DNA of 29,841 bases from a virus. Shown piece after piece: positions 1-29,841 of this stretch (position 1 is the first letter of the stretch; each line of letters starts with the position of its first letter). The stretch spans positions 1 through 29,841 of IMG/VR virus record IMGVR_UViG_3300031629_000047. The stretch is one strand, 5' to 3'. The position numbers were made by a program, and so were the translations under genes. Below the pieces are notes generated by a model. The model searched no databases and was not told the origin of the DNA. It saw nothing but the letters and a program-made list of their open reading frames with translations.

Positions 1-2
1 CA

Positions 3-290
3 GCATCATCAACTTTTGTAGTTGTACCAGACGCAGGTAGAATTATTAAAATATTTGCTCATAACTTAGCAACTACTACTGGCACAGCAGCAGTTACTTT
101 TGAAATAGATGGCGTAGCTTGTACTACAGGTGCAATAAGTCATATAGCTGCAAGTTCAGCTGGCAAACAATACTCAACAGAACCTTCAGCAGCAAACGAA
201 GTTCTTGAAGGAAGTGCACTTGAATGTATCACTAATGGTGGTTCTACAAATGCTTCTAAAATGGAAATAACTTTCGTTATCAGAAGATAA
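3..290 (+). CDS. C-terminal part of a capsid-associated structural protein (partial)
   Basis: The reading frame is open from the window edge to a TAA at 288-290, giving 95 residues with no start in view. The visible part is rich in Ala, Thr and Ser and alternates short hydrophobic and polar stretches, as in a beta-sandwich. It begins with a VVPDAGRIIK segment and ends with KMEITFVIRR. A VP-x-aGRI-x-KI pattern followed by paired strands is common in small phage decoration or head-fibre proteins, and the place just before further head proteins and the adaptor fits. The protein at 7932-8270 has a similar build (YTVP...IVKSI), which suggests the same fold class but not proven homology. The exact role, decoration or fibre, is inferred. 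Confidence 0.6.
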   Translation, partial: ASSTFVVVPDAGRIIKIFAHNLATTTGTAAVTFEIDGVACTTGAISHIAASSAGKQYSTEPSAANEVLEGSALECITNGGSTNASKMEITFVIRR

Positions 291-299
291 TAAATTACT

Positions 300-317
300 G
301 GGGGTGGCAACATCCCC
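300..317 (+). terminator. Stem-loop with GNRA tetraloop between two head genes
   Basis: GGGGGTG (300-306), loop GCAA (307-310) and CATCCCC (311-317) form a 7-bp stem with one G-U pair. The G-U becomes a C-A mismatch on the opposite strand, so the structure belongs to the plus transcript. No U run follows (TAACAAAAAGG), so it may be a processing or mRNA-stabilising hairpin behind an abundant structural gene rather than a classical terminator. Confidence 0.5.
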
Positions 318-335
318 TAACAAAAAGGAACAAAT

Positions 336-614
336 ATGAATTACGGATTAAGACATGGAACTGTACTTAAATTAACTTCAGGATCTTCTTCTTCTGCAAG
401 TGCAGCATTTACAGATGGAACAGAATATATCAGAGTAGTTAGTACTATTGCTTGTCATATACAAGTAGCAGTATCACCTACAGCAGCAGCGACTACATCA
501 TTATTACCAGCTAACGAAGTTGAAACTATTAAAGTATCAGCTGGAGAAAAAATAGCTGTATTAAGAATTGGTGGATCAGACGGAGAATTATACGTAACTG
601 AACTATCTGAATAA
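336..614 (+). CDS. Small head or decoration-like structural protein
   Basis: The product has 92 residues, is rich in Ser, Ala and Thr, and has several likely beta strands (EYIRVVS, HIQVAVS, ETIKVSAGEKIAVLRI). The ATG follows an AAAAAGGA ribosome site and the stem-loop at 300-317. The stop codon overlaps the next ATG by one base. Such short all-beta proteins next to capsid genes in marine phages are usually decoration proteins or virion proteins of unknown role. I do not recognise a specific family. A role in the virion is inferred from position and composition only. Confidence 0.65.
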   Translation: MNYGLRHGTVLKLTSGSSSSASAAFTDGTEYIRVVSTIACHIQVAVSPTAAATTSLLPANEVETIKVSAGEKIAVLRIGGSDGELYVTELSE

Positions 615-952
615 TGGGTAGAGTCAGAGATATTGAATACGATGCTGGTGTAAAGACTAAGTACATCCAAGAGTCTGATGGTAAGTTAACTATCAATAAC
701 TCTCAAGATGTATCTTCTTTGTTAAAAAGAAACAAGGAGCTTTACAATCAGGATAATGGATATATATCTGGTGCAAAAGAAATGAAAAGAGTGGCTAGTA
801 TTCCACCTTTAATTCTTTCTATATGGGCTAAAGAATACAATGGAACAAACAATTGGTTCCAATTACCAAAACTAATTCAAAGAAAGATAATGAGAACTAA
901 ACTTAATAGTAATGAGTTTAGATATTTCAGAACAGCTGAGGGAAATTTATAA
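614..952 (+). CDS. Hypothetical protein in head-tail connector region
   Basis: A 112-residue, basic, mostly helical-looking soluble protein. It has a polar N-terminal half (GVKTKYIQESDGKL, then a lysine-rich stretch) and a second half with IPPLILSIWAKEYN and PKLIQRKIMRTKLNS. It lies between a small head protein and the adaptor gene and overlaps both by one base (TAATG at each end), so it is probably translated together with them. There is no signal peptide or membrane segment. It could be a head completion or assembly protein; I do not recognise the family. Confidence 0.6.
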   Translation: MGRVRDIEYDAGVKTKYIQESDGKLTINNSQDVSSLLKRNKELYNQDNGYISGAKEMKRVASIPPLILSIWAKEYNGTNNWFQLPKLIQRKIMRTKLNSNEFRYFRTAEGNL

Positions 953-1617
953 TGGCGTTAACAACATATTCAGGATTAAAAACTGCATTAGCCAACTGGT
1001 TAAACAGAACTGACTTAACAGATGAGATAGCTAATGACTTTATTAAGTTAGCTGAAGGTGATTTTAATGCTAAGTTAAGAATAAGACAAATGGAACAGAT
1101 TGATACTATTACTATAGACTCAGAATCTGTAGCAGTACCAACAGGTTTCATTGGAGTTAGATCTCTTTACCTACTTGCTTCAAGTACTAAGTACGCATTA
1201 AAGTATATTACACCTAGTAACATGTTTGATATTAAAGCAGGATCAACTACTGCTAGACCAAGAGTATATACAATTCAAAGTGATGATGCTTCAGAAACAT
1301 TAAGATTTGGGCCAGCACCTGATACAAGTTATACAGGTTATCTATCTTATTATAAAAGCTTTACACCTTTAAGTGATACAGCTACTACAAATTACATTTT
1401 AACAAGTCACCCAGCTATATATTTATATGGCTCTTTATTTCATGCAGCAAACTTCTTAGGTGGTATAGATCCACAACAAGTTCAACAATGGTTTCAAATG
1501 TATGTTGCAGCTCTAGAAAGATGTGAAAATAATGACAAACAAGATTCATATGGTGGAGCACCTGTTCAACAAAGAACAGATATACAAACCGACTTATCAT
1601 TTTATAGGAGCAGATAA
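952..1617 (+). CDS. Head-tail adaptor protein (SU10 adaptor-like)
   Basis: A 221-residue protein expected to sit below the portal ring and join the head to the short tail. The N-terminal pattern of TYSGLKTALANWLNRTDL, then FIKLAEGDFNAKLRIRQME, matches what I know of the phage SU10-type adaptor family: a first helix, a stretch like DDF/ANDFI and a conserved LR-x-R-x-ME. The middle is beta-rich (residues 45-140), and the C-terminal part is helical with a polar tail. The length is typical. It is followed directly by the nozzle gene, the order usual in podoviruses. Family assignment is from pattern memory, not a search. Confidence 0.75.
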   Translation: MALTTYSGLKTALANWLNRTDLTDEIANDFIKLAEGDFNAKLRIRQMEQIDTITIDSESVAVPTGFIGVRSLYLLASSTKYALKYITPSNMFDIKAGSTTARPRVYTIQSDDASETLRFGPAPDTSYTGYLSYYKSFTPLSDTATTNYILTSHPAIYLYGSLFHAANFLGGIDPQQVQQWFQMYVAALERCENNDKQDSYGGAPVQQRTDIQTDLSFYRSR

Positions 1618-3425
1618 TGCAAATACCTTTTGGAGAATGGCTACCTGATCAACCAGCACATGGTATGAAAGGTGCTAATGTAGCAACAAATGTTTACCAT
1701 GCTTTAGGATCTTATAAAAGATTTCCTTCATTAGTTTCGTATTCAGCTGCATCAACAACTGTTTCAGATGCACGTGGAGCAGGATCATTTAGAGATAACT
1801 CTAATGCTGTATTTAATTTTGTAGCTACTGCAGATACTTTATATAAGTTAGCATCAGGAACTTTTACTGATGTGGGTGCTGGTGGATTATTATTATCTAC
1901 AGCAAAAGCTTCATGTACAATCACAGTTTCTGATTATGCTAATATTGGTGCTAGTAAAACTGTTAGTTTACAAAAAAATAATGGATCATCTATTACATTT
2001 ACATCAGTAACTGGTTCACCATCTACAAATCAATTTCAAGTACAAACTAACGATAATACAACAGCAACAAATTTAAAAACAACTATTAATGGTCATGCAG
2101 ATTTTACAGCAACAGTAGCAGATGCAGTTGTTACAGTAACAAGAGCTGCAGTTGGTAGATTAAATTTAACTAATGTTTCTTCAGATACTGTAAGACTAAC
2201 AACAACAAATTTTACTGGTGGAACTCCTTTATCAGGAACAGCAACAGACTTTGTAACATTCACACAATTTGGTGAATACGTAATTGCAAGTAATGGTGTA
2301 GATCCAGTTCAATATTATTTAATGGGTACATCAACTGCTTTTGCTAATCTTACTGCAATTCAAACAGCAGGAACATGTCCTTTATTTAGAGTCTCTGGAG
2401 TTATCAGGGATTTTTTAGTTTCAGGTAATATTAGTGGAGCAACTAATAGAATACAATGGTCAGGAATTAATGACATTACAGTATGGACAGGTAAACAATC
2501 TGACTCACAAGATCTTCCAGGATCAGGTGGTAAAATTGTTGCCATTACTTCTGGTGAAGTAGGATATGTATTTAGACAAAACCAAATAATTCGTATGGAT
2601 TATGTTGGTGGTGCAACAGTATTTAGACTGTCAGTTATATCTCCTAACCGAGGAGCTATGTATGGTAAAACAGTAGCACAAGATAACAGACGTGTATTTT
2701 TCTATGCAGATGATGGCTTCTACGAAATACAAGGTGATAACGTAGTAGGTATTGGTGTAGAAAAAGTAAACAGATTTTTTGATTTAGATTTAAACAAAGC
2801 TTATTCAGACAGAATAGTAGCAGCAACAGATCCATTTAATACATTGGTTATGTGGTTATACCCTTCTGTAAATGATACTGCTAATACTACAGGTATATGT
2901 GATCGTTTAATTATATATAATTATTCTACACAAAAATGGTCATTATCAAAAGTAAATGCTAGTCAAATATTTTCTCAATTTATTGGAGCTTATACTGTAG
3001 AATTAATGGATATTATATCTGAAAATCTTGAAAATATTGGTGCATCATTAGATACAGATTTTTGGTCTGGTGGACAAATGTATTTAGGTGGAATAGATAA
3101 TAGTTATAAAGCTGCAATCTTTTCTGGAACTTCTAATGAATGTGAAATAGAAACAGCAGAAATAGAAGGTTTCCCAGGAGCAAGAACTAATATTACAGGA
3201 GTTAGACCAATTGTAGATGCAACTGCAACAGTAACTGTAAAAACTAGAGAAAGATTAGCAGACACAGAAACAGAGTCTAGTTCATCTTCTATGGTAACAA
3301 GTGGTGTTAATCCAGTTAGACAATCAGGTAGATACATAAGAGCTAATGTAAAAATAGCTTCAGGAACTACATTTAACCATGCACAAGGAATTGATCTTGT
3401 TGCATCAAAAGCAGGATATAGATAA
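1617..3425 (+). CDS. Tail nozzle / tail tube protein B-like protein
   Basis: A 602-residue protein expected to form the distal tube (nozzle) of the short tail. The start, MQIPFGEWLPDQPA, followed by ATNVYHALGSYKRFPS, is a hallmark of phage stabilisation or nozzle proteins, where it packs on the adaptor. A Thr/Asn-rich beta insertion lies at about residues 85-195 (SCTITVSDYANIG... FTATVADAVVTVTRAA). The second half, with IQWSGINDITVW, GEVGYVFRQNQIIRMDYVGG and VFFYADDGFYEI, resembles the beta-propeller core of this family. The stop overlaps the next small gene in TAATG. The early insertion looks like an Ig-like or surface domain added to the usual fold; this is inference. Confidence 0.8.
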   Translation: MQIPFGEWLPDQPAHGMKGANVATNVYHALGSYKRFPSLVSYSAASTTVSDARGAGSFRDNSNAVFNFVATADTLYKLASGTFTDVGAGGLLLSTAKASCTITVSDYANIGASKTVSLQKNNGSSITFTSVTGSPSTNQFQVQTNDNTTATNLKTTINGHADFTATVADAVVTVTRAAVGRLNLTNVSSDTVRLTTTNFTGGTPLSGTATDFVTFTQFGEYVIASNGVDPVQYYLMGTSTAFANLTAIQTAGTCPLFRVSGVIRDFLVSGNISGATNRIQWSGINDITVWTGKQSDSQDLPGSGGKIVAITSGEVGYVFRQNQIIRMDYVGGATVFRLSVISPNRGAMYGKTVAQDNRRVFFYADDGFYEIQGDNVVGIGVEKVNRFFDLDLNKAYSDRIVAATDPFNTLVMWLYPSVNDTANTTGICDRLIIYNYSTQKWSLSKVNASQIFSQFIGAYTVELMDIISENLENIGASLDTDFWSGGQMYLGGIDNSYKAAIFSGTSNECEIETAEIEGFPGARTNITGVRPIVDATATVTVKTRERLADTETESSSSSMVTSGVNPVRQSGRYIRANVKIASGTTFNHAQGIDLVASKAGYR

Positions 3426-3571
3426 TGAGTGATACAACAGATATAGATAACGTTAGATATTCAATGGAAACACAAGAATTTTTTCAAAGACAAATTGAAG
3501 AAGCAATTAATACATTAGTTAACAAGAACAATACTGAAAGCAATAAAGCATTCAGTTGGTTTATGGAATAG
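3425..3571 (+). CDS. Small protein between nozzle and tail fibre genes
   Basis: A 48-residue frame starting with MSDTTDIDNVRYS and ending with NKAFSWFME. It begins at an ATG that overlaps the nozzle stop (TAATG) and ends just before the fibre start; its TAG supplies the first G of the GGGAG ribosome site of the fibre gene. The middle (METQEFFQRQIEEAINTLVN) looks like an amphipathic helix. The tight fit between two structural genes argues that it is real. Function unknown; a small virion or assembly factor is possible. Confidence 0.65.
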   Translation: MSDTTDIDNVRYSMETQEFFQRQIEEAINTLVNKNNTESNKAFSWFME

Positions 3572-3579
3572 GGAGATTT

Positions 3580-6500
3580 ATGGCAGGAACATTTTTAGGA
3601 AAATACGACACAACATCAGCAAATAATACAACTACAGGAACTAATTCAGTTTCAGTTGCAGAAGGAATGTTGCCTTCCAACATCAATAATGCTTTTAGAA
3701 GTGTTATGGCAGATATTAGACAGCACTATAATGATGCTGAATGGATTGAATATGGAGATGGAGCAGGTACTTATACACCTACTTATGTATCTTCTACAAG
3801 TTTTACAATAGATGGAGTTGATGTAACAACTCCTTATCATGTTGGACGTAGAATTAAAGTTGTGGCAACTACGCCAGGAACTATTTACGGATCAATTACA
3901 GCAACAGCATTTTCAACAAATACAACAGTAACAGTAGCATGGGATTCAGGATCTTTATCTAATGAAGCTATTACAAGTGTTTATCTTGGTGTTTTATCTA
4001 AGACAAATTCTTCTATACCTTTAGTAGTTATTGGAACTGGAAATGTAGCAGATGATGCAATTACAGCTGCAAAAATGGCAGTTAATTCTGTAGATTCAGA
4101 TTCATACGTAGACGCTAGTATTGACTTAGCTCATATGAGTGTAAACAGTATTGATAGTGATCAGTATGTAGATGCATCAATAGACACAGCACATTTAGCA
4201 GCAGATGTAATTACTGGAGCTAAAATAGCAGATGATGCTATTGATAGTGAACATTATACAGATGCAAGTATAGATCTTGCACACATGAGTGTAAATTCTA
4301 TAGACTCAGATCAATACGTTGATGGCTCAATAGATGTAGCTCACATGTCAGCAGACTCAGTTGATTCAGCACAATATGTTGATGGTTCAATAGATAATGC
4401 ACACATAGCTGATGATGCTATTGACAGCGAACATTATGCTGCTGGTAGTATTGATACAGCTCACATAGCTGACGTTAATGTAACTCTTGCAAAACTTGCA
4501 ACTAGTTCAGTTAACTCATCTAAAATTGTAGATGATTCAATTGTTAATGCAGATATTAATTCAAGTGCTGCAATAGATGCAACTAAGATTGCAAATGGTA
4601 CAGTAACAAGTGCAGAATTCCAATATATTAATACTTTGAGCTCTAATGCTCAAACACAAATAAATACAAAAGCAGCTACAACTTATGTTGATGAAGCAGT
4701 TGCAGGACTAAGAACTAGAATAGTTGTAGAAGCAACATCAACAGCAAACGTAGTTATAGCAAGTGCTCTAGAAGCAGGAGACGCTATTGATGGTGTAACT
4801 TTAGTAGCTGGAGATCAAGTTTTACTTAAAGATCAATCTACTGCTAGTCAAAATGGTATATATACAGCAGTTGGTAGTGGTGCAGGAGCTGCATCTAGAT
4901 CAACTGAATATAATACTATAGATGAAATTTCTGGTCAAATGGTTGTTGCTAATCAAGGAACAGCTAATGATAATACTATATGGCTTTGTACTACAAACAG
5001 TAGTGCTTCTCTTGGCTCAGATTCAATTACATTTACAAAAATTACTCCATCAAATTCAGGAACAGTTACATCTATTATTGCTGGAACTGGTTTATCTGGT
5101 GGTACTATTACAGGATCTGGAACAATTGCAATTGATACAGCTACGACTGTGGATAAAACAACATCACAAACTTTAACAAACAAAACTTTAACAACTCCAG
5201 TAATAACTTCTATATCAAATAGTGGAACTGTTACTATACCATCTGGAGCAGATACTTTAGTTGGAAAAGCTACTACTGATACCTTTACAAATAAAACATT
5301 AGATTTAGGTGGAACTGGTAATAGTTTAACAGGTTCATTAGCAGAATTTAATACTGCTTTACAAAGTGATAGTTTTACTTCTTTAACAGGAACTGAAACA
5401 CTTACAAACAAAACTTTAACTTCACCAAAAATAAATGAAGATGTAGCAGTAACTTCTACTGCAACAGAACTAAATTTATTAGATGGTGTTAGTGGATTAG
5501 TACAAGGTGATTTAACTAAACTTGCAGCAGTAGATGCTTCGGCAGCAGAAATAGATACATTAGATGCTTTAAGTAGAGGAAGTATTATTTATGGTAATGC
5601 TAGTGCAGCCACAGCAATTTTAACCAAAGGTACAGCTAACCAAGTATTAACTTCTGATGGAACTGATATATCTTGGTCAGCAGTAGATGCTGGTGTTTCA
5701 TGGCAAACAATCGTAACTGGTTCAACTTTAACAGCAGTTGCTGGTAGAGCATATTGGATTAACACAACATCTAATGCTTGTACTATAACTTTACCTAGTT
5801 CAGCTAGTAATGGCGACCAAATTATCTTTGCTGACTTTGCAAGAAATTGGGGAACTAATTCTGTTACACTAGATTCAAATGGATTAAATTATCAAGGTGA
5901 AGATGATTCAAATAATTTCATATATTCAACATCAGGTGAAACAGTTAATATTGTTTATTCAGGAGCAACTAATGGTTGGATTCCTTTAGATGATGATGCT
6001 GTAGCATTTGTTGGCCCACCACCATCAACTCAAAAATCTATTATGGCTTTTGGTGATAGTGCTGGTGCAAGTAAATCAAATTTAGTTAACAGTTCTGGAG
6101 TAATTGCAGCAGATATTAATGGTGTAGGAACACAAAGATATGGAGTAGATGCTGCTTCATATGGTGGGGACAAAGGTCTTTACGCATTTGGCAGACCAAG
6201 TGGTTATGTAAATACTAGAAATTTAATTTCTAATCAAGGTGTAATTGCTTCTGATGCTACTGGTGCTGGTGCTGCTAGAGCCTATTTGTCTGGAACTCAA
6301 TATGGTACAGACACAGCAATTTTTGCTTTTGGTAATACTGGTTCTGGTTATGTAAATAATTATAATTTAGTTAATAACACAGGTGTGGTCGCTTCTGATA
6401 CATCTGGCTCTGGTACTATAAGGTCTGGTGCTGGTTCAGTACCTTATGGTGGAGATAAAGCTATGTACGCATATGGTTATAGTGGAAGTTATCTTAATAG

Positions 6501-6900
6501 TAAGGCTTTAGTTTCTAATCAAGGTGTTGTTGCTTCAAATTCTACTGGTGTAGGAACGGCTAGAGTTTATATGAGTGGTTCTGGTTATGATGGTGGAGAT
6601 AAAGGTATTTTCGCATTTGGAGATAATAATAACAGTATGATAGGTGTAACAAATTTAGTTTCAAATACTGGTTCATTAGCTAGTGATACTAGTGCCGTAG
6701 GTACTGCTAGATATGGAGTTTATTGTAGTCAATATGGTGGAGATAAAGCAATCTTTGCGTATGGTTATACTAATGCTGGTGCTGGTGCATTAAATATGAA
6801 AAATTTAGTTAATAGTTCTGGTGTTATGGCTTCTGATGCGACAGGTGTCGGTTCAGTTAGAGCAAATGGTGGAGCATGTGGATTCTCACAATCAGCATAA
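3580..6900 (+). CDS. Long tail fibre / receptor-binding protein
   Basis: I place the start at 3580, giving 1106 residues, because GGGAG at 3571-3575 sits five bases ahead; an earlier in-frame ATG at 3556 lacks such a site. Residues 1-150 are a conserved-looking virion-attachment domain (MAGTFLGKYD, then LPSNINNAFRSVMADIR). Residues 167-302 hold 20-residue repeats of the type SID-x-AH-x, typical of a trimeric shaft. Residues 525-620 hold three TxTFTNKTL-type motifs followed by TATELNLLDGV, widespread in marine phage fibres. A TVTIPSS-like beta domain follows at about 720-810. Residues 819-1106 are six repeats of about 48 residues, each starting with KAIFAYG or a variant, likely a propeller-like receptor-binding tip. 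The protein probably decides host range. It is not followed by a recognisable classic fibre chaperone. Confidence 0.85.
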   Translation: MAGTFLGKYDTTSANNTTTGTNSVSVAEGMLPSNINNAFRSVMADIRQHYNDAEWIEYGDGAGTYTPTYVSSTSFTIDGVDVTTPYHVGRRIKVVATTPGTIYGSITATAFSTNTTVTVAWDSGSLSNEAITSVYLGVLSKTNSSIPLVVIGTGNVADDAITAAKMAVNSVDSDSYVDASIDLAHMSVNSIDSDQYVDASIDTAHLAADVITGAKIADDAIDSEHYTDASIDLAHMSVNSIDSDQYVDGSIDVAHMSADSVDSAQYVDGSIDNAHIADDAIDSEHYAAGSIDTAHIADVNVTLAKLATSSVNSSKIVDDSIVNADINSSAAIDATKIANGTVTSAEFQYINTLSSNAQTQINTKAATTYVDEAVAGLRTRIVVEATSTANVVIASALEAGDAIDGVTLVAGDQVLLKDQSTASQNGIYTAVGSGAGAASRSTEYNTIDEISGQMVVANQGTANDNTIWLCTTNSSASLGSDSITFTKITPSNSGTVTSIIAGTGLSGGTITGSGTIAIDTATTVDKTTSQTLTNKTLTTPVITSISNSGTVTIPSGADTLVGKATTDTFTNKTLDLGGTGNSLTGSLAEFNTALQSDSFTSLTGTETLTNKTLTSPKINEDVAVTSTATELNLLDGVSGLVQGDLTKLAAVDASAAEIDTLDALSRGSIIYGNASAATAILTKGTANQVLTSDGTDISWSAVDAGVSWQTIVTGSTLTAVAGRAYWINTTSNACTITLPSSASNGDQIIFADFARNWGTNSVTLDSNGLNYQGEDDSNNFIYSTSGETVNIVYSGATNGWIPLDDDAVAFVGPPPSTQKSIMAFGDSAGASKSNLVNSSGVIAADINGVGTQRYGVDAASYGGDKGLYAFGRPSGYVNTRNLISNQGVIASDATGAGAARAYLSGTQYGTDTAIFAFGNTGSGYVNNYNLVNNTGVVASDTSGSGTIRSGAGSVPYGGDKAMYAYGYSGSYLNSKALVSNQGVVASNSTGVGTARVYMSGSGYDGGDKGIFAFGDNNNSMIGVTNLVSNTGSLASDTSAVGTARYGVYCSQYGGDKAIFAYGYTNAGAGALNMKNLVNSSGVMASDATGVGSVRANGGACGFSQSA
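4081..4476 (+). repeat. 60-base coding repeats in the fibre shaft
   Basis: Within the fibre gene the residues SID-x-AH-x-x recur every 20 residues, with one 30-residue interval (the VITGAKIADD insert). One 19-residue unit from SIDLAHMSVNS to QYVD occurs twice with the same amino acids but differing codons. This argues for old duplication under protein-level selection rather than fresh DNA slippage. Confidence 0.7.
6034..6897 (+). repeat. Six propeller-like repeats at the fibre C-terminus
   Basis: Residues 819-1106 divide into six units of 46, 47, 48, 48, 48 and 51 residues. Each begins with an aromatic strand (SIMAFG, GLYAFG, AIFAFG, AMYAYG, GIFAFG, AIFAYG), then an N-L-V motif, a G-V-x-AS-D turn, GVGTAR and a YGGD link to the next unit. 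The last unit diverges after GVGSVR and ends GFSQSA. The pattern resembles kelch-type beta-propeller blades. Confidence 0.75.
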
Positions 6901-6923
6901 TAATAATATAGGAAAATAATAAT

Positions 6924-7529
6924 ATGGCTTCAAAACTTAATTCAGAATTTAATTATCGTTACCAAGTAATAGGAGATACTCCTTGGGAAAAATTAAAAAC
7001 ATTAAAAGGTTTTTTAGAAGGTAGAGTTGATGCAGCTAAACTTGAACAATTTGGTATTTTAAAACACAAAATTAAAGTTTCAAAGCTAAAACATTTTAAA
7101 GAAAATAAAGGTTTAGAATATGAAATTTTAGAACTTGAACTTGAAGTATTAGAACAAGAAGCTACTTTTCAAACTGCTAAAGAGGCATATGAACTTAATA
7201 GAATAGAAATTAAAACTTTAGAAAAACTATTAAAAGAACTCTATGTGATTGCAGAACCTACAAGAATTAAAGGTTATACAGATGAAGAAATGTTTGAAGC
7301 TAATGCTGCAAATGAATTTACTGTAAGTATTGGTAGAGAGATACAAGCTGAAATGATTGCTAATGGCAGACCATCACCAGCTAAATTAAAAAATGCTATG
7401 AGTAATCCTCATACTTGGAACGCATTAAAAAAAATAGGATTAGTACCTAAAGAAACAAAAATACTTATGGGTAATATTGATCCAACATTAAAAATAGAAC
7501 TTAAAGGAGTTGAAGATGAAATTATATAG
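6924..7529 (+). CDS. Coiled-coil protein downstream of tail fibre
   Basis: 201 residues. It starts MASKLNSEFNYRYQVIGDTP, a start I associate with an unnamed family in marine cyanophages and related phages. Residues 55-110 are almost pure charged heptads (ILELELEVLEQEATFQ...IKTLEKLLKEL), a strong coiled coil. The C-terminal part (NPHTWNALKKIGLVPKET) is a small helical domain. An AGGAAAA ribosome site precedes the ATG. It lies directly behind the fibre gene, which would fit a fibre assembly factor or small tail component, but there is no direct evidence. The end overlaps the next gene by 14 bases. Confidence 0.7.
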   Translation: MASKLNSEFNYRYQVIGDTPWEKLKTLKGFLEGRVDAAKLEQFGILKHKIKVSKLKHFKENKGLEYEILELELEVLEQEATFQTAKEAYELNRIEIKTLEKLLKELYVIAEPTRIKGYTDEEMFEANAANEFTVSIGREIQAEMIANGRPSPAKLKNAMSNPHTWNALKKIGLVPKETKILMGNIDPTLKIELKGVEDEII

Positions 7530-7893
7530 AATTGAATCGTCTGCATGTGGTAGTTTTTTTGGCACACCAGAGGATACTATAAAACCAGATAGAACAGATT
7601 GCACAATAATAGCACAAACACCAAGTAATGATGGTTATTTGTTTTTGTGTAAAGATTCACAAACTGCACAAACTGGTTTAACTTTATTAAGTACAGTACC
7701 ATCTGGATTTGATTTTACTTACTGTCAAGAATGGGGTCTAATAATTAATGATGCTGTTGTTGCAAGAGTGATATTAGATTTAAGAAAAAAATCTTACAAT
7801 ACTTGGGAAAGTCAGTTAGAAGAAATTTATGATCATGGAATAGATAATTGGAAAATAAGACTTACACAAGTTAAAGCAGATATTCCTAAATAG
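7516..7893 (+). CDS. Hypothetical protein of the tail-fibre cluster
   Basis: A 125-residue protein. The ATG at 7516 is preferred over a TTG at 7510 because AGGAG at 7505-7509 lies six bases ahead of it. The sequence mixes strands and helices: MKLYRIESSACGSFFGTPED, CTIIAQTPSNDGYLFLCKD and a C-terminal helix with WESQLEEIYDHGIDNWKIRL. It has four Cys without a metal-binding spacing. No signal peptide is present. The 14-base overlap with the coiled-coil gene suggests coupled translation and perhaps a shared role. Family not recognised. Confidence 0.6.
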   Translation: MKLYRIESSACGSFFGTPEDTIKPDRTDCTIIAQTPSNDGYLFLCKDSQTAQTGLTLLSTVPSGFDFTYCQEWGLIINDAVVARVILDLRKKSYNTWESQLEEIYDHGIDNWKIRLTQVKADIPK

Positions 7894-7897
7894 TTAA

Positions 7898-7925
7898 TTG
7901 AAAAAAACAATAAAAGAATTATAAA
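7898..7925 (+). promoter_or_regulatory. Possible sigma70-type promoter ahead of head-fibre-like gene
   Basis: TTGAAA (7898-7903) and TATAAA (7920-7925) are separated by 16 bases, each one base off consensus. The start site would fall at or next to the ATG at 7932, which has no Shine-Dalgarno sequence. Such matches are frequent by chance in AT-rich DNA, so this is only a candidate. Confidence 0.28.
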
Positions 7926-7931
7926 TAAAAC

Positions 7932-8270
7932 ATGGCTAATATATATAAAAACGCAGGTATTAATTTAACCACTACCAATTTAACTACTATATATACAGTA
8001 CCTACTTTAAGAACAGCTATTGTTAAAAGTATACAAATTAGTAATGAACACAGTAGTGGTAATTTGGTAGAAATATTTGTAACAGATAGTTCAGCAAGTG
8101 CTACCTTTGAAATTTATCACGTATCAATGGCTTCCTCAACAACAGTCAATGGTTTATCAGCACCTCTTGTCTTGGAAGCTGGTGATATACTTAAAATTCA
8201 AACAGCTAATGCTAACGTAATAGAAGGTATGATTAGCTATCTAGAAATATTTGACGAAAAAAGTACCTAA
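7932..8270 (+). CDS. Head-fibre-like beta-rich virion protein
   Basis: 112 residues beginning MANIYKNAGINLTTTN. It continues with TIYTVPTLRTAIVKSIQISN, a YTVP-x-AIVKSI pattern seen in small phage head-fibre or tail surface proteins, then alternating strands (VEIFVTDS, FEIYHVSM, LVLEAGDILKIQ). Its fold class resembles that of the partial protein at the window start. The 38 bases ahead hold a possible promoter and no ribosome site, unlike most genes here. The stop overlaps the next ATG by one base. The structural role is inferred from sequence character and place. Confidence 0.65.
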   Translation: MANIYKNAGINLTTTNLTTIYTVPTLRTAIVKSIQISNEHSSGNLVEIFVTDSSASATFEIYHVSMASSTTVNGLSAPLVLEAGDILKIQTANANVIEGMISYLEIFDEKST

Positions 8271-8692
8271 TGAAATTGGTTCAAGTACCTACAAAAAACA
8301 TTGAAGAAGTTTGGCACATAGTTGTCAAAGATATAGCAGACGCATTAGCAAGATCTAATGGATATGCTTTAGCAGAACACATTAAGAAATGGATCCTAGA
8401 AGAAAAAATGCAATTATGGATTTTATGGGATCAAGAAGATAAAGAAAGATATTTTGGTACAGTAGTAACAGAAGTAATACAAAGACCATTACAACGATGT
8501 CTTAACATTAAAATTATGACTGGTAAGCATCGTGAAAAATGGCAACATTTAATAAAACATATTGAAGAATTTGCATGGCAAAACAAGTGTGATTTATTAG
8601 AGTTGGTTGCAAGACCAGGTTGGAAGAAAGTTTTAAAACCATTTGGTTATAAAGAAAGTCATATATTATTAGAAAAAAAAAAGGAGAATTAG
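8270..8692 (+). CDS. GNAT-like protein of the internal virion protein cluster
   Basis: A 140-residue protein that looks like the reduced N-acetyltransferase fold often found at the head of podovirus internal-protein clusters. Visible elements are an N-terminal helix pair (IEEVWHIVVKDIADALA), a strand with LWILWDQ, a second with YFGTVVTEV, a short LNIKIMTG strand where the family has its acetyl-CoA loop, a long helix (WQHLIKHIEEFAWQNKCD) and the closing LELVARPGW..LKPFGYKE. A typical Q/RxxGxG/A cofactor loop is not clear (TGKHREKW instead), so catalysis is doubtful. It precedes the glycine-rich internal proteins directly. Confidence 0.65.
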   Translation: MKLVQVPTKNIEEVWHIVVKDIADALARSNGYALAEHIKKWILEEKMQLWILWDQEDKERYFGTVVTEVIQRPLQRCLNIKIMTGKHREKWQHLIKHIEEFAWQNKCDLLELVARPGWKKVLKPFGYKESHILLEKKKEN

Positions 8693-8693
8693 T

Positions 8694-9428
8694 ATGTCAT
8701 CAGGTGGAGGAGGTCAAACAACAACACAAAGTACAGCAGTACAACCATATTCAGCAGCAGAACCAGGATTAAATCAAATCTTGTCTGAAGCTGGAACTAT
8801 ATATAATCAAGGGCCATCAGGTGCTGGTTATGTAGCACCAACAACACAAACTACACAAGGTTTAGCTGCACAAGAAACTATTGCAGGAGCAGCAAATAAT
8901 CAAATTTTAAATACTATACAAGGTAACTACTCTAATCCTTTCTTGTCGCCTATGATTGCACAAGCAGGTAATGATATTTATTCTAGTGTTGCAGGACAGT
9001 TTAGTGGAGCAGGTAGAACTCCTGGATCTCCAATGATGCAGTCCCAAGTAACAGGACAAGTTGCAGATAAAATGGCACCTTACGCTTTTCAAGCATACAA
9101 CGCTGAAAGACAAAGACAATTAGGAACTGCTCAACAAGTACCTAGTTTAACAGCAGTTGGTGGAGCTTTAGAAGATATACAAAGACAACAAAATATGGCA
9201 CCACAAAATTCGTTAGCTCAGTACTATAATACTGTAGCACCGATTGCTTATGGATTGCCTACACAACAATCAACAACACAACAACCAGGTGCCAATCCTT
9301 TAGGTATGGCAGCAGGTGGAGCTATGAGTGGAGCTGCTATGGGTAATATGTTTTCCCCTGGTGGTGGTGGAGCCATGATGGGTGCAGCTGTTGGTGGTCT
9401 TGGTGGATTATTAGGAGGGTTATTATAA
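8694..9428 (+). CDS. Glycine/glutamine-rich internal virion protein
   Basis: 244 residues. The N-terminus is MSSGGGGQTTTQSTAVQPYS, the middle is rich in Gln and Ala with helical pieces (PFLSPMIAQAGNDIYSSV), and the C-terminal 45 residues are Gly, Ala and Met rich and hydrophobic (GMAAGGAMSGAAMG, GGLGGLLGGLL). This build is common for small ejected or internal proteins that may enter membranes during DNA injection. AAGGAGAA precedes the ATG. The stop overlaps the next tiny membrane gene (TAATG). The specific role is inferred. Confidence 0.65.
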   Translation: MSSGGGGQTTTQSTAVQPYSAAEPGLNQILSEAGTIYNQGPSGAGYVAPTTQTTQGLAAQETIAGAANNQILNTIQGNYSNPFLSPMIAQAGNDIYSSVAGQFSGAGRTPGSPMMQSQVTGQVADKMAPYAFQAYNAERQRQLGTAQQVPSLTAVGGALEDIQRQQNMAPQNSLAQYYNTVAPIAYGLPTQQSTTQQPGANPLGMAAGGAMSGAAMGNMFSPGGGGAMMGAAVGGLGGLLGGLL

Positions 9429-9526
9429 TGAGTAAATTAATAAATGAAGTTAAACACTACTACAAAGATCACAAAAAAGTTGTGATTTCAGTAGCAGTTA
9501 TTTTAGTTATCGCAATAATAGTATAA
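9428..9526 (+). CDS. 32-residue single-span membrane protein
   Basis: A very short frame that starts in the TAATG overlap with the previous gene and ends nine bases before the next ATG. The N-terminal half is charged (MSKLINEVKHYYKDHKK) and is followed by a hydrophobic run (VVISVAVILVIAIIV) to the end, so it reads as a one-pass membrane peptide with a cytoplasmic N-terminus. Its spacing and coding-like sequence support a real gene. It could be a membrane component of the ejection apparatus. Function unknown. Confidence 0.6.
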   Translation: MSKLINEVKHYYKDHKKVVISVAVILVIAIIV

Positions 9527-9535
9527 GGAATTAAT

Positions 9536-10357
9536 ATGCCAGGTGGTGGACAAGACGCAGGAGCAGGATCAGGTTTTGGTGGTGGTAATAGTGGGCCAGC
9601 AGGAGGAGCTTCTTCTGGTGGAAACTATGGTGGTAATAGTAATTCTAATCAATCTTCTAGCAGTAATGATGGGTATCAAAACGTACATCAAACTGGAGCA
9701 GTTACACAAACTCCAGGAGCAACATCACCTGATGATGATGGTAGATTAAATTATCTTTCAGGTGCTTATCAAGATATAAAATTATCTCAAGCTCAAAAAG
9801 ATAAGTTTGCAGAAGATCAAAAACAAGCTAATTATGCAATTAGTCCAATGTCAAAACCAAGCAATGTAGCTATTGGTGTTGGTTTAAACCTATTACTACC
9901 AGGAGCAGGTTATCTCTTTGGTCATTATAAAAATTCTACTGCTATGGGTTATTCAATGACTAATCCATTAAGTGGTTTAAAAGATAAATTTGGTAATGCT
10001 AAAGATTGGGTAGGAGATAAATTTGGTGGGCTTTTAGATGGGCCAGATGCTAATTTTAATACAAGTGGTGTTGGTGATGGTTCAGATAATAACAGAACTA
10101 CAATGAATACTATAGCACCTTTAGCTCCTTATGCAGTTTCAGGAATTACACCACAAGAATCTCAAGCTAGTAAATGGTATGCTAGTATAGGAGAGAATAC
10201 AGGATCAACATTTAATTTTGCAGGTGCGTATGCTGATGCAAAAACAAAAGTAGCAGCAAATTTAAGTAGCCATGGGCCATTAGCACAGTTAGCTGTAAGC
10301 GATAGTCCTTATTACAACTGGTTAAAAACAAACAAATTAGACAAAGGAATATTATAA
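9536..10357 (+). CDS. Glycine/serine-rich internal virion protein
   Basis: 273 residues. The first 70 are disordered-looking Gly, Ser and Asn repeats (SGFGGGNSGPAGGASSGGN) ending in an acidic DDDGRLNYLSGAY. A hydrophobic segment (VAIGVGLNLLLPGAGYLFGHY) lies at about residues 108-130, then come amphipathic parts (LKDKFGNAKDWVGDKFGGLL). The C-terminus, YYNWLKTNKLDKGIL, is polar. AAGGAATTA precedes the ATG, and the stop overlaps the next ATG by one base. With its neighbours it forms a run of probable DNA-ejection proteins. Confidence 0.6.
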   Translation: MPGGGQDAGAGSGFGGGNSGPAGGASSGGNYGGNSNSNQSSSSNDGYQNVHQTGAVTQTPGATSPDDDGRLNYLSGAYQDIKLSQAQKDKFAEDQKQANYAISPMSKPSNVAIGVGLNLLLPGAGYLFGHYKNSTAMGYSMTNPLSGLKDKFGNAKDWVGDKFGGLLDGPDANFNTSGVGDGSDNNRTTMNTIAPLAPYAVSGITPQESQASKWYASIGENTGSTFNFAGAYADAKTKVAANLSSHGPLAQLAVSDSPYYNWLKTNKLDKGIL

Positions 10358-11553
10358 TGGGTTTATTAAGTAATACATGGGAAGAATGGAAGAAAAATAA
10401 TCAAGATACTGTCCGAAATGACTTCTCAGGAATGAATAGTGATGCAATGTCACCAAAATTAAATACAGCAGGTGGTATAACTAATCCTAGTTATCAAAGA
10501 GAAGAATCTCCTTTGGTTAAAAATCCTATATTTACTAAAGATAATTTTAAAAAAGCAGGTAGTGCAATATATGATTCACTTCCAGGTTCAGATTTTGATA
10601 GAAAATTTGCAATAAAGGAAGCTCAAAAAAATCAACAACCTGGTATTCCTCAAGGAGATAATATACCATTCCATCCTTCTCAAGGAGGAAAAAATATTAC
10701 TGGTGCTGATCTTGAAAAAGATCAAGGATTTTTATCTAAGCTATCTGGTATGGCAGGTGTAGATATGGATAAAGCAAAAGCTAATTGGAAAGAGAAAGGT
10801 GGGTTTGAAGGACTTATGTCTAACCCTGCGTTCTCATTAGGACTAGCATTAATGCAATCATCAGCTAATGGTAAAACTATTAATCAAGGTATCTTAAATA
10901 ACTTTATTAAAGCAGGTGGTATATCTGCAGAATATAAAGATAGAATTGAAGCAAGAAAACAAGCACCTATTCAAGCAACAGCTGGAGACATGGCTGAAAC
11001 TGCAGACCTATTAAAACAAATGGGTATTGAAAAAGGTAACTGGTTTGAAAATTTTGGAGGTAAAGTATCTAATTTTTTTGGTGGAGAAGGAAGTAAAAAT
11101 CCAGGACTTGAATGGCAAACAGCTGTTGAAGAAATATCTTTACAATACCAAAAAAGCGTTCAAGAATGGCAAGCTAAAAATAAAGACGCTAGTGGTAAAC
11201 CTAAACTAATTAGAAAAACAGATCAAATTAGAATCATGCGTGATCTAGTTAAATCAGGTAAAATACAAAAAAATAGTGCTTGGTTTGGTGGTCTATTTAC
11301 TTCTGATTCACTTAGAAACCCTTTACCTCCTGGAAAAGCTGAAGGTGGCCCAGTAGAACAAGGCAAACCCTATGTTGTTGGAGAGAAAGGCCCTGAGATT
11401 ATTATACCAAGATCAGATGGTGATGTTCTAACTAATGATGACTCACAAATTTACGCTATGTTATTAGCATCTAACCCACAACTACAGAAAGTATCTAGAG
11501 TAAGAGCTCAGAAGATTATGAGAAATAGATTCCCTGAATACTTTGAAGGATAA
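10357..11553 (+). CDS. Internal virion protein with tape-measure-like C-terminal motif
   Basis: 398 residues, mostly polar and helical. After a disordered N-terminal 120 residues there is a helical part (about 120-320) with a short hydrophobic stretch, FSLGLALMQSSA. At about residues 327-352 it has AEGGPVEQGKPYVVGEKGPE followed by an IIIPRSDG turn. That GGPV-x-G-x-PY-x-VGE-x-GPE signature is well known from the ends of tape-measure and other injected phage proteins. The last 40 residues are a basic helix. The gene sits inside the ejection-protein run and is followed after three bases by a lysine-rich gene. An ejected virion protein is the best reading. Confidence 0.65.
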   Translation: MGLLSNTWEEWKKNNQDTVRNDFSGMNSDAMSPKLNTAGGITNPSYQREESPLVKNPIFTKDNFKKAGSAIYDSLPGSDFDRKFAIKEAQKNQQPGIPQGDNIPFHPSQGGKNITGADLEKDQGFLSKLSGMAGVDMDKAKANWKEKGGFEGLMSNPAFSLGLALMQSSANGKTINQGILNNFIKAGGISAEYKDRIEARKQAPIQATAGDMAETADLLKQMGIEKGNWFENFGGKVSNFFGGEGSKNPGLEWQTAVEEISLQYQKSVQEWQAKNKDASGKPKLIRKTDQIRIMRDLVKSGKIQKNSAWFGGLFTSDSLRNPLPPGKAEGGPVEQGKPYVVGEKGPEIIIPRSDGDVLTNDDSQIYAMLLASNPQLQKVSRVRAQKIMRNRFPEYFEG

Positions 11554-11556
11554 TAT

Positions 11557-12156
11557 ATGATTACTAAAATTGCAAAATTTGTTATTAGAAAAGGCAAACC
11601 TAAAATTAAAGGTTATAGTCCTAAATATAAAGGGATTAAAAAATTTCCTGCACAAAAAACACCTAAAAGATCACAAGCATGGCTAGATGAAGCAGCAGAT
11701 TTTAAAGCAAGATCAAAATTTGATAGTATTTTTGATTCTACTGAAGATAATGTATATCAAGGTATTAAAATTTTAGCCACAAAAAATGCAGCTGCTAAAA
11801 CTTTAGCTTCTAAAACTGCTGGAAAAAAATGGAGTTTCTCATTAAATAAAGCAATTAAAAAACAAAGATCTACTATAGCTACTTTTGCTAAATCAAATAA
11901 AGGTTTAATTACTAAAAGTGGAATCAAACAAGCTAAGATAAAAGGCTTTGTTAAAACTTTAAACAAACACGACTTAGAATTTGAAAGAATTAGATCTAAA
12001 ACAGAACAATTATTTACAAGCTCAAAAGGTGCTAATCCCTTTAAAACTTATACTAAAGTAACAAAAAGATCTTTAAGAGATGGTACTAAATTAAGACGAG
12101 AAGGCCAAAGAATTGTAGATCACAATAAAACAATAAAAAGAGAATGGGGATTCTAG
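11557..12156 (+). CDS. Very lysine-rich protein, possible DNA-associated virion protein
   Basis: 199 residues with a striking excess of Lys and Arg along the whole length (KFVIRKGKPKIKGYSPKYKG, KKFPAQKTPKRSQ, KAIKKQRSTIATFAKSNKG, KRSLRDGTKLRREGQ). There are hardly any long hydrophobic runs and no Cys. It starts three bases after the previous stop and ends two bases before a GTG-started gene, so it is part of the same operon. A strong positive charge within the internal-protein cluster suggests binding to packaged DNA or to the host membrane during entry. No family recognised. Confidence 0.6.
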   Translation: MITKIAKFVIRKGKPKIKGYSPKYKGIKKFPAQKTPKRSQAWLDEAADFKARSKFDSIFDSTEDNVYQGIKILATKNAAAKTLASKTAGKKWSFSLNKAIKKQRSTIATFAKSNKGLITKSGIKQAKIKGFVKTLNKHDLEFERIRSKTEQLFTSSKGANPFKTYTKVTKRSLRDGTKLRREGQRIVDHNKTIKREWGF

Positions 12157-12157
12157 T

Positions 12158-15100
12158 GTGGCTAATGACTTCAATCTTAATGAATTTAAACTAAAAGACC
12201 CAGTAAGTAATATCCAAGATGGACTCCAGGAGCCTGTTAAAGATAGTACTCCTGGGTTTTTTCAGTCTTTAAAGAATCCAATAGATCTTTGGAGAGAAGA
12301 ATCTTTACCTGCTTCCATGTATCAATGGCTTTCAGGTAACACTAAAAAGAAACAAGCTCAAGAAGCATTAGACTACATTCGTGGTAATCCAGAACAAGAA
12401 GGTTCTAAAATCTATAAAGAAGCAGAAAGACATCTAAATCGTTTTGGTTATCTATTAGATGATGGGCCAATGAACATAGACATAAAAGAAATTGGCAATA
12501 TGATAAAAGCCAATCCTAAGATGTTTGGTGCAGAACTTGTTAACATGATGATGGCAGATCCTTACTTATTATTTATGCCTTTGGGATGGGGTAGATTAGG
12601 TAGAGGAGTTGTTAATGGTCTTAGATTAAAGTTTGGTAAACAAATGTCTTTAGCTAAAATACCAAGAAGAAAGGCATCAGTTATGTCTGATCTTAAAGTA
12701 GGTGCGTTTGCCACACTCGCAACACCCTTTGTATTCTCTGGTGCATGGCAACTAGGTGAAGATGCAACATTAGATCCTAAAAGACTAGCAGTAGAAACTA
12801 CTATAGGTGCAACAGCAGGTGCTGTTTTATCTGTAGGTTTTGCTGGTATGGGTGCTATGGCACAAAGATTAACTAGACTTCCCAAAGATAGAGTTGCAGA
12901 AATACAAAGTCAAGTTTTTAAAAAACATGGTGTCAATCCTGAAAAATTATTAGACTATAATGAGCAAGGCATTCCTCGTTCAATAGATGAACTTCTTAAT
13001 GAGATAAACAAACAAACAAAGATCATGAATGATCCTGTAGAGTTTGATGTTATTAAAGCAGATATGACTGCAGCATTAAGAGAAATAATGGAGAATGGCA
13101 GAGATATGTCTATAGCTACATTATTTAAAGGTGCAGCTTCTGTTGGTGGAGTTTTTGGTGCAGCACAATTCCTTACAGCTGAAGATGATAAAGCATTAGC
13201 AACTGCTAAAGGTGTTGGATTAGGTGCAGCAATATATGCTGCTGGTGCATTAGTTAATAGATATTTAAAAAGAATACCTAAAGATTTTGAAGAAGTTGCA
13301 TTAATGGCAGAATCTACAATGGATGCAGCTAAGATTAATACAGTTAAATTAAACTCTGCAGGTTATAAATTAGGCAATACAATTAAAGAAATGCTTCCAG
13401 ATGCATTGGACTCAAGACGTAAAGTATTTTACTACTTAACTGAAGGAAGTGTTAATAGAAAAACATTTAAGTTTGATGCTAGATTGGGGCCAATATTAAG
13501 AACAGAATTAAATAAAGCTGAAAGAGAAGCAGCAGATGCTATAAAAAAAGTATTCAATTCTTTTGATCAAACATTTGGTGAACATGGTGAGAGATTATTT
13601 AACAATAAGAGAGCTAATTACTTACCTTTGTTATGGGATCATTATAATCCTAAAGATCAACCTTTTAAGTTTGTTAAAGAATTTGATAAAGATATAAATA
13701 AAATTAGTGGCCCTTCTGGTAAATTTCAATTTAGTAGACGTGGTGTATTTGGCGATATAAATAAAGGACTACAAAAAGACTTCACAATTAAAAAAGGATA
13801 TGATGATCCTGCTGAGTTAATTAAATTGTATGTTCATGCTGCAGGTAAAGCAATATCTACTAAAGCTATGATTTCTAGTTTAGAAAGAACTAAAGTAGGT
13901 CATTCAGCATTACTTGTTAGACGAGGTGTAAAAATACCTTCAAACGATTATGTAGAATTTAAACATCCTTACTTTGAAGATAAGTTAGGTTTTCCTTATA
14001 TTCATAAAGGTATGGAAAGATCAATAAGAATGGTTTTTGATGCTAGAGATGAGCCAGCTCTAATGAGTGCAATCTTTACTACTAACCTTATGATGAAAAG
14101 ATTAGCAGTAGGTTTCTCATTCTTTCATGCAGGTGCATTAGTAGAAAGTTTATGGTTTGCTGGTGCTAAACCTAAGTTTATTAAAAAGTTATTAGATCCT
14201 AGATCTAAAGCAGAGCTAGAGAAGTTTATTAGCAATCCAGAAACATATGTTAAAGAATTTCCTCATGCAGTAAATGTCCTAAATGATATGGGATTTAAAG
14301 ATGTGATACAGTTCTCTAGAGGAATGGGTTTACAGATTTCAGCACCTGAAGATATAGGCTTTGATAGATTCTATTATAACTTAAGAGGTATTGATAAAAC
14401 ATTAAAATCTCATTTTGGTATTTCTACAAATGGAAATATAGAAAAAGTATTTAAGTGGTTTGATAAAGTTACTTGGGACAGAGTATTTACACAAGCTAAA
14501 CTACATACGTTTCTTACAGTATTAAATAGAACAAATCTTAAAGGTGTCCCTAATAAAATAAGAATTGAACCAGGTGATACACAATCTGTTATATATCGTA
14601 AGGCAGCACAAGCAGCTACAGTTACAAATGATGCATTTGGTGGACAGAATTGGGAACAAGTAGCGAACAGAATACAAACACCTTGGCTTAAGAGTTTATT
14701 ACAAACTACATTTTCTCCAGGATCTAGAGGGTATATGCAACTATTAATGTTTGCTCCTGACTGGACAATATCTAATGTAAGAATTATTGGTAAGTCTTTA
14801 CCTGCTTTTGAAAGCGATCCAGGACTTAGAAGAATGTATCAATACTATTTTGCAAGGGCTGCACTTACATATGCAGCAGCAGGATCTGCACTTAACTATA
14901 TATTTAGTGGACACTCTCTATTAGATAACGTGGATCCAACTAGAATTGACTTAGGAGATGGTGAAGTATTAACCTTTTCTAAACAATTAATGGAACCTTT
15001 CCATTGGATAACTGATCCGTCTGGAACTGGGTTAAAGAAAATTGGGGCCTTACCAAGAGTAGTAACTGAAGTGTTAACTAATAAGAAATACTTAACTACT

Positions 15101-15358
15101 AAGTGGAGTCCAAATATTACTAGAAACGATGATGAAGCTATTAAAAAGGGCTTATCAATAGGAGGTCATGTCGGTAAAAGATTTTTACCTATTTGGTTAC
15201 AACAAGCGTCAGCTTCAGTAGAGAAAGCATTGCATCAAGATGGTCTATCGTTAGACGTTGCTGCAGATACCTCTGTTGATTTTGTACTGGGCCAACTAGG
15301 GCACCCCAGATATAAAGGGCCAAGATATACACAATATAAAACGAGAGACATATTCTAA
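12158..15358 (+). CDS. Large internal virion / DNA-ejection protein
   Basis: 1066 residues, the second longest gene here. It begins at GTG (12158), with GGGGA at 12147-12150 as ribosome site; the gene upstream ends at 12156. The N-terminal 180 residues are helical and basic (residues 160-180 carry KIPRRKASV). Hydrophobic parts occur at about 183-198 (FATLATPFVFSGAW), 212-236 (ETTIGATAGAVLSVGFAGMG), 320-340 and 352-366 (VGLGAAIYAAGALV). The rest is mixed, with a further apolar part near LTYAAAGSALNYIFSG, and a C-terminal GHPRYKGPRYTQYKTRD tail. Size, position and alternating amphipathic regions match the big ejection proteins of podoviruses (T7 gp16-like in role, not shown by sequence). Confidence 0.7.
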   Translation: MANDFNLNEFKLKDPVSNIQDGLQEPVKDSTPGFFQSLKNPIDLWREESLPASMYQWLSGNTKKKQAQEALDYIRGNPEQEGSKIYKEAERHLNRFGYLLDDGPMNIDIKEIGNMIKANPKMFGAELVNMMMADPYLLFMPLGWGRLGRGVVNGLRLKFGKQMSLAKIPRRKASVMSDLKVGAFATLATPFVFSGAWQLGEDATLDPKRLAVETTIGATAGAVLSVGFAGMGAMAQRLTRLPKDRVAEIQSQVFKKHGVNPEKLLDYNEQGIPRSIDELLNEINKQTKIMNDPVEFDVIKADMTAALREIMENGRDMSIATLFKGAASVGGVFGAAQFLTAEDDKALATAKGVGLGAAIYAAGALVNRYLKRIPKDFEEVALMAESTMDAAKINTVKLNSAGYKLGNTIKEMLPDALDSRRKVFYYLTEGSVNRKTFKFDARLGPILRTELNKAEREAADAIKKVFNSFDQTFGEHGERLFNNKRANYLPLLWDHYNPKDQPFKFVKEFDKDINKISGPSGKFQFSRRGVFGDINKGLQKDFTIKKGYDDPAELIKLYVHAAGKAISTKAMISSLERTKVGHSALLVRRGVKIPSNDYVEFKHPYFEDKLGFPYIHKGMERSIRMVFDARDEPALMSAIFTTNLMMKRLAVGFSFFHAGALVESLWFAGAKPKFIKKLLDPRSKAELEKFISNPETYVKEFPHAVNVLNDMGFKDVIQFSRGMGLQISAPEDIGFDRFYYNLRGIDKTLKSHFGISTNGNIEKVFKWFDKVTWDRVFTQAKLHTFLTVLNRTNLKGVPNKIRIEPGDTQSVIYRKAAQAATVTNDAFGGQNWEQVANRIQTPWLKSLLQTTFSPGSRGYMQLLMFAPDWTISNVRIIGKSLPAFESDPGLRRMYQYYFARAALTYAAAGSALNYIFSGHSLLDNVDPTRIDLGDGEVLTFSKQLMEPFHWITDPSGTGLKKIGALPRVVTEVLTNKKYLTTKWSPNITRNDDEAIKKGLSIGGHVGKRFLPIWLQQASASVEKALHQDGLSLDVAADTSVDFVLGQLGHPRYKGPRYTQYKTRDIF

Positions 15359-15558
15359 TGAGCAGAAATACAGAAAATCAAGCAGAACTTTTAAAAGTAC
15401 ATGGATCAATTGATCTTATTAACCAGAGGTTAGATACATTGGAGAACAATCATCTAGCACATATTCAAAAAGATATAGACAGAATTATGTATGTCATATC
15501 AGCAATTGGATTAGGTTTATTAGGTCAATTTTTATATTTAATTACTAAAAATATTTAA
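15358..15558 (+). CDS. Small coiled-coil plus membrane-anchor protein (XhlA-like build)
   Basis: 66 residues. Residues 8-42 form a polar heptad stretch (LLKVHGSIDLINQRLDTLEN), and residues 43-63 end in one membrane span (VISAIGLGLLGQFLYLI). This order, coiled coil then a C-terminal anchor, is that of XhlA-type holin-associated or Rz-like small proteins, though the likeness may be only in build. It overlaps the ejection gene and the following gene by one base each (TAATG). A part in lysis or in membrane docking of the virion is possible. Confidence 0.55.
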   Translation: MSRNTENQAELLKVHGSIDLINQRLDTLENNHLAHIQKDIDRIMYVISAIGLGLLGQFLYLITKNI

Positions 15559-15776
15559 TGGAACTAATGCTAGTAATGTATTTTTGCTCAGCATTACTTA
15601 GTGATTGTCAAGGCCCATACATAACGAAAGAGTCTTATAAAGATTATAATACCTGTATGATTTCAGGGTATTCAAAAGCATTAACTAAAATGAAAGAAGT
15701 TGATGAAAAAGAAGTTAATCAATACATGATTTATATTAAGTTTGTATGCCAAGAAGATACAAGAACAGCTACATAA
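15558..15776 (+). CDS. Small cysteine-containing envelope-like protein
   Basis: 72 residues starting MELMLVMYFCSALLSDCQGP. The hydrophobic start could be a signal or anchor. Four cysteines (10, 17, 33 and 64) could pair in an oxidising compartment. The C-terminal part (NQYMIYIKFVCQED) is conserved in similar short proteins that I recall from marine phages, none with a known role. It starts in a TAATG overlap and is followed by a 53-base gap, the first real spacer since 7894-7931. Confidence 0.55.
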   Translation: MELMLVMYFCSALLSDCQGPYITKESYKDYNTCMISGYSKALTKMKEVDEKEVNQYMIYIKFVCQEDTRTAT

Positions 15777-15829
15777 AGTTGTACCTTTGTTAGTTGATTT
15801 ATTAGTTAAATAATTATAAAAGCTATAGT

Positions 15830-16534
15830 ATGCTTCGAAAATCAATACTTGTTATAAGTGATCAACACGCACCATACCATCATATAGATACCCTTGACTT
15901 TTTAAGAGCTATAAAGCAAAAGTATAAACCTGACTGCGTTGTAAACATAGGTGACGAAATGGATTGGCATTCAATTTCATTCCACGATTCTCACCCTGGT
16001 TTATATTCGCCTAGTCATGAGTTGGTAGTTGCTAAGAAATTTCTTCAAGAATTAGAGAAGTTATTTCCTAAACAACACATCATGGATTCCAATCATGGTA
16101 GTTTAGTTTTTAGAAAAGCTACTAAGTATGGATTACCTCATGAGATCTTTAAGTCATATAATCATATGCTTGGAGTTGGTAAAGGTTGGACATGGCACGA
16201 TGATTTGATTGTTAAAGCATCCAATGGTCAAGACATTTACTTTTGTCATGGTAAGTTTAAAGACGTGCTTAAAGTAGCACAACAATATGGAATGTGTACT
16301 GTCCAAGGACACTATCACACTTCATTCAAAATAGATTATTGGAGCAATCCAAATGAACTACTTTGGGGAATGCAAGTTGGGTGTTTAATTAACATGAAAA
16401 GTTTAGCGTTTGAATATAACAAACTTCAAAAGTCTAGACCAGTAATAGGAACAGGAGTTATCATTGATGGATTACCAATATTAATCCCAATGGTTTTGAA
16501 AAACGATGGCAGATGGAATAGAAAAATTACCTAG
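15830..16534 (+). CDS. Calcineurin-like metallophosphoesterase
   Basis: 234 residues with the ordered metal-binding motifs of calcineurin-like phosphoesterases: D11-x-H13 (SDQHAPYHH), GD-x-x-D (residues 41-45, GDEMD), N88-H89 (SNHGS), H140 (CHGK) and the GH-x-H motif (residues 160-163, GHYH). They bind two metals and hydrolyse phosphate esters; the substrate is unknown. In many members the third motif is GNH(E/D); here it is SNHG, a variation also common in phage members. No signal peptide, so it acts in the cytoplasm or is packed in virions. No clear ribosome site precedes the ATG. It overlaps the lysozyme-like gene by 29 bases. Confidence 0.85.
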   Translation: MLRKSILVISDQHAPYHHIDTLDFLRAIKQKYKPDCVVNIGDEMDWHSISFHDSHPGLYSPSHELVVAKKFLQELEKLFPKQHIMDSNHGSLVFRKATKYGLPHEIFKSYNHMLGVGKGWTWHDDLIVKASNGQDIYFCHGKFKDVLKVAQQYGMCTVQGHYHTSFKIDYWSNPNELLWGMQVGCLINMKSLAFEYNKLQKSRPVIGTGVIIDGLPILIPMVLKNDGRWNRKIT

Positions 16535-16955
16535 AGGAATTAGAAACAAGAACCCTGGCAATATAAAGCTGGGTACTGAGTGGGATGGACTGGCAGATGA
16601 ACAATCTGATCCAGTTTTTTGTGTATTTAAAGAATCTGTTTGGGGCATTAGAGCTCTAACTAGAATACTTTTAGTATATAGATTCCACCATAAAAAATTT
16701 ACAGTAGAAGATATTATTTCAAGATGGGCTCCTCCAAGTGAGAATGATACAGATGCTTATATAGTATTTGTATGTAAGCAAATAGATTTTAGTCCTAAAG
16801 ATGAATTAGATAATAGTATTGAACATTATTTACCATTAGTAAAATCAATAATACAAATGGAAAATGGTATGCAGCCATTCGATGATGAGCTGTTAGTAGA
16901 AGGAATGTATAAAGCATGGGAAGGTTTCCCAGCAGGTTCTAACAAGGTAGCATAA
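16506..16955 (+). CDS. P5-like lysozyme / endolysin-like protein
   Basis: 149 residues. The start LPRGIRNKNPGNIKLGTEWDG, followed by FKESVWGIRALTRILLVYRF and IISRWAPPSENDTDAYIVFV, is the signature of the virion or lysis protein family annotated as P5-like structural protein or transglycosylase: RGIRNxNPGNI, GIRA, WAPxxENDT. These enzymes cut peptidoglycan. No signal peptide, so export would rely on the holin encoded just downstream, or the protein may ride in the virion. It overlaps the phosphoesterase by 29 bases in another frame, and its ATG has no clear ribosome site, which suggests coupling. Confidence 0.75.
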   Translation: MADGIEKLPRGIRNKNPGNIKLGTEWDGLADEQSDPVFCVFKESVWGIRALTRILLVYRFHHKKFTVEDIISRWAPPSENDTDAYIVFVCKQIDFSPKDELDNSIEHYLPLVKSIIQMENGMQPFDDELLVEGMYKAWEGFPAGSNKVA

Positions 16956-16972
16956 TATGGAAGGTAGTCTCA

Positions 16973-17050
16973 ATGAATTATTGGTTTACCTTTTGGTTAG
17001 TGCTAGCTTTTATAGCTCTAGTCCTATTCGGTGGGCCTAATCTAAATTAA
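16973..17050 (+). CDS. 25-residue membrane microprotein next to holin
   Basis: ATG at 16973 opens a 25-residue frame (MNYWFTFWLVLAFIALVLFG, then GPNLN) that is nearly all membrane span. GGAAGG at 16959-16964 is a well-placed ribosome site. It lies in the otherwise empty gap between the lysozyme-like gene and the holin, and starts 17 bases after the lysozyme stop. A frame from 16957 also exists but its product has less typical content. It could be a small lysis regulator; function unknown. Confidence 0.5.
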   Translation: MNYWFTFWLVLAFIALVLFGGPNLN

Positions 17051-17066
17051 GTAAAGGGGGAGATAT

Positions 17067-17447
17067 ATGTGGTTTAATTTATTATCCATGGGTATAAAGA
17101 CGGCAAGTCATTTATACAAAAACAAACAAACAACAAAACAACTAATGTCAGATGCTCGAATGAGACATGCTGAGAAAATGAGTACAGGTGAGATTGAATA
17201 TAAAGCGAAAGTTATTGAGAGCAATGATCAGGGTTACAAGGATGAGTTTGTCCTTATTCTTATATCTATGCCTATCTGTATACTGGCTTGGTCTATCTTT
17301 TCTGACGATCCAGAGATTCATACTAAATTAACATTATTTTTTGATTATTTTAATCAGCTACCATACTGGTATCAAGCTATCTTCATAGGTGTCGTAAGTG
17401 CTATCTATGGTTTAAAAGGTGCTGATATTATGCGTAAGCCAAAGTGA
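17067..17447 (+). CDS. Holin-like membrane protein
   Basis: 126 residues. The N-terminal part (MWFNLLSMGIKTASHLYKNK) and a long charged region (residues 20-65, SDARMRHAEKMSTGEIEYKA) are followed by two membrane spans: FVLILISMPICILAWSIF (about 66-83) and WYQAIFIGVVSAIYGLKG (about 102-119), with a charged C-terminus. This is the pattern of a widespread marine-phage family (DEFVLILIS, WSIFSDDP, GLKGADIMRK) usually annotated as holin. GGGGGAG precedes the ATG. It probably permeabilises the inner membrane and releases the lysozyme-like protein. Holin function itself is inferred. Confidence 0.7.
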   Translation: MWFNLLSMGIKTASHLYKNKQTTKQLMSDARMRHAEKMSTGEIEYKAKVIESNDQGYKDEFVLILISMPICILAWSIFSDDPEIHTKLTLFFDYFNQLPYWYQAIFIGVVSAIYGLKGADIMRKPK

Positions 17448-17611
17448 TCTCAATAGTAGGATATTGCAAAGGATGTAATACACAAATATTACATAAGCAA
17501 TCTTTTATAACCTTACCAAACAAACAAATTTTATGTACCAAATGCTATAAGAGCTCAGGAGCTCAGTTGCCTTTTTGGGGTAAAAATATTAAACCAACTT
17601 TTAACAAATGA
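17444..17611 (+). CDS. 55-residue zinc-ribbon protein
   Basis: A GTG at 17444 overlaps the holin stop (GTGA), and the frame runs 55 residues to a TGA that overlaps the next ATG (ATGA). The product has C8-x-x-C11 (YCKGCN) and C31-x-x-C34 (LCTKCY) separated by 19 residues, a standard zinc-ribbon spacing, and a short C-terminal tail (GAQLPFWGKNIKP). The fit between two genes and the metal motif make it very likely real. It could bind nucleic acid or a host protein; the odd position between holin and secreted protein gives no direct clue. Confidence 0.7.
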   Translation: MISIVGYCKGCNTQILHKQSFITLPNKQILCTKCYKSSGAQLPFWGKNIKPTFNK

Positions 17612-18213
17612 AACAATTACTAATAATTATACTATGTCTATTTTATACTAATGCTTTTGCAGGTAGTACTCAAAGTAATACATCTGGAAGTAACACAGCA
17701 ATTGAAGGTGGATATACTGGAGGTGCGACCACTTACGAGTCTGGTTCTACCAGCACAACAACTTCAACAAATAGTTCTACATCTAATATAAAATCAGCTC
17801 CTCCTACAGCTTCGGCTCCGTCATATAATAGTATGACTCAAGATGTTTGTAGTACAGGTGCATCATTAGGTGTTCAAACATTTGGATTAGGTATTAGTGG
17901 TGGTAAGCATTTTATTGATAAGAATTGTGAGAGATTAAAGTTAGCTAGAATACTTAATGACTTTGGAATGAAAGTAGCAGCAGTTGCTATACTTTGCCAA
18001 GACGAAAGAGTGTTTGAAGCGATGATACAAGCAGGAACTGTTTGCCCAATTGATGGAAAAATTGGGAAAGACGCTATGCTTTTATGGAATAAATACGATC
18101 ATGAAAGACCTAATTATAAAACATATGTTAAACGTATGAAGAAACGTAAAGTTATAGATAAAGAAATTTACATAGAAGAACTTAAAATAATTGAATTAGA
18201 ATCTGACAAATGA
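17608..18213 (+). CDS. Secreted protein with four cysteines, unknown role
   Basis: 201 residues. A clear signal peptide (MKQLLIIILCLFYTNAFA, probable cut after Ala18) is followed by about 55 low-complexity Ser, Thr and Gly residues, then a conserved-looking domain: VCSTG, GISGGKHFIDKNCERLKLAR, GMKVAAVAILCQDERVF and TVCPIDGKIG. The four Cys there could form disulfides in the periplasm. The C-terminus is charged (KRMKKRKVIDKE). I recall closely similar proteins in marine T4-like and podovirus genomes, always unnamed. It starts in an ATGA overlap with the zinc-ribbon gene. A role at the envelope late in infection is plausible. Confidence 0.7.
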   Translation: MKQLLIIILCLFYTNAFAGSTQSNTSGSNTAIEGGYTGGATTYESGSTSTTTSTNSSTSNIKSAPPTASAPSYNSMTQDVCSTGASLGVQTFGLGISGGKHFIDKNCERLKLARILNDFGMKVAAVAILCQDERVFEAMIQAGTVCPIDGKIGKDAMLLWNKYDHERPNYKTYVKRMKKRKVIDKEIYIEELKIIELESDK

Positions 18214-18317
18214 AAACAATAGTATTATTTATATATCATTACTCAAGTAAATTAAACTCATGGTCATGGCAAAAACTTTATAGTAATAGAAAAACTGGAC
18301 TTGGTTATAAAAAATAA
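18210..18317 (+). CDS. 35-residue basic protein
   Basis: The ATG lies in an ATGA overlap with the previous gene, and the TAA overlaps the next ATG (TAATG), so the frame exactly fills the space. The sequence MKTIVLFIYHYSSKLNSWSW, then a Lys-rich tail, has a short apolar start and several aromatic residues. Too short for a family call. Its reality rests on the perfect end-to-end fit. Confidence 0.5.
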   Translation: MKTIVLFIYHYSSKLNSWSWQKLYSNRKTGLGYKK

Positions 18318-18499
18318 TGAAACGAGAACATAATACAATCTTAATAGGAATATTAGGAACGATATTATTAGGACTTTCAACATGGGTACTTATTACTTTA
18401 ATAGAATTACAAACTTTAGTTTATATGATTCAGCAAGAATTAATGGGATTTGAAAAAGTTATTGGAAGAATATATTATCATATGGATAAAATAAAATGA
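18317..18499 (+). CDS. Small single-span membrane protein
   Basis: 60 residues: a basic start (MKREHN), one hydrophobic span at about 7-28 (TILIGILGTILLGLSTWVLI), then an amphipathic helix (LQTLVYMIQQELMGFEKVIG). It overlaps the genes before (TAATG) and after (ATGA), so it belongs to the translationally coupled run behind the holin. It could be a holin partner or anchor for the secreted protein that follows. Function unknown. Confidence 0.55.
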   Translation: MKREHNTILIGILGTILLGLSTWVLITLIELQTLVYMIQQELMGFEKVIGRIYYHMDKIK

Positions 18500-19977
18500 A
18501 ATGGTGGTGTTGGATAATTTGGGGTAGTCTTATATGGCTAATGTTAAATTGGTTCAGCAATTCAGTAGGATTAGCTGAAGAAAATGATACAGCATTTACT
18601 ACAAACATATTACCTAATGCTGGAACAACTACATCAGGTTTAACTAATTCAACTTTAGATGGAGTGCAATCTGGATCTACAGGTGCATTAACTAATAATT
18701 CTACACACAATGGATTTACTATTACTTGTGAAACCCAAGTATCAAATGCTTGTGGTAATGCTTTTAATGGAGAGTTAGAAGCATCGCATGACATGACAGT
18801 TACAGCTTCTGGAAGTTTAGTTGGTATAGAAGGAGATAGTACACCAGATGGTGTTACTCATACATCAACTCAAATAAAACTTAATGGTGGAATAAATTTA
18901 AGCAGTTCTATATCAGTACAAAACTGTGAGTGGAATCAATCAGCTTACAAATGTGGTTCTTCTAATGGTGCAGTTGATAGTTATACTCTTACAATGAAAG
19001 TATTAGATGCAGACGAAAATGTATTAGCTTCATCTACTCAAATAAGAACAACAGATTCTGGTTATAATCTTAATGCAGGATCATTTGATGATAGCTTACA
19101 TTATAATGGAGTTCATGCTAATAAATACGAATGGTCTTGGACAGGAGTTGATGGATCAGAAAGTACATCATCAGCTTTAATGGGGCCAAATTTATTAGGA
19201 GCTGAAATGGCTTTAGATTTTCCTGTAGAAGATTACGAACCTTTATCTGCACAAGAAATTAAAGATATGAACGAAGGTTTAGGTACAGCTAATTTAAATG
19301 AGTCTGAAATATGGAATGTTATATCTGGACTTGAAGAAAGTATTAGTGAAAAATTAAACGTAGAAACAGGTGGTAAAGTAACAAGTGTAGAACTTACAGA
19401 AAATTTTGAAATTGTAGTTACAACATCTAAATCAGCAACTGTTAAAGAAACTGCTAAAGTACAAGAAGTAGTTCAAGTAATGAATAAAACTAAAGCTGTT
19501 GAAACATTAAAGAAAGAAGTTATTGCAGAAGTAATTAAAGAAGCTAAACAAGAAACAGTTAAGAATAGTTCTAAACAAGAAACAGTTAAGAATGTTTCTA
19601 AAGAAAAAGTAGTTAAGAACAGTTCTAAAAAAGAAATCAAAGAAACTACTAAGCCTAAATTAAAAGTAATTATGGCAAAGATAGATGATAAAGTTAAAGA
19701 TCCTGTAAAGAATTTAGAACTTAAAAACTTAGTTAAAATAGATGCTATGACACAAGATCAAGTATCTTTATCTGTTTACAATGTACCCTTTTATAAACCA
19801 AGAGATATATACTTAGATCAAATTAATATGATCGATAATAGATTAATATATAATGGAATACAGTTAGTTAGTTATATAGCTAATGATAGTATAGGAATTA
19901 AAGAAAGAACATTGCAAGAACTAAACATAAACAAACAGAGAATATTAATAGAACTTAGGGAGTTAAGAAATGGTTAA
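18496..19977 (+). CDS. Large secreted or anchored envelope protein with Lys-rich repeats
   Basis: 493 residues. The first 18 (MKWWCWIIWGSLIWLMLN) form a signal or anchor. Residues 28-220 are a beta-rich, Asn/Thr/Ser-rich domain with two close Cys pairs (TCETQVSNACG and QNCEWNQSAYKCG) that suit disulfides outside the cytoplasm. Residues 255-310 are helical, and residues 310-400 are highly charged with three 9-residue repeats of the K-Q-E-T-V-K-N type. Residues 405-490 form a second domain (VYNVPFYKPRDIYLDQINMI). I recall similar long proteins in marine phages without assigned role. Placement behind lysis genes suggests an envelope or outer-membrane job, such as a spanin-like or virion-release function, but this is speculative. 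Confidence 0.65.
   Translation: MKWWCWIIWGSLIWLMLNWFSNSVGLAEENDTAFTTNILPNAGTTTSGLTNSTLDGVQSGSTGALTNNSTHNGFTITCETQVSNACGNAFNGELEASHDMTVTASGSLVGIEGDSTPDGVTHTSTQIKLNGGINLSSSISVQNCEWNQSAYKCGSSNGAVDSYTLTMKVLDADENVLASSTQIRTTDSGYNLNAGSFDDSLHYNGVHANKYEWSWTGVDGSESTSSALMGPNLLGAEMALDFPVEDYEPLSAQEIKDMNEGLGTANLNESEIWNVISGLEESISEKLNVETGGKVTSVELTENFEIVVTTSKSATVKETAKVQEVVQVMNKTKAVETLKKEVIAEVIKEAKQETVKNSSKQETVKNVSKEKVVKNSSKKEIKETTKPKLKVIMAKIDDKVKDPVKNLELKNLVKIDAMTQDQVSLSVYNVPFYKPRDIYLDQINMIDNRLIYNGIQLVSYIANDSIGIKERTLQELNINKQRILIELRELRNG
19546..19653 (+). repeat. 27-base tandem coding repeats
   Basis: Units at 19546-19572, 19573-19599 and 19600-19626 encode KQETVKNSS, KQETVKNVS and KEKVVKNSS; a degenerate fourth (KKEIKETTK) follows to 19653. 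The first two differ at few bases, so this is a recent slippage-type array in the charged linker of the secreted protein. Confidence 0.75.
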
Positions 19978-20302
19978 AAATATTAAGAATAATTTAACAA
20001 ACATTGTAGTTATCATTGGACTTATAGGAAGTATAGGTGCAGGATTTATAAAGTATGGTGAGGTTATGACTAAACTTGATGTATTAACAAAAGCATCTAA
20101 GACAGTTGATATAAGTTATGCTTCAGAAATAGCTGTATTGGAAGAAAAAGTTCAAGCATTAGAAGAATCTAACACAGGTGAAACTGATGAATCTTTAAGT
20201 AGATTAGATATTAAAGCATCAATTAATGCCAAAGAAATAGAGTTATTGAAAGTACAGTTAAAAGAATTAAAAATATCCACATCAAATCCATTATCTCAAT
20301 AG
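19970..20302 (+). CDS. Membrane-anchored coiled-coil protein (spanin-like build)
   Basis: 110 residues. A short basic start (MVKNIKNNLTN) precedes one membrane span at about 12-29 (IVVIIGLIGSIGAGFIKYG). The rest is a charged coiled coil in two parts, about 50-68 (ASEIAVLEEKVQALEESN) and about 78-102 (SRLDIKASINAKEIELLKVQ). An N-terminal anchor with a long periplasmic coiled coil is the layout of an inner-membrane spanin (Rz/i-spanin type), and the position at the end of the lysis module agrees. No lipoprotein partner is evident. It overlaps the secreted protein gene by eight bases and the opposing DUF3310 gene by seven bases at the stop codons. Confidence 0.6.
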   Translation: MVKNIKNNLTNIVVIIGLIGSIGAGFIKYGEVMTKLDVLTKASKTVDISYASEIAVLEEKVQALEESNTGETDESLSRLDIKASINAKEIELLKVQLKELKISTSNPLSQ

Positions 20303-20532
20303 TCTCTTTCTATTATCATTTCTAGATAATGAATAGCTTTCTCTATATCTTTTTGTTTTCCTTTTGCTTTGTGTCTGCAAATATATTTAATAGCATTACC
20401 TTCTGCAAATAGAAGTTTATTCTCATTAATAAAATGAGCTGGTTGAATCTTCATGTTTTTATAGTGAGTTCCGTCTACTTGTTTATTAAGTGATTCGTAT
20501 GTCATGTCTTTAAATATACCTTTATGCGTCAT
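20296..20532 (-). CDS. DUF3310 protein (T7 gp1.7-like nucleotide kinase family)
   Basis: 78 residues. The stretch QVDGTHYKNMKIQPAHFIN, followed by FAEGNAIKYICRHKAKGK and DIEKAIHYLEMIIE, is the classic DUF3310 pattern: THY, IQP, GNxIKYxxRxKxKG, DLxKAxxYLE. T7 gp1.7 of this family is a nucleotide kinase acting on dTMP and dGMP, so a role in nucleotide supply for replication is likely. It is the last gene of a minus-strand operon and overlaps the end of the plus-strand late operon by seven bases. The start at 20532 lacks a strong ribosome site; an internal ATG at 20505 is possible. Confidence 0.85.
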   Translation of the reverse strand: MTHKGIFKDMTYESLNKQVDGTHYKNMKIQPAHFINENKLLFAEGNAIKYICRHKAKGKQKDIEKAIHYLEMIIERDY

Positions 20533-20839
20533 TGAATGTTAACCTAAATTTACCTGAGTGTTTTTCATATTTCTTACGTGGTTTATACAATACTTCTTTT
20601 TGTTTATTTGTTAAAGCATAAACAGGTTCTTTCATAGCTATGTTAAACTTACGATTAGCTCTACCAGAATCTAATTCAGCATAAGAACAAATAGTTCTAA
20701 AGTCTACAGAGTCCGTAGTAAGCCAAGTTATAGCTTCACGTTTATCTATAATGTGATATTTATATACACCATCATACATAGCGTCATGTATTGCTTGGTT
20801 TATAATAGATCTAAACAATTTAATCTGATGATCGTTCAT
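20522..20839 (-). CDS. Hypothetical phage protein of early operon
   Basis: 105 residues from the ATG at 20839; a TTG three bases earlier would be an unlikely start. An N-terminal helix (DHQIKLFRSIINQAIHDAMY) is followed by EAITWLTTDSVDFRTICSYAELDSGRANRK, which resembles a short segment found in many phage proteins with an A-x-x-W-L-x-x-x-DF-x-x-IC-x-x-A-x-L pattern. The C-terminus is basic. A role in DNA binding is possible from the helical, basic nature but unproven. It overlaps the downstream and upstream genes by about 11-20 bases. Confidence 0.6.
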   Translation of the reverse strand: MNDHQIKLFRSIINQAIHDAMYDGVYKYHIIDKREAITWLTTDSVDFRTICSYAELDSGRANRKFNIAMKEPVYALTNKQKEVLYKPRKKYEKHSGKFRLTFNDA

Positions 20840-21008
20840 CAATAATTTCGTAAGTAGTACGTTGTTCTATAGTATCAGCTTCTTGCCAAGTCAAACTATT
20901 ACCATCTAAATTATTAATTATTTTCAAGGCTTCTTGATCTGTGTTTGCTTTAATAATAACTTCAGCATAAGCAGGAAGAAGAACCCATTTTTTAAACTTA
21001 TAAATCAT
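20820..21008 (-). CDS. Small hypothetical early protein
   Basis: 62 residues starting MIYKFKKWVLLPAYAEVIIK. The pattern of beta strand, helix (NTDQEALKIINNL), beta strand (TYEIIDER) suggests a compact alpha/beta fold such as seen in many short phage proteins with a sensor-like A-x-x-EA-x-x-I motif. It lies between two overlapping genes in the same direction (four bases shared upstream). Family not recognised. Confidence 0.55.
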   Translation of the reverse strand: MIYKFKKWVLLPAYAEVIIKANTDQEALKIINNLDGNSLTWQEADTIEQRTTYEIIDERSSD

Positions 21009-21331
21009 ATATTGTTTTTACGTCTACTAGCTTCCAATGTTCTAAAGAGATCTATAATTAAACCTTCTTTATCTCGTTTATTTTCTAATGTGGATGCTTT
21101 TACTTCAGCAGTAAATATTTCTTCTACTGCAGTTTTATAGGTTCCACTAGCATAATAAGATTGTTCCTTTGCAGATATGCTTTTATCTTCTGTGTTAGCT
21201 GTTATGTGTAATGCTTTTTTACGTTTAAGTAATCTATCTAAGTATTTTACAGTAGCATTTGATTCAGCATTTTCTTCATCTGTTTCTGAAAGAAATGTTA
21301 ATGCATCTTCTAATCGTTTTTCAGTTATCAT
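21005..21331 (-). CDS. Helical hypothetical protein of phage replication operon
   Basis: 108 residues, nearly all helical and highly charged: MITEKRLEDALTFLSETDEE, then KYLDRLLKRKKALH, a YYASGTYKTAVEEIFTAEVK segment, and EGLIIDLFRTLEASRRKNNI at the end. The overall arrangement (acidic start, KRKKA, Y-A-S-x-x-Y, then L-x-x-x-R-R-K-x-N at the end) is one I recall from many podovirus and siphovirus replication operons, where it stays unnamed. It overlaps the next gene by four bases. AGGATAAAA precedes its ATG. Confidence 0.6.
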   Translation of the reverse strand: MITEKRLEDALTFLSETDEENAESNATVKYLDRLLKRKKALHITANTEDKSISAKEQSYYASGTYKTAVEEIFTAEVKASTLENKRDKEGLIIDLFRTLEASRRKNNI

Positions 21332-21557
21332 TTTTATCCTTTACTGGTTTACAATATGTTAACATAATTTTGTATTCTTTGTCATCTAATTTATAATAGA
21401 TACCCACACCCTTATCATCTTTAGTATAAGTATTGTTTGCAAGATATTCTTCACAAGATTTATAATCTACAAATTTTTCTTTAAGAAGATATTTCATGCC
21501 TATTTTTGCAGGATCTATTTCTGTTGGAAGAAGTAACATCATTAATAGTTCAAACAT
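21321..21557 (-). CDS. Small hypothetical protein behind hairpin leader
   Basis: 78 residues starting MFELLMMLLLPTEIDPAKIG. The N-terminal eleven residues are hydrophobic, possibly a short signal or membrane anchor, and two Cys (KSCEE, LTYCKP) lie in the rest. AAGGAC precedes the ATG. A hairpin with a U run ends 14 bases upstream of the start (21571-21621), so expression may depend on readthrough. Function unknown. Confidence 0.55.
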   Translation of the reverse strand: MFELLMMLLLPTEIDPAKIGMKYLLKEKFVDYKSCEEYLANNTYTKDDKGVGIYYKLDDKEYKIMLTYCKPVKDKNDN

Positions 21558-21570
21558 ATTGTCCTTAATT

Positions 21571-21621
21571 TAAAAAGGCACTACCACAATAACAACTGAT
21601 TTGAAAAATGTAGTAATGCCT
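21571..21621 (-). terminator. Strand-specific 13-bp hairpin with U run
   Basis: In minus-strand RNA, AGGCATTACTACA (21621-21609) pairs with TGTGGTAGTGCCT (21588-21576) in 13 bp, two of them G-U, around a 20-base loop. A TTTTA run follows. On the plus strand the two G-U pairs become C-A mismatches, so the element works for minus transcripts. It sits after the SSB gene and before the next gene, as an attenuator or terminator would. The large loop is unusual for a simple terminator. Confidence 0.55.
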
Positions 21622-21652
21622 AGTTTTCTAACTCGAGGGAGATAAGAAATTG

Positions 21653-22141
21653 TTAAAAAGGTGCGTCATCTTTTAGTATTTCCTCAATGCTTTGAGCTTT
21701 AGCATCTAATACTTTTCTGACTAAGTTATCAATCTGTTGAAACTCTGAATCAGTTGGTACTTTGCCACCAGACATATACGAAGCTATAAGATTACTCATA
21801 GTCAATCTATACTTTTCAGAAAATTGATCTAATGGTTTTACAGCTGCATGAGTAGTGTTAGCAGAGTAAGTAGCAGTAACAGGACTTGATCCTGAATTAT
21901 CTGATACTTCACTTAAACATTCTATTCTAGACGCAGTTTGATATTGTTTACCAGTCTTACTTGTTCGAACTGGTTGAGCATCAATCTTTAATCTGGCCCC
22001 AGCAGGCCATCTTTGGGATCCTAAAGCTTCACCATAGACAGTCATATCTGATCCGTCATCTTTATTAATGTAGACAGTAACTTGACCATCATCTTTCTCG
22101 AATGCTTTCTTAAAAGTGCATTCAAATGTTTCGTGTTCCAT
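21653..22141 (-). CDS. Single-stranded DNA-binding protein (SSB-like)
   Basis: 162 residues from the ATG at 22141, chosen because AGGAG lies just upstream; a longer frame to 22189 has a Lys-rich extension without a good site. Residues 5-75 look like an OB fold (FECTFKKAF, GQVTVYINKDDGSDMTVYGE, LKIDAQPVRTSKTGKQYQTA). The C-terminus EILKDDAPF is the acidic tip typical of SSBs (DDxPF), which recruits replication and repair partners. A flexible Ser/Thr/Ala linker and a helical part with MSNLIASYM lie between. It follows the nuclease gene, a common pair in phage recombination operons. Confidence 0.75.
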   Translation of the reverse strand: MEHETFECTFKKAFEKDDGQVTVYINKDDGSDMTVYGEALGSQRWPAGARLKIDAQPVRTSKTGKQYQTASRIECLSEVSDNSGSSPVTATYSANTTHAAVKPLDQFSEKYRLTMSNLIASYMSGGKVPTDSEFQQIDNLVRKVLDAKAQSIEEILKDDAPF

Positions 22142-22202
22142 GTTTGTTCTCCTATTTATTTGTTTTATTATTTTTCCTATTTTCTGCATCTGCTCTTATA
22201 AC

Positions 22203-22964
22203 CTATTTAAAGGCCTCTTGCCAAATCATTTTTGCATATTCTACTGCATCTGGCGATCCTTTCCATCTGAAGTTATCCATAGTTAATGGAAACATCTTGA
22301 CAACATCTTCTTTAGTTTTAGCTATTTCCATACAATGTTCTATAGCTCTCATACCATTGATGATAGTGTCTAAATGTCCCTCTCTGCCTTCCATATCTAC
22401 GCTGTGAACGTCTTTGTACGAACAATAGAGTAGAGCTGTCGGTTTATTGAAAAGGTCTTTGTACAGGGCTTGTTGACGCAAATCAGCATCTTTTGGGTAC
22501 CATCTGCTATCTACAGCACCAGATTTAAGTCTCTTAATGTAAGCAGTAGCTTTAGTATCTATGATTACATCTTCGAACTCAAAGTCAGTTACTCCTTTTA
22601 CATCATATTTTAACCCATATTTATCACCAGGAATCGTAATTTCCCTTTGATAAGAAATAACTTCTCCGAATTGAGGAAGCTCTTTTACAAATTGATTAGC
22701 AATTATACCAGACCAAAGACATTCGTCATCGGACGCATCTCCTTTTAGTTCTATGTATTTGGATTTTGCATAATCTATGATAGCTTCTTCATCAGTGATT
22801 TTATTTTTAAGAGCGTGTTCAGCAGATTGCTCTGCAACAGTACCCATTTTCATACGTGCGTTAGCTTCAGACTTAAAGTCATATAAATTATTAATTATCC
22901 AGTAAGGTGGAGAATCAATAAAACTATTAGTTCTTGAAGCACTATGTCTATATTCAACTTTCAT
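22203..22964 (-). CDS. RecB/Cas4-like PD-(D/E)XK exonuclease
   Basis: 254 residues from the ATG at 22964, preceded by AGGAAAA; earlier ATGs extend it by ten residues. Motifs of the RecB/Cas4 nuclease fold occur in order: GTVAEQSAEH (residues 41-50, the early G..H region), D127 in GVTDF, D136-x-K138 in IIDTKA, and Q164-x-x-x-Y168 in RQQALYKDL. These bind a metal and cut DNA ends. It probably works with the neighbouring SSB in phage replication and recombination. It is the first gene of the leftward operon and lies back to back with the plus-strand gene at 23007. Confidence 0.8.
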   Translation of the reverse strand: MKVEYRHSASRTNSFIDSPPYWIINNLYDFKSEANARMKMGTVAEQSAEHALKNKITDEEAIIDYAKSKYIELKGDASDDECLWSGIIANQFVKELPQFGEVISYQREITIPGDKYGLKYDVKGVTDFEFEDVIIDTKATAYIKRLKSGAVDSRWYPKDADLRQQALYKDLFNKPTALLYCSYKDVHSVDMEGREGHLDTIINGMRAIEHCMEIAKTKEDVVKMFPLTMDNFRWKGSPDAVEYAKMIWQEAFK

Positions 22965-23006
22965 ATTTATTTTCCTATGGTTATTAATGTTCAACGTTAT
23001 TGTAGT

Positions 23007-23276
23007 ATGTCTTATAGTGTATCATTAGATACATTAAAAGGTAAAAAAACAGTTAAGAATACTAAAGAATATAAGATATATAATTTAAGTATTTTAATGT
23101 CATGGCTTTTACACCCTACACAGGTGTACGGGTGTAAGAGTACTATCGCTAGGCTCCATGACTGTAATAAAAACAGAGTGTACAGATTAAACAGATTATA
23201 TAATAATAACCAAAACTTTAAAACTTTCGTTGATAAAGCATTAATTCATTATAAAATATCTTATGCGTCACATTGA
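23007..23276 (+). CDS. Hypothetical basic protein heading a plus-strand island
   Basis: About 89 residues from MSYSVSLDTLKGKKTVKNTK; the start is uncertain, since neither 23007 nor the in-frame ATGs at 22944 and 22974 has a ribosome site, and the last two would lie in or next to the opposite nuclease gene. The body is basic and helical: LSILMSWLLHPTQVYG, CKSTIARLHDCNKNRVYRLN, then FKTFVDKALIHYKIS. The middle could be a small winged or HTH-like segment, since a short helix pair with conserved basic residues is visible, but this is weak. It overlaps the next gene by 14 bases. Confidence 0.5.
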   Translation: MSYSVSLDTLKGKKTVKNTKEYKIYNLSILMSWLLHPTQVYGCKSTIARLHDCNKNRVYRLNRLYNNNQNFKTFVDKALIHYKISYASH

Positions 23277-23763
23277 AAAACCTGAGCTCATTTCAACCAT
23301 ATTAGATAAACGTCAAGTATGGTTAAATATTAGAGAGTCTCGTTTGATGTACATGTTTCATCGTAAGCTCATATCTATTGAAGAATATGAAGCTGGATCT
23401 CGTTATCGCCTTATGTGCGAACTTCAAGGTGGTGGTACTGGCAATGTTCTAAAAGAACGGATTGACAATGCTAGCACAGACTTTATAACATCTTCTCTTG
23501 GTGCTGCCTTAGCAGTTAAAGAAGTTGATGATGAACTCGGTAAAAGAGTTTCAACAATTATGAAGTTGTTTTGTCATTTTAATTTTGGTATCATTGAGAT
23601 AGCATATCATTTAAGTTTAACAGAACGCAGAGCGTCTAACCAAGTACATGAAGGACTATCAGATTTAGCAATTTATTATGGCTACAAAAAAGTGCACAAT
23701 ACTATCAGAGGACAAGGTACAAAGAATCAAAGACAAAGAGTACCTAAAGTGGGTAGCATCTAA
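23263..23763 (+). CDS. Hypothetical protein with possible helix-turn-helix region
   Basis: 166 residues, helical. A basic start (RHIEKPELISTILDKRQVWL) precedes FHRKLISIEEYEAGSRYRLM, and a Gly-rich loop (CELQGGGTGNVLKERIDNA) follows. Residues 104-140 (KLFCHFNFGIIEIAYHLSLTERRASNQVHEGLSDLA) look like a sigma-region-4 or ArpU-like HTH: an I-x-E-I-A-x-x-L-x-x-T-x-x-x-x-x-x-x-V turn. The C-terminal tail is strongly basic (KKVHNTIRGQGTKNQRQR). The end overlaps the HNH gene by 86 bases in another frame. A regulator or small DNA-binding role is inferred. Confidence 0.6.
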   Translation: MRHIEKPELISTILDKRQVWLNIRESRLMYMFHRKLISIEEYEAGSRYRLMCELQGGGTGNVLKERIDNASTDFITSSLGAALAVKEVDDELGKRVSTIMKLFCHFNFGIIEIAYHLSLTERRASNQVHEGLSDLAIYYGYKKVHNTIRGQGTKNQRQRVPKVGSI

Positions 23764-24100
23764 TCCTTGTATTCTCTGCCAGAACACACAGTCTCAAGCA
23801 CACCACGTTACCTTTGCAATGCCTAGAGGTTTCTCACAGAAAGTTGGAGATCAATTTACTGTACCTCTTTGTTATAAACATCATCATCAATTACATACCA
23901 ATGGTATGAGTGAAAAGGACTTTTGGCTTAAGCTAGACATGGATGCTGTTGATATATGTAGCAAATTCTATAAGCATTACCACGATATGTGGAAGAATAA
24001 GAACTTTTTCTATGACGATTCTCTACTTTGGATAGAGGTTTATGATAAACTTGTACCTAAGATACAGAATAACATTGATTTTCTACTGCAACCCAAATAA
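23678..24100 (+). CDS. DUF968-type HNH-like nuclease (Ref-like)
   Basis: 140 residues. The core EYLKWVASNPCILCQ, then SQAHHVTF, GDQFTVPLCYKHHHQLHTNG and KDFW is the DUF968/Ref-type HNH pattern: C31-x-x-C34, H42-H43, C65-x-x-H68-H69-H70 and H73. The Cys and His residues bind zinc and the HH/HHH residues the catalytic metal. P1 Ref, a member of the related family, is a RecA-dependent DNA nuclease. The start at 23678 is deep inside the previous gene and lacks a ribosome site. The real start could be one of the non-ATG codons downstream, but the zinc-binding core lies 90 bases further on and would not change. Confidence 0.75.
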   Translation: MATKKCTILSEDKVQRIKDKEYLKWVASNPCILCQNTQSQAHHVTFAMPRGFSQKVGDQFTVPLCYKHHHQLHTNGMSEKDFWLKLDMDAVDICSKFYKHYHDMWKNKNFFYDDSLLWIEVYDKLVPKIQNNIDFLLQPK

Positions 24101-24127
24101 CTAATAAGGCTATCCTTAAATAAAAGT

Positions 24128-24412
24128 ATGAGCAAACTACTAAAATTTCCAAAGGGTAAAAAGAATTACTCCGAACATTTTCTAACTAACGTTAAACCAG
24201 ATGCCATAGGTGATTTCATTAAACGTGAAAATCCTTCTATGTCTCTTAGAGCTGCAGACGCAATGGCTCTTGCTATAATTTACAAAACTTATTTACAATT
24301 AGTATTTGACGAAGAAGGTCATACTATACCTCATAACATACTAGATGCTCTAGATGAGAATGACGATTCAACATTTATATGGAGCAAGAATGGTAAAGAA
24401 ACATTTCATTAA
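24128..24412 (+). CDS. Hypothetical protein in plus-strand island
   Basis: 94 residues. A basic start (MSKLLKFPKGKKNYSEHFLT) is followed by helices: AIGDFIKRENPSMSLRAADAM, then ALAIIYKTYLQLVFDEEG. The end is acidic (ALDENDDSTFIW). No ribosome site is visible ahead of the ATG. A short TAAGG-CTAT-CCTTA hairpin lies in the 27-base gap upstream. It overlaps the next gene by 23 bases. Family not recognised. Confidence 0.55.
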   Translation: MSKLLKFPKGKKNYSEHFLTNVKPDAIGDFIKRENPSMSLRAADAMALAIIYKTYLQLVFDEEGHTIPHNILDALDENDDSTFIWSKNGKETFH

Positions 24413-24659
24413 AACCTTTCCTTACGACAAATATAGAGTGGAGTGGCTTGACTGTATAAGTGACTCAGGTTGGGCAGATAAAAAAGAATTCATTAACATG
24501 AAACTAGCTCACCCAGTAAACGAGGGTTGGTTATTTTCTAAAGACAAACATTATACTAAACTGTTTGCAGCATACATACCTGAAGATGATGGTACATACA
24601 CTTATGGTGATCGTACTAATATTCCTACTTCTTGGATTGTAAAAATGGTTAAGATTTAA
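24390..24659 (+). CDS. Hypothetical protein, last gene of plus-strand island
   Basis: 89 residues. The ATG at 24390 is chosen since GGAG at 24381-24384 lies five bases ahead; an ATG 36 bases earlier has none. The sequence starts MVKKHFIKTFPYDKYRVEWL and has a WADKKEFINMK stretch followed by an aromatic beta-rich part (YTKLFAAYIPEDDGTYTYGD). This looks like a compact alpha/beta protein. It ends just ahead of the gene-free region with many inverted repeats. Confidence 0.6.
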   Translation: MVKKHFIKTFPYDKYRVEWLDCISDSGWADKKEFINMKLAHPVNEGWLFSKDKHYTKLFAAYIPEDDGTYTYGDRTNIPTSWIVKMVKI

Positions 24660-24721
24660 TAGCCTCATCGCTCATGTTATGTCCTGGATTTATAGCTTAG
24701 ATTAACATCTCCTTAACAACA

Positions 24722-24733
24722 TAACTATAGTTA
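24722..24733. promoter_or_regulatory. Perfect 12-bp palindrome, operator-like
   Basis: TAACTATAGTTA is a perfect dyad in the gene-free region between convergent genes. A GTTAAC palindrome lies at 24751-24756 and a GTCTG...CAGAC hairpin at 24757-24772. Such symmetry suits a dimeric regulator or part of an origin, but short AT palindromes are frequent in this base composition. Confidence 0.3.
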
Positions 24734-24788
24734 ATTACTATTAAATGTGAGTTAACGTCTGATCACACAGACAACAACATAATTTTAT

Positions 24789-24807
24789 ACTCTAGAAGTT
24801 ATAGAGT
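24789..24807 (+). terminator. Weak hairpin with T run behind plus-strand island
   Basis: ACTCTA (24789-24794) pairs with TAGAGT (24802-24807) around a 7-base loop, and TTT follows on the plus strand. It is 130 bases after the last plus-strand stop. The stem is short and AT-rich, so termination efficiency is doubtful. Confidence 0.35.
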
Positions 24808-24813
24808 TTTACA

Positions 24814-24837
24814 AGCTAGACAGTCTCCCATCTAGCT
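24814..24837 (-). other. Hairpin in convergent gene-free region
   Basis: In minus-strand RNA AGCTAGAT pairs with GTCTAGCT in 8 bp with one G-U pair around GGGAGACT. On the plus strand the last pair is a C-A mismatch. It sits directly 3' (minus sense) of the larger foldback at 24841-24934 and may be part of the same structure. Confidence 0.45.
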
Positions 24838-24840
24838 CTA

Positions 24841-24934
24841 TTTATTCAGTCCTTTACTGCCGTTATCTAGTATCGGTAACCTTACAAATAACTAGAAATA
24901 ATTTTGTAAGTTTAAGTCACGATAACTGAATAAA
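24841..24934 (-). ncRNA. Structured RNA candidate / complex 3' end of the early minus-strand transcript
   Basis: Read on the minus strand, this 94-base segment begins four bases after the stop of the gene at 24939 and folds back on itself. TTTATTCAG (24934-24926) pairs with CTGAATAAA (24849-24841), TTATC (24925-24921) with GATAA (24867-24863), GTGAC (24920-24916) with GTTAC (24880-24876, one G-U), CTTACAA (24910-24904) with TTGTAAG (24887-24881), and AATTA with TAGTT (one G-U) around a TTTC loop. Nesting is complete without crossing. The G-U pairs would be C-A on the plus strand. No strong U run follows, so a simple terminator is not the full explanation. A stabilising 3' structure, a small RNA or an origin-like element are options. 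Confidence 0.5.
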
Positions 24935-24938
24935 ATTC

Positions 24939-25238
24939 TTAAATTCCTTTTTTAGTATACATATCATTAACTTTATCAGCTTCTATTTGAGCTTCAGTTT
25001 TTAATGGATCCGTATATACTTCTTCTACTTTTAATTCTGAATTTTCTATCATACGTTTTTTCGTAGCTAGAATTTCAGATTTGATATGATCTTTAGCGTG
25101 TTCTAATACATGAATTAACTTTGGAAAGTTTGTACTATATATTCCATAGATAGTTAAATCATTAATCGCTGTCGCTACTCTTTGTAGTCCTCTTTGACGT
25201 TTTTCTAATCTCAGAGTCTCGCTGTCTGGCATTATCAT
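24939..25238 (-). CDS. Helical hypothetical protein, last early gene
   Basis: 99 residues starting MIMPDSETLRLEKRQRGLQR; ATGs at 25238 and 25232 are both possible. It is helical and charged, with LIHVLEHAKDHIKSEILATK and a C-terminal EAQIEADKVNDMYTKKG. It overlaps the small gene at 25162-25329 by 77 bases in another frame. It is the last gene in the long minus-strand operon and is followed by the foldback at 24841-24934. Function unknown. Confidence 0.6.
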   Translation of the reverse strand: MIMPDSETLRLEKRQRGLQRVATAINDLTIYGIYSTNFPKLIHVLEHAKDHIKSEILATKKRMIENSELKVEEVYTDPLKTEAQIEADKVNDMYTKKGI

Positions 25239-25329
25239 CTTCTTCCATCTCCTTTATTTTACGTTTAAGTTTTTCAATTTCTAATTGCTTTCCAGCAAGT
25301 AGCATTCGCATAGCTCTTTCATTTGACAT
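25162..25329 (-). CDS. 55-residue coiled-coil protein overlapping its neighbours
   Basis: A frame from the ATG at 25329 (MSNERAMRMLLAGKQLEIEK, then LKRKIKEMEEDDNARQRDSE) to a TAA at 25162-25164. The first 30 residues form a helix with heptad spacing; the end is rich in Ser, Lys and Thr. It shares 11 bases with the upstream gene end and 77 with the downstream gene, but without it there would be an 80-base gap, rare in this operon. GGAG lies ten bases ahead of the ATG. Probably real, function unknown. Confidence 0.5.
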   Translation of the reverse strand: MSNERAMRMLLAGKQLEIEKLKRKIKEMEEDDNARQRDSEIRKTSKRTTKSSDSD

Positions 25330-25567
25330 GATCTATCATCTCCGTTAAGTGTGTTTCCATTTGATCTTGGTTGTGCTGGTATTCTACTATCCATCCTTCT
25401 AAAATCAAGGAATGATCTTCGGCTAAAAAGCCACATTTTACAGCATTGCTTAGTACTGATATAGATTCTTTAGTATCATCTATACGTCCTTGTAGTTTAT
25501 CCATTTCATATTTAGTACTTTTATTTTTAGATATTACTTCTTCTATATGTTCATTTATTTCCGTCAT
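25319..25567 (-). CDS. Coiled-coil early protein
   Basis: 82 residues, helical: TEINEHIEEVISKNKSTKYE, then MDKLQGRIDDTKESISVLSN and a second helix with YQHNQDQMETHLTEMIDHVK. A central KCGFLAEDH turn separates the two helices, so a helical hairpin is likely. AGGAGATAGTAG precedes the ATG. It overlaps the upstream gene by 17 bases. Likely a small cytoplasmic early protein of unknown target. Confidence 0.6.
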   Translation of the reverse strand: MTEINEHIEEVISKNKSTKYEMDKLQGRIDDTKESISVLSNAVKCGFLAEDHSLILEGWIVEYQHNQDQMETHLTEMIDHVK

Positions 25568-25799
25568 CTACTATCTCCTTTATTGAGTCTCTAGCTGCAT
25601 TTAGTTTATCACCTATTAACTTATCTAAATTAGATTTCATACCCTCATATTTAAGTTGAGTTAATTGATGTTCTTCTTTTTCAAGATCTAAATCTTTACG
25701 AAGTTTTAATACTTCATTTAATGATTTACGAAGCTTCTCTCTTAGATCTATTATTACTTTATTAATTTCAAATAAAGATTCTTCACTACTTGCTGACAT
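25551..25799 (-). CDS. Coiled-coil early protein
   Basis: 82 residues from the ATG at 25799, which has a perfect GGAGG six bases ahead; a longer frame to 25832 has none. The product is an almost continuous charged coiled coil (FEINKVIIDLREKLRKSLNE, VLKLRKDLDLEKEEHQLTQL, then KSNLDKLIGDKLNAARDSIK). It overlaps its neighbours on both sides. Together with the next two genes it makes a row of three small coiled-coil proteins that may assemble with each other. Confidence 0.65.
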   Translation of the reverse strand: MSASSEESLFEINKVIIDLREKLRKSLNEVLKLRKDLDLEKEEHQLTQLKYEGMKSNLDKLIGDKLNAARDSIKEIVDDGNK

Positions 25800-26169
25800 C
25801 TTTAACCTCCTGATATACACATACTGTACCATGTAAGACTGATCCTGGCAATGCCATATGACCTGTCTTATCTTGCCATGCTTTCCAAGCTATTGTAGCT
25901 CCTATATTTGGTTTAGAATCTTCTTTCATAAGATATTCTTCATCAAAATATATATCTACATACCCATCTTTTCTATTAGAATATTCTGGGTAATAAGCTT
26001 TAGACATTTCTATCATGTCACAACCTATTTTTTTATACATATCTTGAAATGTAGGTTTATGAGTTGACTCATAAGTTTCAACTATACTATAGTGTTCTTC
26101 TTTATCTCCACCTTTTTGTGAGCTCACAACAGGTTCTTGTGTTGGTTTTATTACGTGTAGTTTATACAT
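25786..26169 (-). CDS. DUF3846-like early protein (tentative)
   Basis: 127 residues from the ATG at 26169, with AGGAG seven bases ahead. The sequence MYKLHVIKPTQEPVV, then FQDMYKKIGCDMIEMSKAYY, YVDIYFDEEYLMKED, PNIGATIAWKAW and LPGSVLHGTVCVYQE resembles the DUF3846 layout: a start strand, a helix with an x-x-IGG-x-IE-x pattern, a D-x-Y-x-DEE strand, P-N-x-x-A-T and a G-x-x-x-x-G-x-x-V/C strand. The family is spread among phages with no firm function. The match is from memory of the pattern and may not hold. Confidence 0.5.
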   Translation of the reverse strand: MYKLHVIKPTQEPVVSSQKGGDKEEHYSIVETYESTHKPTFQDMYKKIGCDMIEMSKAYYPEYSNRKDGYVDIYFDEEYLMKEDSKPNIGATIAWKAWQDKTGHMALPGSVLHGTVCVYQEVKDVSK

Positions 26170-26177
26170 TGTTTCTC

Positions 26178-26378
26178 CTATGATGGTTGGTTTTCTAATT
26201 CTAACATAATTGTCCATTCTTCTCTATTAGCAAATTCACATTCGTCAAACTTTGCATATGCTTCATCAGCTCCCCATGCATTAACAAATAAATTTATATC
26301 ATATTTTTTATTGTGAAATACATAAACACAACTGTGTTCAGCTTTTGGTGCTATAGTTATTACTTTTTGTTTTTTCAT
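26178..26378 (-). CDS. Small hypothetical early protein
   Basis: 66 residues: MKKQKVITIAPKAEHSCVYV, NKKYDINLFVNAWGADEAYA and REEWTIMLELEN. The two short strands with a helix between them (ADEAYAKFDE) and the last strand give a small alpha/beta fold like many phage early proteins. GGAGGAAAT precedes the ATG. Family not recognised. Confidence 0.55.
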   Translation of the reverse strand: MKKQKVITIAPKAEHSCVYVFHNKKYDINLFVNAWGADEAYAKFDECEFANREEWTIMLELENQPS

Positions 26379-26614
26379 TTTATTTCCTCCACAATAATAA
26401 ATTCATAATGTAAAACGTCTTTATTTCTTCCTACAAAAAGTAAATCTAAACCTTTTTTGCAATCTTTTGCTTCTTGTAAAGTTTTAAATGAAAAAGGATT
26501 TTCGCCTAAATCATTACATTCTATTACAGATTCACTAAAATAAGTATAAGGAGATTTTACTGTTAAACCTTCTGTATCTGATACAAATTTTTCTAATATA
26601 TAATATTTATTCAT
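26375..26614 (-). CDS. Small hypothetical early protein
   Basis: 79 residues, MNKYYILEKFVSDTEGLTVK, with a second part FSFKTLQEAKDCKKGLDLLF and a closing strand (VLHYEFIIVEE). The F-x-T-x-x-EA-x-x-x-K helix followed by a strand is shared in shape with the proteins at 20820-21008 and 26178-26378, which hints at a repeated fold type. Its ATG follows directly on the TAA of the gene at 26615. Confidence 0.55.
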   Translation of the reverse strand: MNKYYILEKFVSDTEGLTVKSPYTYFSESVIECNDLGENPFSFKTLQEAKDCKKGLDLLFVGRNKDVLHYEFIIVEEIK

Positions 26615-26773
26615 TTAATTCATCCATTTAGTTAATTGTTTACTTACTAACTCTACATATCTAAACCATTCTTCTATAAAGTTACGCCTTTTACCTTGTC
26701 GTTCTTTATCAACTTGTTTGATAGCTTTGTTAGTTGCTTTATCTAGTATTGCTACTTGTTCTTTAAGATTCAT
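26615..26773 (-). CDS. 52-residue basic helical protein
   Basis: A frame from ATG at 26773 (or 26779, MQM) to TAA at 26615-26617, directly followed by the next ATG. Product: MNLKEQVAILDKATNKAIKQ, then KERQGKRRNFIEEWFRYVEL, then LTKWMN. It overlaps the upstream gene by 11 bases, has a GAGGT ribosome site and fills what would otherwise be a 148-base gap. The amphipathic helices with a basic loop (QGKRRN) suggest DNA or RNA contact. Function unknown. Confidence 0.6.
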   Translation of the reverse strand: MNLKEQVAILDKATNKAIKQVDKERQGKRRNFIEEWFRYVELVSKQLTKWMN

Positions 26774-27047
26774 CTGCATATACCTCGTCATCTTCCTTGT
26801 TATATTTTATTGTTGCAATCTCTTTGCAGTTACCCATTTCAGTATAATCTTTAGAGTAAGAACACACAGTATCTTTACCATCTTCTGTATTCATATTTAT
26901 TTTATGTTCGTCTGACCAAATATCAAATGCTTCGTCTCTATCGTGAGCAAGTACTTGCCATTTAGTTGCAAACGTAACATCATATTCTATTTCATATACT
27001 TTTTTACCTACATCTTTTTCGAAGTAGTATAATGCTTCATCTACCAT
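26763..27047 (-). CDS. Hypothetical early protein
   Basis: 94 residues from the ATG at 27047 with AAAGGT ahead; a frame to 27080 would read through a hairpin and is less likely. MVDEALYYFEKDVGKKVYEI and VTFATKWQVLAHDRDEAFDIW suggest a beta strand followed by an EA-x-x-x-W helix, the small alpha/beta build seen in several neighbours. The C-terminus is acidic (YNKEDDEVYADES). It begins 23 bases after the hairpin at 27070-27094. Confidence 0.6.
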   Translation of the reverse strand: MVDEALYYFEKDVGKKVYEIEYDVTFATKWQVLAHDRDEAFDIWSDEHKINMNTEDGKDTVCSYSKDYTEMGNCKEIATIKYNKEDDEVYADES

Positions 27048-27060
27048 AATTACCTTTCTA

Positions 27061-27094
27061 TAAAGGGCTAAGCCCCACAAAATGTGTAGGGCTT
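27061..27094 (-). promoter_or_regulatory. Leader hairpin with GGGCTAAGCCCC element
   Basis: On the plus strand AAGCCCCACA (27070-27079) pairs with TGTG (27083-27086) and GGGCTT (27089-27094) around AAA, ten pairs with a two-base bulge. A TAAAGGGCTAA box (27061-27071) flanks it. The same box plus CCCC and a hairpin is found at 29589-29615. It lies after the stop of the gene at 27108 and before the start at 27047, with only a weak U run in the minus sense, so it could be a terminator, processing site or translation control. Confidence 0.45.
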
Positions 27095-27107
27095 CGACCA
27101 GATTTAA

Positions 27108-27707
27108 TTATTTAGTAATTGCTAAAAACTCAGGCTTAGGAACTGTAGATGTATTTATCTTTTCCTTTGCCATTTCTTTACCTACTACTCCCCAGACTGT
27201 AGCTAGAGACTGTCCAGCATTTAGTAAATTCTTACAATATTCTTTAGACATATCTAACATTTGTAAGGCTTTACCTCTTGGGCCAGAATAGAAGTCACGA
27301 GAAGTTTCTTCATGACATATTTTCTTAAGTAGTCTATCCAGTTCATCTGGGTGTTTTATTAGAGATCTTTCTATCTCTGTATCCCATTTTCTAACTTTCT
27401 TCCAGTTTTCTAATTTAACTTCTAAGTCATTGATTGAATTATCTAATTTACCCTTTTTTAAAAGTAAAGTAGAATCCATTTCGTTCGCAAACTTTTCATG
27501 GTCATTATAGTTAGTTCTAACATCTTCATGTAACTTAGTTAGCTTTAACTTTTCTTTGAACGCATCAAAGTTATCTTCGGACTCAGCATCAATGGTATCT
27601 TGCATTTCTGTTTTCAAAACATTCTTTCTTTCGTCATATTTTGTTTCCATAAAATGATCTAGATAGTCCATTTCAGCTTGTCGTATAGGTGTTCTAGTAC
27701 TACTCAT
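27108..27707 (-). CDS. Coiled-coil early protein
   Basis: 199 residues, helical nearly throughout: DYLDHFMETKYDERKNVLKT, DAFKEKLKLTKLHEDVRTNY, then KGKLDNSINDLEVKLENWKK, all charged heptad stretches. The last 50 residues contain the only glycine-rich spot (SGPRGKALQM) and a helix with AGQSLATVWGVVGKEMAKE. It is one of the longer early proteins. It starts immediately at the stop of its upstream neighbour. A structural or inhibitor role through coiled-coil pairing is possible. No family recognised. Confidence 0.6.
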   Translation of the reverse strand: MSSTRTPIRQAEMDYLDHFMETKYDERKNVLKTEMQDTIDAESEDNFDAFKEKLKLTKLHEDVRTNYNDHEKFANEMDSTLLLKKGKLDNSINDLEVKLENWKKVRKWDTEIERSLIKHPDELDRLLKKICHEETSRDFYSGPRGKALQMLDMSKEYCKNLLNAGQSLATVWGVVGKEMAKEKINTSTVPKPEFLAITK

Positions 27708-27991
27708 TATGCTACTTTGCTCCTTTGTTCATTAGTTTTACTTATAGTCTCTAACTTTTCTGCAACATCTTTAGCTTTATTAGAATCTCTTAATTTATGA
27801 GATCTTATAATTGCTGTCGCAGCTGCAGTTTGTTGACCAATCATATTGCCTGGTCTAACTCCTACTTCTTTTATCACTTCATCAGCTATTTTAATTTCCA
27901 TAGCTATATGTTTAAGTGTTTTATAACATTTATGATGAACTCTTTTATAGAGCTCATCTAATGTTTCATTAGTATTATGCATTGTCTGCAT
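27707..27991 (-). CDS. Helical hypothetical early protein
   Basis: 94 residues from ATG 27991 with AGGAGG six bases ahead. MQTMHNTNETLDELYKRVHH, LKHIAMEIKIADEVIKEVGV and QQTAAATAIIRSHKLRDSNK are helices; the C-terminus is polar. It overlaps the end of the 55-residue gene at 27975-28142, whose coding region supplies its ribosome site. The first Met is probable but a second (residue 4) is possible. Function unknown. Confidence 0.6.
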   Translation of the reverse strand: MQTMHNTNETLDELYKRVHHKCYKTLKHIAMEIKIADEVIKEVGVRPGNMIGQQTAAATAIIRSHKLRDSNKAKDVAEKLETISKTNEQRSKVA

Positions 27992-28142
27992 TTTTATCCT
28001 CCTTTTTTAGTTTAATTTCAAATGGCATATTTAATGTATCTGGTGTTGATTTATGTATACATTTACAAACTCCTATTGTTGCTCTAATCGGATAAGTAAA
28101 TGCTCTAACTAACATTTCTCCTACTTTTTCTATACGTGTCAT
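27975..28142 (-). CDS. 55-residue early protein with Cys pair
   Basis: A frame from ATG at 28142 (MTRIEKVGEMLVRAFTYPIR, then ATIGVCKCIHKSTPDTLNMP and a Lys-rich end) to TAA at 27975-27977. AAAGGAGCAAT gives one of the clearest ribosome sites here. It fills the 113-base gap between neighbours and overlaps both slightly. C26 and C28 lie close together but no second pair is present. The first half is an amphipathic helix followed by a strand. Function unknown. Confidence 0.65.
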   Translation of the reverse strand: MTRIEKVGEMLVRAFTYPIRATIGVCKCIHKSTPDTLNMPFEIKLKKEDKNADNA

Positions 28143-28323
28143 ATTGCTCCTTTTTTTTGGTTAATCTATTATATTTCATAGTTGCTTTTATATGTTCGTC
28201 CTCGAACTCTTTAGTACCAGGAATTGGATCGACATCGGCGATGAGCCAATTCCAACCTTTCCTGATGGCTAAGCCCCCAAGAGTATACGTAACAAATCGA
28301 AGTACAGTAAAAATTCCATTCAT
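28105..28323 (-). CDS. Small possible membrane-associated early protein
   Basis: 72 residues. The N-terminal 20 (NGIFTVLRFVTYTLGGLAI) are hydrophobic enough for a membrane or peripheral helix. Charged, soluble parts follow (IADVDPIPGTKEFEDEHIK, then a basic end TKKKEQYDTYRKSRRN). AAGGAG lies six bases before the ATG. The stop overlaps the next gene start. It might act at the host membrane; function unknown. Confidence 0.55.
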   Translation of the reverse strand: MNGIFTVLRFVTYTLGGLAIRKGWNWLIADVDPIPGTKEFEDEHIKATMKYNRLTKKKEQYDTYRKSRRNVS

Positions 28324-28745
28324 TAAGCTCCTTTCATTTCGTTAATTATATTTTTATATCTTGGACTGTGTTCATTGTAGTAGTTTTGTTCACCTACTTC
28401 ATTTATCCTATCCCAAGATCTTTGTATTTGACCTGCTCTCCTAGGGTATGGGCTATCCATCTCTGTATTATCTACAGATTTGCACCATTCTTCGAATATT
28501 ACTTCTGGGTTTTCACAACTAAATAGTTGTAGATCCCATTTTCTTATTTTGCATAAAGCTATTAAGCTCTCTGCTGGTAGTCTATTAATACATCTTTCAT
28601 ATTTTTGTATTTGTTGGAATGTTACATCTAAGTTACTAGATAACTGTGTTTGTGTTATCCCATTCCAAACTCTATGTAGTACCATTACTTTTGCTATATT
28701 TTTATTTACATTAAAGTTTTTAAACGCTTTTTTTCGTTTACCCAT
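28323..28745 (-). CDS. Cro/XRE-type helix-turn-helix regulator
   Basis: 140 residues from MGKRKK at 28745, where GGAGGAG lies ahead; a frame to 28757 would include this site. Residues 15-70 are an XRE-type HTH: NIAKVMVLHRVWNGITQTQL, then SSNLDVTFQQIQKYERCINR and LPAESLIALCKI. The two DNA-recognition helices are around 30-37 and 41-53, with the typical Q-x-x-x-YE spot. The C-terminal 70 residues are polar with WCKSVDNTEMDS and QRSWDRI, role unknown. It probably controls early phage promoters. No integrase is in view, so a lysogeny switch is not implied. Confidence 0.75.
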   Translation of the reverse strand: MGKRKKAFKNFNVNKNIAKVMVLHRVWNGITQTQLSSNLDVTFQQIQKYERCINRLPAESLIALCKIRKWDLQLFSCENPEVIFEEWCKSVDNTEMDSPYPRRAGQIQRSWDRINEVGEQNYYNEHSPRYKNIINEMKGA

Positions 28746-29040
28746 TGTCTCCTCCATATATTTTATTTAAAACCAATAGCTCACGCTTGTCGGAGCTAGT
28801 GGGGATTGTCACTACTCTTACTGATGGTGTCTTATCTCTATATATTTTAACTATCTGTATATATCCTCTCTTAGGGTATAGGATAGGTAGGTGGATTACT
28901 TTTAAGAAGTATTTTTTCCACCATAATATATTCTCTTTTCTTATCGAGCCAGTAAACTGCTGATTGTATAGCAGCTTAACTGCTCTTGCTAGATTGATCG
29001 GATTTTCTCTGAACTTTCCTTCTATTATTACTCGGTACAT
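28738..29040 (-). CDS. Hypothetical basic early protein
   Basis: 100 residues, MYRVIIEGKFRENPINLARA, KLLYNQQFTGSIRKENILWW, then KYFLKVIHLPILYPKRGYIQ and VRVVTIPTSSDKRELL. Rich in Lys, Arg, Leu and Ile, with a few possible beta strands. GAAAGGACAAT ahead of the ATG serves as ribosome site. It ends inside the start region of the HTH gene (eight-base overlap). Family not recognised. Confidence 0.55.
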   Translation of the reverse strand: MYRVIIEGKFRENPINLARAVKLLYNQQFTGSIRKENILWWKKYFLKVIHLPILYPKRGYIQIVKIYRDKTPSVRVVTIPTSSDKRELLVLNKIYGGDNG

Positions 29041-29049
29041 ATTGTCCTT

Positions 29050-29307
29050 TCATGCTTTTCTTACTCTAGTTACTCTATATTTATCACCTGCGTAGGTGGT
29101 ATCTTCTTTATTTTCGTATATTTTGAAGAATTTTTTTTCTACTCTATTATGATCTCTTGAGTAGCCACTACCATCAGTTAATTCTTCTGGTAGCATCTTA
29201 ATTCTAGCTGTTTTAGTAAATGGACTCTTGCTATCACTTCTATAGCTACTATATACGTTATGTTTCATATCTGCGTAGTCTACTAAGTATACTATAAGTT
29301 TACTCAT
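29050..29307 (-). CDS. Hypothetical basic early protein
   Basis: 85 residues, MSKLIVYLVDYADMKHNVYS, SYRSDSKSPFTKTARIKMLP, then HNRVEKKFFKIYENKEDTTY and GDKYRVTRVRKA. A start strand with D-x-A-D-x-K and a basic end. AGGAGGACA precedes the ATG. It could be a small alpha/beta or OB-like protein, but no motif stands out. Function unknown. Confidence 0.55.
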   Translation of the reverse strand: MSKLIVYLVDYADMKHNVYSSYRSDSKSPFTKTARIKMLPEELTDGSGYSRDHNRVEKKFFKIYENKEDTTYAGDKYRVTRVRKA

Positions 29308-29572
29308 TGTCCTCCTTGGGTATGGGTATATTTCCTAATTTTTGAGCCATTAGCATTATTGCCATCTTAGACTCACTTGAATTTAATAAATCAAACCCAG
29401 CTAGTCTGTAAAGAAGTGCACACTCTCTCTCATTAAAATTAAACTCTATTGAGTCATTTAATTTATACTGAATGTGATCTATTTCTTCTTTAGTCGCATT
29501 AACATATTGTGATATATCCATCACTCTTGCTTCTTCCGAGTCCATTGGGTCTCTCATAATTGGTTTTTCCAT
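29300..29572 (-). CDS. Helical hypothetical early protein
   Basis: 90 residues, MEKPIMRDPMDSEEARVMDI, then SQYVNATKEEIDHIQYKLND, FNERECALLYRLAGFDLLNS and SKMAIMLMAQKLG. Helical, with a hydrophobic pattern suited to a small bundle. GGAGATAG precedes the ATG. It overlaps the next gene by eight bases. The hairpin at 29589-29615 lies 17 bases upstream. Family not recognised. Confidence 0.6.
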   Translation of the reverse strand: MEKPIMRDPMDSEEARVMDISQYVNATKEEIDHIQYKLNDSIEFNFNERECALLYRLAGFDLLNSSESKMAIMLMAQKLGNIPIPKEDNE

Positions 29573-29588
29573 TCTATCTCCTATTTAT

Positions 29589-29615
29589 TAAAGGGCTAAC
29601 CCCTCATGTGAGGGG
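29589..29615 (-). promoter_or_regulatory. Leader hairpin, second copy of the GGGCTAA-CCCC element
   Basis: CCCCTC (29600-29605), ATGT loop and GAGGGG (29610-29615) make a 6-bp GC stem, rare in this genome. It is flanked by TAAAGGGCTAA (29589-29599), the same 11-base box as at 27061-27071. It lies 17 bases before the start at 29572, downstream of the partial gene ending at 29631. The minus-sense sequence after the stem is TTAGCCCTTTAATAA. Confidence 0.45.
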
Positions 29616-29630
29616 GGTGTACCCAATTAT

Positions 29631-29840
29631 CTACTTAACAGGCTTGTTGGCTAAAAGTAATTCAACTTGAGCCCTTAAAGCAGTAAGCTCTACTTTTTGT
29701 TCAGTAAACTTACCTAAGACTTGATTCATCTTATCTGCCATAATTTTATTATGGTCATGTTGAGGTTTATTCGCATACTTAAGGGGATTAGCCTTAACAA
29801 ATGCTATTCTTTCCTCTGGTGTTTTAGTTAATTTAAATTC
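29631..29840 (-). CDS. Hypothetical protein, C-terminal part (runs off window end)
   Basis: The minus frame is open from the window edge to TAG at 29631-29633; 69 residues are visible and the start lies beyond the window. Sequence parts: FKLTKTPEERIAFVKANPLK, KPQHDHNKIMADKMNQVLGK, then KVELTALRAQVELLLANKPV. The last half is a heptad-rich coiled coil. It is followed by the hairpin at 29589-29615. Family not recognised. Confidence 0.6.
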   Translation of the reverse strand, partial: EFKLTKTPEERIAFVKANPLKYANKPQHDHNKIMADKMNQVLGKFTEQKVELTALRAQVELLLANKPVK

Positions 29841-29841
29841 C

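Follow-up and report, generated by a model that had tools for sequence, protein, structure and literature searches.

The 3' hairpins that stabilise phage mRNAs, and likewise the REP elements of bacteria, are simple hairpins of a single type. ToxI RNAs of type III toxin-antitoxin systems are small pseudoknotted RNAs in series, i.e., a tandem repeat of one unit beside toxN, and phage mimics of ToxI-type RNAs have been described. IMES RNAs are structured RNAs of marine metagenomes. GOLLD and ROOL are phage-encoded structured RNAs of unknown function that have kissing loops with covariation; members of GOLLD are often >800 nt and assemble into RNA-only multimers (PMC12286853).

The locus analyzed here is in a 29,841 nt stretch of viral DNA (the window), where a 279 nt spacer between convergent genes is filled by modules C, B, E and F (Table 1). 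As with 3' hairpins and REP elements, these are structured RNAs at or between gene ends with a proposed protection of the upstream message, but a single slot here combines pseudoknotted modules that are not homologous to one another. The likeness to ToxI is in small pseudoknotted RNAs in series, but the units are unrelated. The modules do not represent a type III toxin-antitoxin RNA, as they are non-identical and the tested neighbor genes have no PADLOC toxin match. Like GOLLD and ROOL, they are phage-encoded structured RNAs with covariation and probable kissing loops, but they are 30–110 nt, in contrast to GOLLD, and have no sequence relation to either, the Rfam models of GOLLD and ROOL giving no match. 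With IMES RNAs they share the property of being marine structured RNAs. The IMES-5 model matches the window at 13.3 bits compared with a gathering score of 96.1 (E 4.7), which is a chance match to a non-member.

A search of the window and 17 loci with Rfam 15 (4227 models) gave nothing at the gathering threshold, and array-bearing loci, including those of HTVC111P and HTVC115P, gave nothing at E <= 0.5. The best match for the window spacer is mir-122 at E 0.42, which is chance level. ARAGORN finds no tRNA or tmRNA genes in the window. No earlier description of such structured RNAs in pelagiphages was found in the literature searched, where subscription journals were thinly covered. These compact looped-back folds of SAR11-type phages thus appear to be a previously undescribed family, a prior description being possible.

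Modules of the convergent spacer

Table 1. Positions of genes, modules and C-module helices (window numbering, except the last three rows, which give positions in the named contigs)
Feature	Position	Strand	Properties
Last gene of rightward operon, convergent	24354..24659	+	101 aa, phrog_25889
Module F	24655..24745	-	closing TTAATAG/CTATTAA, inner stem GTTATGT/ACATAAC, pseudoknot ATTAAC/GTTAAT
Module E	24748..24810	-	two small hairpins
Module B	24813..24838	-	11-bp hairpin, GAGA tetraloop, invariant G-U pair
C-family RNA module	24841..24934	-	arms, alignment, pair table, covariance model
C module, outer stem P1	24925-24934 / 24841-24850	-	
C module, P3	24903-24910 / 24881-24888	-	
C module, small hairpin P4	24874-24876 / 24860-24862	-	CCG / CGG
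C module, kissing loops	24891-24896 / 24866-24871	-	UCUAGU / ACUAGA
Last gene of leftward operon	24939..25238	-	99 aa, anchor for collecting relatives
Other-group spacer, L188	1495-2435		extra modules
Other-group spacer, L191	2213-2660		extra modules
Other-group spacer, L179	3374-3750		extra modules

An earlier note on this DNA described a nested fold-back of 94 nt. The fold-back is real, but it is not isolated: further modules follow it in the spacer. Its 10 nt perfect arms and its inner 7 bp arms (CTTACAA/TTGTAAG) are in the sequence, and it begins four bases past the TAA of the 99 aa minus-strand gene. A second contig (L056) has an array identical to that of the window at every base, evidence that this is not an artefact of assembly.

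The minus strand of the 94 nt element has a fold of -17.9 kcal/mol. When compared with shuffled sequences, as the note had proposed, its stability is weakly above chance (z -1.87, 8 of 200 shuffles as good), and 1057 of 5950 same-size stretches within the window (about 18%) fold at least as well. The energy is near chance and by itself too weak for the claim; on comparative evidence, and not on energy, the inverted repeat is real. The statement that no U run follows and that this is not an ordinary terminator holds: there are no Rho-independent terminator-like sites (GC-rich stem and U run) at 24600–25000 on either strand.

Module B has 9 of 11 pairs compensated; its arms read CTAGA/TCTAG in the window and CCAGA/TCTGG in relatives. 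A search of bacterial genomes with the B pattern gave eight matches, none with complementary arms on inspection. Module E is common, over most of its length, to the window and three other loci (L061, L085 and L190), all with distinct sequences. Module F extends into the convergent gene, over its last codons. Five sequences of F show compensation in 2 of 6 pseudoknot pairs and 2 of 7 stem pairs. Module D has an outer and an inner stem and, like F, a pseudoknot; compensation is seen in 2 of the 4 pseudoknot pairs of D (TAGG/CCTA, TACG/CGTA, TTGG/CCAA). Compensatory changes in B, C, D and F are well above shuffled and slid controls.

Slot A, which is ahead of B, is the most variable slot and is occupied in the window by the C module. 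Slot-A loops of relatives (e.g., L095, L046, L111 and L203, and likewise L180, L182, L018 and L055) display palindromes of 6 to 10 nt. Their sequences vary from one relative to the next, but the palindromes are kept by paired changes (GGTACC to GGATCC, GATATC to GACGTC, GGGATCCC to TCGTACGA). The mean longest slot-A palindrome is 7.64 compared with 5.79 in shuffles, with 0 of 200 shuffles as high, related rows not being independent. Ordinary hairpins account for some of the longer palindromes. In the hairpin that precedes B, the loop has CTCC in phages HTVC111P, HTVC202P and HTVC026P (L218, L222, L223) and HTVC112P (L221); this is partly complementary to GGGAG or GAG of B and may form a loop-loop contact. 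The outer stems of several modules start and finish with TTAA, which may represent exchange points or merely AT content.

Structure and covariation of RNA family C

The family C alignment consists of 13 distinct sequences, window element included. Relatives sharing the C core were found by gene synteny and pattern, and the core (CTTACA...TTTCTAGTT...TGTAAG...ACCGATACTAGATAACGG) is also visible by eye; in the modules of relatives it occurs behind several unrelated outer stems. In the hand-corrected alignment, which was used for the pair table, all 8 outer stem pairs are standard in all 13 members, with 2–4 pair types each. Before correction, with the window row shifted by one base at the stem, 7 of 8 outer stem pairs have changes in both partners; over the full structure, 98.0% of cells are paired compared with 87.0% in shuffles. 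P3 shows a UA to CG change and P4 shows UA to AU to GC changes. The UCUAGU/ACUAGA loops are complementary in 12 of the 13 members, yet invariant; without variation, this contact is plausible rather than proven.

The window element has the covarying outer stem, P3, the P4 hairpin and the UCUAGU/ACUAGA loops, but the family P2 (CUUG/CAAG) is lost. Judged by the alignment, the fold-back is a divergent member of family C. The covariance model scores it at 83.5 bits with an E-value of 2e-18, which is partly circular because the element is among the model's 13 sequences. Family C has no match in the cultured-phage loci examined, in phage records (blastn) or in bacterial genomes.

The five nested helices proposed previously are maintained in part. 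When base changes that keep helices are weighed against those that break them, the outer and 7-bp helices stand, but helices 2, 3 and 5 (UAUCG/CGAUA, GUGAC/GUUAC and AAUUA/UAGUU) fail: they pair in 58.8% of cells compared with 58.5% in shuffles, and their compensatory changes in the family C alignment show no clear excess. The bases of these helices fit instead the CCG/CGG hairpin and the UCUAGU/ACUAGA loop-loop contact. The earlier argument that G-U pairs identify the RNA strand falls with them, as it rested on two of the three rejected helices.

However, other strand evidence gives strong support to a structured minus-strand RNA that follows the last gene of the leftward operon. The supported helices of B, C, D and F have 50 G-U cells and 3 A-C cells on the strand of the leftward operon, and the G-U pair of module B is invariant in 17 of 17 sequences. 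In 40 of 40 spacers the sense strand folds more stably than the antisense strand (mean z -2.68 vs -1.71). These comparisons assign the RNA to the strand of the leftward operon, and conservation at the RNA level is established.

Relatives, carriers and turnover of cassettes

With the 99 aa gene as anchor, 58 loci were collected in viral contigs; a nuclease-like gene (22203–22994) as anchor gave 80 loci. The spacer behind the 99 aa gene is represented by 43 distinct sequences; those with both ends located measure 35 to about 360 nt. About 40 distinct spacers of relatives consist of separate fold-back modules in differing combinations and have no end-to-end alignment. One 102 nt C sequence adjoins five different slot-A modules. 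Combinations differ between near-identical phages, e.g., L026 and L029 have a flanking gene that is 99.7% identical and different arrays around an identical C module. The comparisons establish rapid cassette exchange: arrays turn over faster than flanking genes diverge, and we read this as exchange by recombination.

Comparison of loci likewise establishes the position of the array, which follows a stop codon where two genes converge. The ORF upstream of B usually ends 40–110 nt ahead of B, and the next ORF after B is convergent in 65 of 68 scorable copies (simple ORF calls, related phages counted separately). Phages with different flanking genes also have module C at convergent junctions, where its outer stems are unrelated but complementary. 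Cultured Pelagibacter phages HTVC111P, HTVC112P, HTVC202P and HTVC026P have the A+B cassette at a convergent junction, the one at which their records start. At the convergent junctions of HTVC103P and HTVC104P the genes overlap and there is no spacer. In HTVC115P, module D is between two co-directional genes, and the modules are thus not confined to operon ends. In other phage groups, spacers of up to 942 nt have many more, unclassified fold-back modules in addition to C (Table 1).

The 101 aa gene has relatives in cultured pelagiphages. The cultured-phage carriers and the protein matches point to a SAR11-type phage; the host is one we only infer, as a Methylophilales phage is among the closest protein matches. 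In the leftward operon there is a weak helix-turn-helix gene (28323–28757, minus strand; Pfam HTH_3, E 9e-5, just below cut-off). A strong GC-rich hairpin (GGGCTAACCCC...GAGGGG) is present at positions 29595–29630, between minus-strand genes 29300–29572 and 29631–29840.

Possible roles of the array

The fast-changing row of cassettes that follows the final gene of the operon is most likely a protected tail of its message. Stated in full, and held tentatively, the array would be a modular 3' untranslated end of the leftward operon whose compact folds protect the transcript. The 94 nt element would be one cassette of this end, each cassette closed by its own stem and several probably locked by a pseudoknot or kissing loop. 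The leftward transcript would end, or be trimmed, within the spacer, and 3'-to-5' exonucleases would be stopped by the compact folds. If so, any sufficiently rigid fold may replace another, which would explain both the free swapping of non-homologous modules and the absence of a U-run terminator. Of the functional guesses, the earlier suggestion of a stabilising 3' structure or small RNA is still the best. Against a protective end are the co-directional copy of D and the invariant letters in loops (GAGA tetraloop, CUAG loops), which may reflect specific partners rather than generic rigidity; the rapid turnover would also fit an arms race.

A trans-acting role is kept open by the invariant loops, the presence of D in a co-directional spacer and the self-complementary slot-A loops. 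It is possible, with less confidence, that the cassettes are autonomous RNAs, processed from the operon tail and driven apart by an arms race, where they would act as regulators or as decoys for RNA-binding proteins or nucleases of the host or of competitors. Each module is self-closed with its own tertiary lock, combinations vary between near-identical phages, and the paired changes in slot-A palindromes are as expected for RNA-RNA pairing. However, no target, partner protein or separate promoter was identified, and beyond the weak helix-turn-helix gene the neighboring genes match no known defence or toxin family. Somewhat more doubtful is the proposal that SAR11 phages have a combinatorial library of small pseudoknotted RNAs in one slot, swapped between phages and each acting alone (e.g., through loops that pair with their own kind or with other RNAs) in a rapidly evolving conflict with hosts or rival phages.

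An unconventional, possibly bidirectional terminator or attenuator between convergent operons would account for the fixed position at convergent junctions and for both strands of the window spacer folding somewhat better than shuffles. It is unlikely, as there is no U tract, the conservation is strand-specific, elaborate pseudoknots are not required for termination and D is found in a co-directional spacer. A DNA-level element, i.e., a recombination or packaging site or protein-binding dyads, is improbable: slot-A palindromes in relatives and rapid cassette exchange would fit, but the excess of G-U over A-C departures and the pseudoknot covariation are RNA signatures, and the palindromes are diverse rather than one operator. 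A chance fold-back without function, which the weak energy z-scores of the single sequence would allow, is refuted by covariation, with compensatory changes in four module families.

At least four covarying modules, unmatched in Rfam, are found in one slot and turn over faster than the neighboring genes. This raises the question of which selection favors such a variety of rigid RNA folds behind a single operon. Members are present in cultured phages with cultured hosts (HTVC111P, HTVC202P and HTVC026P), so direct RNA mapping is feasible in pelagiphages, which are among the most abundant viruses of the ocean.
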